NCBI GenBank assembly: GCA_003021005.1
Contig: PXRI01000008.1
Coordinates: 62,001-126,000, forward strand
Source of the DNA: Halobacteriales archaeon QS_1_69_70
Lineage (GTDB): Archaea; Halobacteriota; Halobacteria; Halobacteriales; Haloarculaceae
Reading direction: 5' to 3'
Length of the DNA: 64,000 nt
This document shows positions 1 to 64,000 of this stretch, in pieces. A program made the translations under genes and the position numbers. A model generated the notes under the pieces. That model searched no databases. It was given only the letters and a program-made list of their open reading frames with translations, and had not been told where the DNA came from. The first letter of the stretch is position 1. Each line of letters opens with the position of its first letter.

Positions 1-2
1 CC

Positions 3-314
3 GCCTATCGGACGCTGTGGTTCGGCCTGCCGTACGACTCGGAGACGGTCGAACAGGGCGCGGCGGTCGGGAACGGCGCGCTTGCAAAGGTGCGGTGGTA
101 CGAAGGCGAGCCGATTGGCGACGGTCACCTGCAGGGGCAGTTCGCGGCTCTCAAAGATGTCGTCGGCGACATGATCGACAAGGGCGTCTTCACGTCGTCA
201 ACGGCAAGCCAGTACCTGAAATGGAAGCTCGCGGAGCGGGTCGGAGACCAGCAAGAGCTGCGCATTCCGACTGGTGGGTCTCCCTTCGAGAAGGCGAGTC
301 TCCGTCAATCGTAG
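3..314 (+). CDS. Partial hypothetical protein (3' end)
   Basis: The reading frame is open from base 3 to the TAG ending at 314, so the gene enters the window from the left and its start is not visible. The visible 103 residues read AYRTLWFGLPYDSETV... and end ...PFEKASLRQS. I do not recognise the family. The ORF-track start at 90 is only an internal GTG. The next gene follows after an AT-rich gap of about 165 bases. Confidence 0.55.
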   Translation, partial: AYRTLWFGLPYDSETVEQGAAVGNGALAKVRWYEGEPIGDGHLQGQFAALKDVVGDMIDKGVFTSSTASQYLKWKLAERVGDQQELRIPTGGSPFEKASLRQS

Positions 315-479
315 GCTATTTGCTATGACGCACAACGGTGTCATACTCCTCTTCACATAGACCAGATGCTCAGTGTCTGTATCTCTATCGCTCAATATGT
401 TTATTACCATAACTGGCGTGATTCTTTGCTCAATTTCAACCCCCTAAAGCATATACGTTGAATAGTAGTATTGCGCAAT

Positions 480-836
480 ATGGGCAAACGATTCGCTGAA
501 CCGGGTTTTGACGTGCTTATCAGTTTTGCTACCGCATTAGCGTTTATGAATAATATGCTTGGTCTCTTTGTTGACCCATCCGCAGCAGTGATCATCAGCC
601 TCGTACTCGTCATCGGGGCAACCGTCCTCATTCCTCGTGAAAAACGAATTATGGCCGGAATTATCGGCTCAATTGCTGTCGTAGTCGGCGGCGTAGTAAT
701 TCCTCGATTTCTTGTCTTCACAGGGGTTGCTGATGAATTCGTGCTACTAATCGCTCTCAGTGGGTTTCTTCTCCTCCTATCGTTTGCCGCCCTTCGGATA
801 ACAATTTTCAGGCAACGCACTACAAAACCTGCCTAA
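480..836 (+). CDS. Small integral membrane protein, unknown function
   Basis: This encodes about 118 residues with four likely hydrophobic segments: LISFATALAFMNNMLGLFV, AAVIISLVLVIGATVLI, IMAGIIGSIAVVVGGVVI and FVLLIALSGFLLLLSFAAL. A short basic tail ends the protein. I chose ATG 480 over the TTG at 471 because it gives a normal start and keeps the charged N-terminus short. It has no family signature that I recognise. Its base composition is more AT-rich than the core genes downstream, which fits an accessory region. Confidence 0.6.
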   Translation: MGKRFAEPGFDVLISFATALAFMNNMLGLFVDPSAAVIISLVLVIGATVLIPREKRIMAGIIGSIAVVVGGVVIPRFLVFTGVADEFVLLIALSGFLLLLSFAALRITIFRQRTTKPA

Positions 837-1299
837 TTCTTCGATTACTTCTCTGTACTGATCGATTCGAGAATCTTGAACACGGGTATTGGGACCCGTT
901 TTCTGGCACTCTCAGCAGATGTTTTTCAGGGGCATAGAGGACCGAGCCCCTCTATAGGCTCGTGGTGTGATCCCCCAATAAGCAGCTGAATATCCATTCG
1001 ACGAGTGCGAGTTAGCTCACGACGCGATCCTCGGGACACACCCTTCGAAGACGTCCTGTTCACCTGCGAGACGGAAACCTCGGTGAACGTACTCACTGGC
1101 GAGACACCAGCACATTCGCAAACGACCGTCGAGCAGGCGATGGGGGTTCGCGGTGAGAATCGACACCGACACGCCACAGGTCGCGCTTCCGGCGTCGGTA
1201 GACCGTGCCCCGGACTTGTATAGATGTCCCCGGGGTCCCGTTCTCTAACGTCACCTCATCCACCGATAGATTTTTAGGATTCCGCGAAAATTGAAATAC
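837..1299. other. Intergenic stretch with a TATA-like box
   Basis: I see no convincing gene in these 463 bases. The ORF-track entries at 926 and 1005 have no recognisable family or good start context. The only clear feature is an AT-rich box (gatttttagg, about 1268-1277) some 25 bases before the ATG at 1300, which fits a leaderless promoter for the PIN-associated gene. Confidence 0.4.
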
Positions 1300-1820
1300 A
1301 TGGCAGAATCCGCTTTCGCACAGTCCCACCCCCTGGATACGATGCTGGCCGTCTCCGACGTGATTCGGAACGACCGGCTCGCCCAGCTCTTTAGCCGTGT
1401 CCTCGAACACGACGCTCCCACTGTTGAGGAACTGACCGAGGGTATCGAGAGTTCGACGACAACCGTCTACGAGGATGTCAAGTATCTCGTGGAAATTGGG
1501 CTTTTGGAGCGTGTCACGGAGACGCAGCCTCACCGCTATCGAGCGAGTCGCGTCGATATGACGATCCAGGCCGGCGGGGAGACCTACCAGATCACTCCGA
1601 CGCTCCTGGTCGCACTCCGGCGATCGAATACGCTCGAGCGTACACGCAGTCGGAAATGAACGCCCGGATCATGGCCCGTGAACAGGATATCCCTGTTCTC
1701 GAAGCCGAAACCATTCTCCAAGAACTCCAAGAAATCATTCTGGAGACCGAGCCCGATACCGATACGGGCCTCGATATCGAGGCGCTTGATGCCGCCGTCG
1801 ATGAACGACGGGACGCATAG
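1300..1820 (+). pseudogene. Broken winged-helix antitoxin-like partner of the PIN gene
   Basis: The first part (ATG 1300 to stop 1659) reads MAESAFAQSHPLDTMLAVSDVIRND... and has a helix-turn-helix block, VEELTEGIESSTTTVYEDVKYLVEIGLLERV. It then runs out of frame at ...TPTLLVALRRSNTLERTRSRK. The next frame carries the natural continuation, IEYARAYTQSEMNARIMARE...ALDAAVDERRDA, stopping at 1820. From memory, haloarchaeal relatives have about 20-25 more residues at this junction, so I infer a small deletion with a frame change near 1610-1625. A PIN nuclease gene follows 5 bases later, which fits an antitoxin/toxin pair. The shifted tail could instead be read as a separate 54-residue protein from ATG 1656, but the clean continuity of sequence argues for one broken gene. 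Confidence 0.6.
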
Positions 1821-1825
1821 TATCC

Positions 1826-2359
1826 GTGTCAGCGCACCTCTTCCCGTTTGTCGAGAGCCACATCATCGATGCGAACCTCTTTATCTGGTTCGAACGCCAC
1901 GACTCCGTCGACCTGCTTGAGCGGGCTGTCACCGATCAGAATGTCGTCCTCCTCCTTCCCACACGAGTATACGAAGAACTCACGCCCGACTCCTATCCCT
2001 ACGGGAGTCCTCCAATAGAGGATGCAATCGAAGCTGGCTGGGTAGAGCTCCTTGAGGAGGTTGACTATTCCAATCCGGTCGTTTCAGCGACGATGGATAT
2101 GGTTCGGCAGTATATCGCTGCCGCCACCGACCGTCCCGAGCACACGATAGAGCAAGCAGATGCGGAAGTTGGTGGGGTGGCAGCAACACTCCTCGAACAG
2201 GGACGGACAGAATCGATCGCCATCTACACGAACGACGTACCGGCGTTCCGCGGGATCGAGCGCGCCCTCTCACAGCACGGTTACGAGGACCCGGTTCAGA
2301 TCGTCAAGGCGTTCGACTTTGTCAAGTCTGTCGAAAACCGGTACCAGTTCTCCGGGTGA
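1826..2359 (+). CDS. PIN-domain ribonuclease (toxin)
   Basis: The 177-residue protein has a PIN-like layout of acidic residues: D in IIDANLFIWF near residue 15, E in TRVYEEL, D in EQADAEVGGVAATLLEQ and D in YTNDVPAF near the C-terminus. PIN proteins of this kind cleave RNA with bound metal ions and usually act as toxins. The gene starts with GTG 5 bases after the antitoxin-like ORF, so the two are probably cotranscribed. Because the antitoxin-like partner looks broken, the toxin may be inactive or controlled by a partner elsewhere. Confidence 0.7.
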   Translation: MSAHLFPFVESHIIDANLFIWFERHDSVDLLERAVTDQNVVLLLPTRVYEELTPDSYPYGSPPIEDAIEAGWVELLEEVDYSNPVVSATMDMVRQYIAAATDRPEHTIEQADAEVGGVAATLLEQGRTESIAIYTNDVPAFRGIERALSQHGYEDPVQIVKAFDFVKSVENRYQFSG

Positions 2360-2719
2360 TCGCTCCCTATACTCGGTTACACCGGCGACGAGAGGCGATC
2401 GTTCGCTGAGTGTATCGTTAGAAGGACCGGCCCGAACGACTTGCGCGGTCTGCGCTTCGTCGACGGCCGGTGAGCAGCTACGACAACGTCCGGCGCTCGG
2501 CCGCCCCAGATCCGGTGCGATCGAGAGGTGGTCCGAGCCAGGTTGCGTGATGAAATTCGGTCAAAAACACGTAATCCAGCCCGCTAATTCCTCGTCGCCT
2601 CAACGTTAAGCGGGAGGTTTCATATCGCGGTGTACGGTTTATTATATAAACATTCCTACTATGCGGCCGGGACTCGAGGAGACGAAGAGCGTTTCAACCG
2701 CCGTCGCACACCGTTTGAT
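2360..2719. other. Intergenic region before hemC with AT-rich box
   Basis: I see no coding sequence here. A strong AT-rich stretch, gtttattatataaaca (about 2637-2652), stands out against the GC-rich surroundings and could be a promoter, although it lies about 70 bases before the hemC ATG. The ORF-track start at 2630 only extends hemC into this region. Confidence 0.35.
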
Positions 2720-3667
2720 ATGGCAGAGACGATCCGGCTGGCGACCCGGGGCTCGGACCTCGCGCTCCGGCAGACCCGTGGCGTCGCCCGGACCCTGGAG
2801 CGCCGTCGCCGGGCGGTCGAGCTCCTGGAGGTGGAGACGACCGGCGACAGCGTCCGCGAGGAGCTGATCCACCGGCTCGGCAAGACGGGCGCTTTCGTGC
2901 GTCGTCTCGACGAGGAAGTCCTGGCGGGGGAGGCCGACGCGGCCGTTCACTCGATGAAGGACGTGCCGACCGAGTTCCCGGAGGACCTCGTCATCGCGGG
3001 CGTGCCGGAGCGGGCCCCCGCCGGCGACGTTCTCGTCACGCCGGACGGCACCGCTCTGGCGGATCTCCCGGAGGGTGCGACGGTCGGGACCGGCAGTCTT
3101 CGCCGGCAGGCCCAGCTGCTCGCGGCGCGACCGGATTTGGAGGTCCGCGGCCTCCGGGGGAACGTCGACACCAGGGTCGAAAAGCTCCTCGCGCCCGGCC
3201 TGCAGGCCGAACACGAGCGGCGGCTCGAGGCGGCAGAGGCCGGTGAGGACGCCTTCGAGGTGAGCCCGGAAACGTGGTTCGACGCGCTCTCGGAACACGA
3301 GCGGCGGGCGCTCGACCGGGAGGTCGACACGGAGTACAACGCTATCGTGCTCGCGGCGGCCGGGCTCGACCGGCTGGGCCTCCTGGAATCACTCCGCGTC
3401 GAGCGCCTCGAGCCGGCGTTCGTGCCGGCGCCGGGACAGGGCGCCATCGCCGTGTCGGCGCCGGACGGTGACCTCGCGGACACGCTGCAGCACGAACTCG
3501 ACCACCCTCGGACCCGTGTCGAGACGACCGTCGAGCGGACGATACTCGGGACGCTCGGGGGTGGCTGTGTCGCCCCGATCGGCATCCACGCGGTCATCCG
3601 TGGCGAGTACGTCCACACGCGGGTCCGCGTGCTCGCCCAGGACGGGTCCCGGGCGCTGCCGACCTGA
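2720..3667 (+). CDS. hemC: Hydroxymethylbilane synthase (porphobilinogen deaminase), C-terminus disrupted
   Basis: HemC joins four porphobilinogens into hydroxymethylbilane in tetrapyrrole synthesis. The family signatures are clear: RLATRGSDLALRQ at the start, HRLGKTGAFVRRLDEEVL, DAAVHSMKDVPTE, SLRRQAQLL and LRGNVDTR, PAPGQGAIAV, and the cofactor-cysteine motif LGGGCVAPIG. The start is the ATG at 2720, because MAETIRLATRGSD matches the usual N-terminus; the longer ORF upstream is not plausible. The frame ends early at ...RVLAQDGSRALPT. The expected last residues, GAADLIERATREVGE, are encoded in another frame and stop at 3699. I infer a deletion of about 25-28 codons near 3645-3651. The catalytic core is intact, but the C-terminal part of domain 3 is lost. 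Confidence 0.88.
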   Translation: MAETIRLATRGSDLALRQTRGVARTLERRRRAVELLEVETTGDSVREELIHRLGKTGAFVRRLDEEVLAGEADAAVHSMKDVPTEFPEDLVIAGVPERAPAGDVLVTPDGTALADLPEGATVGTGSLRRQAQLLAARPDLEVRGLRGNVDTRVEKLLAPGLQAEHERRLEAAEAGEDAFEVSPETWFDALSEHERRALDREVDTEYNAIVLAAAGLDRLGLLESLRVERLEPAFVPAPGQGAIAVSAPDGDLADTLQHELDHPRTRVETTVERTILGTLGGGCVAPIGIHAVIRGEYVHTRVRVLAQDGSRALPT

Positions 3668-3695
3668 TCGAGCGCGCCACGCGGGAGGTGGGTGA

Positions 3696-3850
3696 GTGAC
3701 CGGAACGGTGTCTCTCGTCGGGCCGTGTCGCCCTTGCGGGCGCAGGTGCGGGTGCCTCCGACGGACGACCGGGATCGGGAGGCCGAGACGTAAACCACAT
3801 GTCGCGATGTAGAATCCGCGGCTGGTCGCACTGCCGGGGCTCTGAGAGCC
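3696..3850 (+). pseudogene. Remnant of uroporphyrinogen-III C-methyltransferase gene
   Basis: GTG 3696 overlaps the hemC tail stop (GTGA) and begins VTGTVSLVG, which matches the usual SumT/CobA N-terminus (MTGTVYLVGSGPGD). The match stops after nine residues, and the rest, up to hemD, has no methyltransferase sequence. In haloarchaea known to me, hemC, this methyltransferase gene and hemD lie in a row, so I infer a large internal deletion. The identification rests on a short match plus gene order. Confidence 0.5.
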
Positions 3851-4570
3851 ATGGCTGAAACGGTCGCGTTCTTCCGGCCGGACGACGAACGCGCCGACGA
3901 AGCGGCGGCCATCCTCCGGGACCTCGGCGTCGAGCCCCTCTCGGACCCGATGCTCGCCGTCGACCCGACCGGCGATACGCCCCGGACTGACGCCGACGTA
4001 ACGGTCCTGACCAGCAGGACCTGCGTCGAGCTGGCCGGCGGAGCCGGCTGGACCCCGGACGGGTCGGTCGTCGCCATCGGGACCGCGACCGCGGCGGCGC
4101 TCGAATCACACGGCTATTCCGTCGACCGGGTCCCCGAGGAGTACTCCTCTGCCGGCCTGGTCGAGGCGTTGGGCGACGACGTCGAGGGCCGCCGGGTGGA
4201 GGTCGCGCGCTCGGACCACGGGTCGACCGTGCTCACCGACGGGCTCGACGCCGCCGGTGCCTACGTCCACGAGACGGTACTGTATCGGCTGGTCCGGCCC
4301 GAGTCGGCGGGGAACTCGGCTGTCGCCGCGGCAGGGGGTCGGCTCGACGCCGCCTGCTTCACCTCCTCGCTGACCGTCGAGCACTTCCTCGAGGCCGCCG
4401 CCGACCGCGGCGTCCGGGAGGCGGCCGTCGCCGGCCTCGCCGAGGCCGTCGTCGGCGCCATCGGGGAGCCGACGCGGGAGACGGCCTCGGCCCGCGGTAT
4501 CCCGGTCGACGTCGTCCCGGACACGGCGACGTTCGAGTCGCTGGCGACGGCCGTCGTCGAGCGGCTCTGA
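3851..4570 (+). CDS. hemD: Uroporphyrinogen-III synthase
   Basis: HemD closes and inverts ring D of hydroxymethylbilane to give uroporphyrinogen III. The 239 residues fit the family length. The recognisable elements are an N-terminal FFRPDDERADEAAAILRDLGVE half, VTVLTSRTCVEL, VAIGTATAAALESHGY, CFTSSLTVEHFLEAA, and the C-terminal VVGAIGEPTRETASARGIPVDVVP segment. The first half resembles the usual two-domain fold. It lies downstream of hemC in the same direction, as part of a tetrapyrrole cluster that has lost the gene in the middle. No frameshift is visible. Confidence 0.88.
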   Translation: MAETVAFFRPDDERADEAAAILRDLGVEPLSDPMLAVDPTGDTPRTDADVTVLTSRTCVELAGGAGWTPDGSVVAIGTATAAALESHGYSVDRVPEEYSSAGLVEALGDDVEGRRVEVARSDHGSTVLTDGLDAAGAYVHETVLYRLVRPESAGNSAVAAAGGRLDAACFTSSLTVEHFLEAAADRGVREAAVAGLAEAVVGAIGEPTRETASARGIPVDVVPDTATFESLATAVVERL

Positions 4571-4613
4571 GGCCCCGGCCGGCCCGTCGTTCCGGACTAC
4601 CCCGCCGTCCGAC

Positions 4614-4623
4614 TGTTTATACT
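4614..4623 (+). promoter_or_regulatory. TATA-like box for the DHH nuclease gene
   Basis: TTTATA at 4616-4621 lies about 26 bases before ATG 4647, which is the spacing of a leaderless archaeal transcript. This also supports the ATG rather than the GTG at 4644. Confidence 0.5.
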
Positions 4624-4646
4624 CGAAGCCGCGCAAGCCCGGCGTG

Positions 4647-6071
4647 ATGGACGCTCCGGTCCCCGAACTCGACGGCCGCGCGCGAACGTGTGCCGATGCT
4701 CTCCTCGACGCCGACCGCGTGCTGCTCGCCTCTCACATCGACGCCGACGGACTCACGAGCGCCGGCGTGGCCGCAACCGCGCTCCGGCGGGCCGGCGTCC
4801 CGTTCGAGGCGGTCTTCGAGAAGCAACTCGACGCCGACACCATCGCCGGGTTCGCGGACCGGGAGTACGACACCGTGTTGTTCACGGACTTCGGGAGCGG
4901 CCAGCTCGACGTCATCGCCGAGCACGAACGGGCGGGCGCGTTCACGCCGGTGATCGCCGACCACCACCAGCCCGCCGAGGCCGACACCATGTGTCATCTG
5001 AACCCGCTCCTGGAGGGCATCGACGGGGCCTCGGAACTGTCCGGTGCCGGTGCCGCCTACGTCCTGGCGCGGGCGCTTTCGTCCCGCGGGCCCGACGCCC
5101 GCCTCGAGAACCGGGACCTCGCCGCGCTGGCGGTCGTCGGCGCCGTCGGCGACATGCAGGCCTCCGGGGGCGAACTGCTCGGCGCGAACGAGCACGTCGT
5201 CGCCGAGGGCGTCGACGCCGGGGTCCTCGCCGAGACGACGGACCTCTCGGTGTACGGGAAACAGACGCGGCCCCTGCCGAAGCTCCTGGAGTACGCCTCC
5301 GACGTCCGCGTCCCCGGCATCACCGACGACGAGCGCGGGGCCGTCTCCTTCCTCGACGACCTCGAAGTGGCGTGTCGGGCCGACGAACGGTGGAAGCGGT
5401 GGGTCGATCTCACCGACGACGAGAAGCGGACGGTCGCCAGCGCCCTGGTACAGCGCGCGGTCGCACGGGGCGTCCCGGCGTTCAAGATCGACCGGCTCGT
5501 CTGCACCACCTACGTCCTCAGCGAGGAGGCCGTCGGCACCGCGTTGCGTGACGCCAGCGAGTTCTCGACGTTGCTGAACGCCACGGCGCGCTACGACCGC
5601 GCGGACGTCGGGCTGGCGGTGTGTCTCGGCGACCGCGGTGACGCGCTGGACCGCGCCCGCGACCTCCTGCGGACCCACCGCCGAAACCTCTCGGAGGGCA
5701 TCGAGTGGGTCGAAGACCACGGCGTGCAGACCGAAGCGCACCTCCAGTGGTTCCACGCCGGCGACGCCATCCGGGAGACCATCGTCGGCATCATTGCCGG
5801 CATGTCGATGGGCGCCGACGGCATCTCGCGGGACCGGCCGATCGTCGCGTTCGCCGAGAAGAGCGACACGGAGACGAAGGTTTCCGGCCGCGGGACCGGT
5901 CACCTGGTGCGTCGCGGGCTTGACCTCTCCGAGGTGATGACGGAGGCCGCCCGCTCGGTCGATGGTGAGGGCGGCGGCCACGACGTCGCCGCCGGCGCGA
6001 CCATCCCCGCCGGTGACGAGGCGACGTTCATCGAGCACGCCGACCGGGTCGTCGGCGAGCAGCTGGAGTGA
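4647..6071 (+). CDS. DHH-family single-strand nuclease (archaeal RecJ/GAN-like)
   Basis: Proteins of this family are Mn-dependent phosphoesterases that degrade single-stranded DNA or RNA; archaeal members can bind the replication machinery. The 474-residue protein has the N-terminal motif SHIDADGLTSA (the DxD motif I equivalent), FTDFGSG, the DHH motif IADHHQP near residue 110, and the C-terminal DHHA1 motif GEGGGHDVAAGATI near residue 440. The ATG at 4647 fits a TATA-like box 26 bases upstream. The reading frame is intact and typical in length for the archaeal group. It is a single-gene unit between hemD and an enoyl-CoA hydratase gene. I cannot say which archaeal RecJ paralogue it is. Confidence 0.85.
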   Translation: MDAPVPELDGRARTCADALLDADRVLLASHIDADGLTSAGVAATALRRAGVPFEAVFEKQLDADTIAGFADREYDTVLFTDFGSGQLDVIAEHERAGAFTPVIADHHQPAEADTMCHLNPLLEGIDGASELSGAGAAYVLARALSSRGPDARLENRDLAALAVVGAVGDMQASGGELLGANEHVVAEGVDAGVLAETTDLSVYGKQTRPLPKLLEYASDVRVPGITDDERGAVSFLDDLEVACRADERWKRWVDLTDDEKRTVASALVQRAVARGVPAFKIDRLVCTTYVLSEEAVGTALRDASEFSTLLNATARYDRADVGLAVCLGDRGDALDRARDLLRTHRRNLSEGIEWVEDHGVQTEAHLQWFHAGDAIRETIVGIIAGMSMGADGISRDRPIVAFAEKSDTETKVSGRGTGHLVRRGLDLSEVMTEAARSVDGEGGGHDVAAGATIPAGDEATFIEHADRVVGEQLE

Positions 6072-6202
6072 GCATCAGTCCGGACCGGAGATGCCGCAGC
6101 GTGCTGGGCCGTGCCAGCGGGCAGCAGCAACGCCCGGTGTGGCCGAGGGCCGCCGGATTCGATATCCCGATATGTCGTTTAGCGATGCTGATCGGCGCCG
6201 CC

Positions 6203-6212
6203 CCTTTTATGC
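6203..6212 (+). promoter_or_regulatory. TATA-like box for the enoyl-CoA hydratase gene
   Basis: CCTTTTATG around 6203-6211 lies 25 bases before ATG 6235, as expected for a leaderless haloarchaeal promoter. Confidence 0.45.
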
Positions 6213-6234
6213 TCCCGTCGGGCGATTCGCCGAC

Positions 6235-6987
6235 ATGCCAGTCGAGTACGACCGCGAGGGGCCGGTCGCCGTCATTACGGTCGACCGACCGGACAGACGC
6301 AACGCCATCGACGACGCGACAGCCGAGGCGCTCGGCAATGTCTGGGCGCGGTTCGAGGAGGACGACGACGCCCTCGTCGGGGTGTTGACCGGCAGCGAGG
6401 GCACCTTCTCGGCCGGCGCGGACCTCGAGGCGATGGACTTAGAGGACCGGCCGGAGGGCTGGCTCGGCTTTACGCGCACTCATTTGTCGAAGCCGACGGT
6501 CGCCGCCGTCGAGGGTTACTGCGTCGCCGGCGGTCTCGAGATGGCGCTGTGGTGTGACCTCCGGGTCGCCGGCGACTCGGCGACTTTCGGCTGTTTCGAA
6601 CGTCGGTTCGGCGTGCCGCTCGTCGATGGCGGTACCCAGCGGCTCCCGCACGTCGTCGGCCTGGGCCGCGCGCTGGATCTGATCCTGACCGGCCGGGCGC
6701 TCGACGCCGAGACGGCCAGGGAGTGGGGGCTCGTCAACCGCCTCGCAAACGAGGGCGAAGCGCTGGATGCCGCGGTGGAGCTGGCGGAGGTCATCGCCGG
6801 CTTCCCGCAGGAGACGGTGCGGACCGATCGGGCCGCCGTCTACGATGGCCTCGGCGCGACGCTCGACCAGGGTATTGCCATCGAGGGGTGGCACGGCTCA
6901 CGGGCGATGGACACCGCGGTGGAGGGCGCAGACCGGTTCGCGAGCGGCGAAGGACGGGGCGGCGAGGGCGTCCCGGACGAGGAGTAA
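6235..6987 (+). CDS. Enoyl-CoA hydratase/isomerase family protein (crotonase fold)
   Basis: Crotonase-family enzymes act on acyl-CoA thioesters and stabilise the enolate with an oxyanion hole. The 250-residue protein has DRPDRRNAIDDATAEAL near the N-terminus, the first oxyanion segment GTFSAGADLEAMD near residue 60, and the second, VAAVEGYCVAGGLEMALWCDLRVAG near residue 95. This is followed by FGCFERRFGVPLVDGGTQRLPHVVG. ATG 6235 gives the normal family N-terminus, MPVEYDREGPVAVITVDRP, and matches a TATA-like box. The substrate cannot be told from the sequence. It is a single gene in a housekeeping stretch. Confidence 0.85.
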   Translation: MPVEYDREGPVAVITVDRPDRRNAIDDATAEALGNVWARFEEDDDALVGVLTGSEGTFSAGADLEAMDLEDRPEGWLGFTRTHLSKPTVAAVEGYCVAGGLEMALWCDLRVAGDSATFGCFERRFGVPLVDGGTQRLPHVVGLGRALDLILTGRALDAETAREWGLVNRLANEGEALDAAVELAEVIAGFPQETVRTDRAAVYDGLGATLDQGIAIEGWHGSRAMDTAVEGADRFASGEGRGGEGVPDEE

Positions 6988-7091
6988 ACCGTATCCCGCG
7001 ATAGGAATCGGCACGGCCCTGCATCCCGTGGTGCAGTATGTCTTCCGACTTACCGACAACGCTTATGATAATACAGAGGTAATTCAGACGT

Positions 7092-7388
7092 ATGTCCGAC
7101 GCCGATGCAGGGGCAAACGAGGACCCCAACATGACGACGGTCACGCTGAAGATACCGCAGGCGTTCCTGGACGACCTCGATGCGACGTGGAGGGCCGAAG
7201 ACTTCCCGTCCCGCAGCGAGTTCATCCGGTGGGCGCTTCGAGACGCTGTCAAGCATCCCTCGTTCTCGCGGAAGGGGTGGAAGGACATCGCCGCCGGCGA
7301 ACATCAACTGGCGACTGGAGAGGGAGAGACCTACAGTAGCGACGAGATCCGGGCACGACTGAACGAGAACATGGATGCCGGCGGGTGA
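7092..7388 (+). CDS. Ribbon-helix-helix antitoxin
   Basis: The 98-residue protein has a short ribbon-helix-helix pattern: MTTVTLKIPQAFLDDLDA forms the strand and first helix, and FPSRSEFIRWALRDAV the second helix. Such proteins dimerise, bind their own promoter and neutralise the downstream toxin with the C-terminal tail, here rich in charged residues. The gene overlaps the RelE-like toxin ORF by 14 bases, so translation is probably coupled. An AT-rich box, cgcttatgataatac (about 7062-7076), lies upstream. An alternative start is the internal ATG of the MTTVTLK segment. Confidence 0.75.
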   Translation: MSDADAGANEDPNMTTVTLKIPQAFLDDLDATWRAEDFPSRSEFIRWALRDAVKHPSFSRKGWKDIAAGEHQLATGEGETYSSDEIRARLNENMDAGG

Positions 7389-7665
7389 CGACGGGTGGAA
7401 TTGGAAGTTCACTGATCCCGCAGAACGTGAGTACGAGACGCTCCAGCCGCACGAGCAGGAGTGCATTGTCTCGAAGCTCGACGAGATTATCACCGACCAG
7501 TGGCGCGACCCGGACGACTACCTGGAGCCACTGACCGGTGCACCGCATTCGAAGCTCCCTGTCGGCGCATTTCGTCTCGGCTGTAACGCGATCAAGGCTG
7601 ACCAGATTCTTTGGGTATACACCATCGAGAAGCGTCAGGGTGCCTACAAACCCGGCGACGACTGA
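7375..7665 (+). CDS. RelE/ParE-family toxin
   Basis: This is a small 96-residue protein with the RelE-like order of elements: DPAEREYETLQPHEQECIVSKLDEII, then LEPLTGAPHSKLPVGAFRLGCNAIKADQILWVYTIEKRQGAYK. The KLPVGAFRLGC and WVYTIEKRQ segments match the arginine-rich beta sheet of RelE-type mRNA interferases, which cut mRNA in the ribosome. It overlaps the upstream antitoxin gene by 14 bases, the standard layout of a type II toxin-antitoxin operon. RelE and ParE cannot be told apart here. Confidence 0.75.
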   Translation: MPAGDDGWNWKFTDPAEREYETLQPHEQECIVSKLDEIITDQWRDPDDYLEPLTGAPHSKLPVGAFRLGCNAIKADQILWVYTIEKRQGAYKPGDD

Positions 7666-7845
7666 TCGGCCTGCCGAGAGCTACAACAGTCGTCGCACTC
7701 CCGATACCCGAATGAATCTTCTTCTCCAGTATCAGTTCCGATGTTGCCTCGTATTTTCAACTACGGGTCCGAGCGGACAGCCGGTCGTCGGGGTCCAATA
7801 CGGCTGTAACGGCAAATTTTTGCCGTCGCGAGCGTATCCTCCGGT

Positions 7846-8685
7846 ATGGCAGCCCCGGGCGAGGCCCTAGAGCGGGTTCGGCAGCCGGAGTACGTCGGCG
7901 AGAACCGTTGTCTCCCGTGCACGGTGACGAACCTCGTCATCGCCGCCGTCCTCACGGCCGCCCTGGCGTGGCTATCGGTGCCGCTCGCGGTGGCGTTCGC
8001 AGTCCTCGCCGTCGCGAGCATCTGGCTGCGGGGCTACCTCGTCCCGAAGACGCCGGAACTGACGAAGCAGTACCTCCCCGACCGGCTGCTCGCGAAGTTC
8101 GACAAACAGCCGCGGCCGGAACCGATCGATCGGGACGAGTTCGATCCCGAGACGGTCCTGCTCGATGCGGGCGTCGTCGAGCCCTGTGCGGACGTCGACG
8201 ACCTCTGTCTCACCGGCGACTTCGAGGCCGACTGGCTCGCCAGCATCGACGAGCTGGCCGACGAGGACACGCTCCGGGCCGAACTCGCCGACCAACTGGA
8301 GATCGAAGGCGGCAACGTCACGTTCGAGAGCTACGGTGACGCGTTCATCGCCAGCGAGGACGGCACCCAGATCGGCCAGTGGGAGTCCCGCGCCGCGCTA
8401 CTCGCCGACCTGGCAGCCGCCGAGGAGCTACCCGGCCGGGTCGCCGGCTGGGAGCGGCTGAGCCCCCGGCGCCGCAGCCAGTTGCTGGGTGGGCTCCGCG
8501 TGTTCGTCCAGAAGTGCCCCGTCTGTGGTGGGCCTGTGGCCGCCGACACGGAGGTCGTCGAGTCCTGCTGCCGGTCGACGACCGTCGTCGGCGTCGCCTG
8601 CGAGGACTGCGGCGACCGATTGCTCGAGGTCCCCTACGAGGAACCCGGAGATGCGGCCGCCGCGGACGCCGGGGTCGGCGCGTAG
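7846..8685 (+). CDS. Membrane protein with C-terminal zinc-ribbon, unknown function
   Basis: The 279-residue protein has a Cys pair near the N-terminus (ENRCLPCTVTN), then two hydrophobic segments, LVIAAVLTAALAWLSVPLAVAFAVLAVASIWLRG. A soluble acidic region follows, and then a C-terminal four-cysteine cluster, KCPVCGG...ESCCRSTTVVGVACEDCGD, that probably binds zinc. I recognise the general shape as a conserved haloarchaeal protein of unknown role. A TATA-like stretch, gcaaatttttgcc, lies about 30 bases before the ATG. It is transcribed alone, convergent with ftsY. Confidence 0.65.
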   Translation: MAAPGEALERVRQPEYVGENRCLPCTVTNLVIAAVLTAALAWLSVPLAVAFAVLAVASIWLRGYLVPKTPELTKQYLPDRLLAKFDKQPRPEPIDRDEFDPETVLLDAGVVEPCADVDDLCLTGDFEADWLASIDELADEDTLRAELADQLEIEGGNVTFESYGDAFIASEDGTQIGQWESRAALLADLAAAEELPGRVAGWERLSPRRRSQLLGGLRVFVQKCPVCGGPVAADTEVVESCCRSTTVVGVACEDCGDRLLEVPYEEPGDAAAADAGVGA

Positions 8686-8927
8686 CGCATCGCCCGCCCG
8701 AAGTGTCGAAGCCGGGCTCGGCCCGCCGGACGCCCGGCCGATGGCCGCCGGGAACGGAAATCCTCGTACATGCGCTGGCCGTCCGGCCGACCCCGGTCCG
8801 CGTCGGCCCACCTCGGACCGGGGACCGTTCGAGTGGGGACGACCTCAGGGGTCCGCCCGAAGTCGCCGCGCGGCCCGCCATCGAACGGGGCACCCCGGCG
8901 GGTTCAACGACGGCCGTCCCGCACGGT

Positions 8928-10004
8928 CTACGCCTCGCCGAGCAGGCGGTCGACGATGACGTCCGGGTCGAACCGCTCTATATCGTCGTAGGCCTGGCCG
9001 GTGCCGAGAAATAGGATCGGTTTGCCGGTCACGTGCGCGATAGAGATGGCCGCGCCGCCCTGGGTGTCCACGTCGGCCTTCGTGAGGATGGCGCCGTCGA
9101 CCGCGGCCGCGTCGTCGAACTCCTCGGCGCGGTTCGTGGCGTCCTGGCCGGCGACCGCCTCGTCGACGAAAAGCGTCACGTCAGGGTCGACGACCCGGTC
9201 GATCTTCTCCAGTTGCGCCATCAGGTCGTCGGAGGTGTGTTGCCGACCGGCGGTGTCGCCGAGCACCACGTCGACGTCGTTTGCCTCGGCGTACTCGACG
9301 GCGTCGTAAATGACCGCCGCCGGGTCGCCGCCCTGCTCGTGGCTGATGAGCTTCGTGTCGAGGCGGTCGGCGTGCACCTCGACCTGCTCGTTGGCGCCGG
9401 CGCGGTAGGTGTCGCCGTTCGCGATGACCGACGCGTACCCGCGCGCCTCGAGCCACCGCGACAGCTTCGCGATGGTGGTCGTCTTCCCGACGCCGTTGAC
9501 GCCGGTGAACACGATCACGACGGGCGTGTCCGTCTCGGCAATGTGCCCCTCGAAGTCGAACTGGCCGACGCCGATCACCTCCCTGAGGGCCTCGCCGATG
9601 GCGCGCTGGACGACCTGCTCGCCGGACTCGACCTGCTTTCGGGTCTCGCCGACGAGTCGCTCACGGATGCGGTCGGTAATCTCCCGGGCGACCCCCATCT
9701 CGACGTCGCCGCCCAACAGCTCGAGTTCGAGTTGTTCGAGCGGGCCCTCCAGCTCCGACTCGGTGATGACCGTCCGCCCGGTTGCCGCCAGGGCGGCCTT
9801 CTTCGCGAAGCCGACGTCATCGGCCGCGTCCCCGTCGGCCTCGTCGTCGTTGCTCGCCGCGTCCCCCTCGTGACCGGCCGTCTCGGGCTCCGCCTCTCCT
9901 GCGGTGGACCCATTACCGGCTGCGGCATCCGCCTCGGCCGCCTCCGCCTCGGCCTCGACGTCCTCCTGGAACTGCCCGAGCTTGTCCTTGAGTCCGTCGA
10001 ACAT
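8928..10004 (-). CDS. ftsY: Signal recognition particle receptor FtsY
   Basis: FtsY is the membrane-associated GTPase that receives ribosome-SRP complexes for co-translational insertion. The 358-residue protein has the expected acidic N-terminal A region (EAEAEAAEADAAAG...), then the NG domain. G1 is TGVNGVGKTTTIAKL near residue 168, followed by GDTYRAGANEQ, the G3 DTAGRQHTSDDL near residue 248, and G4 TKAD. The closing GKPILFLGTGQAYDDIERFDP segment is typical. It follows pfdA and the LX gene in the same direction, a conserved haloarchaeal order, and is probably cotranscribed. No disruption is visible. Confidence 0.95.
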   Translation of the reverse strand: MFDGLKDKLGQFQEDVEAEAEAAEADAAAGNGSTAGEAEPETAGHEGDAASNDDEADGDAADDVGFAKKAALAATGRTVITESELEGPLEQLELELLGGDVEMGVAREITDRIRERLVGETRKQVESGEQVVQRAIGEALREVIGVGQFDFEGHIAETDTPVVIVFTGVNGVGKTTTIAKLSRWLEARGYASVIANGDTYRAGANEQVEVHADRLDTKLISHEQGGDPAAVIYDAVEYAEANDVDVVLGDTAGRQHTSDDLMAQLEKIDRVVDPDVTLFVDEAVAGQDATNRAEEFDDAAAVDGAILTKADVDTQGGAAISIAHVTGKPILFLGTGQAYDDIERFDPDVIVDRLLGEA

Positions 10005-10010
10005 CGCGCC

Positions 10011-10475
10011 TTACTCGTCGTCCTGCTGTTGGATCTGCTGTTGCATCTGCTGCATCTGCTGCTGTTGGGCCTGTTGGGCCTTCTGTTCGAGTTCGGCCGT
10101 CTCCTCGTCGACCTCGTCGATCTCCGCGTTGAGCGTCTCGATGCGGTCCTCGAGGGTCTCCTTTTTGATCTCCAGCGAATCGATGGCGCCCTCGCCGTCG
10201 CGCTCGGCGGCATACCCGCCACCGAGGCCTACGACGATCCGGTCCATGTCCCGGATGTCGGCGCGGACATAGGCGCCGCCGCCCAGCGGTACCTGCACGG
10301 TGTCGTCGGTCGAAAGCGTCTCGATCGCCTCGATGCCCTCGTCGATCTCGGTCTTCTGGCCCTCGATGGCCTGGATCTCCGCCCTTATTGCCTGTTTTTC
10401 CTCCTCCAGCGCCTGGAGCTGCTGTTGGATCTGCTGCATGGCGCCGCCGCCACCGCCACCGCCGCCGAGGCTCAT
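10011..10475 (-). CDS. pfdA: Prefoldin subunit alpha
   Basis: Prefoldin alpha forms the two-copy core of the hexameric prefoldin chaperone that hands unfolded proteins to the thermosome. The 154-residue protein starts MSLGGGGGGGGAMQQIQQQLQALEEEKQAIRAEIQAI, giving an N-terminal coiled coil. It continues through the beta-hairpin core VQVPLGGGAYVRADIRDMDRIVVGLGGGYAAE and ends in a second coiled coil with a glutamine-rich tail. The ATG at 10475 overlaps the stop of the LX gene (ATGA), so the pair is translationally coupled. The longer ORF of the track is an extension without support. Confidence 0.93.
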   Translation of the reverse strand: MSLGGGGGGGGAMQQIQQQLQALEEEKQAIRAEIQAIEGQKTEIDEGIEAIETLSTDDTVQVPLGGGAYVRADIRDMDRIVVGLGGGYAAERDGEGAIDSLEIKKETLEDRIETLNAEIDEVDEETAELEQKAQQAQQQQMQQMQQQIQQQDDE

Positions 10476-10645
10476 CGCTCCACCTCCGCGACGTCGATCC
10501 GGGTGCGCTTCAGCCCGTGCCGGGAGCCGAACTCCGCGTACGTCCGCTCGACGGCCACGTCCTCGTTGGGTGCCTCGACCTGCGTCTCGAAGTCCTGCTC
10601 GCCGTACCGGGCGGGGAACGATCCCCGGACGGTGAACTCGCTCAT
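10472..10645 (-). CDS. rpl18a: 50S ribosomal protein L18a/LX
   Basis: This 57-residue protein reads MSEFTVRGSFPARYGEQDFETQVEAPNEDVAVERTYAEFGSRHGLKRTRIDVAEVER. This is the archaeal LX (L18Ae) protein of the large ribosomal subunit; FGSRHGLKRTRI is a typical block. I chose ATG 10645 because the longer ORF adds an N-terminus unlike the family. It ends inside the first codon of pfdA, forming an operon with pfdA and ftsY. Confidence 0.9.
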   Translation of the reverse strand: MSEFTVRGSFPARYGEQDFETQVEAPNEDVAVERTYAEFGSRHGLKRTRIDVAEVER

Positions 10646-10940
10646 GTACGGACGAGAGTGGGGGAGCCGGAAGTATCTTCCCAAACCACTTTTTACTCGC
10701 TCGGGCTTCCTCGCTCGCGGCTCGCGGTTCGCTTCGCTCACCGCTCGCTCCGCCCGCGGCCTCCCTCCGGTCGGCCGCGCGCCGCTCGCTGCGGGGAGCC
10801 ACTCGCTCGCAAAAACTTGGGGAAAAACGACCGCCCCGGCCGCTCCCTGCGGTCGCGGCCGGTGAACCGCGCTCGCTTCGCTCGCGCGGATGCTCGCCGT
10901 CGTGCGACCTTCGACTTTTCTCCTTCGGGCGTCCTCGCTC
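10646..10940. repeat. GC-rich intergenic region with palindromic repeat units
   Basis: This stretch is dense in CGCTCG/CGAGCG steps, with a unit ggcctccctccggtcggcc at 10758-10776 whose reverse complement recurs, with one mismatch, at 14275-14293 and 14466-14484. A second palindromic unit, ggccgctccctgcggtcgcggcc, lies near 10840. No protein-coding sequence is credible. This looks like a dispersed haloarchaeal intergenic repeat. Confidence 0.5.
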
Positions 10941-11264
10941 TGAGAGACTAAAGAAACGGCGAAATAGGAATCTTATAAGGTAGTTAAAGAGGATATAAAA
11001 AATATTGTAAACTGTGTGCTTAAGAGCATTTTAAGGGAGGAAGAATGCTGTTCAAGTCAATTTATAAATTAGTATAAAAGAGAAAATACAGAGGACATTG
11101 AAAAAGGGTATAAAAAGGAGGCTACAGAATACGGATAAGAGGGGTACAAATGAGGCTTAAAAGGACGTGAGGACAAGATTGTCCAATGGAGGGAAGAAGG
11201 GTTGTCAAAGAAAGGCATACAGGAGGAAGAGAGGCGAATAGGAGACGGTTGAAGAGGGAATTGT
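10941..11264. other. AT-rich, purine-rich non-coding tract
   Basis: About 320 bases between the LX gene and eif6 are AT-rich and strongly biased to A and G on the plus strand (for example aggaggaagagaggcgaata and gaagagggaattg). Several TATAAAA-like motifs occur, near 10994, 11073 and 11110. No ORF with a recognisable product is present. It could encode an untranslated RNA or be the long 3' region of the minus-strand eif6 operon. I cannot decide between these. Confidence 0.4.
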
Positions 11265-11858
11265 TTACACGTAGCCCAGCGCGTCCTCGATCCGGCCGAG
11301 TTCCGGGCCGGAGGTGTCCCGGCCGACCACGTACCCCTCGGCGTTCGCCACCAGGCCCGACCCGACCAGGGGGCCGCCGTAGTTGATGGTCCCGATGTCG
11401 GCGTAGGCGCCGAAGACGTCCTCGAGGGCGTCCAGCTCCGCGTCGGTGGTCTTCGGGTGACAGAGCACACCTGCCTCGGTCGCGACGGCCGCCGTGCCGA
11501 CCGTGCGGACGTCCGCGAGCGTACCACGTTCGACCGGCACGTCGAGGGCGTCGCCGACGGCCCGGACGGCCTCTCGGGTGAGGTCGGGGTGGACGTACGC
11601 CCCGGTGTCGTTGGCGAGCACGACGTTCCCGGCGGCGTTGATGCGGCCCGGGAGTTCCGAGACGGCGACGCCGGCCGCATCCTCGATGCGGTCCCGTTCG
11701 CGGTCACGGACGCGCTCGCTCACGAGCAGGCCGTTCCCGTTGCCGACCGCGAGCGCGCCGACGGTGCCGGAGCCGGCGACGGTGGTGGGGACCGCGGACA
11801 CTCCCAGTTCCGCCTCGAAGGCCTCGAGGCGGTCCGTCTCGAGGGCCGCCCGGAGCAC
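11265..11858 (-). CDS. eif6: Translation initiation factor aIF-6, N-terminal segment missing
   Basis: aIF-6 binds the large ribosomal subunit and prevents premature joining with the small subunit. Clear family blocks are [90 protein letters not shown] and [13 protein letters not shown]. The start is GTG 11858, two bases after the rpl31e stop. The protein has 197 residues, whereas haloarchaeal homologues that I recall have about 220. After VLRAA it jumps to [14 protein letters not shown], so the highly conserved first strand (YVGVFARATD-like) is absent. I infer an in-frame deletion of roughly 22-24 codons. Confidence 0.88.
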
Positions 11859-11859
11859 G

Positions 11860-12132
11860 TCAGGCCGGCTCGGCCTCGACGACCGCCTCGCCCGCCTCCT
11901 CGAAACGCGCCGCGCGGACGCGGAGCGTCTCGGGGGGCTTCGAGCGGCCGCGCTCCCAGACCGCCTCGTTGATGGTGGGGTCCAGCCTGACGTCCTCTTC
12001 GGCGACGTTGAAGTGTTGGGCGAGGTGCTCGCGGACGAGGCTCATCGCCTTGTCCGCCCGCCGGCCCTTCGACTCCGCGAGGACGTCACGGAGCGGGACC
12101 GTCATGACGCGCTCGTCGAACTCGGTGCTCAT
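11860..12132 (-). CDS. rpl31e: 50S ribosomal protein L31e
   Basis: The 90-residue protein reads [41 protein letters not shown] and has the family blocks [30 protein letters not shown]. It is a large-subunit protein near the exit tunnel and matches the usual haloarchaeal length. Its start overlaps the rpl39e stop (ATGA) and eif6 follows within 2 bases, so the three genes form one operon. The long 417-residue ORF spanning this region is a shadow frame. Confidence 0.93.
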
Positions 12133-12281
12133 TCGTCCGTGTCGTTCCGCCGCCAGTTGCGGCGCTTGTGGTTCCGGAGGGTGTCGCGGTCGGTCTTCAT
12201 GATGACCCAGGCCGGCACCCGACTGTTCTGTCGCTCCAGCTTCGAGAGCCGCTTTTTCTTCGCCTTCGACTTCTTGCCCAT
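12129..12281 (-). CDS. rpl39e: 50S ribosomal protein L39e
   Basis: This gene is too short for the ORF track. It encodes 50 residues, [32 protein letters not shown]...[13 protein letters not shown], a close fit to archaeal L39e, which lines the exit tunnel. The ATG lies 27 bases from a TTTAA promoter box on the minus strand. It is the first gene of the rpl39e-rpl31e-eif6 operon, and its stop overlaps the rpl31e start. Confidence 0.93.
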
Positions 12282-12304
12282 GATGGGCGGACGTTCCGCC
12301 CCGC

Positions 12305-12315
12305 CGGTTAAATGC
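12305..12315 (-). promoter_or_regulatory. TATA-like box for the rpl39e-rpl31e-eif6 operon
   Basis: On the minus strand the sequence reads cgcatttaaccgg, with TTTAA about 27 bases before the rpl39e ATG, consistent with a leaderless ribosomal-protein transcript. Confidence 0.5.
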
Positions 12316-12386
12316 GTTTCGAGGACGGCCCGCAGCGACTCGCCTGCGGGCAGCCACCGGCTCGACGCCTCGTGTTCGCCCGCGGG

Positions 12387-12938
12387 TCAGAGCGGGAACC
12401 GCTCGAGCGTCTCGTACTCGGGGCCGTCCGGCGTCAGCGTGCTCTCGGTCAACCGGAGTTCCGTGACGTCGAGAGCGCCGACTTCGGGGTGGCGCTCGCG
12501 GACCGCCCGCTGGACGTCCTCCTTGGCGGCCGCGTGTTCCATCCGGGCGAGGGTCACGTGCGGCGTGAACTCGTGGGCTGCCGGGTCGTAACCGAGCGGG
12601 GTCGTCGCCGCCTCCAGCGCCCCGTGCAGTCCCGTCAGTTCCTCGCTGCCCTCGGTGACGCCGAGCCAGACGACGCTGATGTAGGCCGTGGACGGGAAGA
12701 CGCCGAGGCCCTCGAACCGCGCCTCGAAGGGCTCGACGACGTCGGCGTCGTCGACGGCCCGGCCGATGGCGGCCGACAGCGCCTCGCGGTCGTGGTCGCC
12801 CTCCCCGAGGAACGTCATCGTCACGTGGGCCTGTTCGGGGTCGGTCGGGGACAGTCCCGGGAGGTCCCGGAACGGGGCCTGGGCCTCGGCGACGCCACCG
12901 GCCAACCCGTCCAGATCCACGCTGACGAACAGTCGCAT
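12387..12938 (-). CDS. thpR: RNA 2',3'-cyclic phosphodiesterase (LigT/ThpR family)
   Basis: ThpR belongs to the 2H phosphoesterase family and hydrolyses 2',3'-cyclic phosphodiester ends of RNA. The 183-residue protein has the two diagnostic HxT motifs: HVTMTFLGEG near residue 39 and HVTLARM near residue 130. The N-terminus MRLFVSVDLDG is typical, which supports ATG 12938 over the longer ORF start. Its length is normal and the frame intact. It is encoded just upstream of the rpl39e operon in the same direction, with about 100 bases between, so it may have its own promoter. Confidence 0.88.
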   Translation of the reverse strand: MRLFVSVDLDGLAGGVAEAQAPFRDLPGLSPTDPEQAHVTMTFLGEGDHDREALSAAIGRAVDDADVVEPFEARFEGLGVFPSTAYISVVWLGVTEGSEELTGLHGALEAATTPLGYDPAAHEFTPHVTLARMEHAAAKEDVQRAVRERHPEVGALDVTELRLTESTLTPDGPEYETLERFPL

Positions 12939-13145
12939 GCCGGCCGTTCGCCGGCGAGGCCCATAACCCCCCGGTCCGAGGGCCGGCACGGCCGGTCAGC
13001 CGCCGGTCGCCCGACCGCGCCCGGACGACGGTCTGACGGCCGCGGGCCGGTCGGGACGGGTGGCAACGGGACACGATCACGCGACCGACCTGCCGGACGA
13101 TCTGGGCCCGCAACCCTTACCAGCGACGGCGGTCAATCCAGTGGT

Positions 13146-13892
13146 ATGACCGACGAGGACCGGGACGACCCCCACGAGTTCTCCGCGGGACAGGGGTTCG
13201 GCGAGCCCCACGAGGGCTTCGACCTCGACCCGCCGTCGTTGGACGTCGACCCCGACCAGGTCGACCCCGTCGACTCCCGGGTGCTCGCGGACACCCTGGA
13301 CGCGGAGCACGTCCCGGCCGAGGGCGTCGACGCCGAGGCGCTCCTCGACGTCGGGCTCGACTACATGCGGATCAACCGCCACGAGCAGGCGACCGACACC
13401 TTCGAGCGGGCCGCGCAGTTCGCCGACCGGGCGACGGTCGAACAGGAGGCCCGGGTGAACGAGGGCGTGGCCCACGCCGAACTGCAGGAGTTCCAGGCGG
13501 CCATCGACGCCTACCGCGAGGCTCTCCGCATCGACGAGGACTCCGAGCACGCCGCCTCCGCAGAGACGAACCTGGCGTACGCGCTCTACGAGGCCGGGCG
13601 GAGCGAGCAGGCGCTCGAGCACGCCGAACGCGCCGTCGAACTGGACCCCCGGTTCCCGCAGGGCTGGTACAACCGCGGCTTCTTCCTCCTGGAGCGCGGC
13701 CTGGCCGACGACGCCGTCTCCTGTTTCGATAACGCCCTCCGGCTCGGCCACCGCAGCCCGGACGTCCTCGAGGAGAAGGCCCGGGCCCTGGAGGAACTCG
13801 GCGAGGACGACCGCGCCGAGGAGCTCGCAAGCGAGGCCGAAGAGTTGCGCGGCCAGGCCGAAGAGCGGATGGTCGAAGACCGAAGGCGATGA
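13146..13892 (+). CDS. TPR-repeat protein
   Basis: The 248-residue protein has a long acidic N-terminus (MTDEDRDDPHEFSAGQGFGEPHEGFDLDPPSLDVDPDQVDPVD) followed by about five tetratricopeptide repeats. Examples are YMRINRHEQATDTFERAAQ, NEGVAHAELQEFQAAIDAYREALRID, NLAYALYEAGRSEQALEHAERAVELDP and WYNRGFFLLERGLADDAVSCFDNALRLG. TPR proteins are adaptors for protein complexes; no partner can be named. ATG 13146 gives the usual haloarchaeal N-terminus. The stop overlaps the ATG of the DUF424 gene (ATGA), so the two are coupled. Confidence 0.85.
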   Translation: MTDEDRDDPHEFSAGQGFGEPHEGFDLDPPSLDVDPDQVDPVDSRVLADTLDAEHVPAEGVDAEALLDVGLDYMRINRHEQATDTFERAAQFADRATVEQEARVNEGVAHAELQEFQAAIDAYREALRIDEDSEHAASAETNLAYALYEAGRSEQALEHAERAVELDPRFPQGWYNRGFFLLERGLADDAVSCFDNALRLGHRSPDVLEEKARALEELGEDDRAEELASEAEELRGQAEERMVEDRRR

Positions 13893-14182
13893 TGCTCCTC
13901 CGGGAACGGTCAACGCAGGACGGCCTGCTCGTTTCCGTCTGCGACGAGGACGTTCTCGGGGACACCTTCGAGACCGGCGAGGTGTCGCTCACCGTCGACC
14001 CCGACTTCTACGACGGCGAGGCCGCCACGGCCGAGGAGGTCGCTGCCAGCCTCTCCCGGGCCGCCGTCGCCAACCTCGTCGGCCACGACGCCGTCGGGGT
14101 CGCCGTCAACCACGGCTTCGTCGAGGAGACGAACGTCCTGGAACTCGACGGCACCGTCCACGCCCAGTACCTCCGGATGTGA
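13889..14182 (+). CDS. DUF424 family protein
   Basis: The 97-residue protein reads MMLLRERSTQDGLLVSVCDEDVLGDTFETGEVSLTVDPDFYDG and ends AVNHGFVEETNVLELDGTVHAQYLRM. The layout (VCDEDVLGDTFE, then an alpha region, then HGFVEETNVLELDGTVHAQ) matches the archaeal DUF424 family, whose function is not established. Start and stop overlap by 4 bases with the TPR gene. Length and frame look complete. Confidence 0.8.
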   Translation: MMLLRERSTQDGLLVSVCDEDVLGDTFETGEVSLTVDPDFYDGEAATAEEVAASLSRAAVANLVGHDAVGVAVNHGFVEETNVLELDGTVHAQYLRM

Positions 14183-14583
14183 CCGCGTGGCCTATTGGCG
14201 ACGACGCCCCGGTCGCCAGCCACAGCGTCCGGCGACCGTGTCCGACTTCCGCATGACGCCGCCACGAACCGCGAGGCCGACCGCAGGGAGGCCTCGGAAC
14301 GGGCGAGCGGGAGGCGCGAGGCGCGACCAGCGGGAGCGCCTCGGACTGAGCGAGCGGCGTCCTCGCGAGCGAAGCGAGCGAGGGCTCGGCAGAGCGACGC
14401 TCTGCCGGCGAACGGAGTGAGCCGCGAGCAGGGAGCAGAGCGACCGACGACACGCGAGCCGCGAGGCCGACCGCAGGGAGGCCTCGGAACGAGCGAGCGG
14501 GGAGCGAAGCGACCCGCGAGCCACGCGAATCGACCGCCGCCTGCCGGTAGAGTTAACGGCAACCGACACGTCTCCCCGGTCGA
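14183..14583. repeat. GC-rich intergenic region with a near-perfect 40 bp direct repeat
   Basis: The segment at 14271-14310, beginning gcgaggccgaccgcaggg, recurs at 14462-14501 with a single mismatch. Between the copies lies a run of GCGAGCGAAGCGAGCGA-type units. The ORF-track entries here are low-complexity shadows. No gene is supported. The core unit also occurs inverted upstream of the LX gene at 10758-10776. Confidence 0.6.
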
Positions 14584-16278
14584 ATGGTCTCCGCGTCGGG
14601 TACCACATTCCTCCTGTGGGCGGGCTACGCCGTCGCGATCGGGCTCGGCGCGAGCCTGGCCACGTACGCCATAGCACACCGGAACAACCGGGTCTCGCGT
14701 GCCTTCGGCGCGGTGATGGCGGCGCTGGTCCTGTGGGCATTCAGCGCGTTCGGCCGCCTCCTCGCGCCGACCCTCCCCTGGTGGCGGGTCATGACGACCA
14801 TTATGTACGCCGGTGTGGCGGCCACTCCGGTGTTGTTCGTCCTGTTCGTTGCCTCCTACACCGACAACGACTCGTTTTTGACCCGCCGTCGCGTGGCCGC
14901 GCTCTTCCTGCTGCCCGGGATAACCGTCCTGGCGGTCGGGACGAACCAGCTCCACGGCCTGTTCTTCACGGCGATCGAGACGCGGGCGTTCGCCGGCGGG
15001 GAGGTCCGGGTCACCTCCTCCGGGCCGCTGTACTTCCTCCACGTCTTCTACAGCTACGCGCTCCTCTCCGTCGGGACGGTCATGCTTCTGGCGTTCGCCG
15101 TCGGCACCCCCAGCGCCTACCGACGCCAGTCGGTCGCCATCCTCGTCGGCGCGGCCGTCCCGTGGATGACGAACGCCGCCTTCGTCTTCGGGCTCCGTCC
15201 CTCTATCCCCGCCGACCCGACGCCGGTCGGGTTCGCCGTCGGCGGGATCGCACTCGCCTACGCGATGTTCGGACCCGGCGTCACCCGCCTGACGCCGGTC
15301 GCCCGGTCGGCCGTCGTCGACGCCCTCGACGAGGCCGTCATCGTCAGCCGGTGGGACGACGAGGTGGTCGACGTGAACCCGGCCGCCCGGCGGCTGGCCG
15401 CCGTCGAAGACCCCATCGGCCGGCCGGTTTCCGAGGTGGTGCCGGACCCCCTGTTCGGGACCGACGATCGGCCCGAGGCCATCGCCGTCGACGGGACGCG
15501 GCGCTGGTTCCGGCTCCGGGAGGTGGCCCTGCCGCGGGCGGGCGCGGTCATCCTCGTGACCGACCTCACGGAACAGGTCCGCTCGAAGCGCCAGCTCGGC
15601 GAGCAGAACGAGCGCCTCGAGCAGTTCACCCGCGTGGCCGCCCACGACCTCAGGAACCCCCTGAGCGCCATCTCTGGCTATGCGGACCTCGCCCGGGAGA
15701 CCGGGGACGTCGCCCACCTGGAGAACGTCGACTCGGCGGTCGAGCGCATCGAGACGCTGATCGACGACCTGCTGACGCTCGGGGAGGAGGGCCAGATGGT
15801 CGAGGAAACCGTTCCGCTGTCGGTCGCGGCGACCGCCGAACGCGCCGGGCGCCGCCTCGAGGCCGGCGCCGCCTCCGTGGACGTCGAGGAGGACGTCACG
15901 GTGCTGGCCGACAAGCGTCGGTTCCTCCAGCTGCTGAAGAACCTCCTTTCGAACGCCGTGCAGCACGGTTCCAGGAGCCCGCCGTCACGATGCGGGGACG
16001 AGGCCGTCACCAACGGCGGCGTGACCGTGACGGTCGGCCCGTGTCCGGACGGGTTCTACGTCGCCGACGACGGCGTCGGCATCCCGACCGAGGACCGCAC
16101 CGAGGTGTTCGAGTACGGCTATTCGACCCACGGCGGCACCGGTCTCGGGCTCCCGGTCGTCCGGAGCATCGCCGTCGCCCACGGCTGGAACGTCACCGTC
16201 ACGGAGGGCGACGACGGTGGCGCCCGCTTCGAGTTCACGGGCGTCGAGACGGGGCCGATCGCCGGCAACGGGGGCTAG
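14584..16278 (+). CDS. Membrane sensor histidine kinase with 7TM input domain and PAS
   Basis: The 564-residue protein begins with about seven hydrophobic segments (residues 1-230) like the histidine-kinase N-terminal 7TM module, including LWAGYAVAIGLGASLATYAIA and ALVLWAFSAFGRLL. A PAS-like region follows (VDALDEAVIVSRWDDEVVDVNPAARRL). The HisKA phosphoacceptor is RVAAHDLRNPLSAISGYADLA near residue 352. The ATPase domain shows the N box LLKNLLSNAVQHGS, G1 ADDGVGIP and G2 GGTGLGLPVVRSI. It autophosphorylates the histidine and passes phosphate to a response regulator, which is not encoded nearby. No frameshift is visible. Confidence 0.88.
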   Translation: MVSASGTTFLLWAGYAVAIGLGASLATYAIAHRNNRVSRAFGAVMAALVLWAFSAFGRLLAPTLPWWRVMTTIMYAGVAATPVLFVLFVASYTDNDSFLTRRRVAALFLLPGITVLAVGTNQLHGLFFTAIETRAFAGGEVRVTSSGPLYFLHVFYSYALLSVGTVMLLAFAVGTPSAYRRQSVAILVGAAVPWMTNAAFVFGLRPSIPADPTPVGFAVGGIALAYAMFGPGVTRLTPVARSAVVDALDEAVIVSRWDDEVVDVNPAARRLAAVEDPIGRPVSEVVPDPLFGTDDRPEAIAVDGTRRWFRLREVALPRAGAVILVTDLTEQVRSKRQLGEQNERLEQFTRVAAHDLRNPLSAISGYADLARETGDVAHLENVDSAVERIETLIDDLLTLGEEGQMVEETVPLSVAATAERAGRRLEAGAASVDVEEDVTVLADKRRFLQLLKNLLSNAVQHGSRSPPSRCGDEAVTNGGVTVTVGPCPDGFYVADDGVGIPTEDRTEVFEYGYSTHGGTGLGLPVVRSIAVAHGWNVTVTEGDDGGARFEFTGVETGPIAGNGG

Positions 16279-16437
16279 CCGGGCCGCGCCGGACGCGCCT
16301 GCCCCTTCGAGTGACCGGCGCTCGACGGCTGCTCCGGGGTGAGCGTCGACCGGACGGACCCGACACCCGTCCCTCCGCTCGCTTCGTCGACCGGCCGGCA
16401 GGCGAAGGTTCAAGCGCTCCCGGAACGGGTCGCCGCC

Positions 16438-17541
16438 ATGCAGATCACCGGCGTCACCCAGTACCACCTGGAGCACGTCCTCGACGAACCGTTCTACCCG
16501 ACGTGGATCCCGGGGTATCCCCAGTCGACCCACGAACTCGAGCTGTTCGAGGTCGAGACCGACGAGGGCATCACCGGCTACGGCGCCTCGCCGTCGTTCG
16601 CCGGCGGGCTGGAGTACGAGACCCCGCTGGAGCTGTTCCTCGCCGGCGAGGACCCCCACGACGTCGAGGGCGTCCTCGGGAAGCTCGAGACCGTCAACCT
16701 CGTGGGGCCGCGGCCGTGGCACGTCGAGATGGCGCTGTGGGACATCATCGGAAAAGACGCGGGCAAACCGGTCCACGAGCTGTTCGGCGCCGAGGCCCGG
16801 GAGATCCCCGTCTACGCCTCCACCGGCGAGCTGATGGACGCCGACGAGCGGATCGACTACGTCGAAGCGCGCGTCGAGGAGGGCTTCGAGGCGGTCAAGC
16901 TCCGCGTCACGGAGGTCGACCACATCGAGACGGTCCGGCGGGTCCGCGAGGCGTTCCCGGACCTCACGCTGATGGTGGACGCGAACAAGGGCTGGGCCGT
17001 CCGGGTGGCCGAGGAGCCCGTCGAGTGGAGCTACGGCGACGCCCTGGAGTTCGCCCGCGGGCTCGAGGACGTCGGCGGCGTCGAGTGGCTGGAGGAGCCG
17101 CTGCACCGCCTCGACTACGCCGGGTACGCCCGGCTGCGGGACGCCGTCGACGTCGACATCGCCGGCGGCGAGTTCAACGACGGCGTCCACCACTTCCGGG
17201 AGTTCATCGAGTACGGCTCCCTGGACGTCCTCCAGCCCGACGCCGCCCTGGCGACCGGGATCCGGCGAGCCGTCGACGTGGCCCGGATGGGCCAGGCCCA
17301 CGGGCTCCGGTTCGTCCCCCACACGTGGACGAACGCCGTCGGGTTCGCCGCCAACCTCCACGTGATGACCGCCGTCGGGTCGCCCTACTGCGAGTACCCG
17401 ATGGAGCCGCCGTGGACGCCGGACGTCTGGTCGTTCATGCTCGAGGACGACTTCGCCCACGACGAAGGTACCATCCGGGCGCCCGACGCCCCCGGCCTGG
17501 GCATCGACATCCCGGCGCCGGTGCTGGAACCGGCGGAGTGA
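16438..17541 (+). CDS. Enolase-superfamily enzyme (mandelate racemase/muconate lactonising family)
   Basis: The 367-residue protein has the enolase-superfamily architecture. An N-terminal capping domain (MQITGVTQYHLEHVL...) is followed by a barrel domain with the catalytic-base segment AVKLRV near residue 158, metal-binding VDANKGW, EWLEEP, and IAGGE, and the late PHTWTN histidine segment. Such enzymes abstract a proton next to a carboxylate. The unusual PFYPTWIPGYPQSTHELELF loop in the cap may set substrate specificity, which I cannot predict. The start is ATG 16438, since the longer ORF adds an unlikely 33 residues. It is a single gene between the kinase and sufS. Confidence 0.82.
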   Translation: MQITGVTQYHLEHVLDEPFYPTWIPGYPQSTHELELFEVETDEGITGYGASPSFAGGLEYETPLELFLAGEDPHDVEGVLGKLETVNLVGPRPWHVEMALWDIIGKDAGKPVHELFGAEAREIPVYASTGELMDADERIDYVEARVEEGFEAVKLRVTEVDHIETVRRVREAFPDLTLMVDANKGWAVRVAEEPVEWSYGDALEFARGLEDVGGVEWLEEPLHRLDYAGYARLRDAVDVDIAGGEFNDGVHHFREFIEYGSLDVLQPDAALATGIRRAVDVARMGQAHGLRFVPHTWTNAVGFAANLHVMTAVGSPYCEYPMEPPWTPDVWSFMLEDDFAHDEGTIRAPDAPGLGIDIPAPVLEPAE

Positions 17542-17643
17542 GTCCGGTCTCCGGGCGGCGGTGCCGGCGGAGACCCGCGACCGGTTCAGGACCACGTGTC
17601 GGGACCGAAGGAGTAACCAGCCTCCGCCCGGTATAAACCGATA

Positions 17644-18885
17644 ATGAGCCAGCAGGCCGAGCCCCTCGACGTCGAGGCCATCCGGGCGGACTTCCCGATA
17701 CTCCAGCGGGAGTTCGACGGCACCCGGCTGGTCTACCTCGACAACGCGGCCACCACGCAGACCCCCGAGCCGGTCGTCGAGGCCATCGCCGACTACTACC
17801 GGACCACCAACGCGAACGTCCACCGGGGACTCCACCAGTTGAGCCAGGAGGCCTCCGTCGCCTACGAGGAGGCCCACGACCGCGTCGCCGAGTTCATCGG
17901 GGCGTCCGGTGGCCGCCAGGAGGTCGTGTTCACGAAGAACACCACGGAGGCAGTGAACCTCGTCGCCTACGCCTGGGGGCTGAACGAACTCGGACCCGGC
18001 GACGAGGTGGTGCTCACCGAGATGGAACACCACGCCGCCCTGGTCACCTGGCAGCAGATCGCAAAGCGCACCGGCGCCGACTGCCACTACGTCCCGATCA
18101 CCGACGAGGGGCGGCTCGACATGGACGCCGCCCGCGAGATGATCACCGACGACACGGCGATGGTGTCGGCCGTCCACGTCTCCAACACGCTCGGCACGGT
18201 CAACCCGGTCGGCGAGCTGGCGGACATCGCCCACGACCACGACGCCCTGGTGTTCGTCGACGCCGCCCAGTCGGTGCCGCACCGGCCCGTCGACGTCGAG
18301 CAGTTGGACGCCGACTTCCTCGCGTTCTCCGGCCACAAGATGGCCGGGCCGACCGGCATCGGCGTCCTCTACGGCAAGCGGCACCTCCTCGAGGGGATGG
18401 AGCCGTACCTCTACGGCGGCGATATGATCCTGAAAGTCACCTTCGAGGACGCGACCTGGAACGAACTCCCCTGGAAGTTCGAGGCCGGGACGCCGGTCAT
18501 CAGCCAGGGCATCGCGCTGGCGGAAGCCTGTGACTACCTCGACGACCTCGGCATGGCGAACGTCGAGCGCCACGAGGCGGCGCTGGCCGAGTACGCCCAC
18601 GACCGGCTGACGTCGTTCGACGACGTGGAGGTCTACGGGCCGCCGGGCGACGACCGCGGCGGTCTCGTCGCGTTCAACCTCGACGGCGTCCACGCCCACG
18701 ACCTCTCGTCGATCCTGAACGACTCCGCGGTCGCCATCCGCGCCGGCGACCACTGCACGCAGCCGCTGCACGACGTCCTCGGGACGGCGGCCTCGGCGCG
18801 GGCCTCGTTCTACGTCTACAACACCCGCGAGGAGGTCGACCGGCTGGTCGCGGCCATCGACGACGCCCGGCAGCTGTTCGCCTGA
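17644..18885 (+). CDS. sufS: Cysteine desulfurase SufS
   Basis: SufS removes sulfur from cysteine with pyridoxal phosphate and supplies persulfide for iron-sulfur cluster building. The 413-residue protein has YLDNAATTQTPEPVV, VHRGLHQLSQEAS, EMEHHAALVTWQ, the pocket DAAQSVPH, the PLP lysine in FSGHKMAGPTGIGVLYG near residue 232, and the catalytic cysteine in RAGDHCTQPLHDVLG near residue 370. The family's usual motifs and length are complete. A NifU-like scaffold gene lies about 870 bases downstream, so the two probably work together. Confidence 0.93.
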   Translation: MSQQAEPLDVEAIRADFPILQREFDGTRLVYLDNAATTQTPEPVVEAIADYYRTTNANVHRGLHQLSQEASVAYEEAHDRVAEFIGASGGRQEVVFTKNTTEAVNLVAYAWGLNELGPGDEVVLTEMEHHAALVTWQQIAKRTGADCHYVPITDEGRLDMDAAREMITDDTAMVSAVHVSNTLGTVNPVGELADIAHDHDALVFVDAAQSVPHRPVDVEQLDADFLAFSGHKMAGPTGIGVLYGKRHLLEGMEPYLYGGDMILKVTFEDATWNELPWKFEAGTPVISQGIALAEACDYLDDLGMANVERHEAALAEYAHDRLTSFDDVEVYGPPGDDRGGLVAFNLDGVHAHDLSSILNDSAVAIRAGDHCTQPLHDVLGTAASARASFYVYNTREEVDRLVAAIDDARQLFA

Positions 18886-19110
18886 GCCGACCGGTTCCGG
18901 ACTGCCCCGCGGGTCCGTTCTCGGCGCGGTCTGCGGCTGACAGCGGGCCTCGTGGCCGCTGGATCCGCGTGACCGCTGGATCGGCGAGCAGGCGGCGTCA
19001 TCTTGTCCCGGTGGCGGTGCGCCGCGCTCCCGCCTCGGCCAACCACCGGGTATTCGTCAGACCACGCGGCCGTTGGTCCCGGCATCGTTCATAAATCGTC
19101 GGACCGGGGG

Positions 19111-19572
19111 CTACTCCGCACCGCGGTACTCGACGTCGACGACGCGATACAGGACGAGTACCGCGGCAACGGCGAACGTGCCGGCGTTGACCCAGTGCTG
19201 GCCGGCGAGGGCGAACGCGCCCGCGACGGACGCGCCGGCGCCGACGCCCACGTGCACGCGCATGTCGGGGACGAGCCCGGTGAGGAGGTCGACCGCGAAG
19301 ACGGCGAGGGCGACCACGGCCGTGGCGGCACCGAAGACGACGACCGGCTGGGGCTGGCCCCGGCTGAGCGCCGTCAGCGAGGCCATCCCGCAGGCCAGCC
19401 CGGCGAACAACAAAAGCAGTCCCTCCTGGGAGAGGCCCTCGAATGGGACCCACTCGCCGGGTGCCGAGTCGTCCTCCGGCGACCCGGCGGCCGCCTCGGT
19501 CGACGGGCTCGCGGTCGCGTTGTCGGGTCCCGCCTGGTCCGGGGACGTGTCCGGTGCCGGTTCCGGGCTCAT
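19111..19572 (-). CDS. Membrane protein with disordered N-terminus, unknown function
   Basis: The 153-residue protein has an acidic, Pro/Ala/Ser-rich N-terminus of about 45 residues, and then four hydrophobic segments: GLLLLFAGLACGMASLTAL, PVVVFGAATAVVALAVFAVDLLTG, VHVGVGAGASVAGAFALAG and VNAGTFAVAAVLVLYRVV. It lies on the opposite strand between sufS and sufU. I do not recognise the family. The large plus-strand ORFs over this gene are shadows. Confidence 0.6.
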   Translation of the reverse strand: MSPEPAPDTSPDQAGPDNATASPSTEAAAGSPEDDSAPGEWVPFEGLSQEGLLLLFAGLACGMASLTALSRGQPQPVVVFGAATAVVALAVFAVDLLTGLVPDMRVHVGVGAGASVAGAFALAGQHWVNAGTFAVAAVLVLYRVVDVEYRGAE

Positions 19573-19757
19573 ACCACCCCTGGAACGGGCGGTTCCTTCC
19601 GCTTTGCGCTCGGCGGTGGGCTCGACGACGGTCCGGGTCGTCGCCGCCCGAGACGCCGGTGAGGCTGCGCGTGGTCACCGACCCGCCCGACGTCCAGGTC
19701 TCCCACCGTACCGTACCGGTGGCCTTTTCCCCGCCATTCCCCTTGCGTCGGGTACCG

Positions 19758-20207
19758 ATGGGTCCCGGCTCGGACATGTACCGCCAGCAGATCCTCGATC
19801 ACTACAAGAACCCCCGGAATTACGGGGAACTCGAGGACGCGGACGTCGAGCACGTCGGGGAGAATCCGATGTGCGGCGACACGATCAAGCTGTTCATCGA
19901 GCTGGCCGACGACGGCGAGACGATAGACCGCGTGTCCTTCATCGGCGATGGGTGTGCCATCAGCCAGGCGTCGGCCAGCATGCTCTCGGGGGAGCTGCGG
20001 GACATGTCGCCGTCGGCGGTCCGGGAGATGGACCGCAACGACGTCGTCGACCTGCTGGGGGTCGAGCTGAGCCCGATGCGGGTCAAGTGTGCCGTCCTGG
20101 CCGAGAAGGTCGCCCAGGACGCCATCGCCATCCACCTCGCAGGTAAGGCCGACGAGGAGACCCGCGACGTTCGCAAGCGGTGTCCGGCCCGTGGTGACAT
20201 CCTGTGA
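19758..20207 (+). CDS. sufU: SufU/IscU-like iron-sulfur cluster scaffold protein
   Basis: The protein begins MGPGSDMYRQQILDHYKNPRNYGELEDA, the usual SufU N-terminus. Its three cluster-binding cysteines are seen in ENPMCGDTIKL, FIGDGCAISQASASML and MRVKCAVLAEKVAQDA. I chose ATG 19758; an internal ATG (MYRQQ) lies six codons on. The protein accepts sulfur from SufS and iron to build clusters. The C-terminal tail, AGKADEETRDVRKRCPARGDIL, differs from the family members that I recall, but the functional core is intact. It is downstream of sufS in the same direction. Confidence 0.88.
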   Translation: MGPGSDMYRQQILDHYKNPRNYGELEDADVEHVGENPMCGDTIKLFIELADDGETIDRVSFIGDGCAISQASASMLSGELRDMSPSAVREMDRNDVVDLLGVELSPMRVKCAVLAEKVAQDAIAIHLAGKADEETRDVRKRCPARGDIL

Positions 20208-20315
20208 GCGCGTCAGCGAGGTCCAGGCGGACCGACGCCCGGCGAGACTGGACCGAGGCCGACCGCCCGGCGTCGAAAGCGGAGGGTTTCTGGCCCCGCC
20301 CGGGGAACAGGGGGC

Positions 20316-21215
20316 ATGGACGACGTCGTCATCTTCGGCGCCGGCAGCCTCGGCAGCCTCGTAGGTGGGCTTCTCGCGCGCGACCACGACGTGACGCTGG
20401 TCGGCCGCGATCCCCACGTGTCGGCGGTCCGGGAGCGCGGGCTCCACCTCAAGGGGGCGGTCGAGACGACGGTCCGCCCGGACGCGGTCACGGAGCCGCC
20501 GGCCGACGCGGACCTCGCCGTCGTCTGCGTGAAGGCCGTCGACACAGTGGCGGCCGCCGAGGCGCTCGCCGGGGCGGACCTCGAGGTCTGTCTGTCGCTC
20601 CAGAACGGCATGGGCAACGAGGCGGTGCTGGCCGGCGGGCTCGATGCGACGGTGCTGGCGGGGACCTGCACGTACGGCGCCGTGCTCGAAGAGCCGGGCG
20701 TCGTCCGGTGTACCGGCGTGGGCGAGGTGGCCCTCGGCGCGCGCGACGGGGGGCCGTCGGACGCGGCCGACCGGGTCGGGGCGGCCCTCGACGCCGCCGG
20801 CGTCGAGACCACCGTCGCCTCTGACATGCCGCGGCGGCTCTGGGAGAAGCTGGCGATCAACGCCGGCATCAACGCGACGACGGCGCTCGCCCGGCTCGAC
20901 AACGGCGCCCTGGTGGACGGCGAGGCCAACGCGGTCGCCACCGCGGCCGCCCGCGAGGTCGGCCGCGTCGCCGACGCCGAGGGCGTCGACCTGTCGCCCG
21001 ACGCGGCCGCGGCGGCCGTCGAACGCGTGGCGGCGGCGACGGCGGCGAACACCTCCTCCATGCGACAGGACGTCGAGGCCGGCCGCCGGACCGAAGTCGA
21101 CGCCATCGGGGGCTATGTCTGTAAGCGTGCCGACGAGCACGGCGTCGACGTCCCCGTCAACGACACGATGACGCGGCTGCTGCGGGCATGGGAAGCCGAG
21201 CGCGAACTCCGGTAA
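20316..21215 (+). CDS. 2-dehydropantoate 2-reductase (ApbA/PanE family)
   Basis: PanE-type enzymes reduce ketopantoate with NADPH, a step towards pantothenate and coenzyme A; archaea often use such enzymes with NADH or NADPH. The 299-residue protein has the Rossmann motif VVIFGAGSLGSLVGGLLA at the start. It continues with VVCVKAVDTVAAAEAL, LSLQNGMGNE, and the second-domain motif RRLWEKLAINAGINATTALARLDNG near residue 175, which carries the catalytic lysine. MRQDVEAGRRTEVDAIGGYV is also typical. The frame and length are complete. It lies about 110 bases after sufU, with a separate small membrane protein gene behind it. Confidence 0.85.
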   Translation: MDDVVIFGAGSLGSLVGGLLARDHDVTLVGRDPHVSAVRERGLHLKGAVETTVRPDAVTEPPADADLAVVCVKAVDTVAAAEALAGADLEVCLSLQNGMGNEAVLAGGLDATVLAGTCTYGAVLEEPGVVRCTGVGEVALGARDGGPSDAADRVGAALDAAGVETTVASDMPRRLWEKLAINAGINATTALARLDNGALVDGEANAVATAAAREVGRVADAEGVDLSPDAAAAAVERVAAATAANTSSMRQDVEAGRRTEVDAIGGYVCKRADEHGVDVPVNDTMTRLLRAWEAERELR

Positions 21216-21302
21216 GAGCGGCTGAGTCCCCGGCGCCGGCGGGCCCGGTACCGTATCGGGCGAACGGAAACGCCTTTGATTCCCGTCGCCGTCGGCGAGA
21301 CC

Positions 21303-21533
21303 ATGAACTGGTTCGACGGGATCGTCTCCCTCCCCGCGCTGGCAGTCCTGTACGGCCTCACGTTCGGCGGGCGGCCCGGAGCCATCGCAGGGTTCGTCGG
21401 CGGGGTCGTCGCCGGCAGCCTCGGGCTGTACCTCACGACGCACAGCACCCGCCTCGACCGGATCGCCCGGCGGGTCGAGGCACTCGAGCGGGAGCTTGAT
21501 GCGGGCGAGCGAGGTGATGGTGGTCCCGATTGA
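21303..21533 (+). CDS. Small membrane protein, unknown function
   Basis: This encodes 76 residues starting MNWFDGIVSLPALAVLYGLTFGGRPGAIAGFVGGVVAGSLGLYL, two hydrophobic segments followed by an amphipathic tail (RLDRIARRVEALERELDAGERGDGG). ATG 21303 was preferred because the ORF-track start adds a short unlikely leader. No family is recognised. The gene stands just before the convergent sulfatase gene. Confidence 0.5.
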   Translation: MNWFDGIVSLPALAVLYGLTFGGRPGAIAGFVGGVVAGSLGLYLTTHSTRLDRIARRVEALERELDAGERGDGGPD

Positions 21534-21583
21534 GGTCGTGACCGGCCCCGGCGTCGAGCGTCTCGTGGCCCAGGCCGGCGTGA

Positions 21584-23089
21584 TTACTCCATGTAGCCGA
21601 GGTCCTGGAGCCGCTCCTTGGCAACGTCGTCCATCTGTTCGAGGGCCGCGTCGGTGCCGGTCGTGGTGGCCGTCCATTCGTCGCCGACGCGGGCCTCGAA
21701 CCGTTCGAGGGCCGCGCGGACCTCCCGGACGACCGGGTCGTCGTTCGCGGGCCTGCCGTCGACGGGGTCGGTCTCGCCCGGGTCGGCGTCGAGCCGGTAG
21801 GCCTCGTCCGGAACGTGCTCGTTCCGGATATACTTCCCGTCGGGCCGGCGGGCCGCCCGCATCCGGGAGTGGAACCGCGACGCCTCCGGGATCTCGATGC
21901 CGGCCTCGGCGGCCTTCGTCTCGAGCTGGTTGAGTTCGACGACCGGCCGGTGGTAGTCGACGAATGCGTACTCGCCGTCGGGGACGTCGCGGCCCGCCGA
22001 CAGCAGCGAGCGGCCGGGCTCGAACGGGCGGGCGTCGACGGCGCCGACGGCGTCGGCGGCGGCCGTCGACTCGAGGACGGTGTCGTAGAGGTCGAGGAGT
22101 TCGACCTGCTCGTCGGTCCGGCCGGCGTCGACGGCCGGGTGTTTCACCAGAAGCGGGACGTTCACGAGCGGGTCGTAGACGGCGAACTCGTGTCCGTAGA
22201 GCCCGTGCTCCCCGTGGAGCTCGCCGTGGTCCGAACAGACGACCACGACCGTGTCCTCCCACTGCCCGGTCGCCCGTAGGTGGTCGAACAGCCGCCCGAG
22301 TTCGGCGTCGATGTGCCGGAGTTCGGCGTCGTACAGGGCCCGGATGTCGGCGAACTCGGCCTCGTCGACCGCCCGGGCGCCCGAGTTGTATTCCTTTGAG
22401 TTCTGGCAGACAGCGGTGGGGTCGACGCCGGGCGCGAACGCCTCGCGGTACTCCGCCGGCGGGTAGTACGGCAGGTGGGCGTCCATGAGGTTGACGAACG
22501 CGAACCAGTCGTCGCCGGCGTGGGCGTCGGCGAACCCCCGGACGCGATCGATTATCTCGGGGGTCTTCGAGTCGGCGCCGTCGCCGCCGGCGAGGTGCTC
22601 GTGGACGTCGTTGCCGACCTCCACCAGGCGGTCGGCGACCCACCGGAAGCGGCTGTCGAGCACCCGCTGCCAGACGTCCGCGGCGACGCCGGACAGCGCC
22701 CCGCCGGGCAGCACCTCGAAGAAGTTGTCCTGGCGGTCGAAGCCCGCCGTGAGTCGCGTGTACGGCGTGATCCAGGCGTTCGAGGAGTAGCAGGCGGTCG
22801 CGTAGCCGGCCGCCGACAGCGCCTCCGCGAGCGTCCCGACGTCCCCGGGGAGGTACGGCGCCTCCTGGGTCGCGGTGTGCTCGGCGGGGTAGAGGCCGGT
22901 GAACATCGACGCGTGGACGGGCAGCGTCCACGGGGCCTGGGCGACCGCCTCCTCGTAGACGAGCGCCTCGTCGGCGAACGCCGACAGCGTCGGCGTGGTC
23001 GGCCGGTCGTAGCCGTACGGGGTGAGGTGGTCCTTCCGGACCGTGTCCAGCACCACGACGAGTACGTTCCGGCCGGCGGACTCCGACAT
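21584..23089 (-). CDS. Sulfatase-like hydrolase (alkaline phosphatase superfamily)
   Basis: The roughly 500-residue protein has the superfamily's metal-binding framework: NVLVVVLDTVRKDHL at the N-terminus, VNLMDAHLPYYPPAEYR in the middle, and CSDHGELHGEHGLYGHEFAVYDPLVNVPLLV near residue 295. The usual catalytic cysteine motif CxPxR is replaced by PWTLPVHASMFTG, so formylglycine formation is not expected. Proteins of this type may hydrolyse sulfate or phosphate esters of sugars or lipids. The start is ATG 23089 (MSESAG...). It is next to, and in line with, a glutamate-cysteine ligase-like gene. Confidence 0.78.
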   Translation of the reverse strand: MSESAGRNVLVVVLDTVRKDHLTPYGYDRPTTPTLSAFADEALVYEEAVAQAPWTLPVHASMFTGLYPAEHTATQEAPYLPGDVGTLAEALSAAGYATACYSSNAWITPYTRLTAGFDRQDNFFEVLPGGALSGVAADVWQRVLDSRFRWVADRLVEVGNDVHEHLAGGDGADSKTPEIIDRVRGFADAHAGDDWFAFVNLMDAHLPYYPPAEYREAFAPGVDPTAVCQNSKEYNSGARAVDEAEFADIRALYDAELRHIDAELGRLFDHLRATGQWEDTVVVVCSDHGELHGEHGLYGHEFAVYDPLVNVPLLVKHPAVDAGRTDEQVELLDLYDTVLESTAAADAVGAVDARPFEPGRSLLSAGRDVPDGEYAFVDYHRPVVELNQLETKAAEAGIEIPEASRFHSRMRAARRPDGKYIRNEHVPDEAYRLDADPGETDPVDGRPANDDPVVREVRAALERFEARVGDEWTATTTGTDAALEQMDDVAKERLQDLGYME

Positions 23090-23099
23090 CGGTGGCTGA

Positions 23100-24659
23100 C
23101 TATCGGCCCCTTTCGGGCTTAAACGGTGTGGTGTCCCGCGGTTGGACGCCGGGCCAGTCGGCGAACGTGCCGCCGACGAGCGTGTCGGCCTGGGCGGCGA
23201 GGTAGTCAGACCCGGTTTCGAGGACGGCGGTCGACAACGACGCACCGTCGTCGGCGTGGGCCCGGAGGCGGGTGCGCTTCCAGCCGGCGGGTGAGGTCCG
23301 GGCCGCCACGCGGGCCCGAAGCGGGCGGAGCCGGGCGTCGACGGTACTCGCATCGAAGCCGGCCAGCTCGAGGCCCTCGGCCGCGACGCCGAAGAGGTCG
23401 TCGTACAGTTCGTCGGCGTCGGTGGTCTCGGAGCCGTCGGCCGAACGCCAGTGCAGCTCCGCCGCCAGCCCCGCGTCGGCGGCCGCATAGAAGTTCTCGC
23501 GGGCGCGCTCCCACGGGAGGTCGACGACGGGGTGGTCGGTCGCCGGGAGCCCCCGCATGAGGCCGCCGAAGACGGCCACGAGCGCCGTCGCGTCGCGGAC
23601 GGTCGGCTGGCCCGGGAGCGGCCGGAACTCGATGCGTGCGTTGGCCGCCGCCTCCGAGGCGCCCCCGAACACCGGCCGCACCCACCGCCAGTAGGAGCCG
23701 TGCTTGTGCCGGAGGTGAGCGAACCGACCGTCGAACCGCTCGCAGGCCGCGGGCGTCGCCGGCGCGATGGGCGGGTCCGCGGCGATCCGGTCGATCGCTT
23801 CGCCGGCGTCCTCCAGGTCCCGGGGAAACCGCACCTTGGCCGGGCGGTCCGGGTCGTTCATCACGTCCTCGTACAGCCCGATCCGGCCCTCGAGGGACGC
23901 CGTCTCGAGGACGTCCTCGACCGTGGCGTCGGCGTCGTACAGTGACGGCGGGAACAGCGGCGAGTTGGCCGCGAGCGCGAGCAGCGGGCCGGCCACCCGG
24001 AGGGCGTACGCGAACTGCATCGGGAGCGCCGCTGCGGTCGGGACCTGGTAGTGCGGCTGGATGCTGGTCGTGAACGACGCCGGGGCGATGGTGGGGGTCT
24101 CGAGGGTGACGTTCGGGGTCTCGAGCCGACGTCGCGGCTCGTAGTGGGGCGTGTTCGACATCACGTGGTACCGGACCGACGGCGGGACGTTCGGGGAGAG
24201 CCGGAGGCCGTCGACGTGCTCGCAGGCCGCGAGGTACTCGCGGGCGGTCTCGGCGACCGGCGGGACGGTCCAGCCCCCGTCGGCGACGAGGCGGATGCCC
24301 TCGGCCTCGGCGGCGGCCGCGTGGGCGGCCCGCACCGCCGCCTGGACCTCGTGCCGGAGCGCGGCCAGGCCGTGGGGGCCGAACGGCTGCGGGCGGCCGG
24401 CGAGTTCGGCGTTGTGGCGGCCGAGTTCCTTCTCGAAGCCGATGAGTTCCAGCAAGGGGGCGGGCACCCGACGAAGGACGTCCGTGCGGGCGTCGACGGC
24501 GTAGAACTCGTGTTCGAGGCCGACGATGGCCCCCGGGTTGTCGAACGTCCCGACCGACAGTTCGGCCTTCAGCGCCTCGGCCTCGCGCTCGACGCGGGTC
24601 TCGAAGGCGTCGACGTCGACGTCCAGGGCGGCCCTGACCCCGTCGGCGAGGTCGTCCAT
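23100..24659 (-). CDS. Glutamate-cysteine ligase-like protein
   Basis: The roughly 520-residue protein resembles haloarchaeal glutamate-cysteine ligase-like enzymes, which join glutamate and cysteine to gamma-glutamylcysteine, a thiol used by halophiles in place of glutathione. Visible blocks are GAIVGLEHEFYAVDARTDVL near residue 45, NAELAGRPQPFGPHGL, LETPTIAPASFTTSIQPHYQVPT, and ANARIEFRPLPGQPTVRDATALVAVFGG near residue 340. I chose ATG 24659 over GTG 24668. An AT-rich box lies about 25-30 bases upstream. The stop is 10 bases before the sulfatase start, so the two are likely one transcript. Confidence 0.7.
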   Translation of the reverse strand: MDDLADGVRAALDVDVDAFETRVEREAEALKAELSVGTFDNPGAIVGLEHEFYAVDARTDVLRRVPAPLLELIGFEKELGRHNAELAGRPQPFGPHGLAALRHEVQAAVRAAHAAAAEAEGIRLVADGGWTVPPVAETAREYLAACEHVDGLRLSPNVPPSVRYHVMSNTPHYEPRRRLETPNVTLETPTIAPASFTTSIQPHYQVPTAAALPMQFAYALRVAGPLLALAANSPLFPPSLYDADATVEDVLETASLEGRIGLYEDVMNDPDRPAKVRFPRDLEDAGEAIDRIAADPPIAPATPAACERFDGRFAHLRHKHGSYWRWVRPVFGGASEAAANARIEFRPLPGQPTVRDATALVAVFGGLMRGLPATDHPVVDLPWERARENFYAAADAGLAAELHWRSADGSETTDADELYDDLFGVAAEGLELAGFDASTVDARLRPLRARVAARTSPAGWKRTRLRAHADDGASLSTAVLETGSDYLAAQADTLVGGTFADWPGVQPRDTTPFKPERGR

Positions 24660-24683
24660 GGGCTCCACTGCGGGCGGGTGATC

Positions 24684-24692
24684 CTTAAATTA
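24684..24692 (-). promoter_or_regulatory. TATA-like box for the ligase-sulfatase operon
   Basis: Minus-strand taatttaag lies about 25-30 bases before the ligase start, in the spacing of a leaderless promoter. Confidence 0.45.
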
Positions 24693-24774
24693 CGCAGTGG
24701 CGACGCTCACGGCGCCCCTCGCCGGGCCAGTAGAGCTTGCGGACGTCGGCCCGGAAAGTGCGATCCCCGCCGAT

Positions 24775-25128
24775 TCAGAACGGGGCTTCGGGACCCTCGT
24801 CGCCGCCGCCGTCGCCGGGGAACGACGGGGACACCTGGCCGCCGGCCATCCCCTCGGCGCCGCCGTCCATGCCGGTGTCGGCGTGGACGGTGTCGATCTC
24901 GGCGATCTCCTGGGTCATGCGGCTCTTGATCGCCTGGATGGTCATCGGCGAGATGCCACAGCCCGAGCAGGCGCCGCCGAGCATGATCGTGACCTCGCCG
25001 GTCTCGCGGTCGAGGTCCTGGATGGCGGCGCTGCCGCCGTGCATCTGGATCTGCGGGAAGTTGCGGCGGAGGAAGTTGCTGATGCGCTCGCGGAGTTCGT
25101 CGTCTCCGGCGGCGGTTTCCGTGCTCAT
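24775..25128 (-). CDS. NifU C-terminal domain (NFU) iron-sulfur protein
   Basis: The 117-residue protein has the NFU domain: LRERISNFLRRNFPQIQMHGGSAAIQDLDRETGEVTIMLGGACSGCGISPMTIQAIKSRM. The CSGC pair near residue 54 binds or transfers an iron-sulfur cluster to client proteins. A Gly/Asp-rich tail ends the protein (MAGGQVSPSFPGDGGGDEGPEAPF). ATG 25128 gives the standard N-terminus MSTETAAGDDELRER; the longer ORF runs through two other genes. It is not clustered with sufS and sufU but probably acts in the same pathway. Confidence 0.88.
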   Translation of the reverse strand: MSTETAAGDDELRERISNFLRRNFPQIQMHGGSAAIQDLDRETGEVTIMLGGACSGCGISPMTIQAIKSRMTQEIAEIDTVHADTGMDGGAEGMAGGQVSPSFPGDGGGDEGPEAPF

Positions 25129-25326
25129 GTCGTGGGGTACGCCGTGCAGCCGTATGAAGATTGGGCTCCGGGGCGACGCCGGACGCGGACAGCAGCAGTG
25201 ACCAGGGGGACGGACGAGCCAACGGCGACCGACGGCCGGACGATGGAGACCGGCCGCCGCGACCGCTGGGATGACGGGCGCCCGACGGCCGTCTGACGGG
25301 TGTTTATGCTCGTGGCTCGCCGAAGT

Positions 25327-25776
25327 ATGGACATGTCCACGCGCCGCCGTTTCCTCGCCGCCGCCGGCCTCGCGACCGCCACGGCCGGCTGCATGAACGC
25401 GCTCGGCAGCGACACCGGAGCCGCCGGGGCCGCCCCCGGCTCGTCCGGCGACCCCGACGGCGTCCTGATCGAGACGCTGTCGGTCCGGAACAACCACGAC
25501 CAGGGCCACCGGGTGCAGCTGGCCGTCGAGTCGGCCGAGGGCGTCGTCCACCTGAACACCTACCAGGTGGAGCATGCGGGCGGGACGGTCGTCGAGGGCG
25601 ACTGGACGAACACGGCGGGCGAGTACGTCGTCCACGCGCGGCTGGACGACGGCGAGATCCAGTCGACCGACGTCTCCGGGAGCGTCGACGGGTCCACGAG
25701 CTGCGTCCGGATGGTCCTCCGGATCGACCAGCAGGGCACGCTCCGCATCCTCTTCGGCACGAACTGCGAGCGTTAG
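25327..25776 (+). CDS. Predicted lipoprotein
   Basis: The 149-residue protein begins MDMSTRRRFLAAAGLATATAGCMN, with a twin-arginine-like N-terminus and a lipobox (TAGC), so it is probably exported by Tat and lipid-anchored outside the cell. The mature part, VLIETLSVRNNHDQGHRVQLAVESAEGVVHLNTYQVEH, looks like a beta-sandwich, with two cysteines near the end (SCVRM and NCER) that may pair. I do not recognise a specific family. ATG 25327 was chosen because it puts the arginines close to the start. Confidence 0.65.
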   Translation: MDMSTRRRFLAAAGLATATAGCMNALGSDTGAAGAAPGSSGDPDGVLIETLSVRNNHDQGHRVQLAVESAEGVVHLNTYQVEHAGGTVVEGDWTNTAGEYVVHARLDDGEIQSTDVSGSVDGSTSCVRMVLRIDQQGTLRILFGTNCER

Positions 25777-26081
25777 CCGTCGAAGACTCCTGCCAGTTCC
25801 GCCTCGATCGCCGCGACGTACGCCTCCAGCACCGCCTCGAACCGCTCCTCCTCGACGACCACGCCGGTGAGCCGGTCGTGGGGCTCTGCGGGCAGCTCCA
25901 GGTAGAAGCCCTCCCTGTCGTCGTAGCACGGCTCGGACTCGTCGAGGACCTGCTGATCGATGGCGTGGACCAGCGTCGAGTCGTACCGCTCGTTGATCCG
26001 GTCGAAGGCGTTCCTGTACGCCTGCTGGAGCTGCGGGAAGTACTCGCCGTACTTCCGCTCGTCGAAAGTTTCGGCGTCCAT
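25773..26081 (-). CDS. Conserved haloarchaeal hypothetical protein (DUF5783-like)
   Basis: The 102-residue protein begins MDAETFDERKYGEYFPQLQQAYRNAFDRINERYDSTLVHAIDQQVL and contains GFYLELPAEPHDRLTGVVVEEERFEAVLEAYVAAIEAEL. I recognise the general pattern of a small conserved haloarchaeal protein and recall the DUF5783 label with moderate certainty. Its role is unknown. ATG 26081 was chosen because the upstream extension is unlike coding sequence. It is convergent with the lipoprotein gene, overlapping it by 4 bases. Confidence 0.55.
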   Translation of the reverse strand: MDAETFDERKYGEYFPQLQQAYRNAFDRINERYDSTLVHAIDQQVLDESEPCYDDREGFYLELPAEPHDRLTGVVVEEERFEAVLEAYVAAIEAELAGVFDG

Positions 26082-26200
26082 ACGCCGCGCTTGGAGCCGG
26101 CGGGGCAAAAGGCAGTCGAACGACCGGCATCGGCACCGGCGCGATTGCAGACACGGCGTCGAACAGCAAGCCACTTGGCCGAGGCGTCGAACCAGCGGGT

Positions 26201-26619
26201 ATGTACCGAAGCGGCGCGTTCGTCGCCGACCAGGTCACGCCGACGACCGACGAACAGGTTCAGCCAAACGGGGTCGACCTGACCCTGGAGGCCGTCTTCG
26301 AGCAGCGGGAACCGGGCCGCATCGGCCGGGACGGCAAGGAGGTCGGTTCCCGCCTGCGCCGTCCCGCAGACCCCGCCCTCGGGGGCGACGCCGTCGAGGG
26401 GGGCGCCGACCGGGCGGGCACCCACTACCTGCCGCCGGGCGGTTACGTGGTTCGGTACGCCGAGGTCGTCTCGGTGCCCGACGACCACGTCGGCTTCGTC
26501 CACCCGCGGTCGTCGCTCATGCGGAACTCCTGTATGCTCAACACCGCCGTCTGGGACGCGGGCTACGAGGGGAAGGGCGAGGGGCCTACGACGGCAGCTA
26601 CCAGGGCGAGCACCTCTGA
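26201..26619 (+). pseudogene. dUTPase/dCTP-deaminase family gene with an internal deletion
   Basis: The frame begins MYRSGAFVADQVTPTTDEQVQPNGVDLTLEAVFEQREPGRI and includes YLPPGGYVVRYAEVVSVPDDHVGFVHPRSSLMRNSCMLNTAVWDAGYEGKGEG, which matches haloarchaeal dUTPases. These hydrolyse dUTP to dUMP to keep uracil out of DNA. After GKGEG the frame becomes meaningless, and the expected last residues, AYDGSYQGEHL, are found in another frame, ending with TGA at 26619. The segment normally between them (LLQVHHDI... and the ARIAQFVLADADHEG-like part, about 25 residues) is missing. The in-track ORF to 26746 is the frameshifted read-through. Confidence 0.75.
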
Positions 26620-26741
26620 CCTCCCCCATGCCCGGATATGGCCGGTCCGCGGGTGGCAAATGTTGACACGTTTGGACGCGTCTGTCAGAAGATATAACAC
26701 CCAGGTTCGGTCGTACCGCGGGCTCCGTTCACCCGACCCGA

Positions 26742-26767
26742 CTTAAACAACCACGCATACAGTGCGT
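26742..26767 (+). promoter_or_regulatory. TATA-like box and short inverted repeat before the HTH gene
   Basis: CTTAAAC (26742-26748) is followed by ACGCA-TACAG-TGCGT (26753-26767), a 5-bp-arm inverted repeat ending just before ATG 26769. Its position near the expected transcript start suggests an autoregulatory operator. Confidence 0.35.
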
Positions 26768-26828
26768 AATGTATTTCGTAGGGTGCCCCGATGCTAGGGT
26801 AACTTCGGTCTACATCCCACGCTCATCC

Positions 26829-28163
26829 ATGTCAAAAACTACCACACGGCGGCTGTTCGCGGTGGTCGTCGCGCTCCTCGTCGGGTGCTCGATCGCGGGG
26901 GGGCCGGCCATCGCCGCTGGGGCAGCAACCGGGACGGTCGGGGAGGACGTCGACGGGACCCTGGGCTCGGAGGACGAGCGGTCGGGCGGCCCGACGTCCG
27001 GGGGCGACTCGTCCGATGAGGGGGCCGCCGACGACACGAACGGCGACGAATCGGGCGACGACGGCTCGGGCGAGGACGACTCCAGCGACGGCTCCGACGC
27101 GGAGTCGACCGACGACTCCGGCACCGACGACTCGAGCACCGACGAGCGGTCGGACGAGGCCGCAGGGAGCGTGCCGCCGGCCGCCCAGGGGGGCGACCAC
27201 AACCCGAACGCGGCCCTCACCGTCGACGGCGTCGGGAACACCGACGGCAATGCCGTTAGCGGCGTGACGGTGACGGGGTTCACCCTGGTCGGGACCGTCG
27301 GCACCACCCTCAATCTGTCCCTCGAGCTGCCGGCCGACGGACTCAGGAGAACGGAGCGGACCGGTAGCGTGGCCGTCGAGGAGCGGGTAGGGGCCGGCCC
27401 GACCGGTGTCGCACGCGGTGACGGCGCCTCGGTCGACGCCGTGGTCCTGACCGTCGGCGCACTCGGCGACGGCGGCGGGCTCGACGGCGGGGACGGCGCC
27501 GGGCCGATTCCCGGCGGGCTCACCGGCGGCGCGACGCTCGGCCTGAGCGCCCTCGCGGCGGTCGCGTTCGTCCGCTCGCCGGTCCTCGGGGGCGGAACCG
27601 GGTCCGGCCTCCTCGGAACGCTGCTGGGCAAGGTGCGACCGTTCGTCCTCCCGCTGCGGTACAGCCGGTACGACGACTCGGACCCCCTCGAGCACGAGGC
27701 CCGCGAGGTGGTCTTCGAGGTCGTCCACGAGAGGCCGGGCTCGTACCTCTCGGAGGTCAGCGAGCGCGCCAGCCTCCCGTTGTCGACGACCCGCCACCAC
27801 ATGAAGGTCCTCGAGCGCGAGGAGGTGGTCTCCGGGGCGAAGCTCCGGGGCAAGCGCCGCTTTTACCCCGCCTACGCCGAGGGCATCGAACTGGCCGCGG
27901 CGCTGAACGACGAGTCGACGGCCAGTATCATCGACGCGCTGGCGCGGCTCGGCGCCGCCTCGGTGAGCGACCTGGCCGACGAGCTCGGCCGCGACCCGAG
28001 CACCATCAGCCACCACCTCCAGCGGCTGGAGGGGGACGACATCATCACCCGCGAGCGCCAGGGCCGCGCCGTGATGAACAAGCTCTCCAGCGACGCCCGG
28101 ACCGCGCTGCAGCCGGAGACGACGCCCCGGCCCGGCGAGGCCGCCGAGGCGCTGGCCGACTGA
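26829..28163 (+). CDS. Membrane-anchored winged-helix transcription regulator
   Basis: The protein begins with a signal-like segment (MSKTTTRRLFAVVVALLVGCSIAGGPAIAAGA). A highly acidic, Ser/Asp/Gly-rich stretch of about 90 residues follows, then an ectodomain and a hydrophobic segment (GGATLGLSALAAVAFV). Two winged-helix domains complete it: VVFEVVHERPGSYLSEVSERASLPLSTTRHHMKVLEREEVV and IIDALARLGAASVSDLADELGRDPSTISHHLQRLEGDDIITRERQGR. The topology suggests an outside region linked across the membrane to DNA-binding domains inside. Either ATG 26769 or 26829 could be the start. I prefer 26829 for the signal sequence, although the promoter spacing suits 26769. Confidence 0.7.
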   Translation: MSKTTTRRLFAVVVALLVGCSIAGGPAIAAGAATGTVGEDVDGTLGSEDERSGGPTSGGDSSDEGAADDTNGDESGDDGSGEDDSSDGSDAESTDDSGTDDSSTDERSDEAAGSVPPAAQGGDHNPNAALTVDGVGNTDGNAVSGVTVTGFTLVGTVGTTLNLSLELPADGLRRTERTGSVAVEERVGAGPTGVARGDGASVDAVVLTVGALGDGGGLDGGDGAGPIPGGLTGGATLGLSALAAVAFVRSPVLGGGTGSGLLGTLLGKVRPFVLPLRYSRYDDSDPLEHEAREVVFEVVHERPGSYLSEVSERASLPLSTTRHHMKVLEREEVVSGAKLRGKRRFYPAYAEGIELAAALNDESTASIIDALARLGAASVSDLADELGRDPSTISHHLQRLEGDDIITRERQGRAVMNKLSSDARTALQPETTPRPGEAAEALAD

Positions 28164-28445
28164 GGACCGCGCCACATCCCTCGAACGGGCTACGGATAGG
28201 TGGTACGGTCCCGCTCCGACCGCGCGCCTGGGAGTCCCACGGATCTGGCCCCCAGCACATGCTCAATGCGGTATTCTGACCCGGACGGCCACGCGGACGA
28301 TCCGAAATCCTCGTGCGGTCAAACCTCGCGAATCCGAGCAATAGGACCGGGCGTCGGTCGAGGTGACTCGGCTCGCGACTCCGTTCGGCGCCCGGGACCG
28401 ACTGTGAAGAAGCGCTAATACGGCCGCGCCGCGAGACGTCAACCC

Positions 28446-29376
28446 ATGCGGCCACGACGGTTCGTACTCACCGTCATCGTGGTTCTCCTCCTGGCCTCGC
28501 CGGCGCTGGCGCACGTGCCACGGTTCCCCGAAGACAACGACTCCCCCGGAGAGGCGGTCGTGGTGCCGGACCCGGTGAAGTCCTGGTCGTTCTACGACTC
28601 ACTCAAGGACGGCCAGGTCAAGTACTACCGGGCGACGCTCGGGGCCGGCGACGGCACTCGAGGCGTCGGGATCGGTCCCCGACGGCGTCGTCCTCCCGGA
28701 CGGAATGGACGCCGTCGTCGTCGAAGGTGACCGGCCCGGGTCCGCGCGCTACGAGCCGTTCGGACCGTCCGCGAACTACCACACAGCCGGGTTCGAGCAC
28801 ACGGTCGACCGGGAGCGGACCTACCTGATCGCCGTCTACGAACCGGCCGACCGGACGGGACCGGCCGGTGTCTCGATCGGCTCCGCGGAGTCGTTCACGC
28901 CCACGGAATACCTGACGGTCCCGTTCGACCTGCTCGAACTCCATCTGTGGGAGGGCCAATCGCCACTCGTGGTGGTCGGGCCGCTGCTCCTGACAGTCGT
29001 CGCCGGACTCGGTGCCGTTCGACGGCGATGGCAGGAATCCTGGGAGCACAAGCAGCTCCGGGCCACGCTTTCCGGTGCCGGACTGCTACTGCTGGGATCC
29101 GGCGTGAACACGGCCGTCCAGACGTCGGTCGCGCTCGGACGAACCGGACCCACAGCAGGGGTCCTCGTTACGACGGTCTTCATCGTGGTGCCGCTCGTCG
29201 GTGGCAGCTGGGTCCTCGCGCGGGCACTGGGGCCGACGTGTCCACTCACCCCCCGGAGACGGCTCGGGCTGGCTCTCACCGGCGTCGCGACGCTACTGAC
29301 GTGGGGCGGGTTCATCGTGGGTCCGCTCGTCCTGATCGGCGTGGCGGGCGTGCCGTCGCGGGCCAGTTCACGGTAG
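28446..29376 (+). pseudogene. Exported membrane protein gene with an apparent frameshift/deletion
   Basis: The first frame begins MRPRRFVLTVIVVLLLASPALAHVPRFPEDNDSPGEAVVVPDPVKSWSFYDSLKDGQVKYYRATLGAGD, a signal peptide plus extracellular part. It then goes out of frame near 28655. The natural continuation, ALEASGSVPDGVVLPDGMDAVVVEGDRPGSARYEPFG...VDRERTYLIAVYEP, lies in another frame and ends with four transmembrane segments (LVVVGPLLLTVVAGL; LLLLGSGVNTAVQ; VTTVFIVVPLVGGSWVLAR; LTWGGFIVGPLVLIGVAG). I infer one gene split by a small insertion or deletion. Its function is unknown. Two separate genes are possible but less likely, because the second frame has no promoter or good start. Confidence 0.55.
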
Positions 29377-29771
29377 CCGCACCAACGCGGAGCGAGAGTG
29401 GCTGCCGACGATGTCGACGGATCGGACCGGCAGCCCGTTCCAGCACTGGAGAGGAGGGCGGCCTCGTCAATGCCGGAGACGAACTCCTCTCTCCCTCCAG
29501 TGGGAGGCGTCGCCGGGAGGTTCGACGCAGCGGAACCCAGACGCGTCGAGGACAGCCCCGACGGGTACATCCACTAAATCCGAGGCTACACGGATTCGGG
29601 ACCGACCACCCAACTGTCGTGACCCCGGGCCGAGATAACGGTCCCGCCCCCGCCGAGTCTGTCGTTCGCCCTGATCGTGGGCTATCGATATCTATCGGCA
29701 GCCGCCAACGTAGTTCCGGCGGGGGCTATATAGCCTACGCTTATGCGGCTTCGGCCGTACCATTCGTAGTC
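29377..29771. other. Intergenic region before the CHAD gene
   Basis: I see no credible gene in these 395 bases; the ORF-track entries are shadows. A TATA-like sequence, ggctatatagcc (about 29725-29736), is itself a palindrome and lies about 37 bases before ATG 29772, so it is a likely promoter. Confidence 0.4.
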
Positions 29772-30604
29772 ATGGAGTACACCCTCCAGCCGGCGGAGAC
29801 AGTCTCCGACGGCATCAAACGCATCGTCGACGGGACGGTCGCCGCGGCCATCGAGCACATCGACGGGGACATGGAGCGGCACGAGACGGTCCATGAGGTC
29901 CGCAAACGGTGTAAGGAGGTCCGGGCGGCCGTCCGGCTCGTCCGCCCGGTGCTGCCCACCTATAGCGAGGAGAACGCCCACTACCGGGACGCCGCCGGCA
30001 GGCTCTCCGATGTCCGGGACGCCCACGCGGCGATCGAGACGTTCGACGAGCAGCTGCAGCCGGCGTTGGCCGACGACGACCGCCTCGACAACGGGGCCCT
30101 CGCCGACATCAGGGTGACGCTCGTCGACCGACGGGACCGGATGGCCGCCGACCACGACCTCCCGGACCGCCTGGCGACGGTCCGGGCCGAACTCGTCGAG
30201 GGCCGCAGGCGCGTCGAGGACCTCCCGGTCGCGACCGAGGGGTACGACGCCGTCGGCGGCGGCCTCCGGAAGTCCTACAAGCGGGCCCGAAACCGGATGG
30301 CCGACGCCTACGAGGAGCCCGATGGCCCGGCCCGATGGGGGCCCGGCGGTCGGAACTCAAAACCCTCTCCGACGTCATCGGGGACGAGAACGACCTCGCG
30401 GAGTTCCAGATTGCGATGGACGAGGCGGCGTTGTTCGACGACGCGACGCGGGACCGGCTCCGCGGGATCATCACGGGGCGGCGCGCGGAGCTACACCGGC
30501 GCGGCCGGCCGATCGGCGAGCGACTGTTCGCGGAACACCCGGACCGGCTCGTCGACCGGATTGGGGCGTACTGGCGCGCGACCCACGAATATGAACCCGC
30601 CTGA
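29772..30604 (+). pseudogene. CHAD-domain protein gene with an internal deletion/frameshift
   Basis: CHAD domains are helical bundles that bind inorganic polyphosphate. The first frame begins MEYTLQPAETVSDGIKRIVDGTVAAAIEHIDGDMERHETVHEVRKRCKEVRAAVRLVRP, including a CHAD basic helix. It runs to SYKRARNRMADAYEEPDGP near 30330. The remainder, GARRSELKTLSDVIGDENDLAEFQIAMDE...ADRIGAYW-like sequence ending YEPA, continues in another frame to 30604. The second conserved segment (an HEWRKRVKYH-like helix) that CHAD proteins normally carry between them is absent. I infer a deletion of about 25 codons with a frame change. Confidence 0.75.
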
Positions 30605-30767
30605 CGCGAGGGCCTCATCGGCACCGGCGGCACCGCACCGACATCTGCAGTGGGTCTCAGAGTGACGAGGGTCCAGCACGCTACCTATAGAGCGCTCACG
30701 AGCGGTATCGATGTCTCCATAGGCCACATACCCACCGCTATGCCTGCGGCCTGGATACACACGGGCT

Positions 30768-31271
30768 ATGGTTGCGACCGAACCGATCCGGATCGACTTC
30801 ATCTGTGTCGAGAACGCCGGGCGGAGCCAGATGGCGGCCGCCTTCGCCGAACGCGAGAGCGATGAGCGCGGCCTGACCGACGTCGTCGAGATCCACAGCG
30901 CCGGCACGGATCCGGCCGAGGAGGTCCACCCGCCGGTCGTCGAGGCGATGGCGGAAGTCGACGTCGACGTCGCCGACCGGAGCCCGTCGTATGTGGTCCT
31001 CGAGGACCTCAGGGACAGCCACTATCTGGTCACGATGGGCTGTACCATCGACGAATTCAGCCCCTCGTCGTTCGGCGTCGAGGCCCGCGCCTGGGACCTG
31101 CAGAACCCCGCCGGCCAGGACCTCGAGACGGTGCGCCGCGTCCGCGACGAGGTGGAGACGAAGGTCCGGGCGCTGTTCGACGAGATCGAGCGGACGGCCG
31201 CCGACCGCGGCGACGAGGCGGGTCGGACGGGCCGCGTCACCGACGCGATCAAGCGGGCGTTATCCTTCTGA
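30768..31271 (+). CDS. Low-molecular-weight protein-tyrosine-phosphatase-like arsenate reductase
   Basis: The 167-residue protein has the family catalytic loop FICVENAGRSQMA (CX5R) near residue 13 and the acidic residue in RAWDLQNPAGQDLE. Members either reduce arsenate to arsenite or remove phosphate from tyrosine. Context favours arsenate reductase, since arsR and arsM lie downstream in the same direction. The C-terminal tail, DEIERTAADRGDEAGRTGRVTDAIKRALSF, is a little longer than usual. The gene is separated from arsR by about 225 bases, with its own start ATG 30768. Confidence 0.75.
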   Translation: MVATEPIRIDFICVENAGRSQMAAAFAERESDERGLTDVVEIHSAGTDPAEEVHPPVVEAMAEVDVDVADRSPSYVVLEDLRDSHYLVTMGCTIDEFSPSSFGVEARAWDLQNPAGQDLETVRRVRDEVETKVRALFDEIERTAADRGDEAGRTGRVTDAIKRALSF

Positions 31272-31457
31272 GTCGCGCGGGCGCACGCGTCCGGCCCCCG
31301 AGCGAGCGGGTTCCACGTCGGTGGATCGACCCCGTTGCGCGCCCGACGACTGCCGGGCGGCAGGGGTACCACCGCTCGATCCGTTCCGCTCGCGGCAGCC
31401 CCGACCGCGGCGTCCTCGCGGGGGTGACCAAGGGCTCGATCCGAATGGGGAGCCGAA

Positions 31458-31467
31458 CGTTTATACC
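31458..31467 (+). promoter_or_regulatory. TATA-like box for arsR-arsM
   Basis: TTTATA (31460-31465) lies 32-37 bases before ATG 31497. It is followed by an AT-rich stretch, attatattagcgtatact, that could be the ArsR operator. Confidence 0.45.
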
Positions 31468-31496
31468 ATCGAACGATTATATTAGCGTATACTAAG

Positions 31497-31859
31497 ATGA
31501 CTGACCGGGAGACGGCCGAACGGCGGGGGCCCCGTCGTGACGACTGCTGTACGGTCGGCCACGGCCTGACCGAGGCGAGGGTGGCCGCAGACGTGGAACT
31601 GCTCTCGGCGCTCGGCAACGACACGCGGTACGAGACGCTCCGGCTCGTCGCCGCCGCCGACGGGGACATCTGCGTCTGCGAGCTCGAACCCGCACTCGGG
31701 GTGAGCCAGGGCGCCGTCAGCCAGGCGCTGTCCCGGCTCTTCAGCGCGGGGCTGGTCGACCGGCGGAAGGAGGGCCGGTGGCGGTACTACGCCGCGACAC
31801 CGCGCGCCGAGCGGCTGCTCGCGGTCCTGGACGAGACGCGGGACTCGACCGATGACTGA
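31497..31859 (+). CDS. arsR: ArsR-family metal(loid)-responsive repressor
   Basis: ArsR proteins bind promoter DNA and release it when arsenite binds their cysteines. The 120-residue protein has a winged helix, ELLSALGNDTRYETLRLVAAADGDICVCELEPALGVSQGAVSQALSRLFSAGLVDRRKEGRWRYY. It also has a vicinal cysteine pair near the N-terminus (RRDDCCTVGH) and ICVCEL at the helix where ArsR-type sensors often bind metal. The ATG at 31497 lies 32-37 bases after a TATA-like box. It overlaps the arsM start by 8 bases, so the genes are coupled. Confidence 0.85.
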   Translation: MTDRETAERRGPRRDDCCTVGHGLTEARVAADVELLSALGNDTRYETLRLVAAADGDICVCELEPALGVSQGAVSQALSRLFSAGLVDRRKEGRWRYYAATPRAERLLAVLDETRDSTDD

Positions 31860-32634
31860 CGGCGACCCGCCGCTGGAGCCGTCGGTCCAACGGGCCGCCG
31901 TCCGGCAGCGGTACGCCGGCCTCGCGACGACGGAGTCCTGCTGTGGCGACGACAGCCGGGACGGATCGACGACGGAGGAGGTACTCGGTTACGCCGAGGC
32001 GGACGTCGAGGCCGCCGCGGCCGACCTGAGCCTCGGCTGCGGCAACCCGACCGGGCTCGCCAGCCTCGAGCCCGGCGACACCGTCCTCGACCTCGGCTCC
32101 GGCGCCGGGTTCGACTGCTCGATCGCCGCCCGCGAGGTCGGGCCGAACGGTCACGTCATCGGCGTCGACATGACGCCGGAGATGGTCGAGACGGCCCGCG
32201 CGAACGTCGCCGGCGAGGACCCGACCGTCGAGTTCCGGCTCGGCGAGATCGAGCACCTCCCCGTCGCCGACGCCGCCGTGGACGTCGTCATCTCGAACTG
32301 CGTCATCAACCTCTCGCCTGACAAACCGCAGGTGTTCGCGGAGGCCCACCGCGCGCTCCGGCCGGGCGGCCACCTCGCCGTCGCCGACGTCGTCCGGACC
32401 GCCGCGCTCCCCACAGAGGTGGCGGCCGACCCCGACTCCGTCGCCGCCTGCGTCGCCGGCGCCGCCCCGGCGGCCGACGTCGAGGCGATGCTGCGCGACG
32501 CCGGCTACGTCGACGTCGCCGTCGAACCGGAGGACGACAGCCGGGAGTTCATCCGGGAGTGGGACCCCGACCGGGACCTGAGCGACTACATCCTGTCCGC
32601 GACGATGACGGGGCGGACCCCGGCCGCGGAGTGA
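31852..32634 (+). CDS. arsM: Arsenite methyltransferase
   Basis: ArsM adds methyl groups from S-adenosylmethionine to arsenite. The 260-residue protein has the AdoMet motif [22 protein letters not shown] near residue 75 and [13 protein letters not shown]. The arsenic-binding cysteine set appears as [29 protein letters not shown] and AACVAG. The order of motifs matches ArsM of archaea and bacteria. It is translated with arsR. Together with the upstream arsC-like gene it forms an arsenate-reduction and arsenite-methylation set; no efflux pump is seen here. Confidence 0.88.
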
Positions 32635-32983
32635 TCGATCCGAAGCGGGGTCCGCCACACCCGGCGCGGCATCTGCGCCGGCCGCAGCCACCGGTGAGAC
32701 GCCGGCAGCGACGCCCGGGTCGAGGCCGGCAATGCTGCTGCCAGGACCGGTCACTCGGTCCACGCGCGAGCGGTGAGCCGGCCGATCCGGACCGCCGCCG
32801 GTCGCCGTCAGCCGCTGCAACGGTCCGAACCTCCTTGTGGGAGCGGAAACCAGTTCCCCGCGTGACCCAGTCATTCGGTCCCTGCGGCCGCCGCGCAGTG
32901 CGGCCACGCCTCGAGCAGCCGCCGCGTCGCCGGCCGCGATCGGCCCTCCCCCCGCATCTCGAGAGCCCGAGGAGGTGTCACCT
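32635..32983. other. Intergenic region after arsM
   Basis: No credible gene is visible; the 32559 and 32837 ORF-track entries are read-through of shadow frames. A Shine-Dalgarno-like gaggaggtg lies at the end, just before GTG 32984. Confidence 0.35.
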
Positions 32984-33372
32984 GTGACCGTCGACCCCGA
33001 GTGGGTCAACCCCTCGTCAGACCCCGAAGCCGTCCGCCGACTCGTCGACGAGCTTGACTGCTCGCACGTCCTTGCGTCGGTGTTCGTCACCCGCGAGGTC
33101 ACCGGCCCGGCGGCGGCCGACCGGTGGCTGTGGCCCTCGACGCAGGCCATCCACGACCCCGGCGGTCTCGGAGACCTCGATCTCGCCGTCGACCGCCTCG
33201 CCAGCGCCGTCACCGGTGTGAGTCGGTGCTCGTGTACGCCGACTGCGAAATCGACGGCGTCACCGGCTGTGCCGCCCTCCGCCCGCAGCTGGCCGACCTC
33301 GGCGTTACAGGCGATAGCCACATCCCGGGGAAGTACAGTCGAACCGGACCCCCAACGAGGCGCCACGAACAG
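32984..33372 (+). pseudogene. Truncated, frameshifted RecJ-type DHH exonuclease fragment
   Basis: From GTG 32984, preceded by gaggaggtg, the frame reads VTVDPEWVNPSSDPEAVRRLVDELDCSHVLASVFVTREVTGPAAADRWLWPSTQAIHDPGGLGDLDLAVDRLASAVTG. This matches the N-terminal RecJ segment. Near 33220 the sequence changes frame and continues VLVYADCEIDGVTGCAALRPQLADLGVTGDSHIPGKYSR, which matches RecJ motif I (YGDYDVDG). The missing base may be one A in a GAT-GAG-like junction. The gene then stops, without the DHH and DHHA1 parts. It lies upstream of an Mre11-like gene in the same direction. Confidence 0.6.
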
Positions 33373-33419
33373 CCTGATCAGACCGCACTGGCACTGACCC
33401 CATACACCACCAGTGTACG

Positions 33420-34508
33420 ATGACCAGGATCCTCCACACCGCCGACGTCCACCTCCGGCCCGACGCCGACGAGCGCCTCGCGGCGCTCGAGGCTGTGCTG
33501 GCGGATGCCGAGGCCGCCGAGGCAGATGTCGTCACTATCGGCGGTGACCTATTCGACACCGACGGCGCCGCCGAACGCCTCCGCACGGGCCTCCGGTCGG
33601 TCTTCTCCGACCGGCCCTTCGAGACGTTTGTCATCCCGGGAAACCACGACCGCACCGCCTTCGAGGGCGACGTCCACTTCGGGGAGACGGTCGTCCCCGC
33701 GACGGACGACCCCTACGGCGATTACGGGGTCGACGGTACCCGCATCGTCACCGTCTCCTACCAACCCGGGTTGACCGACGACCTCCGCGTCGCACTCGAG
33801 GACCGGGAGACGTACGACGGCCCGGAGTGTCTCCTCCTGCACTGCAGCCTCGAGGCACCGATGGCGGGTACCACTGGCGACGAGGACGTGGTGAACTACT
33901 TCCCCGTAACGGAGATGGAACTCGCCCAGCTGGACTTCGAGTACTACCTCGCCGGCCATTACCACAGCCAGGGCCGAATCGACCTGCCGAACGGCGGGGC
34001 GTTCGTCTACCCGGGCACGCCAGCGTCGGTCACGCGGGCCGAGACCGGCCGCCGGGCTGTCGCGCTGGTCGACACGGATGAGGAGACGGTGACGTTCCGT
34101 GAACTGAACACCCGCTACGCCGCCGTCCTCGAGGAGACCGTCATGCCGGGTCAGGAGGACGAACTCATCGAAGCCATCCGCTCCCGCTGCGAAAGGTGGC
34201 GTGGCGACAATGTGGCGGCCCGCCTCGATCTCGACGGGTTTACCGAACGGGGCGAGTCGACGTTCCGCAAGGACGTGCTTTCGGCGACCGGCGACCTCGA
34301 CGTCGACCTCGACTACGGCGTCCGGACCGTCGAGAACCTCCTCGAGCACCCGATATACCGCGAGTTCGCCGAACGGCTGGCCGAGCGAGACGACATCCGT
34401 GCCGACACCCTCGGCGATGACTACGACCTCGAATGGTTCCACGAGGACGTCAAGCGACGCGTCATGGAGGTCTGTACCGAACTCGCCTCGGAGGGAAGAT
34501 TGTCGTGA
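33420..34508 (+). CDS. Mre11/SbcD/YhaO-like metallophosphoesterase
   Basis: The 362-residue protein has the calcineurin-like nuclease motifs: LHTADVHLR near the start, GGDLFDT, IPGNHDRTA, LLLHCSLEAP, and LAGHYHSQGRI with the final metal histidines. Such nucleases with a Rad50-like partner process DNA ends. The C-terminal part, AEVLEETVMPGQEDELIEAI, resembles the partner-binding tail of the YhaO group. It starts a two-gene operon: its stop TGA overlaps the GTG of the ATPase gene. A truncated RecJ fragment lies just upstream, so this looks like a DNA-processing locus. Confidence 0.82.
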   Translation: MTRILHTADVHLRPDADERLAALEAVLADAEAAEADVVTIGGDLFDTDGAAERLRTGLRSVFSDRPFETFVIPGNHDRTAFEGDVHFGETVVPATDDPYGDYGVDGTRIVTVSYQPGLTDDLRVALEDRETYDGPECLLLHCSLEAPMAGTTGDEDVVNYFPVTEMELAQLDFEYYLAGHYHSQGRIDLPNGGAFVYPGTPASVTRAETGRRAVALVDTDEETVTFRELNTRYAAVLEETVMPGQEDELIEAIRSRCERWRGDNVAARLDLDGFTERGESTFRKDVLSATGDLDVDLDYGVRTVENLLEHPIYREFAERLAERDDIRADTLGDDYDLEWFHEDVKRRVMEVCTELASEGRLS

Positions 34509-36811
34509 GACTCAACGGGTTCCGCATCGATACTTACGGCCCTCTTTCCAGCATACGCCACGAGTGTGCCGACGACGATATCGACGTGTTCTACGGCCCG
34601 AACGAGTCCGGAAAGACACTGCTCGTCGAGGCGCTGTTGCAGCTGCTCGCACCGGAGGTAGCCGGTACCGTCGACGGCCTGGACCGCGTGGACGAGCCGC
34701 CCCAGGGCTACGTCGCCGTCGAGACCGCCGACGGTGAACGCGTCTTCGACGGCGAGGACTCACTGTGCGACCGCGAGGACGTCACCCCCAGACACCTCCG
34801 GAACGTCTTCGTCGTGCGGGACAGCGACCTCCGGATCCCCGAGGAACACGACTACTACGACTCGGTGGCCGAACAGATCGGCGACCTCCACACCGACGAA
34901 ATCGATGCGGTCCGCCAGGGCCTCGTCGACGCAGGGAACCTCACCAGGGTGGACCTCAACTTAGAGACCAGAGGGGCACCCGAGACCAAGACCATTTACG
35001 GAGCGGCGACCGAACTCGCGGATGACCTCGCAGCATACGTCGAAGCAGCAGAGGAGTCGGACGTCGAGGCCGACGAGCGGACGAGCCTGGAGGTCCGCCG
35101 CGAGTTACGCGACACTCGCGAGCGGCGCGAGGATCTTCAGGCGGCGAAGACGCTGGACCGCCACGAGATACTCTCCAGGCGACTCGAGGACTACCGAGAG
35201 GCGGCCGCCGCACTGGAGGAAGCCACCGTCTCGCAAGACGACCTCGACGAACTCCGGGACCTGGACCGCGAGATCGAGCGCCTCGACGATGCGATCGAGG
35301 AGACCGACGAGGACCTCGACCGCCACCAGGCGGCCCTCGAGGCCGACGAGGACGAGCTATCGGAGCTCGAGACCGAACTGGAGCCGCTGGAGCGACGTCG
35401 CGAGGACGTCGATACACTCGAGGCAGACCTGACGGCCGTCCGCGAGGCCGACGCGACGGCGCTCGGCTCCGACACGGCGACGCGGGGCCTCGCCGCCGCG
35501 AGTCTCATCGCGCTGACGTTCGGCGGCGCCGCAGCCGTCGTCGGCAGCCTGCCGCTCGGCGTCGCGTTCCTCCTCGTCGGGCTGACGACCGGCGGGCTAG
35601 CGTACCGTCGGCACCTCGCCTCCAAGCGGGCCGCCCGGGACCGGGCGGTACTCTGCGAGCGAGCCCGGGACCTGGGCTTCGACGTCGACGACCTCACCGA
35701 CGTGGCCCCAGCCATCGCCGAGTTCCGGAAGGACCTCGAACGGCTCGACGAGCGCCGCAGGAAGCTCGAACAGTCTATCGGGGTCGCCGAACGCCGGCTC
35801 GAGGATCTCGAGTCGGAGCTGTCCGACGACCGGGAGGCCCGCCGGCAGGCCCGGGAATCCAAGCGTGCGCTTCTCGACGAGGCCGGGGTCGCGTCCGTCG
35901 GGGCCTATCGCGAGCGGGTCGCCGCCCGCTCGGACCACGAGCGGGACCGTAACGGAGCCGCCCAGAGCCTCGAGGACTCCCTCGATAGCCCGGAGACGGC
36001 GGCCTCGTGGCGTGAGTCCGCCGACTACTGGGCGGCGGAACTCGACACGCTGCTCGCCGACGTGAACACCGACGGCATCACGGCCGAGGACTACGACCCC
36101 GAGGCGCTCGCAGCGGTCGAGGACCGCATCGCGGAACTGGAAGGAAAGCGGGACGAACTCGACGAGCGACTCGACGCTCACGAGGAGCGCCTCGACGAGT
36201 TCGAGCGCAAGCTCGACCGGCTCTCGGCCGAACCGTACCTCGGCGAGCCGGTCGAACTGTCGGCCAGGAGCGTCGGCGGCCTCCGGGAGGCCCACCGCGG
36301 GGTCACCCGCCTCGTCGAGCACATCGAGCGCTCGGCGGACGTCTCCCGCGAGGCCATCGACATCCTCGAGGCGATCAAGCGCGAAGAGGAACGGAAGCTT
36401 ACGAGCCTCTTCGAGGCGGGGACCACGACCGACGTGTTCGCCGCCATCACCGAAGGCCGCTACGTCGACGTGACCTACGACCCCGACGCCCGGGTGCTCG
36501 AGGTGGAACGGGACGACGGTCCCGTCCATCACGCCGGGGAACTGAGCCACGGGACGACCGAACAGCTCTATCTCGCGACCCGTCTCGGCCTGGCGGACCA
36601 GCTCATGGCGTCCCGGTCGGGCTTCTTCCTCATGGACGACGCCTTCCTCCCGGCCGACGAACACCGGCTCCAGGAGAGCTTCGCAGTGCTATCCCGGCTG
36701 ACCGCCGAGGGCTGGCAGGTGCTGTACTTCACCGCCAAGCCGGAGGTCTACGACGAGGTGGCGCCCGCCTTCGACTGTGCCGTTCACGAACTGGAACAAC
36801 TCGAACAGTAG
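34505..36811 (+). CDS. Rad50/SbcC/YhaN-like ATPase with a membrane-type hinge
   Basis: The 768-residue protein has an N-terminal P-loop, VFYGPNESGKTLLVEALL near residue 35, long coiled coils rich in Asp, Glu, Arg and Leu, and a C-terminal ABC half with GELSHGTTEQLYLATRLGLADQL and the Walker B-like FFLMDDAFLPAD. In the middle (about residues 325-370) are two hydrophobic segments, GLAAASLIALTFGGAAAVVGSLPLGVAFLLVGLTTGGLAYRR. Such segments are known in YhaN-type proteins and suggest membrane association. GTG 34505 was chosen because it overlaps the nuclease stop (GTGA) and begins RLNGFRIDTYGPLSS. It probably forms a complex with the nuclease encoded upstream. Confidence 0.8.
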   Translation: MRLNGFRIDTYGPLSSIRHECADDDIDVFYGPNESGKTLLVEALLQLLAPEVAGTVDGLDRVDEPPQGYVAVETADGERVFDGEDSLCDREDVTPRHLRNVFVVRDSDLRIPEEHDYYDSVAEQIGDLHTDEIDAVRQGLVDAGNLTRVDLNLETRGAPETKTIYGAATELADDLAAYVEAAEESDVEADERTSLEVRRELRDTRERREDLQAAKTLDRHEILSRRLEDYREAAAALEEATVSQDDLDELRDLDREIERLDDAIEETDEDLDRHQAALEADEDELSELETELEPLERRREDVDTLEADLTAVREADATALGSDTATRGLAAASLIALTFGGAAAVVGSLPLGVAFLLVGLTTGGLAYRRHLASKRAARDRAVLCERARDLGFDVDDLTDVAPAIAEFRKDLERLDERRRKLEQSIGVAERRLEDLESELSDDREARRQARESKRALLDEAGVASVGAYRERVAARSDHERDRNGAAQSLEDSLDSPETAASWRESADYWAAELDTLLADVNTDGITAEDYDPEALAAVEDRIAELEGKRDELDERLDAHEERLDEFERKLDRLSAEPYLGEPVELSARSVGGLREAHRGVTRLVEHIERSADVSREAIDILEAIKREEERKLTSLFEAGTTTDVFAAITEGRYVDVTYDPDARVLEVERDDGPVHHAGELSHGTTEQLYLATRLGLADQLMASRSGFFLMDDAFLPADEHRLQESFAVLSRLTAEGWQVLYFTAKPEVYDEVAPAFDCAVHELEQLEQ

Positions 36812-37047
36812 GTCGATGTTTCGGCTGGCAGCCCTCGCCGGACTTCGGGGCCATTACGGTGGACAGCGGCGCGTCACGGCGATGCCACCATCCACGGACT
36901 CGGTCGAGCCGGTTGGCTGACCGGAGGAAACGCCGCCGTGTATCCACACGTCGGCGGCCTCGCGGACACGTGCCCGGTCGTGCCCGCAGTGTGGATCGAA
37001 ACGTGCGAACAGAAACTGTTGTATGCATCCCCCGTGAACGGCGTGAT

Positions 37048-37458
37048 ATGACGGACATCGATCCGGGTGCGAAACTAGGTATCGACGACGACCAGGTCGA
37101 AGAGGCGAAGGAGAACCTCAGAGCGTTCCTCGATTCGCTCGACGACGGCGTCCGGCGGAACCTGTCGGCCGCCGTGACCGTCGCCGGTGACCGGTCGGGG
37201 GACCTCCGGACGCGGGTGGAGGAAATCGGACAGCGGACCGCAGCGGTGGCCGAACCCGTGTTGGACTCGGTCGAAGACCACATCGAGGACAACGACATCG
37301 ACGTCATCATCTCAGGGAACGAGATCCACGTCGAGGGCGACGAGGCAGGGGTCAAGAAGGTCGACGCCGACATCCGCGAGGTCCTCTCTGAGGGCGTCCA
37401 TATCGAGTACGACCGCGAGGAGGGAATCACTCTCGCCATCGACGACGAGCCGGAATAA
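37048..37458 (+). CDS. Acidic hypothetical protein
   Basis: The 136-residue protein begins MTDIDPGAKLGIDDDQVEEAKENLRAFLDSLDDGVRRNLSAAVTVAGDRSGDLRTRVEEIGQRTAAVAEP. It ends DIDVIISGNEIHVEGDEAGVKKVDADIREVLSEGVHIEYDREEGITLAIDDEPE. The second half looks like a small alpha/beta domain. ATG 37048 was chosen because the upstream part of the ORF is not credible. I do not recognise the family. It is the last ordinary gene before the island. Confidence 0.55.
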   Translation: MTDIDPGAKLGIDDDQVEEAKENLRAFLDSLDDGVRRNLSAAVTVAGDRSGDLRTRVEEIGQRTAAVAEPVLDSVEDHIEDNDIDVIISGNEIHVEGDEAGVKKVDADIREVLSEGVHIEYDREEGITLAIDDEPE

Positions 37459-38029
37459 TGACAGCTCGGGTTGAACCCCGCGTGGGTTACCCCGCCGGAG
37501 GTCGACGTGCGGGGCCGGAATGGCCGCCTTATGGGTCCGCTCGAGGAACCCGTGGTTGAGGGGGTATAGGTCCGTGCTCGTTCGACCAGTTTCGCCAATC
37601 GTAATCGGTTCAACGGTAACGAGTTCATGTACCTGGCCGACAGGGAACCAGAACTGGCGACTATCACGCTGCAGTCTCTCCGCAGGCTCTGGAAAAACTC
37701 TCCCAGAAGAAAGCACGACAGATATCCCAGCATCCATTCAACGTCGAGTATGACTATACCGAACCAATAGTGGTAGTCCTTGCATCATATTAGAGGCGGA
37801 CACTGATCTTGAGATTGGATCCTATTACTACTTACCTGCCGATGCTATCATCGGTTCAAACCTCTTTTTTAGTACGGCTAGTAATGCCTATTCCCGCGGT
37901 TGGTATTTCGGTATAGGCCCCCAATTCGCTTGCGGGCAGAAGGTTTAGTTTCAATTGGAATCGTTTAGCATCTAACAATACAGGTACCAGCAACGTTAAG
38001 CCGTTGGCGAATAAACCAACGGTTATCGG
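37459..38029. other. Intergenic region at the left edge of the island
   Basis: These 571 bases become AT-rich after about 37,770 and hold an integrase remnant (listed separately). Apart from that I see no credible gene. A GGTTCAAACC motif near 37853 resembles a tRNA T-loop, but no tRNA can be built around it. Confidence 0.4.
37627..37770 (+). pseudogene. Integrase N-terminal remnant
   Basis: The 47-residue ORF starts MYLADREPELATITLQSLRRLWK, which copies the core-binding start of the downstream integrase (LYLADREPELRSVTLNSHRSR). At DNA level 29 bases (37628-37656) match 38979-39007 with one mismatch. The remainder has no homology that I recognise. It appears to be a decayed integrase copy. 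Confidence 0.55.
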
Positions 38030-38038
38030 ATGGGCCCA

Positions 38039-38371
38039 ATGGCCGACGACCTGGACGGCTACGAAGGAGCGAAGGTCTACGACGATTGGACCGTCGTCCG
38101 GATACTCGTCCGCCGAACGTCGGACACAGCATATCCGTCAGGCTGGCGGTACACGTTCCACTACGGGGCGCTCACCGCCGGACCTGAGACGCTCGACGAC
38201 GGGACGATCCGCCGCTACAACAACGCCCACGAGGACGCGAAAGGCCACGAATTGCACGCCGCACCGGACCCAGAACCTGTGACCATCGAGTTCCCCGGAA
38301 TCGAGGAACTCTACGAACGGTTCTGGGACCAGATACCGAAACCACGGTTCGATCCATCCCCGGACAGGTGA
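38039..38371 (+). CDS. TumE-like toxin (DUF6516 family)
   Basis: The roughly 110-residue protein reads MADDLDGYEGAKVYDDWTVVRILVRRTSDTAYPSGWRYTFHYGALTAGPETLDDGTIRRYNNAHEDAKGHELHAAPDPEPVTIEFPGIEELYERFWDQI. The pattern (basic N-terminal strands, then RYNNAHEDAKGHELH) fits the TumE/DUF6516 toxin family as I recall it. Either ATG 38030 or 38039 may be the start. It is followed directly by a gene for a helix-turn-helix protein, which supports a toxin-antitoxin pair. Confidence 0.6.
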   Translation: MADDLDGYEGAKVYDDWTVVRILVRRTSDTAYPSGWRYTFHYGALTAGPETLDDGTIRRYNNAHEDAKGHELHAAPDPEPVTIEFPGIEELYERFWDQIPKPRFDPSPDR

Positions 38372-38784
38372 TAGCCATGATCCAGAACGCTACCAACGTA
38401 CTCTTGATTACAGTCGTACGCAGCGACGACGAGTTCTACGAGAAGGGTCTCGAAGCCATCCAGACGCTCGAGGATGGAGAGCCGATCGACCGACCAACAA
38501 CGATCACGTTCCCAGACGAGAAGCTGCTCGCCGAGACGTTCAACGAGCAGACCTATACGCTACTGAACGTCATCAGAGACGAGGCGCCCACGAGTATCCG
38601 AGAGACGGCACGGCTCGTCGCACGGGACAAGAAGAACGTCCACGAGGAGCTGACGACACTGGAAACGCTGGGCGTGATTCGCTTCGAACAGGATGGCCAG
38701 TCCAAACGGCCGATCTTCCCCTACGACGATCTCATCATTCGACCGTTCGGCGATTCGACCGAGGATACCGTCGCGCCAGCCTGA
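38368..38784 (+). CDS. TumA-like antitoxin, winged-helix DNA-binding protein
   Basis: The 138-residue protein has a winged helix, TYTLLNVIRDEAPTSIRETARLVARDKKNVHEELTTLETLGVIRFEQDGQSKRPIFPYDDLIIRPF. This is similar to the HVO_A0114-type putative DNA-binding group paired with TumE-like toxins. Its GTG start at 38368 overlaps the toxin stop (GTGA); ATG 38377 is an alternative. It probably represses its own operon and blocks the toxin. The pair sits immediately before an integrase gene. Confidence 0.6.
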   Translation: MIAMIQNATNVLLITVVRSDDEFYEKGLEAIQTLEDGEPIDRPTTITFPDEKLLAETFNEQTYTLLNVIRDEAPTSIRETARLVARDKKNVHEELTTLETLGVIRFEQDGQSKRPIFPYDDLIIRPFGDSTEDTVAPA

Positions 38785-38938
38785 GCGAGAACGTAACGAC
38801 CGCAGGGAGGAACGAGCCCGACGGGAAGCGAAACGCAAACCGGAAATCATGGCGAGTTACGGCCTCTACGGCCCGATATTGCCATTCGGGATACCGCCAT
38901 GACGGTGGCTGCGTGGTGCGGTTCGCCAGGACCGACCA

Positions 38939-39949
38939 ATGGAACTCGAACCCATCGAACCCGAAACCGCAGTCGAACTGTACCTGGCCGACAGGGAACC
39001 GGAACTGAGAAGCGTGACACTGAACTCCCACCGCTCGCGGCTCGGCTTCTTCGTCGAGTGGTGTGCCGACCGCGGCATCGATAACCTGAACGAGCTGACA
39101 GGCCGGAAACTCAACGAGTACCGCCTCTGGCGCCGTAACGACGGCGACCTGGCGCCCGCCACCGAGAACTGCCAGATGGACACCCTTCGGGTCTTCGTCC
39201 GCTGGCTCGAATCCATTGACGGGGCACAGCAGGACCTCCACCAGAAGGTCCGCTCGCCCGCCGTCGGCCGCGACGAAGGCAGCCGCGACGAGATGCTGGA
39301 CGCCGAGGAGGCAGAGAAAGTGCTGACCTACCTCGAGACCTACGGGTACGCCTCGCCCCAGCACGTCACACTCGAGCTGCTTTGGCACACGATGCTCCGC
39401 CGCGGGGCCGCGCACGGCCTGGACGTCGACGACTACCACCCTGAGGACAAGTGTCTGGAGATACTCCACCGCCCGGAGACGGACACCCCGATCAAGAACG
39501 GGAAGCGTGGCGAGCGACTCCTGGCGCTCTCAGGGGACTTCTGCAACCTCCTCGATGACTACCTCCGACATAAACGGCACGACGTCGAAGACGACCACGG
39601 CCGCCGACCACTCCTCACGTCGGCCCGAGGCCGCCTGGGCCGATCGACCATCGGGAAATACTGTTATCGATATACCAGACCCTGTGAATACGACAACGAC
39701 TGCCCGCACGACCGCGATCCAGATGCCTGCGAAGCCGTGAATACCCGCAAGTGGTCTTCTTGCCCGTCGAGCCTCAGTCCGCACCCGTTCCGTCGCGGCA
39801 GTATCACGCACCAGCTCAAGGAAGATGTCCCGGAAACGGCTGTGGGGGGTCGGGCGAACGTGAGCCAGGATATCCTGGAGAAGCACTACGATCAACGGAC
39901 GAAGCGGGAGAAGATGGAGCAGCGACGGAAATATCTCAACAAGATATAA
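38939..39949 (+). CDS. Tyrosine recombinase (integrase)
   Basis: The 336-residue protein has an N-terminal core-binding domain (VELYLADREPELRSVTLNSHRSRLGFFVEWC) and a C-terminal catalytic domain. The catalytic residues are visible as R in TMLRRGAAHGLDVDD, H and R in SPHPFRRGSITHQL, and the tyrosine nucleophile in LEKHYDQRTKREK near residue 316. A cysteine-rich insertion, RPCEYDNDCPHDRDPDACEAVNTRKWSSCPSS, precedes the HxxR motif and may bind zinc. It is convergent with a second recombinase, so the two flank the AT-rich cassette. Such enzymes integrate and excise mobile DNA. Confidence 0.88.
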   Translation: MELEPIEPETAVELYLADREPELRSVTLNSHRSRLGFFVEWCADRGIDNLNELTGRKLNEYRLWRRNDGDLAPATENCQMDTLRVFVRWLESIDGAQQDLHQKVRSPAVGRDEGSRDEMLDAEEAEKVLTYLETYGYASPQHVTLELLWHTMLRRGAAHGLDVDDYHPEDKCLEILHRPETDTPIKNGKRGERLLALSGDFCNLLDDYLRHKRHDVEDDHGRRPLLTSARGRLGRSTIGKYCYRYTRPCEYDNDCPHDRDPDACEAVNTRKWSSCPSSLSPHPFRRGSITHQLKEDVPETAVGGRANVSQDILEKHYDQRTKREKMEQRRKYLNKI

Positions 39950-39953
39950 GATA

Positions 39954-39976
39954 TATAATATTCGTTTGAATATTAT
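39954..39976 (+). terminator. Hairpin after the integrase
   Basis: ATAATATT (39954-39961) and AATATTAT (39969-39976) pair as an 8-bp stem with a 7-base loop, 5 bases after the integrase stop. It is a candidate terminator. Confidence 0.35.
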
Positions 39977-40077
39977 CTCCGGATGGTAAGTATGGGTTAA
40001 TTATACCTTGATATACCCGCTGGGCTCAAATACTGCCTGACGTTACTTAACCAATAAGTTAGACTCCCGGGATAACC

Positions 40078-40086
40078 TTTATAAAA
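40078..40086 (+). promoter_or_regulatory. TATA box of the AT-rich cassette
   Basis: TTTATAAAA (40078-40086) lies 25 bases before ATG 40111, typical of a leaderless archaeal gene. It suggests that the two-gene cassette is transcribed from its own promoter. Confidence 0.6.
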
Positions 40087-40110
40087 TTTACACGGGTTCT
40101 CTTTGTTACC

Positions 40111-41151
40111 ATGGATATCGATATCCAGGGAATAGCTTACTCACAAATCGCATATCCGCTTGATAATAGCGACCAATGGCAAAATCTCATCGCAGGGGAG
40201 GAAGCGAATGATCTAGATCTTTTCAAACGTTACATCAAAGAGGTCGTGATCAAAGGAGACGTCTCTGACGTGACTGTAGGACATTTTGATGACACTGATG
40301 TAGAACCGCATGACTGGATAGAGACGGTTCGTTCAGTTGATGTTCAATCAGAAGAACAGGAGTTCCTCGACGCTGCTAAGAGAGTTTCTGAAAAACTTAA
40401 TGATATGATACATCAGGCTGCAAATGAAGGGGTTCTCTTCAACGTCCAAGCAGATATTGAAGATAGAGATGGGGGAAATATCGCTGAGGAAGGTCCTCAC
40501 CGTGTAGCGACTATTCTTAAATTAGATCTTGAAGAGGAGGAACGTCTTCAACTAATGTCTGATAACACTCTTGTTGAGTTAGATTTGGATGATATATTTC
40601 CAGAACCAAACGAACTTCAAAAAGGCCTATGTTATCCAATTATCAAAGTTCAGGGCTTCCGTTTACCAGGAGACGTGAAATTCTACCAGAAAGACAATGT
40701 TTCAGGTTACTTTCAGGAGTTTTTGGAATGCTCATCTGACCCAGGTTCTCTTGATCAGGCAAAGAAGGTATTTAACGCGGTTAGCCAAATCAAACGGGAC
40801 CGGACCGGTGAACTTGCCGATGGGAATGACCTGACCAGGTTCAAGAGCTTACAGGAAAGTTCAGACGGAGATGTGGTTGGAATAGATCATATTACGACTG
40901 TCGCAGGTGAAATCGTCGGAAGTGAGGTTTCAAGCGATGATATTGCTGAAAAGATGGGCGTTGATGATCCTCAGAGTATAGCTATAGATTCGACTGAGTT
41001 ACCGAATAAAGTGAAATATACTGTTGATGATGAGATTGACGTAACCTTCCCATCTTCAGCGAGTGATCATGTACGGAGGCAGACAACCGATGATGGTGTT
41101 GAAGTAATCATTACCGGGTCGGACGTTGATACAAATGTTTTAGACAGATAA
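40111..41151 (+). CDS. NA37/NdpA-like nucleoid-associated protein (weak match)
   Basis: The 346-residue protein has elements similar to the bacterial NA37 (NdpA) family. These are an N-terminal region with FLDAAKRVSEKLNDMIHQA, a strand RVATILKLDLEEEERL, a segment with LPxPNELQKGLCYPIIK-like order (DIFPEPNELQKGLCYPII), and YFQEFLECSSDPGSLDQAKKVFNAV. NA37 proteins associate with the nucleoid; nothing is known for this one. The gene is AT-rich compared with its neighbours, and codon use differs, so it was likely acquired. Its stop overlaps the start of the next gene by one base (TAATG), so the two are coupled. Confidence in the gene is high; the family label is tentative. Confidence 0.7.
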   Translation: MDIDIQGIAYSQIAYPLDNSDQWQNLIAGEEANDLDLFKRYIKEVVIKGDVSDVTVGHFDDTDVEPHDWIETVRSVDVQSEEQEFLDAAKRVSEKLNDMIHQAANEGVLFNVQADIEDRDGGNIAEEGPHRVATILKLDLEEEERLQLMSDNTLVELDLDDIFPEPNELQKGLCYPIIKVQGFRLPGDVKFYQKDNVSGYFQEFLECSSDPGSLDQAKKVFNAVSQIKRDRTGELADGNDLTRFKSLQESSDGDVVGIDHITTVAGEIVGSEVSSDDIAEKMGVDDPQSIAIDSTELPNKVKYTVDDEIDVTFPSSASDHVRRQTTDDGVEVIITGSDVDTNVLDR

Positions 41152-42866
41152 TGATCTCTGACCTTCACGGTGTTTTGACAGATCTACAAGACTCATGGAC
41201 GTATTCAGAAGATCCTACCACGATTAAATTTTCTAGTAATGAACTTACTATCTCATGCCGAGAAAGAATATTTGAACAAATAGCTGATATTCGTTCAATT
41301 TTTGATGGGAGAAGCCTGATATTCAAGGTTTCCGAAGAAAGAGATATCTTTGAATACAGAATCCACTGGGAACCCAATAACAACATTACCCGGACCAGAG
41401 ACCAAGACGAGGATACAGAAGGTGATGATTTGTTTCAGGATGATGCAGCAATATCAGCAATAGAGACTTTGAGAAACAATCGTATAACAAATACTGAGCA
41501 ATTACGGGAATGCTTAGACGGCTTCATTGGTAATGAAAACGTAAAGGTCAGTTTTGTTTACCGTGTAAATACAGCAGACATTAGCGGAGTGATTAAATCT
41601 GAGATAGATGAACTAAATAGTGTTCGATTTTATGTACAAAAGTCAACATTTTTGGACCATATAGACATCGATGAAATGGACTCATTAAAAGAAATACTAC
41701 TCCCGGCTAATGAAAAACAATTGTTTGTTATCCAAGACATCGATGCGGCTTGTTATGGAAAGGATCTAGGTTTCTTTTCCTTATCGAATCTATTTTCGGA
41801 TTCGTATAATGATTTCTTGCGGATGAGATCGGAAATTGAAAGAAAAATATCTAAGGTTGGGCGGGAGTGCGTTATCGATAAATTCGAGAGTATTTATATC
41901 CCCCCAGATTTCTTCGAGCTCCAATCCATCAATGACGAATCTTTCGTTTCCGATTTATTTACCCAAATAAGCGGCTATCAATTATTGTATTCAATATTTT
42001 CTCTTAGCAATGTGGTAAGTCGTCGTTCTGACAGTTGGCAAATAAGAATAAACGGTAAAAAAATTCTGGAGGAAAACGTAAAGATAGATGACCATGAAGG
42101 TGGTTGGGAATTGAAGACACTTACATCTGAGAGAGTAGAATCGGATGTTCTCATAACGAAGGATATGGTTAGTTCCTTCGTCGAGGTGTTCCAATGGACC
42201 TATGAGATCCGGGAGACAGATAGATTATCAGTTTTAAGAAATATCATCACACTGTACACTACTACGATTGAAGGACTAATTGAGGATATTGATGAAATAT
42301 TCGGAAGTTCAAAATCTAACTTCCAATTCTATGCAGAGGAGAGCGTTGATGAGTTTTTGGAGATGCAACAAGACGTTAGTAATTACCTTCTTGAAACTCA
42401 GCGGGAGATCTCAGAACTTCGGCGTAGCCTCGCAAATAACCTGAGTAGGGACCTATTCAGAGTTTTTGGCTTTTTGATCGTCGTCTGGGTGGGTATCTTC
42501 CTTCAATTAGAACAAATTGCTACAGTACAAAATGCTTTGAGTCTCTCACTTGTCCCGGTTATCTTATATCTCATATTAAGTATCCGTGCAGTTATGGGCT
42601 TAAATCAACAGTTCATTTCTATCGAAGAACGACGTGATTCGTACTATGAAATGTATAAACGCCAATTGAGCGAAGAATTTTTCGATGATATAGTAGATTC
42701 GGACGAAGACCAACGTATTAGTAGCCAATTTCAAACCGATAAATGTATCTATTATATAGTCTTCGGTGGGTTATTGCTATTTGCCATCTACGCGGTCATT
42801 GACCTGCAAGTTATCCATGGGCCAGTGTCAGAAATTGCTAGTTCTATTTTATCTGAGGCAAATTAA
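41151..42866 (+). CDS. Membrane protein of unknown function, partner of the NA37-like protein
   Basis: The 571-residue protein has a large soluble N-terminal part (about 430 residues) with no domain that I can name and a helical ELRRSLANNLSRDLFRV region. Three transmembrane segments close the protein: VFGFLIVVWVGIFLQL, LSLSLVPVILYLILSIRAV and CIYYIVFGGLLLFAIYAVIDL. It is AT-rich like its partner and coupled to it. A cytoplasmic sensor plus membrane effector layout is common in anti-phage systems, so I suggest that role, but only as an inference. It is convergent with the second recombinase gene. Confidence 0.65.
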   Translation: MISDLHGVLTDLQDSWTYSEDPTTIKFSSNELTISCRERIFEQIADIRSIFDGRSLIFKVSEERDIFEYRIHWEPNNNITRTRDQDEDTEGDDLFQDDAAISAIETLRNNRITNTEQLRECLDGFIGNENVKVSFVYRVNTADISGVIKSEIDELNSVRFYVQKSTFLDHIDIDEMDSLKEILLPANEKQLFVIQDIDAACYGKDLGFFSLSNLFSDSYNDFLRMRSEIERKISKVGRECVIDKFESIYIPPDFFELQSINDESFVSDLFTQISGYQLLYSIFSLSNVVSRRSDSWQIRINGKKILEENVKIDDHEGGWELKTLTSERVESDVLITKDMVSSFVEVFQWTYEIRETDRLSVLRNIITLYTTTIEGLIEDIDEIFGSSKSNFQFYAEESVDEFLEMQQDVSNYLLETQREISELRRSLANNLSRDLFRVFGFLIVVWVGIFLQLEQIATVQNALSLSLVPVILYLILSIRAVMGLNQQFISIEERRDSYYEMYKRQLSEEFFDDIVDSDEDQRISSQFQTDKCIYYIVFGGLLLFAIYAVIDLQVIHGPVSEIASSILSEAN

Positions 42867-42875
42867 TAGGAAGCC

Positions 42876-43996
42876 TTAATTACAAAAATTACCTTCATTG
42901 TTCAGCTGAAATTCGTCCAGTACCTGCTGACGTTGCTGCATCTTGCGCTCAGCAGACCGTACGTCATAGTGCTCATCGATAATGCTCGGGGAGACGTTAC
43001 ACCGCTCGCTAACCACCTCGACAGGAATCCCTGACGATAGTAGGTGGGTGATGTACCCCCGGCGGATCGGATGCGGCGTCACCGACGACGGACACTTCGA
43101 GACACTATCCAGATCGACGACCGCCTCGCAATCGGTGGGATCTCGATCGTGAGGGCACTCAGCTGAAACCTCACATGGCCTGGACCACTTGTAGATGTAC
43201 GTCCGGATCGTCGACTTCGCAACTCGACCATGCACCGATGTCAGAAGCGGTGATCGGCCATGCTCATCTGTTACGTCCGGCCGCTGGTGATCCAGATAGT
43301 CATCGATCACCGCACAGACCTCCGAGGAAATCGCAACCGGCCGCTCACCGCGGTTACCGTTCTTGATCGGGGTATCCGTCTCCGGTCGGTGCGCGATGTT
43401 TAGATGGGGTGTCTCGGCGTTCGGGCGATAATCGTCGATGTCAAGCGCGTGGGCGGCACCCATCCGGATCCCGGTTTCGGCCAGTATGAGCCAGGTCACG
43501 TGCTCGACGGTCGCGTACTCGTACGTGCCGAGATACTCGACGATCTCTTCGACTCGATCGGCGTGAAGAGTCTTTTCTCGGGAGCCTTCGCCACGCGGGA
43601 CGTTGGGGACGTTAATTTTGTGGAACAGGCCCTCGGGGACCGCGTCGATGGTTTCACACCATTTGATGAAAACCCGAAGCGTCGACATCTGCGTCCGTTC
43701 GCTGACGACGTTGAGGTCCTCCCGTCGCCACACCTGGAACTCGTGGAGGTCGCGAGCCGAGAGGTCGTTCATGTTCTCGATGTCCTGCTCGGTGCACCAG
43801 TCGACGAGAAGCTCAGACGGGACCTGTGGCCCTTGACGGTCGCCTGTTGACAGTCCCGCTTCCGGTCGTCGAGATACATCTGGACGGCGTCTGCAGGGGT
43901 GATCGGTTCCAGGGAGTTTTCGGACTCTTGAAGCACTCCCCGGAGCGTGTCCTCGAGATCCCGGTCGTTCGGGATGGTGGGGACGTCGTTATTCAT
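42876..43996 (-). pseudogene. Second tyrosine recombinase, frameshifted by one base
   Basis: The N-terminal frame (start 43996) reads MNNDVPTIPNDRDLEDTLRGVLQESENSLEPITPADAVQMYLDDRKRDCQQATVKGHRSRLSF and then fails. The continuation LLVDWCTEQDIENMNDLSARDLHEF lies one base out of frame. A missing C in TTC-CTC near 43812 would restore the protein. The catalytic part is intact: R in TGIRMGAAHALDIDD, HPIRRGYIT, and tyrosine in DEHYDVRSAERKM. It has the same cysteine-rich insertion as the first recombinase. The gene overlaps a ribbon-helix-helix gene upstream by the usual few bases. It could be a sequencing error or a true pseudogene. Confidence 0.75.
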
Positions 43997-44210
43997 TGTC
44001 CGTCGCTTTCAGATCGCGAATGATTCCCTGGACCGACTCGTCTGCGTACAGCGCCGAACCGTGGTCTGGGTTTCGGCGTATGTAGTACTCGACGGCGCGG
44101 CGGAGGAAGTCGGCCTTGGTCGAGTCTGTTTCGTCGATCGCCGCCTCAGCCAGATCCGCGTGCTCCGCTGGCAGCCGGGTCGCGAAGGCTGGCTTTAAAT
44201 TCGACCCCAT
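43989..44210 (-). CDS. Ribbon-helix-helix DNA-binding protein
   Basis: The 73-residue protein reads MGSNLKPAFATRLPAEHADLAEAAIDETDSTKADFLRRAVEYYIRRNPDHGSALYADESVQGIIRDLKATDNE. It has a strand near residues 8-13 and two helices (DLAEAAIDETD and KADFLRRAVEYYIRR), a CopG/MetJ-like ribbon-helix-helix. The ATG at 44210 lies 25 bases after a TATATATAA box. It overlaps the recombinase start by 8 bases, so it probably regulates that operon, and it may bind the palindromes upstream. Confidence 0.7.
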   Translation of the reverse strand: MGSNLKPAFATRLPAEHADLAEAAIDETDSTKADFLRRAVEYYIRRNPDHGSALYADESVQGIIRDLKATDNE

Positions 44211-44234
44211 TACCAGCCCGTGCCGATTCGGGCC

Positions 44235-44245
44235 TTATATATAAT
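44235..44245 (-). promoter_or_regulatory. TATA box for the ribbon-helix-helix/integrase operon
   Basis: Minus-strand ATTATATATAA lies 25 bases before ATG 44210, an excellent leaderless promoter match. Confidence 0.6.
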
Positions 44246-44413
44246 GGCGAAAACATGGCCATGGCCATGGCAAAACGGCCAAGATTGAAGATCTTAGCTT
44301 AACATATTGTATACTCTGGCCAAACTACCCTACATTTGCAAAAAATTGAATGGCTAGTCGTGTTTATTCTGAAACATTCGGTGCCATTCCAGTTAACAGA
44401 TAATCAGTAAGCT

Positions 44414-44431
44414 TGGGCCATGCATGGCCCA
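44414..44431. promoter_or_regulatory. 18-base perfect palindrome
   Basis: TGGGCCATGCATGGCCCA equals its own reverse complement and shares the GGCCATG core with the palindrome at 44255-44268. It is a candidate binding site for the nearby ribbon-helix-helix protein. Confidence 0.45.
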
Positions 44432-44925
44432 TCATGGCCGAGTAATGGTATTCTATAGGTGATTCTGTTTGTTCAACATTCGATATGTCCCCGTACGCCT
44501 GGCCGGTTCAGAGCTCCCGCGCGGTAACGATCGATTTCATAGCCGGATTCTGAACGAATTATTGCTATTGGACCATAGTATATGAATTACCTAATTAGGA
44601 GTCGGCCAAACGTCCCACAGATTGATCGTCTTTAGGAAAATAATCCGGCGAATGAACACTTTAGACATACGATAATGATGTTTCGACTTTCTCGGTATCT
44701 TCATCAGTTGATACCGCCCAAACATTTCCACCTATTGTTCTCCCCATGATCGCCGACGTAACATTCCGCTACGCCGAATTTCCTAACTGAATCACCCGGA
44801 GGCGGCTGACCATCATTCAAATCTAAATAGCGGCACGTAACACCCCGTTACGCGTCGATCAGAGTATCTGAAGTCGGTGGTTTCAGATCAGCCTCGACCA
44901 GACAGTATCACGAATACCAAGGGTT

Positions 44926-45036
44926 GTGAGGGAGGGACACACGGACCGAGAAGAGCTCACCGAGTACGTCGATCGTTTTCAATCACTGCTCGAATTGGCT
45001 CCGCAAATCGAAGAGCAGATAGAACAGAAGACGTGA
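44926..45036 (+). CDS. Possible small acidic ORF
   Basis: GTG 44926 to TGA 45036 gives VREGHTDREELTEYVDRFQSLLELAPQIEEQIEQKT, a 36-residue, amphipathic acidic helix-like peptide. Haloarchaeal genes often have this composition, but no promoter or family is evident. It may be the 3' end of a decayed gene. Confidence 0.3.
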   Translation: MREGHTDREELTEYVDRFQSLLELAPQIEEQIEQKT

Positions 45037-45047
45037 TTTGACACCGG

Positions 45048-47849
45048 TTACCCCCGAGCTTCGCTAACTAAATCTTCGAGGCTATTCAATGGAATAGGGT
45101 CTAAAGTGACCAGCTCATCGTCCGCCGTATAGTAGATACCTGGGAAGATGTCTCGATTTTCATACACCGAGGTCAGTACGTGGTGGTAGACGCTAAGTTG
45201 CTTCCGATATTCCTCATGACCTCGGCGGGTTGCGTCGGTCTTGTAATCGATTACCTCGACCCGGCCATTCGTGAGGTGTACGAGGTCGACGACGCCCGAG
45301 ATTGTCACACGACCACCATCCACTTCCAACGGGAGCCGGGCGGGTTGTTCGACCATTAATTCCCCCTCAAGACTGTCAATGAATGCCTTCACTCGCTTCT
45401 CATGGTGGTTAGATGGCGCAACCTCTTCACCGCTTGCGTATTCCTCGGCGAATTGGTGAACCTGATCCCCGAAGCTCGTCCCACCACCTTCCGAAGCTAC
45501 CGTCTCACCGGTGTCAACGTCGAAGATTGAGTCATCGATCAGGTCGTGCGGCGTGAGCCCTATCGGGCCAGCCGGCGGTTGGACCGAGAATGGCAGTTGT
45601 GCCTGGACGGTCTGATCCCGCTCGACTGGCTCGACGTCCGGCTGGACTGGCTGAACCTCGACGGGAAGTTCTTCGAGGAAGGTATTCCGCTCCTCCCCGC
45701 CGGCAAAGATGACGTGGCTTTCAGCCCGCGTAATTGCGACGTAAAGCAATCGACGTTCCCCGTCGTATCCTTCGGGGAGACAGTGTCTGAGGACGTCGTG
45801 TCGCCAGTTGTCGTAGACGTGCGGGTGGGCATCGATTTCGGCGTACTCCTTGCGTTGTCGGAGCCCAACCGGCTCCTCGTAGCGGACGATATCCGAGTTC
45901 CGTGACGAGGGCGGGAACCGGCCATCGTTCAAATTCGCGAGGATGACGTTCGGATACTCGAGGCCCTTGGCCGCGTGGATGGTTTGCACCGTGACCGAAT
46001 CATCGCCGGCACTTGTGTGGACCTCGTGGGTGGCCCCGTCCTCGATGGCGCCCTCGATGAACTGTATCAGGTCGCCACGAGTCATCGTGGTCGCGTCGTA
46101 CACCGACTGGATGGTGTGAAGGATGACGTCAGCGTAGTCGCCGTCGAAGCCGTACCGCGCAAAGACTCGGCGGGCGACCAGCAGCTCCTGGATTTCGTCG
46201 AGCGTGTAGCCGGCTCGTTCGAGCACGACCGCCCAGCCCCGGTCGGCGTCGGATTCCAGGATTCTGAGCCACGCAAGGAGGAGTTTGGCTTGGTCCGTCC
46301 GGAATAGTTTGACACCGCCGTCGTAGGACATCGGGAAGGCGAACTCCTCGGCCACCTGGAGCAGCTCACGACCGTAGTCTCTCGTCCGGGTGAAGACAGC
46401 GATATCGCCGTACTTCGGCGGTCGCGGGTCGCCGTCCTCATCCTCGATGGGATACCCCTCGTTCCCGACGATTCGTTGAATGTTAGAGAGGACGGCCTCG
46501 TGTTCATCCTCGTGCTGAACCGCTTCGATGTTCGTCTCGTCGAACGACGCATTCGATGACAGCGAGACGACGTCGTCGAGCACAGAGTGGTCAATGTCCT
46601 CGCCGTCGCTAGCTGGAGTGACGAGTGCCTCTTCCGAAAACTCGAGAATGGACGCCGTCGACCGGTAATTTTCCTCCAGTTCGATCCGGGTAACTTCGGT
46701 TGCGTCGAAGGCGACCCGCTGGGCGTCGTCGTTGAGTTCGGCGCGGAACCGGTCCAGGCGCTGTTTGAAGTCGGTGATGTTGGCCACGTCGGCGTACTGG
46801 AACGAGTAGATGCTCTGTTTCCAGTCGCCGACCACGCAGAGATTGTCGGTGCCGGCCAACAGGAGCGCGAGCTTGAACTGGATCTCGTTCGTGTCCTGGA
46901 ATTCGTCGATCATCACGTACTCATAGGCGATCCGCTCTCTGATGCCGTGATTTTCACACAGGAGCACGAACGCGAACAGTTGGAGAAACCCAAAGTTCAG
47001 GAAGTTACGGCCGAGCGCGAACTCGAGGTACTCGAAGAAGACATCGTGGACGAACTGCTTCAGGTGCTCGCGGTCCGCCTCGAAGACGCGGCGGGCGACA
47101 TCATCGTCGAGTTGCTTCGTGCCGCGGCCACCGCGAAGGTCGGCTTTCGACGGGGCGTCCGGCCGATACGTCTTGTTGCCGCCATACCGACTCAAGTCGC
47201 TACGGAGCTCGGACTGTTTCCGGCCACCATTCTGTGGCTGATTAACCTCGTCGAACAGCGTCCGGAACGCCTCGAAGTCGCCGTCGAGATGCGATTCGCC
47301 GTCCCGATACCAGCCGTCAGCGGTGGGGAAGATACCCTTCGCCGAGAGCTGCTTGACGAGCCCGAGGAGTTCCGAGTGATCGTCGATCGCTCGGAACTGG
47401 TCGGCGTACCCCGGGTGTGCGTCCCGGAACTGGCCGAGGAACTCCCGGAAGAGCTCCGCTTCGATGAGCTCATCTTCGAGAATGTTCGTGGAGCCGGTGA
47501 TGTGGTCGTCGATACCCAGATGGGTCGGAGCGCGAAAGCCGTGCTCATCGAGGATCGCATGGCAGTGGGCGTGGAACGTGCTGATCGGGGCATCGGCCAG
47601 TTCCCGAAGACTGTACCCCGATCGATCGACGATCCGTTCTTTCATCTCGAGCGCTGCGCTCCGCGTGAACGTCACGAGCAAGACGTCATCCGGGTCCACC
47701 TCGGGTTGGTCGACGATGTTCGCGTACCGCCGTGTAACGGCGAACGTCTTTCCGGTGCCGGCGCCGGCGTCGACGAGATAGAGGCCCTCGGTATTCTCGA
47801 TGAGTTGCCGTTGCTGCTCGTTCGGTTCGATGTCAGTCATCCCGCTCAC
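45048..47849 (-). CDS. UvrD/AddA-like helicase with C-terminal PD-(D/E)XK nuclease motif
   Basis: The 933-residue protein has a superfamily-1 helicase core: Walker A in LVDAGAGTGKTFAVTRR near residue 30, LLVTFTRSAALEMKERI, the DExx motif VMIDEFQDTN near residue 312, VVGDWKQSIYSFQYAD, VQTIHAAKGLEYPNVI, and LLYVAITRAESHV. Near the C-terminus, INGVVDLVHL-like and VEVIDYKTDATRR segments match the nuclease motif of AddA/RecB. Together with the adjacent AddB-like protein it probably forms an ATP-driven DNA-end-processing complex. GTG 47849 or ATG 47840 may be the start. The gene overlaps the end of the upstream gene, so they are coupled. Confidence 0.82.
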   Translation of the reverse strand: MSGMTDIEPNEQQRQLIENTEGLYLVDAGAGTGKTFAVTRRYANIVDQPEVDPDDVLLVTFTRSAALEMKERIVDRSGYSLRELADAPISTFHAHCHAILDEHGFRAPTHLGIDDHITGSTNILEDELIEAELFREFLGQFRDAHPGYADQFRAIDDHSELLGLVKQLSAKGIFPTADGWYRDGESHLDGDFEAFRTLFDEVNQPQNGGRKQSELRSDLSRYGGNKTYRPDAPSKADLRGGRGTKQLDDDVARRVFEADREHLKQFVHDVFFEYLEFALGRNFLNFGFLQLFAFVLLCENHGIRERIAYEYVMIDEFQDTNEIQFKLALLLAGTDNLCVVGDWKQSIYSFQYADVANITDFKQRLDRFRAELNDDAQRVAFDATEVTRIELEENYRSTASILEFSEEALVTPASDGEDIDHSVLDDVVSLSSNASFDETNIEAVQHEDEHEAVLSNIQRIVGNEGYPIEDEDGDPRPPKYGDIAVFTRTRDYGRELLQVAEEFAFPMSYDGGVKLFRTDQAKLLLAWLRILESDADRGWAVVLERAGYTLDEIQELLVARRVFARYGFDGDYADVILHTIQSVYDATTMTRGDLIQFIEGAIEDGATHEVHTSAGDDSVTVQTIHAAKGLEYPNVILANLNDGRFPPSSRNSDIVRYEEPVGLRQRKEYAEIDAHPHVYDNWRHDVLRHCLPEGYDGERRLLYVAITRAESHVIFAGGEERNTFLEELPVEVQPVQPDVEPVERDQTVQAQLPFSVQPPAGPIGLTPHDLIDDSIFDVDTGETVASEGGGTSFGDQVHQFAEEYASGEEVAPSNHHEKRVKAFIDSLEGELMVEQPARLPLEVDGGRVTISGVVDLVHLTNGRVEVIDYKTDATRRGHEEYRKQLSVYHHVLTSVYENRDIFPGIYYTADDELVTLDPIPLNSLEDLVSEARG

Positions 47850-50421
47850 CCTCTAGCAAAAGGTCGCGATGGTCGACACGGCGGTAGTTCGGTTCTCCGC
47901 CGGGGCCTTCGATCGGGAAGCACTCGGCACCGGCCCGCCGGTGGTTGATCTCCTCGATGCGGTCCGAGACGAACGCCTCGAACGCGTCGAGATCCTCCCG
48001 GAAGAACGCGCGTTTCCGAATCCCATTGAGTTCGCGGATCGCTTGGTCACAGCCCTTCTCGTCATCGACAGCCTCGCCGGTGGCTTTCAATATCGCCGCG
48101 GTGAACTCCTCGGCAAAGGCTGAGTCTCTGAGTTCTTCCTTGTCAGTCGTCTCCGGGAACGACAGGGACTCGACGGTATCCTGGTAAGTGGCGAATCCGA
48201 GGTCCTCAAACGTGGCAACACAGTCGTTGTATCCGTCCAGAAGGGCGTCATAGGCCTCTCGAGAGGCCACGAAGTCGTCGAAGGTCTCCGGATAGTATTC
48301 GATGGTCGTTAGGGCATCCTCGAGAGTCGCGTCGCCCGTGATGACGTCGTCGAGCGTCTCGAGGAAGTGGCAGAAGCTAAACTGAATACGTTGGTCAGGG
48401 TTCTCGCTTCGGAAGTGGCTCAGATACAAAGCCGCCTGGAAGTTCGGAGTGTCGGTAACAGGGTCGATCGACGACCGCTTCACTAACTTGTATGCGGACT
48501 TCTTGCTGCCGCTCTTGTAGTCGACGATGTGGTCGGCGGCCCGCACGAGGTCGATCTTGCCCTTGGCGCCGATGGCCGCGTTCTCGAACCAGCGTTCTGT
48601 GAGCGTGGAGTCGACCTCCAGCCCGAAGTGGTCGGCGACGACATTGTCGCCCCAGCCGGACGCCGGGGTGAGAAACGCCTGGCTCTCTGGCGGGTGGGCG
48701 TCCAGGTACTCGACGATGGTGTCGAGGCCGATCCGGTACTTCCGTCGGCGCAACGGTGCCTCATCATCGTGGAAGAACGAGCCGGCCTCCCGGAGCATCA
48801 AGTCCACGACGTCACGGATGGCGTCGTCGTCGACGCGGTCGGGGTGGTTGACGTAGAACTCCGCGAAGTCGTGGAACAGGTTCCCCTCCCGGAAGTAGTC
48901 CTTGTCGGGGCCGTCGAGTATTCGGCCGAAGAAGTAGTCCCGCGGGGAATTGACGTAGCTGTTGAGACTCGATTGGCTGATCGTCTCGATGGTGTCGGGC
49001 TCGACGCCGATGGGCTCCGTCTCGAATCGCTCCCCAGTCTCCTCCTCAGGGTGGGAGTGCTGCACCGACTCGAGATCGCTGAATCGTTCGAAGTCCTCAT
49101 CCAGAAGTTCTCCAAAGTACAGACAGGGCGTGACCGGCTGGCCGCCGGCCGTATCCTGGACGAGATAGTACTGCTCGGTCCCACTCTGCAGTAGGAGTTG
49201 GAACCGCCTGATGTAGCGTTCGAACTGGGCGTCGGTGTCGACCCAGGGGCGCTGTGGGGCGGCGTGGGTCCAGCCGTCGTCCAGGCCGAGATAGAAGACG
49301 GACGAGCGATCGACATAGCCCGACGACTTAGCATCGGCCAACAGCACGCCCTCGTTCTCGCGGTCCACGGGGACGTCGTACGTCTGGAGGTAGTATGCGA
49401 GGTTTTCGACTCGGTCCTGGGTGACAGTCGCCGTCGCGAGTCCGAGCTTGGACAGCTCTTCAGAGAATTGCTCAAGGTTACTTCCCGTCTCGGTCTCGAA
49501 GGCGGTCAGCGCCTCGTCGAACGTGGATTGCTCCACTGTCTCGCAGAAATCAGTGATCCACTGGACTTCCGGGACATCGACGCTGGTAAGCTGCTTTTCG
49601 TCGTGCTCGACCGGGACGTTTGCGCCCAAACGGGCGAGGACCGGCTTGGCATCGGTAACGGTCGTTTCGGAGCCGCGGAACGCCGTCCGGAGGAGTCGGA
49701 CGAACGCCCGATGGTCCGGGTGCTCAACGAACCCGGGACCACCGTGGTACGGGATATCATTCGCCTCGAGGGCGGATTCGACGAGCGAGGAATACCTACT
49801 CGCACTGTCGAGGACGACGGCAACGTCGTCGGCGTTCGCTGGGGTGACCGTATCGAGGAGCGCGTCGACGATGTCGGCCGAGGAGTCGAAGACATGGAAC
49901 GGCGGATGGTCGAACGGATCGTCGGTGAAGAGCTCGACGCGGTCGTACTCGGCCGGGAGGATCGACCGTTCGAGCTGGGTCAGTTGCTCGTAGCCGACGA
50001 CGGCGACGGCCTCATGTTCGTCGATTTCGTAGTCGGTCAGCTGTCCGGAGGTCGTCTGGATGTCTTCGATGATGTCGACGGCCGCCTCGGTGGTCTCGTC
50101 GGTGTAGGCGCCATATTCGAATATATCGTCGGCTGCGCCTTGATGCTCCCAGCACTGGAGGATATTCCCAATCGCGTAGGCGATCGCCTTCCAGGAGTGG
50201 TCGGTCCGGTCGACGACTTCGAGGAAGGCGAGGCGGTCTTCGGCCTGTTCTCGGCGGCCTGTCGCAAGTCGTCGGGGTGTGGTCGCGAAGGTGCCGAACT
50301 GAGATGCTGTGACGCGGCAGTTGATCGCATCGGCGAGAGGGTTGGCGGGAACGATGACCAGGTCGTGGTTTTCGACAGCAGAGTAGAGTGTCTGCAGATC
50401 CCTTGCTCGGCTAATTGACAC
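47833..50421 (-). CDS. AddB-like protein with PD-(D/E)XK nuclease domain
   Basis: The 862-residue protein has an N-terminal region resembling an inactive helicase scaffold, LAYYLQTYDVPVDRENEGVLLADAKSSGYVDRSSVFYLGLDDG, and a C-terminal nuclease domain. The nuclease part starts with ISQSSLNSYVNSPRDYFFGRIL near residue 480 and has GAKGKIDLVRAADHIVDYKSGSKKS near residue 620-640, matching the AddB/RecB-like D...DYK motif. GTG 50421 is my start, because a TTTAA-like box lies about 30 bases before it; the 895-residue ORF extends into the promoter. It is the first gene of a two-gene operon and divergent from the endonuclease-like gene. Confidence 0.78.
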   Translation of the reverse strand: MSISRARDLQTLYSAVENHDLVIVPANPLADAINCRVTASQFGTFATTPRRLATGRREQAEDRLAFLEVVDRTDHSWKAIAYAIGNILQCWEHQGAADDIFEYGAYTDETTEAAVDIIEDIQTTSGQLTDYEIDEHEAVAVVGYEQLTQLERSILPAEYDRVELFTDDPFDHPPFHVFDSSADIVDALLDTVTPANADDVAVVLDSASRYSSLVESALEANDIPYHGGPGFVEHPDHRAFVRLLRTAFRGSETTVTDAKPVLARLGANVPVEHDEKQLTSVDVPEVQWITDFCETVEQSTFDEALTAFETETGSNLEQFSEELSKLGLATATVTQDRVENLAYYLQTYDVPVDRENEGVLLADAKSSGYVDRSSVFYLGLDDGWTHAAPQRPWVDTDAQFERYIRRFQLLLQSGTEQYYLVQDTAGGQPVTPCLYFGELLDEDFERFSDLESVQHSHPEEETGERFETEPIGVEPDTIETISQSSLNSYVNSPRDYFFGRILDGPDKDYFREGNLFHDFAEFYVNHPDRVDDDAIRDVVDLMLREAGSFFHDDEAPLRRRKYRIGLDTIVEYLDAHPPESQAFLTPASGWGDNVVADHFGLEVDSTLTERWFENAAIGAKGKIDLVRAADHIVDYKSGSKKSAYKLVKRSSIDPVTDTPNFQAALYLSHFRSENPDQRIQFSFCHFLETLDDVITGDATLEDALTTIEYYPETFDDFVASREAYDALLDGYNDCVATFEDLGFATYQDTVESLSFPETTDKEELRDSAFAEEFTAAILKATGEAVDDEKGCDQAIRELNGIRKRAFFREDLDAFEAFVSDRIEEINHRRAGAECFPIEGPGGEPNYRRVDHRDLLLEGERDD

Positions 50422-50552
50422 GGAACCGATAATGATTACAATCTGGTTAAATCTACGGGCTGAATCGGATAGTCCCCCAAACCGAATGGGTCCGTGGAGT
50501 TGGTCAGTTACACAGGGCAAATCTATTTCTCATTGTTGTGTAAGTTGGTACC
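50422..50552. promoter_or_regulatory. Divergent promoter region of the defence-like locus
   Basis: This 131-base gap separates the minus-strand AddB-like operon from the plus-strand endonuclease-like gene. It contains GTAGATTTAACC (minus strand, near the AddB-like start) and CAAATCTATTTCTC (plus strand, about 25 bases from ATG 50553). Both directions may be controlled together. Confidence 0.4.
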
Positions 50553-52196
50553 ATGCACCTCCAGGAGCTCTTCGACGCCGACTGGAATTCGTACGAGCGA
50601 AAGCGATTCATCAAAGATGATCAGAAGACGAAAACGGACTCCTTTGATCCAGAATCGTTCAAGCACGATGGCTTCGACGACCGAGAAACTTACCTCGAAT
50701 CCCATGTCCCGGCTTTGGCAGAGGAGGAGCGATTGGCCGCCGAGCTGACGAACTTCACTCCACCACGATTACGCGATATCAATACGTCACCGTACCAGGC
50801 GCTGGTTATTCGCTATGCGATTCTTCAGACGTTGATACGGCAGCCGAACTTCGACATGCGCAAGCAAGACCTCCTCGATACCGTCCAAGAGTGGCAAGTT
50901 GAGATTATCGACGAGTACGAGGAGGGGGATTTTGACAAAACTGACCAGCTACTCCACCTCTCGCAGGCTGCCGTCGAGCACGACAATGACATCGACGATT
51001 CGGAACTCAACCTGATTTACCAATTCATGGAGTTCCACAACCACGCTCAGGATTGGAAACATGAGTATTACACCTGGGAGGATGTCTTCCGTAGACTGTC
51101 GACGATCGACCGATTCCCGAAGGTGTCTCGTTCCGAGAAGCCCGAGCACGCCATCGACACTATCGAGAAGGGCCTGTGGTCGCTGCAAGAACAAGCCATC
51201 GTCTACGAGATCGTCGATGACGAACGGGGAGACGTTGTCGGAATACCCGAAGATTACACCGGGTTCATCGCTGAGTGGCTCTGCTATGAGATGTCCGATA
51301 AGAACTACCTGACCATGCTGGAGGCGCTCGAACCATTCGATCGCCAGGGCTTGCTAATCGAGGTTTCGGAGACCTTCGGGATCGACCGAAAGAATCACGG
51401 GCGGAATGAAAAGCGTCGAGAGAACATCGTCGCCGAGGGGGTGTATCCGACGGACCTCTTCGAGGTTGTCCTGACGAAAGAGGACCTGAAAGCGGTCGTC
51501 GACCAGTTCGGCCTGGATGCACATAAGCGGAAGCGCGACGAGATGGTTGAGGCGACGATCGACTACTTCGAGCAATCCCAACGGGGCGTCGAGCCCGAGG
51601 CCAACAAGGTCGATCTGTTCCTGGAGTTCTACGACGAGATAGCCGACGGCAAGGTCGACGAGATTCCCCCACAGTTGCAGGGACTCGTCGACGAACCGAA
51701 CCAATCGAAGAAACTCGAAATCCTGTTCGAAGAAGCCACGGCGGAGCTCTTCCGAGAAATATTCACCCTCGACGGAACGGAGTTGCTCGGCCAGGGCGCC
51801 AGTGGGACGGTCGCGGATGGCGAGATCGAGCAGGACGGCAAGTGGCTCCTGTGGGACAACAAGCGGCGAACCGGGGAGTTCAAACTCGGGAGTACGACAC
51901 GCAGCAAGATCAAGAACTACATCGACACGAAGAACCAACAACACGACGTTCACTGGTTTATCATCATCGCTCCAGAGTTCGCTAACAGTGCCTTGGAGGA
52001 TGCCAACCTCATGGAGAAACACCTCGGCGGCGTCGACATTCGACTCGTCCAAGCCGATGACTTCCAGTCGCTGGCGCGATTCTGGCAGGACGAATTCGGC
52101 GAGACGACCAAGGAGTTCCCGCTGTCGATGTTTAACGGCTCGGATCTGTTGAATATCGATACGTTGACCCGGGCCTTGAAGAGGGAATTCTCATGA
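50553..52196 (+). CDS. Restriction-endonuclease-like protein, unknown family
   Basis: The 547-residue protein has an alpha-helical N-terminal region, and then a C-terminal part with ELLGQGASGTVADGEIEQDGKWLLWDNKRRTGEFKL (about residues 410-445). This has the acidic-then-lysine arrangement of a PD-(D/E)XK nuclease (ELL..GASG..DG....LLWDNK). The end, DVHWFIIIAPEFANSALEDANLMEKHLGGVDIRLVQADDFQSLARFW, fits the strands after such a core. I recognise no family. It opens the plus-strand half of the locus. The next gene starts 134 bases later with its own TATA-like box. Confidence 0.65.
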   Translation: MHLQELFDADWNSYERKRFIKDDQKTKTDSFDPESFKHDGFDDRETYLESHVPALAEEERLAAELTNFTPPRLRDINTSPYQALVIRYAILQTLIRQPNFDMRKQDLLDTVQEWQVEIIDEYEEGDFDKTDQLLHLSQAAVEHDNDIDDSELNLIYQFMEFHNHAQDWKHEYYTWEDVFRRLSTIDRFPKVSRSEKPEHAIDTIEKGLWSLQEQAIVYEIVDDERGDVVGIPEDYTGFIAEWLCYEMSDKNYLTMLEALEPFDRQGLLIEVSETFGIDRKNHGRNEKRRENIVAEGVYPTDLFEVVLTKEDLKAVVDQFGLDAHKRKRDEMVEATIDYFEQSQRGVEPEANKVDLFLEFYDEIADGKVDEIPPQLQGLVDEPNQSKKLEILFEEATAELFREIFTLDGTELLGQGASGTVADGEIEQDGKWLLWDNKRRTGEFKLGSTTRSKIKNYIDTKNQQHDVHWFIIIAPEFANSALEDANLMEKHLGGVDIRLVQADDFQSLARFWQDEFGETTKEFPLSMFNGSDLLNIDTLTRALKREFS

Positions 52197-52292
52197 GTCC
52201 GAACCTTCAGAATCCGAATTCGTTGTTTCCCACTCACCTGCATTAGACCTGTGAATGTACAGTATACGCCTGGATTAGATGGCCTGAAGAAT

Positions 52293-52301
52293 AGTTTATG
52301 A
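52293..52301 (+). promoter_or_regulatory. TATA-like box for the SNF2 helicase gene
   Basis: TTTATG (52295-52300) lies 30 bases before ATG 52330. Confidence 0.4.
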
Positions 52302-52329
52302 ACCTGGCGAAGGCAAACTTCGGTATTCA

Positions 52330-55300
52330 ATGACTTCGATGTTGTCTCTCGACCCTATCGTCGACAATTCCGAATCCACCCTCGAAGAAACGTACAAGAA
52401 GGTGATCCCACTCAGCGAAGAGATTCGGATTTCGACCGGCTACTTCTACCTCTCAGGATTCGACCTCGTCAAAGAAGACCTCGAACAGCTTGCCGACCCG
52501 GAGAAATTGGATCGAGCCCCAATGCGGATTCTGATGGGGAGGAAGACCGACCTTGCGACTGCCTCGGAAATAGAAGAAGGGATCTCGCTCCGGGACCAGT
52601 TCAAAGAGGAGCTAAAAGAGGATATTGCAGACCTGAATCAGGCTCAGGTTGAGCGATTAGACCGACTTCGGGACTTCATCGCAAACGAACTCATCGATGT
52701 CAGAATCAGAGTCCCTGACGACGGCTACTTCCACGCGAAAGGTGCGTGTTTCAGAGGCGTAGCCGACGACGAAGCAGAGAGGTCCGGAGAGACAGACACG
52801 CGAGCAGCTGTAACGATCGTCGGGTCCTCAAATTTTTCAGCGAGTGGGCAGCGAAGGAATATCGAGCTGAATATGACGAGTCAGGACCGGCGAGAAGCGG
52901 AAGCCTTCGAGGAGTGGTACGACAACCAGTGGGCCAACGCGGACGAGTTCAGCGAGGACGTCATCCAGATCATCGAAGGGAGCTCGAAATACCAGGAATG
53001 GAAGGATAAACAGGACGGTGAAACCGACGATGGGCCGGAACTCGGGACGTATCTCGAGCCCTTCGAGATGTACAAACTCCTGGCGTATGACGAATTGAAC
53101 GGGAACGTAAGCGTCCGAGATAGTCCACTCTACTACTTCCAGAAGCTTGGCTACGAGAGCGCCAAGGAGAAACTCTCGCAATTTAACGGGTGTATCATTT
53201 CCGACTCCGTCGGGTTGGGCAAGTCCTTCATCGGGAGCGAACTCCTCTACGATTACAGACAGCGGGGTGATCGATGTCTCCTCATCGTCCCCGCAAATCT
53301 CCAGGACCAGTGGATGGACCTACTCCAGGACATGACCGACGAGGACGGGAACCCGTACTTCGGCCTTGAAGTCGACGGGACTCATCTCGATCTGATGAGC
53401 ATCAACAAATTCCAGAATCTCTCCTATGAGGAGGTTCAAGAACTACGAGACGAGTTCGAGGTTCTGCTGATCGACGAAGCGCATCGCTTCAGGAATTCGG
53501 GCAAGTGGCGACCCAATCCGAAGCACGACGACGATTACAAGGGGACGAGACGCCACGCGAACCTCCGGCAACTCCGCGAGAAGACGATGATCATGTTGAC
53601 GGCCACGCCGATCAACAACAGCGCGACCGATCTGAAGAACCTCATCAGTCTCTTCACCAGCGCCGAGGAGCTTCGGAATAAAGCGTCGCTCGATTTCAGT
53701 GCCTTCGACGAGTACATTGATCTCTCCGAGACGCGAAAGCGCATCGCGGCGGGGAAGGAAGAGGTCAGCGAACGGGAGCAGGAGCAACTCACAGAGCAAC
53801 TCCAGCGACGGTCAGCAGAGATCTCAAACATTCTCAACGAGGTCATGGTCCTCCGGACGCGAAACCACGTGAAAGAGAAGATCCAGGAAGACGAAGACTT
53901 CAAGATGAGTTTCGAACCGCCTACGCTCCACAAGGAGCAGTACTCGCTTCCAGAGGCCTACCAGCCGATATATCGGATGCTCCCGGATGTAATGGACGCC
54001 CTCCACCTCCCTCACATTACGATCAAGAATCCCAAATCCGGTGGGACGCTCAAAGCGCTGTACAAACTCAATCTCCTGAAGCGGCTTGAATCGTCCACGT
54101 ATGCCTTCGTCCAGTCGGTCGAAACGCTCCACCAGAGCGAGCGGCAACTCCTTGGAATCCTCGATGGGGTGCCCGACGACGAGAAAATTGACGTGCTCCG
54201 GGAGGTGGGCGACGGTGACGCCCCGGCATCGATCGAGGACTTCGTGGACGGAGACGATGCAGCCGAAGACCTGGAGGAGACGCTGGAAGAGTTCGGGTTT
54301 GATTCGAGTGTCGTTCGAGCAGATGGTGGGGACGAGGAAACGGAGGACGAGTTGGCCGACGCCACCGTGGGCGAGGTGAAGCAGTACGTCCGGGAGGACC
54401 TGACCCTGCTTGCCTATTTCCTGTCGCAGTTCATCGGCGACGTCGCCTATGACGCCGGGGAGGTTAGTGACCACGCGGTTGCGACGAGACAGTGGCTGAC
54501 CGACCACAATGCTGGAATACTCCCCGAGGTTCCCGAAGAAGGCGAGGAGCCGATACTGTATCCGAGGAGCGATCTCAGTGATGTGGATGGGGGGACGCGG
54601 GAGTTCTACGAAGCTGTCTTCTCGCTCCGCGAGTTCCGTGATCCGAAGATCGACAAGCTTGCTGATGTCCTAAACGATCACGACAAGAAGGTCCTCATAT
54701 TCACCCAGTATCGGGCGACGGCGGACTACGTCTATCGGACGCTTCGAGATAACCCGGACTCGCCGCTCACCTCAGACAACAGCGCGGTGATCAAGGGTGG
54801 CGACGAGAACAAGCAGGACATTATCAAACGGTTTGCCCCGGAAGCGGCAGGCTATCAGCAAACCCTCGGCGAGTCCGGTGAGACTGAACTCCAGTATGTC
54901 GTCGCGACGGACACCCTGAGCGAAGGGGTCAACCTTCAGGATGTCCACGTTGTCGTGAACTATGATCTTCCTTGGAATCCGATGCGGATCGTCCAGCGCG
55001 TCGGTCGGATCGACCGCATCGGGAGCACCCAGGAGAAGCACGTCCACAACTTCTACCCCGATGGCGACATCGAGGCCGCGATCAAACTCCTGGAGCGATT
55101 GCAGGCGAAGATCAACGACATCGCCCTGATCGTCGGGAAGGAGAACAACATCCTCGATCCGAATGAGGACCAAATCCTCGGCCGAGCTGGGGTGGAGACG
55201 GAGAAGACCATAGGTGAGTTAGAGGTCGAGGAGATCGAGGAGTCCCTCCGGAAGTCAAGGGAGGTCGACGACGTTAACGAACTCGACGATACGAGCAAAA

Positions 55301-56133
55301 ATCCGCTCCTCAGGAACGCGGGGAGCAACGAGGATGCGGCCTTCGAGCGATACCTCCTCAAGCAGGAATTGAACGAGGACTACGGTCTTGAAGCCGATGA
55401 TTTCGAGTTCGCAGAGACCTTCTTCGAGGAGCCGGTTGCGGATCGTGATCTACTCTACACCAATGCGACAGACGTAGAGGCAGGGCCTCGACCAGGTGTG
55501 TTTGGATTGGCCCACCTCTGGTTCGAAGACGACGAAGACGCGCCACTCGGACGGGTCCGTCGGGCGTTCTACTACAAACCGTTCGGGAACGAGGTCAAAG
55601 AACGGCCGGTCCGGATGCTCGGACTCGAACCGGAATCGACCGGCGACCCCATCACTGCCGAGGACGACACGGAGCGGGTACTCGAAGAACGAGAAGCAAT
55701 CGACGACCTCGTCGACCAGCGGTTGGAGGCCGTCCGCGAGAGTCAGGTCGAGGGGGCATTCCTCCAGGGCGGGGAACACTCCAAGGAACAGGAAACGTTG
55801 ATCAGCTTCTGCAAGCAGTACATCGAACCCCGGTTCGAGGAGAAACCCGCCAGTGGAGAGTACGACTCGGTCAGCGAGCGGGCAGCGGTACTTCGAGATC
55901 GCCTGGGGGAAGTTGGGCTCAAGAACACAGACGAAGATCGGGTCCTCCGGAATCGATTCAGGCACAATAAAGACTACGAGACGCTCCCGGACTGGCCAGT
56001 CGAGGAGTTCCTCGACACGCTGGAGAGGTTTCTCGACGAATACGTTGTCGAGTCCACCGAATATCAGGAAACGCTCGTCGGGGAGAGCGAGATCGAGGCA
56101 CGGCTGATCTGCTGGGGTGTGATCGGTGCATAA
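52330..56133 (+). CDS. PLD-nuclease/SNF2-type helicase fusion
   Basis: The 1267-residue protein has an N-terminal phospholipase-D-like domain with GYFHAKGACF near residue 135 and TIVGSSNFSASGQRRNIELN near residue 165 (HxK...N pattern). A superfamily-2 SNF2-like helicase follows: Walker A-like ISDSVGLGKSFIGSELL near residue 290, LLIDEAHRFRN near residue 380, LTATPINNSATDL, and the second helicase lobe with VLIFTQYRATADYVY and RIVQRVGRIDRIGSTQEKH near residue 890. A long acidic C-terminal extension follows. Similar helicase/PLD arrangements occur in DISARM and related defence loci. It lies between the endonuclease-like gene and a Doc-like gene. Confidence 0.85.
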   Translation: MTSMLSLDPIVDNSESTLEETYKKVIPLSEEIRISTGYFYLSGFDLVKEDLEQLADPEKLDRAPMRILMGRKTDLATASEIEEGISLRDQFKEELKEDIADLNQAQVERLDRLRDFIANELIDVRIRVPDDGYFHAKGACFRGVADDEAERSGETDTRAAVTIVGSSNFSASGQRRNIELNMTSQDRREAEAFEEWYDNQWANADEFSEDVIQIIEGSSKYQEWKDKQDGETDDGPELGTYLEPFEMYKLLAYDELNGNVSVRDSPLYYFQKLGYESAKEKLSQFNGCIISDSVGLGKSFIGSELLYDYRQRGDRCLLIVPANLQDQWMDLLQDMTDEDGNPYFGLEVDGTHLDLMSINKFQNLSYEEVQELRDEFEVLLIDEAHRFRNSGKWRPNPKHDDDYKGTRRHANLRQLREKTMIMLTATPINNSATDLKNLISLFTSAEELRNKASLDFSAFDEYIDLSETRKRIAAGKEEVSEREQEQLTEQLQRRSAEISNILNEVMVLRTRNHVKEKIQEDEDFKMSFEPPTLHKEQYSLPEAYQPIYRMLPDVMDALHLPHITIKNPKSGGTLKALYKLNLLKRLESSTYAFVQSVETLHQSERQLLGILDGVPDDEKIDVLREVGDGDAPASIEDFVDGDDAAEDLEETLEEFGFDSSVVRADGGDEETEDELADATVGEVKQYVREDLTLLAYFLSQFIGDVAYDAGEVSDHAVATRQWLTDHNAGILPEVPEEGEEPILYPRSDLSDVDGGTREFYEAVFSLREFRDPKIDKLADVLNDHDKKVLIFTQYRATADYVYRTLRDNPDSPLTSDNSAVIKGGDENKQDIIKRFAPEAAGYQQTLGESGETELQYVVATDTLSEGVNLQDVHVVVNYDLPWNPMRIVQRVGRIDRIGSTQEKHVHNFYPDGDIEAAIKLLERLQAKINDIALIVGKENNILDPNEDQILGRAGVETEKTIGELEVEEIEESLRKSREVDDVNELDDTSKNPLLRNAGSNEDAAFERYLLKQELNEDYGLEADDFEFAETFFEEPVADRDLLYTNATDVEAGPRPGVFGLAHLWFEDDEDAPLGRVRRAFYYKPFGNEVKERPVRMLGLEPESTGDPITAEDDTERVLEEREAIDDLVDQRLEAVRESQVEGAFLQGGEHSKEQETLISFCKQYIEPRFEEKPASGEYDSVSERAAVLRDRLGEVGLKNTDEDRVLRNRFRHNKDYETLPDWPVEEFLDTLERFLDEYVVESTEYQETLVGESEIEARLICWGVIGA

Positions 56134-56190
56134 CGTCGCCATCAAACGGGTGGATCCAACTCAGAACGAACCACCGCAGGGAGTCGATTC

Positions 56191-57078
56191 GTGACCAACG
56201 TACTGCCGTATCACATCGGGCCAGAAGATCGCTACTCGCTCGAGTTCGTCAATCCTGACGAAGGACAATGGAAAGAGCACCTCGCAGCGCGTACCACGGA
56301 GCGAGGAGTGGCGTTCAAGTCTCGGGAAGTCACCATCGAGACCGACGAGGGAATCCAGACACTCTACGCCGTGTACTCCGATGCCGTTCCAGAAACCGTC
56401 CTCGACGAGCAATCGGACGAGGAGATTCAGGCGATGTTGGACGAACAGTTTACCGAGGCTGAAATACAGGTGCTTAGTCTCATTCTCGACGTTTTCATCG
56501 GCATCACAAGGAAAGAAGAGGAGCAAACAGGCCGGTTTACGATCTACAAGGACATGAACCTCCTCAAAATTCCGCAGATCCTGGCCTATCCGGAGTGGGG
56601 CGAAGCATCAATCACTGATGTGGGTGGACAGCTCCTCTCTCGCTTCATCCTATCCCATCCGATGCCGAATGCAAATCACCGAAGCGCGCTCGGGCTCCTC
56701 GAACGATATCTTCGCTCACATGGCGACGGGCTCACGGTGCCGGACACCGGCGAACCTGGAATCTGGTACCAGTGGGCCCGACCATACATACACGATTCCA
56801 AGCGACTGTTGACCGTCCGCCGCAACGCTCACTTGTTTCGATATGCCAGAGAATTCGGTGTTGATATCATCCTCCGAAAGAACGACGTTGACATCGATCT
56901 CCACGACTTCGATCTGGACGTGGTAGACACCCTCGAGTCTTTCGGACAGACCCACGAGGATCGGAGTGTCGACTTCGTCGAGACGATTCTCGACCAGGCA
57001 GATGCCGATACGAAAAGGTTCGAAACGACGCAGGATCCAGGATTCGACGCCTTCGTCGACGCCTTGACGTCGGACTAA
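56191..57078 (+). CDS. Doc/Fic-like domain protein
   Basis: The 295-residue protein contains ILSHPMPNANHRSALGLLERYLRSHG near residue 155, a good match to the Doc/Fic loop (HPFxxGNxRTA). Such proteins add phosphate or nucleotide groups to targets, and Doc phosphorylates elongation factor Tu. The rest (FEEEQTGRFTIYKDMNLLKIPQILAYPEWGEASITDVGGQLLSRF before the motif, then RPYIHDSKRLLTVRRNAHLFRYA) is larger than Doc and of unknown function. The start is GTG 56191, 57 bases after the helicase stop, so it probably belongs to the same transcript. Confidence 0.65.
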   Translation: MTNVLPYHIGPEDRYSLEFVNPDEGQWKEHLAARTTERGVAFKSREVTIETDEGIQTLYAVYSDAVPETVLDEQSDEEIQAMLDEQFTEAEIQVLSLILDVFIGITRKEEEQTGRFTIYKDMNLLKIPQILAYPEWGEASITDVGGQLLSRFILSHPMPNANHRSALGLLERYLRSHGDGLTVPDTGEPGIWYQWARPYIHDSKRLLTVRRNAHLFRYAREFGVDIILRKNDVDIDLHDFDLDVVDTLESFGQTHEDRSVDFVETILDQADADTKRFETTQDPGFDAFVDALTSD

Positions 57079-57185
57079 TCGGGAAGATCTGCCAGGTTTT
57101 CCCCAACCTCGCGTGCGCCACGACTCAGGTCAGAGCGGTCATCAGTCCGCTCTTGAACCGCGTTCCGAAGTTCCTCAAGTTCCAT
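57075..57185 (-). CDS. Possible small acidic protein
   Basis: ATG 57185 to TAG 57075 on the minus strand reads MELEELRNAVQERTDDRSDLSRGAREVGENLADLPD, 36 residues, acidic and amphipathic. It is too short for the ORF track and overlaps the end of the Doc-like gene by 4 bases. It could be a small regulator or partner; there is no direct evidence. Confidence 0.4.
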   Translation of the reverse strand: MELEELRNAVQERTDDRSDLSRGAREVGENLADLPD

Positions 57186-57319
57186 GGCTTTGTTCTACTT
57201 AGTAATGGTTAGTAAGTCAGACCACAAAACTCCCTAGGATATTTCTTCTTTGGAAGAAATATCCTTGGCCAACTGCCACGAAGCCATACTTCCTTCAAAA
57301 TTCAACTAAGACAGTAAAC

Positions 57320-60300
57320 TTACGGCATTGGTCCCTTTGCTGCGAGCTCGTCGTACTTCTCAAGCACCATATCGAAGTATGCTTCGTCCATCAGCCGAGG
57401 GTTCTCGACGCGATGAAAATCATCTAGAATGAACTCAGTTTCTTCTGATTCAAGACCGTATGCATGGAAGGAAGCAGCGTCGATTTCAGCGCGTAGCTCC
57501 CGGCGTTCTCCAGTTTCTGTAGTAACATCGATTCTACCAAGGCGTTCACGCATCTCGGCGAATTCATCGCCATAACAATTCAAACGAGCCGCACGTTCAG
57601 AGATGTAATTGAACCAGTTATCATACTCCGTAAGACGGGGGAGTTGTGACTCGTTGAACTTGTACTGGACAATATGACTATCTACCTTTGTCCTCATTAG
57701 GTAATCAAAGGGGACACTGTTAAGCAGTCCCGCCAAGACGAATAGTTCCTTATCTGTAAAGGCCCTCTCATATGCACTATGCATCGGATAATTGCTCAAA
57801 TCCTCCTCAGTAGGATTTATGACATATGGTCGGATTGAACAAATGGTATGAACTGTTACTATGTCCTTCGGAAGTACACTCGCAATCAGGCTTCGTTCGT
57901 CGTCAGCTCTTGCTATATTCCGAACGCCAATTCGGTACTCCGTACAATCAAGTAATACATCCTCCTTTGAGAGTTCGCGACGCCCATGTTCTTCCAAGAG
58001 GTTATTGACAAATGATTTCTGTGAGCCACTTCCCCCGAACTTCAGATAGATCGACTTCTTTAGACTCGTGTCTGGGTCACGCGACCGGAAATTCTTCATC
58101 CTGACGCGATGTTTCGCGCTCCGTTCCGGTTCGTCTTCATCGACTCCCCAAAGAGAAATTGGGTCGAGATCAGTCTCGATTTCATTATCATAAGCATACT
58201 GATGAATGTTCTTCCCCTCATAAATAGGGTAGTCCCCTTCTTCCGGATCTTCGATAAGACGATCAGAATCGTTAGCGCGGTCGAGCTCCTTCATATAGAG
58301 AATGGCTTGCCAAGCGTCCTCGACTTCCTCGCCAATCGGAGGGAACTTTACCATTTTAGACAGCGCATCAATCAGCTCTTGGGACCGGAGATACGGGAAG
58401 ATTCCAGAGTTCGGAGAATATTTTTCTAAAACCTCAACGGGAACGTCTATAGATCCGCCATCGAATTCTTTGAGAATAGATAAATCACCAATACTAAATC
58501 TACCTTTTATATCATTAGTAGTTCCACTATTCTTGAAGGTACAGATACAGAATCGATATCGGTCGTCAAGCTCATCGAAAATTTGCTTATTCTGGAACTG
58601 AACAAGATGATTTAAACCATTTTCATTTAGAAGATACTGTCGAAGATTCTTTCCAGTCGCACCAAGGAAGAAGCTTCCGGGCATAATCTGGGTTACATAC
58701 GAGCTATCTTTGGCTAGTTGAGTGGTCCTTTCAAAGAAGAATAATGACAACTCATTTTCAGTAGCTACAGTTTTGCCATCAATGGAAGGTTCCTGCAACT
58801 CATATTCCGTGGTTGAATTGTAGTAGTCTGCTTTGAGTTCCATCTCCTGTTGGAACTCTTCCCACATTTCCCTAATCTGCGGGTCTTCAAGGAGCTCTTC
58901 CTGCTTCTTCTCTTTCTCTTTTGGTGGTCTTGTCCGAAATTGTTCATCGTACTTTGGGAAGAAATGCTCCCGGTCTATCGTGATAACGTCCCACGGGGGA
59001 TTGCCTATAATAACATCAAACCCGCCATCTCTGTACACAGGAGCGAATTCCAGGACCCAATGGAAAGGGTGATACTCCTGAAGATCGACCATATCAACCT
59101 CATCAATACCAGCGTCGTGGAATTGTTTCAGAACCTTCTCGTCTAACACTTCACTATGGGATTCAATTCTCGACTCCGCTAACTTCCGGGCGTTAGTTGC
59201 CTCTGTTCCGCTGGTAGCGTCTTGATGGCGCTCAATAGCTTCAATGACGTCCTCATACAGCTCTTGTACTCCAGGTCCAGTCCCTGCACCCCAGTTATTC
59301 AGTGAACCATCACCTGCCTCAGTAGCAACTTCAATGACTTCGGTAAACCCAATGAGGGAGTTCCCCTGCCGAATGTTGAAGTCAATGTTTGGCAACGGTT
59401 CCACCTCGCTAGGCTCGTCCTCAATATCGGCCACCATCGAGAGCCACAACCGGAGTTTGCAGATCTCGACTGCCCCGTCGTCGATATCCACACCATACAG
59501 ATTGTTGAGGATGATCTCCCGTTTCGCATAGAGTCGTTTCCCACCTCTCCGACTCTGAACGTGCTCCAATTCGTCCCTGGTCCGACTTGAGAGCTCCCAG
59601 GCCTGCCCCTGGGCTTCCAGTTCCTCAAAATACTCCAGACACTGGAGGTAAATGTCTAGTAACACGTCCTGGGCCGCCAGCAGGAAGGCACCGCTGCCCA
59701 CCGCGGGATCCAGCACGCGAATGCTCTGAAGAATGTCGAAATACAGCGTCTCCACGTGGTCCGTCTGGACGTCGCCCGTCGGCCCCTGCTGTGTCATCAT
59801 CCCCCCGTCGGTCGCGACAGCCTCACCCGAGGCGTCCGGAGCCGAGTCAATCAGCGCGAACACCTCGTCGATTTCCCCGTAATCGGCGTCGGCGGCCTCC
59901 TTGAGCTGGTCCAGAAGATACGGGTGAATGGACCGCCGGGCCATGAAGCCGGTGATCTCCTCGGGTGTGTAGTACGCCCCCATCTCCTTCTGGTTGACCG
60001 TTTGCTCGAAGATGTGCCCCAGCACGGCAGGCGAGAGGTTCTTGGGGTCGACGATGTCCAACCGCTCGTCAACGTTCCAGTTCCAGTCGGAGAGGAAATC
60101 CAGGATCTCGTCGAAGAGATCGTTAGTTTCCGCTGCCGACTCGCCGAGCCTGACGTCCGGGAACTCCTCTTCGACCGGATTGGTGGTGAACAGGCCACCG
60201 TTGAGGTACGGCAAGCTGCCGAAGTCAGGATCCTGTCCCCCTTCGGCGAGCAGATCGAAGAACAACGGGTCGTAGAAGTCCTCGTAAACGTCTCCACCCT

Positions 60301-60955
60301 GCTGGACGACCTGGTTATGGTGTTCGTGGAGGTATTCGGGGTTCCGGTCCAGGAGGCGTTTCTCCTGGATGAAGTACAGGAAGATCATCCGGTCGAGGGT
60401 GACCTGGACGTAGCGTCGCTTCGCGTCGCCACGATCGTCCGGGATCCCGCTCACTTCCTGCACGAGATCAGTTCGCAGGTCCTCGAAGTCCTCGTAGAAC
60501 CCCTTGACGATCTGCTGGGTGTCGTAGAGGTCGCCGTAGATGGCTGCGGAGGAGCCGTATTCGATCTGGTTGAGCTTCTGCAGGATGGTATTCTTCGCGC
60601 CGCTGTCGCTCGTGAACTGCGATTTGGTGAAGGTGAGCTTCTGGTGTTTGATCTGGCCGTGCTTTTGGCCGAAGGTCCGGACGCGGGTTAGGAAGGTGAA
60701 CTCCTCGAAGTCGTTGGTCGCGACGAGGTTGGTGTGGCGACGGTCGACGTCTTTCGGCTTGAAATCCGTTGCCGATTCGCCTGGGCCGGCATTGACAAGT
60801 TCGATAAACTCGTCGTCGGCGAGCTGGAGTACGAGTCGGTTTTCATTGCTCAACTTCGGGCGATGCCTGAGGCCCCGTTTCTCGAAAGACTCGGCGATCG
60901 CCTCCAGAGAATTCCATCCGGCAATATCGGAGGCGGTAATCTGCTCGGGGGGCAT
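57320..60955 (-). CDS. Eco57I/PglX-like DNA adenine methyltransferase (type IIG/BREX-like)
   Basis: The 1211-residue protein has an N-terminal region with a restriction-like segment, a helical linker (YTPEEITGFMARRSIHPYLLDQL), and the methyltransferase core. AdoMet motif I is VLDPAVGSGAFLLAAQDVLLD near residue 413, and the catalytic motif IV is DVIIGNPPWDV near residue 655. A long C-terminal part probably recognises DNA (MPGSFFLGATGKNLRQYL, SFKKSIYLKFGG-type). This fits Eco57I-type or PglX-type adenine-N6 methylases. It is transcribed towards the other genes, and a TATA-like box lies about 26 bases upstream of ATG 60955. The protein could be a bifunctional restriction-modification enzyme. Confidence 0.85.
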   Translation of the reverse strand: MPPEQITASDIAGWNSLEAIAESFEKRGLRHRPKLSNENRLVLQLADDEFIELVNAGPGESATDFKPKDVDRRHTNLVATNDFEEFTFLTRVRTFGQKHGQIKHQKLTFTKSQFTSDSGAKNTILQKLNQIEYGSSAAIYGDLYDTQQIVKGFYEDFEDLRTDLVQEVSGIPDDRGDAKRRYVQVTLDRMIFLYFIQEKRLLDRNPEYLHEHHNQVVQQGGDVYEDFYDPLFFDLLAEGGQDPDFGSLPYLNGGLFTTNPVEEEFPDVRLGESAAETNDLFDEILDFLSDWNWNVDERLDIVDPKNLSPAVLGHIFEQTVNQKEMGAYYTPEEITGFMARRSIHPYLLDQLKEAADADYGEIDEVFALIDSAPDASGEAVATDGGMMTQQGPTGDVQTDHVETLYFDILQSIRVLDPAVGSGAFLLAAQDVLLDIYLQCLEYFEELEAQGQAWELSSRTRDELEHVQSRRGGKRLYAKREIILNNLYGVDIDDGAVEICKLRLWLSMVADIEDEPSEVEPLPNIDFNIRQGNSLIGFTEVIEVATEAGDGSLNNWGAGTGPGVQELYEDVIEAIERHQDATSGTEATNARKLAESRIESHSEVLDEKVLKQFHDAGIDEVDMVDLQEYHPFHWVLEFAPVYRDGGFDVIIGNPPWDVITIDREHFFPKYDEQFRTRPPKEKEKKQEELLEDPQIREMWEEFQQEMELKADYYNSTTEYELQEPSIDGKTVATENELSLFFFERTTQLAKDSSYVTQIMPGSFFLGATGKNLRQYLLNENGLNHLVQFQNKQIFDELDDRYRFCICTFKNSGTTNDIKGRFSIGDLSILKEFDGGSIDVPVEVLEKYSPNSGIFPYLRSQELIDALSKMVKFPPIGEEVEDAWQAILYMKELDRANDSDRLIEDPEEGDYPIYEGKNIHQYAYDNEIETDLDPISLWGVDEDEPERSAKHRVRMKNFRSRDPDTSLKKSIYLKFGGSGSQKSFVNNLLEEHGRRELSKEDVLLDCTEYRIGVRNIARADDERSLIASVLPKDIVTVHTICSIRPYVINPTEEDLSNYPMHSAYERAFTDKELFVLAGLLNSVPFDYLMRTKVDSHIVQYKFNESQLPRLTEYDNWFNYISERAARLNCYGDEFAEMRERLGRIDVTTETGERRELRAEIDAASFHAYGLESEETEFILDDFHRVENPRLMDEAYFDMVLEKYDELAAKGPMP

Positions 60956-61267
60956 TAGGAAAACGGACGACAGCCTGTGTTATGAAATCTTTCGTGGAAC
61001 GGGGGAGATTCTGGAGCAGTATCTCCAGCCTCAAACTGGCTAGAAAGGATTGGCTTAGCATCTCCTAGCAACCTGCAGTTGAAAAATCCGAACCTCACCA
61101 AAACCACTTTCCCAACAGCCCCCTAACGTGATTCTAGCGAACCGCAGGACGCAACCACCGTATCGGTACATTCGTTCGAATTTCGAACGAACTCCATCGC
61201 CGACCGCGGCCATCGTTTATAAACGATGCGCCGCTGTCCGGTGACTACGATCCGTTCGAAAACCGAA
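60956..61267. other. Intergenic region between methyltransferase and tRNA-Arg
   Basis: No gene is seen. It contains a TATA-like tatgaaatc at 60981-60989 (methyltransferase promoter), a hairpin TTCGTTCGAA-T-TTCGAACGAA at 61171-61191, and a CGTTCG...CGAACG hairpin at about 61252-61268 just 3' of the tRNA, which could act as a processing or terminator structure. Confidence 0.45.
61171..61191. terminator. Perfect 10-bp inverted repeat
   Basis: TTCGTTCGAA and TTCGAACGAA pair perfectly with a one-base centre. It is a strong hairpin or a protein-binding site between the methyltransferase and the tRNA, possibly a boundary element or terminator. Confidence 0.4.
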
Positions 61268-61340
61268 CGAGCCCGACGGGATTTGAACCCGCGACATCTT
61301 GGTCCGGAACCAAGCACTCTGTCCACTGAGCTACGGGCTC
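61268..61340 (-). tRNA. tRNA-Arg (anticodon CCG)
   Basis: Read on the minus strand, the sequence has acceptor strand GAGCCCG, D arm GCTCAGTGGACAGAGT, and anticodon arm CTTGG-TTCCGGA-CCAAG with anticodon CCG. The T arm is GCGGGTTCAAATCCCGT, and CGGGCTC closes the acceptor stem. All stems pair, with two G-U pairs. CCG reads the arginine codon CGG. It stands at the right edge of the genomic island, where tRNA genes often serve as integration sites. I see no partial tRNA copy elsewhere in the window. Confidence 0.93.
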
Positions 61341-61424
61341 CGTCTCTCCCTACCCCGGTCGGTGGCTTAATGGTTGTGACACGGGGCGAACCCGGCAATT
61401 GTGGCATGGAAGTATCACGTACCA

Positions 61425-61673
61425 ATGGCCTATTCGCTGCAATATTACGACCTGGTGCTCGCTGGTATCATCGTCGCTATCGGCCGGAGCGGGCTCATCG
61501 GCACGTTCACCTGGATCCAGATGCCGTCCGCGATACCAGGTCTCGGCGCGGTCTCGATCGGCCTCATTGGCCCCGCGATGTTCGTCAACGGCCCAATCGC
61601 CGACGTCGACGACATCGCCGAGTTGGTCGAGGAGGGGCCGGTGCCGCTGGAGAAGCTGCCGCTGGTTGTGTAG
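61425..61673 (+). CDS. Small membrane protein, conserved in haloarchaea
   Basis: The 82-residue protein begins MAYSLQYYDLVLAGIIVAIGRSGLIGTF and contains IQMPSAIPGLGAVSIGLIGPAMFVNGPIADVDDIAEL, giving two hydrophobic segments. ATG 61425 was preferred to the longer ORF, because the usual N-terminus starts MAYSLQ. Small proteins of this shape are common in haloarchaea, and the function is unknown. A TATA-like box is not obvious. Confidence 0.6.
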   Translation: MAYSLQYYDLVLAGIIVAIGRSGLIGTFTWIQMPSAIPGLGAVSIGLIGPAMFVNGPIADVDDIAELVEEGPVPLEKLPLVV

Positions 61674-61700
61674 CGAACTCTAGAAGCCTGAACGGGTGAG

Positions 61701-62285
61701 TTATGGCGATTCGCCGGTCTCCAGCGTCAGATCCGACGTCGGATAGGCGACACACGTCAGCGCGTAGCCATCCTCGAGTTCAGCCTCCTCGAACATCTGG
61801 TTGGTGTGGTGTTCGACGTAGTCCTCGCTGTTGCCACCGTCCGTAATCTGACCCGAACAGGAGATGCACTGGCCCTCCCGGCAGGCGTACGGGAGGTCGA
61901 AGCCCGCCTCCTCGCCGGCCTCCAGAAGCGTCTCGTTTTCCTTGACCTCGACGGTCTCGCCCTCCTTTTCGAACTCGACGTCGTAGACCTCGGCCTCGTC
62001 GTCCGGGATGGCGGCGGGCGTGTCCTCACCGGCCGCCTCGTCGGCGAGTTCGCCCTCCCCTTCGCCCTCGGCGCCGCCGACGGCCGCGACCGCCCCGCCA
62101 CCGCCGCCGACGGTGCGGTTGGACGGCTCCGGAAAGTCCGTCTCGGGGACGGCCTGGGCCCGCTGCTCGAGGACCTCCCCGGAGATGTCCTCGCGGGGCT
62201 GCCACTCGCTGCCCGCCGCGAGGTGCAGCGCCACCGCGACGAGGGTCAGCACCGCCCCGCCGAAGACCCCCACGACACTCACCAT
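61701..62285 (-). CDS. Membrane-anchored [2Fe-2S] ferredoxin
   Basis: The 194-residue protein starts with a hydrophobic anchor (MVSVVGVFGGAVLTLVAVALHLAAG) and an acidic linker of about 70 residues rich in Gly and Glu (GGGGGAVAAVGGAEGEGEGEL). Next comes a plant-type ferredoxin domain: VKENETLLEAGEEAGFDLPYACREGQCISCSGQITDGG, and then GYALTCVAYPTSDLTLETG. The cluster cysteines CX4CX2C...C are all present. It carries electrons at the membrane; its partner is not encoded nearby. The length without the anchor matches haloarchaeal ferredoxins. Confidence 0.85.
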   Translation of the reverse strand: MVSVVGVFGGAVLTLVAVALHLAAGSEWQPREDISGEVLEQRAQAVPETDFPEPSNRTVGGGGGAVAAVGGAEGEGEGELADEAAGEDTPAAIPDDEAEVYDVEFEKEGETVEVKENETLLEAGEEAGFDLPYACREGQCISCSGQITDGGNSEDYVEHHTNQMFEEAELEDGYALTCVAYPTSDLTLETGESP

Positions 62286-62399
62286 GGCCGGAGTTCGTCC
62301 AGCCCCCTCAATAGCGTTGTGATTCGAGGCATCTCACGAAATGGGTCCCGTCCTCAGTGCCGACCTGGGAGTGACCCAGATCGGGACGGGACTGCCGCC

Positions 62400-62567
62400 T
62401 CAGCCGACGCTGCGGGACACCCGTCTCAGGTGCCGACCACAGTGGGGACACTGGGCGGGGCCTCCCTGACGCTGTCTGATCCCGCAGTCGCGACACTCGT
62501 AGGCGGCGTCCCGGTCGCGGACGGACGCGAGGCGGTTCGAGACGGCCCGGCGGATACGGATCCACAT
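62400..62567 (-). CDS. Small zinc-ribbon protein
   Basis: ATG 62567 to the stop at 62400 encodes 55 residues, MWIRIRRAVSNRLASVRDRDAAYECRDCGIRQRQGGPAQCPHCGRHLRRVSRSVG. It has a basic N-terminus and a CxxC...CxxC zinc ribbon (CRDC and CPHC). Such small proteins are common in haloarchaea. The 444-residue ORF over this region is a shadow that reads the same tail in frame. Confidence 0.6.
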   Translation of the reverse strand: MWIRIRRAVSNRLASVRDRDAAYECRDCGIRQRQGGPAQCPHCGRHLRRVSRSVG

Positions 62568-62870
62568 ACCGGGGTCATTCGATCGATTCTTCGGCCGTAC
62601 CGTGGTTCTTTCGTCCATGATCCGGGTTCCACGTCGGGGTCGAGCGGGGGTATCGCTGTCCCCTCCATTGGCCGGTCGGCTTATGCCCATCGACCGGGTT
62701 CCCGGGCGGGGCGACCCGACGAGGCTCCCTTCTGCAGGAAGATGGGCCGTGCCGGCGTCGATCAGACGCCAGCCGAGGGCCACACTGGGGGTGGTCCCTC
62801 CGGTAGCAGGGTTCCAGCTAACTTGCGGCAGCGCCGCCGAGTATATCCCGCTCGCCCGCCTACCGGCCGC
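62568..62870. other. Intergenic region before the glutathionyl-hydroquinone reductase gene
   Basis: No gene is supported; the 62602 plus-strand ORF is low-complexity and has no family. A TATA-like GAGTATATCCC (about 62840-62850) lies 21-31 bases before ATG 62871. Confidence 0.4.
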
Positions 62871-63833
62871 ATGGTCAACCAGTTCATCGACGGCGAGTGG
62901 GTGACGGACTACGACCCGACCGACGAGGCGGGCGAGTTCGACCGTCAGCCCACCTCCTTCCGGGACGGGGTCGCGCCGGCGGCCGCCGAACCAGGGCGGT
63001 ACCACCTGTACGTCTCCTACGCGTGTCCGTGGGCCCACCGGACGCTCGTCACCCGGCGGCTGCTCGGGCTGGAGGACGTCATCTCGGTCGACGTCGTCGA
63101 CCCCCATCGCGACGAGGGCGGCTGGCAGTTCACGCCCGAGAGGGACGGCTGCGATCCGGACTCGGTCAACGGCTTCGACTACCTCCGGGAGGCGTACGTC
63201 GCCGCGGACCCCGACTACACCGGTCGCGTCACCGTGCCGGTGCTGTGGGACCGCGATGAGGGGACCATCGTGAACAACGAGTCCCGGGAGGTGATGCGCA
63301 TCCTCTCGGACGCCTTCGCCGACCTCGGCAACGGCGTCGAGTTGGCGCCCGACGAGCTGCGCGACGACGTCGACCGCATCCTGGACGAGATCTACGACCC
63401 CATCAACAACGGCGTCTACCGCGCCGGCTTCGCCCACACCCAGGACGCCTACGACGACGCCGTCACCGACGTCTTCGACGCGCTCGGCCGGTGGGACGAC
63501 GTGCTGGCCGACCAGCGGTACCTCGCCGGCGACCGCCTGACCGAGGCGGACGTCGCGATGTACACCACCCTCGTCCGGTTCGACGAGGTCTACCACACGC
63601 ACTTCATGTGCAACAAGCGGCTCGTCCGGGAGTACGACCACCTCTGGCCGTATCTCAGGGACCTCTACGGCACCCGGGGCTTCGGCGAGACCACCCGGAT
63701 GGACCACATCCGGGAGCACTACTACACGACCCACCCCGGCGTGAACCCCACGCGCATCGTCCCCGTCGGGCCGGACCCCGACTTCGAGGCGTCAAACGAC
63801 CGGGACGCCCTGCCCGGCGAGCCGCCGGTGTGA
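62871..63833 (+). CDS. Glutathionyl-hydroquinone reductase-like protein (GST family)
   Basis: The 320-residue protein has the YqjG/Ecm4-type GST fold: an N-terminal thioredoxin-like domain with the catalytic cysteine in YVSYACPWAHRTLVTRRLL near residue 52, then VTVPVLWDRDEGTIVNNESREVMRIL. The helical domain has FDALGRWDDVLADQRYLAGDRLTEADVAMYTTLVRFDEVYHTHFMCNKR. In bacteria such enzymes reduce glutathionyl-hydroquinones; a haloarchaeon would use gamma-glutamylcysteine or another thiol, which links it to the ligase-like gene at 23-24 kb. ATG 62871 fits a TATA-like box. Confidence 0.85.
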   Translation: MVNQFIDGEWVTDYDPTDEAGEFDRQPTSFRDGVAPAAAEPGRYHLYVSYACPWAHRTLVTRRLLGLEDVISVDVVDPHRDEGGWQFTPERDGCDPDSVNGFDYLREAYVAADPDYTGRVTVPVLWDRDEGTIVNNESREVMRILSDAFADLGNGVELAPDELRDDVDRILDEIYDPINNGVYRAGFAHTQDAYDDAVTDVFDALGRWDDVLADQRYLAGDRLTEADVAMYTTLVRFDEVYHTHFMCNKRLVREYDHLWPYLRDLYGTRGFGETTRMDHIREHYYTTHPGVNPTRIVPVGPDPDFEASNDRDALPGEPPV

Positions 63834-63925
63834 GCACAGCTTCCGGCACGGGTTGCGGTTCGAGCTCCAGCGGGCAGGATTCGGCGGTGCCGACACGCCT
63901 ATGTGTGTGGGTGCTATACATTGAC

Positions 63926-64000
63926 ATGGGTATGCCCGACACGAAGCGAGGCCGCGAACGGAAGGGGCGGACGAAGCGCCAGCAGCGCCGCGAACACGAG
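63926..64000 (+). CDS. Partial small basic protein (5' end)
   Basis: The frame from ATG 63926 runs off the right edge: MGMPDTKRGRERKGRTKRQQRREHE..., 25 residues visible. This start is like a small basic haloarchaeal protein of unknown function. The gene is incomplete, so no product can be stated. Confidence 0.45.
   Translation, partial: MGMPDTKRGRERKGRTKRQQRREHE

Follow-up and report, generated by a model that had tools for sequence, protein, structure and literature searches.

Intergenic terminators of Haloferax are T stretches that end at a C, and the sequence T5C gave 95% termination in vivo in a reporter (PMC7237163), with multiple closely spaced termination sites known in Haloferax volcanii (PMC7237163). 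A further mode of termination involves FttA, which binds and selects U-rich RNA, and at an FttA-dependent terminator the U-rich RNA lies approximately 30–36 nt upstream of the 3′ end (PMC11616081). Terminators located inside ribosomal protein operons matter for the growth of Methanococcus (PMC10450193). We compared these systems with a long, U-rich spacer tract within a translation-gene cluster of a Natronomonas-like genome (2.45 Mb, 82% complete). The window, i.e., the whole stretch of DNA analyzed, is 64,000 nucleotides long and corresponds to positions 62001–126000 of contig C8.

The tract downstream of eif6

Every gene near the tract is located on the minus strand. In transcriptional order they are rpl39e (12129–12281), rpl31e (11860–12132) and eif6 (11265–11858), followed by a spacer of 619 nt, the gene for the LX/L18Ae ribosomal protein (rpl18a, 10472–10645; Pfam Ribosomal_L18A) and, beyond LX, pfdA and then ftsY. 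A presumed TATA-type promoter of LX (GGAAGATACTTCC, 10669–10681, minus strand) was found approximately 24 nt ahead of the LX ATG, and the same block also precedes LX in other loci of the genus. The eif6 product has a Pfam eIF-6 match at positions 26–197 only, with the N-terminal part absent in comparison to relatives. It lacks 23 codons near the N-terminus that the sister species has, either through a real in-frame deletion or through an assembly error.

The tract (10941–11264) makes up the eif6-proximal half of this spacer and is non-coding from the eif6 stop codon onward. A first-pass annotation had given these coordinates, which proved correct, with the tract directly abutting the stop codon. 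It had also described the plus strand as low in C and rich in A and G within a GC-rich setting, and base counts over the 324 nt agree (A 137, G 96, T 65, C 26; 62% A+T, 72% purine, 8% C), compared to 64% GC in the surrounding window. The strand of the genes was not mentioned there; viewed in the direction of the transcript (minus strand), the tract is pyrimidine-rich and U-rich, consisting of 42% T, 30% C, 20% A and 8% G.

This composition is exceptional within the host genome. A 200-nt scan over 2.3 Mb (approximately 94% of the genome) found no AT-rich stretch with purine/pyrimidine asymmetry that was longer or more pronounced than the tract, and open reading frames overlap most of the lower-ranking stretches that were examined. 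Among called spacers the tract stood first in strand asymmetry and T-richness, and on a combined score it ranked first of the 679 that measure at least 200 nt. It was also first of 997 regions downstream of a stop codon in pyrimidine content, T content and sense-strand T4+ runs, with six such runs, three of them T5+. Spacers in general display no pyrimidine bias (mean 0.503, SD 0.07, 741 regions).

Such an asymmetry could be left by a plus-strand protein-coding gene that has decayed, as Lys/Glu-rich coding DNA typically gives purine-rich strands, and plus-strand frame 1 does yield Lys/Glu-rich peptide pieces. The best frame, however, has about as many stops as shuffles do (six compared to 6.2), the longest stretch free of stops falls short of the shuffle mean, substitutions between the tract and its counterpart in the sister species have no clear three-base period (9, 9, 4), and the indels between the two speak against coding. 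A six-frame translation of the tract (stops as X) returned a single sub-threshold match (E = 0.1) against Pfam and PHROGs. With no open frame, no codon-pattern substitutions and no homologue in these databases, a former gene is highly improbable. An unusual DNA structure had also been suggested in the first-pass annotation and, although one strand is purine-rich, the longest pure purine run is only 14 nt and the tract contains no G3 quadruplex motif, making a triplex or G-quadruplex an extremely remote prospect.

The plus strand carries three TATAAAA motifs (10994–11000, 11073–11079 and 11109–11115), as previously annotated, compared to 0.13 expected, and only one in 1000 dinucleotide-preserving shuffles reached three. 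This enrichment would fit a non-coding plus-strand transcript, perhaps antisense to eif6, that starts from a TATAAAA box with purine-rich, BRE-like sequence upstream of it, and the plus-strand fold in the window (z = −2.9) points the same way. In the sister species, however, the first two motifs are lost and only the third is kept, the fold weakens to z = −0.8, and an Rfam search of the tract returned nothing above threshold. The tract thus has neither a conserved secondary structure nor an Rfam match, and the non-coding RNA previously proposed for it is very unlikely. Folding of the sense-strand RNA was not significant in either species (z = −1.0 in the window, +0.2 in the sister species).

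The eif6–LX junction and the adjoining repeat

The tract had been described as lying inside a conserved ribosomal cluster. The order rpl39e–rpl31e–eif6 followed by LX–pfdA–ftsY is indeed present, but within it the eif6–LX junction varies greatly among relatives. When 148 family genomes were searched at the DNA level, the tract turned up in two, the window genome and its closest relative, a sister species for which the matching named record is Halobacteriales MAG QH_7_69_31 (genus relatives with names include Natronomonas gomsonensis). An order-level search of 394 genomes added no carrier. The other matches in the family and order searches spanned 18–26 nt and are attributable to chance. Comparison of the gap between eif6 and LX, the check proposed in the first-pass annotation, showed that elsewhere it measures 35 nt (Halocatena), 110–240 nt, or 1.0–2.2 kb of unrelated sequence. 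The contents vary by lineage, L012 and L019, for example, being dissimilar and L013 containing GC-rich repeats; the haloarchaeal junctions compared (L008–L022, L030–L072) span 35 nt to 2.2 kb in all. The eif6–LX junction is a variable site within a core translation cluster, occupied by the tract only recently and in a single lineage. An insertion, as suggested earlier, or a lineage-specific spacer is supported by the two carriers, by the other sequence held at this junction in relatives and by the lack of conservation of two of the three TATA-like motifs.

Tract and counterpart differ at 14–16% of sites; their alignment begins one base out of register, and the 16% figure includes this error. 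Four-fold synonymous sites of six neighbouring genes, a rate that leaves out rpl31e because its codon alignment was out of frame, differ at 57 of 554 positions (10%), and those of eif6 taken by itself at 15%. Evolution of the tract is therefore no slower than that of silent sites. No conserved block was found in it, as the longest run identical to the sister species (23 nt) is that expected from random placement (P = 0.48). Its exact sequence is under no detectable selection and at most its base composition is selected; pyrimidine content is 72–75% in both species despite the divergence.

The main rival of a terminator function is neutrality, in which the tract would be a function-free, decaying remnant of AT-rich DNA from a plasmid, a virus or another mobile sequence, inserted at a junction prone to insertions. 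Its restriction to two family genomes, the unrelated sequence at the junction of relatives, the divergence at or above that of synonymous sites and the chance-level identical run all argue for this, as does the truncated repeat end adjoining the tract. Against it, the tract has no relative in Pfam or PHROGs, no match in a plasmid search and a single 37-nt match, consistent with chance, in a phage search. A second copy is absent from its own genome, where matches were confined to the bordering GC-rich repeat end, and no long direct or inverted repeats bound it, so that, within these searches, homologous copies, terminal repeats and target-site duplication are all lacking. The strand asymmetry has also lasted in both species, although pairwise data cannot tell this from slow decay. 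We regard a neutral remnant as a possible explanation, to be held tentatively.

Three further observations were made. Viral contigs scanned for exact 16-mer matches yielded 19, scattered and attributed to chance. In Halovenus aranensis, an AT-rich, purine-rich spacer of unrelated sequence (L057:3460–3640) lies just ahead of rpl39e, where the same cluster begins. Elsewhere in the window, a 3.1 kb region (39854–42988; 40% GC) contains two ORFs (346 and 571 aa) with no Pfam or PADLOC match and is flanked by tyrosine-recombinase-like genes (38939–39949, plus strand; 42876–43772, minus strand); it is reported here as a small AT-rich mobile cassette with cargo lacking a Pfam or PADLOC assignment.

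The other half of the eif6–LX spacer is formed by one complete copy of a palindromic, dispersed repeat (10684–10894, minus strand; core GTTTTTCCCCAAGTTTTTGCGAG ... GAGTAAAAAGTGGG), matched by a covariance model at 131 bits (E = 3e-23). The truncated end of a second copy (GCGAGGACGCCCGAAGGAGAAAAGTCG, 10911–10940, minus strand; direct repeat D3, 84% identity), which has matches elsewhere in the same genome, directly adjoins the tract, as if the tract lay against or had replaced part of a tandem copy. Full copies occur in tandem at L139 and L074. The genome contains approximately two dozen copies of 140–210 nt (e.g., L139:5716–6019, L074:4328–4635 and L160:17362–17500), and a model built from nine of them has 41 base pairs, eight with changes on both sides, revealing covarying hairpins whose arms are altered or swapped between copies and between the sister species. 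The 18-base core was found in 55 of 146 family genomes, compared to none among the genomes listed for a control with the reversed core.

For 18 of 24 copies, the distance between the GTGGG end and a convergent gene's stop codon is −2 to 16 nt; random intergenic points come this close in 4% of cases. As this end adjoins the stop codon, the element, read in the direction of the gene, starts right after the stop with CCCACTTTTTACTCG. The copy in the window is an exception, its end abutting the presumed LX promoter. No Rfam match was obtained at this copy, and literature searches of incomplete coverage returned no description of the family. The repeat may plausibly be a portable 3′-end or terminator element. 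A widespread repeat that abuts stop codons, carries covarying hairpins and has no description that we found may matter more than the tract itself.

T-runs and a candidate terminator region

Our preferred reading, in which we place about even confidence, is that the tract is a lineage-specific spacer of neutral sequence serving as the U-rich 3′ terminator region of the rpl39e–rpl31e–eif6 operon. The spacer would separate two transcription units, rpl39e–rpl31e–eif6 upstream and LX–pfdA–ftsY downstream, and the tract, if transcribed at all, would form the 3′ UTR of eif6. Its RNA, which is unfolded, U-rich and G-poor and has six T4+ runs, one being a T5C, might let RNA polymerase terminate either directly at the T stretches or via the U-binding archaeal termination nuclease FttA/aCPSF1, and transcription of LX would then restart from its own putative promoter (GGAAGATACTTCC).

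This reading is favoured by where the tract begins, at the eif6 stop, by its top rank among the 997 downstream regions, by the lack of a significant sense-strand fold and by a conserved promoter-like block belonging to LX itself. A T5 run followed by C (CCCTTTTTCAATG, 11101–11105, minus strand) is of the T5C terminator type known from Haloferax, providing a sense-strand T stretch that ends at a C downstream of the gene; the sister species has CCCCTTTTC at this position. The TATAAAA motifs contribute further runs on the sense strand, namely a T6 run from the A-run at 10997–11002, a T4 run at the second motif and a T5 run from the A-run at 11112–11116. All five T4+ runs that could be scored in aligned columns are retained in the sister species compared to 2.9 expected (P = 0.055). 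Genome-wide, regions downstream of stop codons contain 189 T4+ runs compared to 116 A4+ runs (P = 3e-5).

Other results count against termination. T-runs in the tract are no more frequent than composition alone predicts, their retention does not reach significance, the reverse comparison of tract and sister species gave P = 0.66, and convergent spacers display no T-run excess (52 T compared to 47 A). A terminator needs approximately 20–40 nt. The 320 nt of the tract far exceed this, and a terminator leaves that length unexplained. Because the T-runs are at composition level and not significantly retained, and because the tract is overlong, confidence in a terminator region stays about even and the neutral remnant keeps a substantial, though minority, share. 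The sense strand is 42% T, and FttA dependence would place such U-rich RNA approximately 30–36 nt ahead of a 3′ end. Full-length FttA was not found in either tract-bearing assembly (82% and 72% complete), the window genome containing an FttA paralogue only; complete genomes of the genus carry an intact, full-length FttA.

We consider it unlikely that the whole spacer is a composite boundary. Such a boundary would combine a composition-coded, U/C-rich, G-depleted terminator of 320 nt, in which sequence drifts and composition is kept, with a copy of a portable, structured, stop-codon-abutting haloarchaeal repeat family lacking a known description. If the terminator reading is true, an archaeal terminator can be long and set by base composition, not by a motif, and factor-dependent termination in haloarchaea becomes testable by a simple reporter. 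If the tract is only neutral filler, the junction would still show that a core translation cluster tolerates repeated insertion as well as replacement.

Comparison with known termination systems

Bacterial Rho rut sites are C-rich, G-poor RNA. The RNA of the tract would resemble them in being long, C/U-rich, G-poor, unfolded and located downstream of a gene, but the likeness is an analogy only because, to our knowledge, Archaea lack Rho. The terminators dependent on FttA/aCPSF1 are a closer match, as a U-rich, unstructured RNA is their expected substrate (PMC11616081, PMC8716108). Those systems differ from the tract, which is described from its DNA sequence only and whose host, an 82% complete MAG, did not yield the full-length factor.

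As with the internal operon terminators of Methanococcus maripaludis (PMC10450193), the tract is a U-tract spacer within a translation-gene cluster that may part differently expressed genes; unlike them, it is confined to two species and is followed by a promoter-like block on the LX side. Compared to the terminators of Haloferax volcanii, each with one short T stretch, the tract is continuously U/C-rich and G-poor over approximately 320 nt and its proposed role is a prediction from sequence, yet it shares with them sense-strand T stretches, one of which is followed by C, placed right after a stop codon (PMC7237163).
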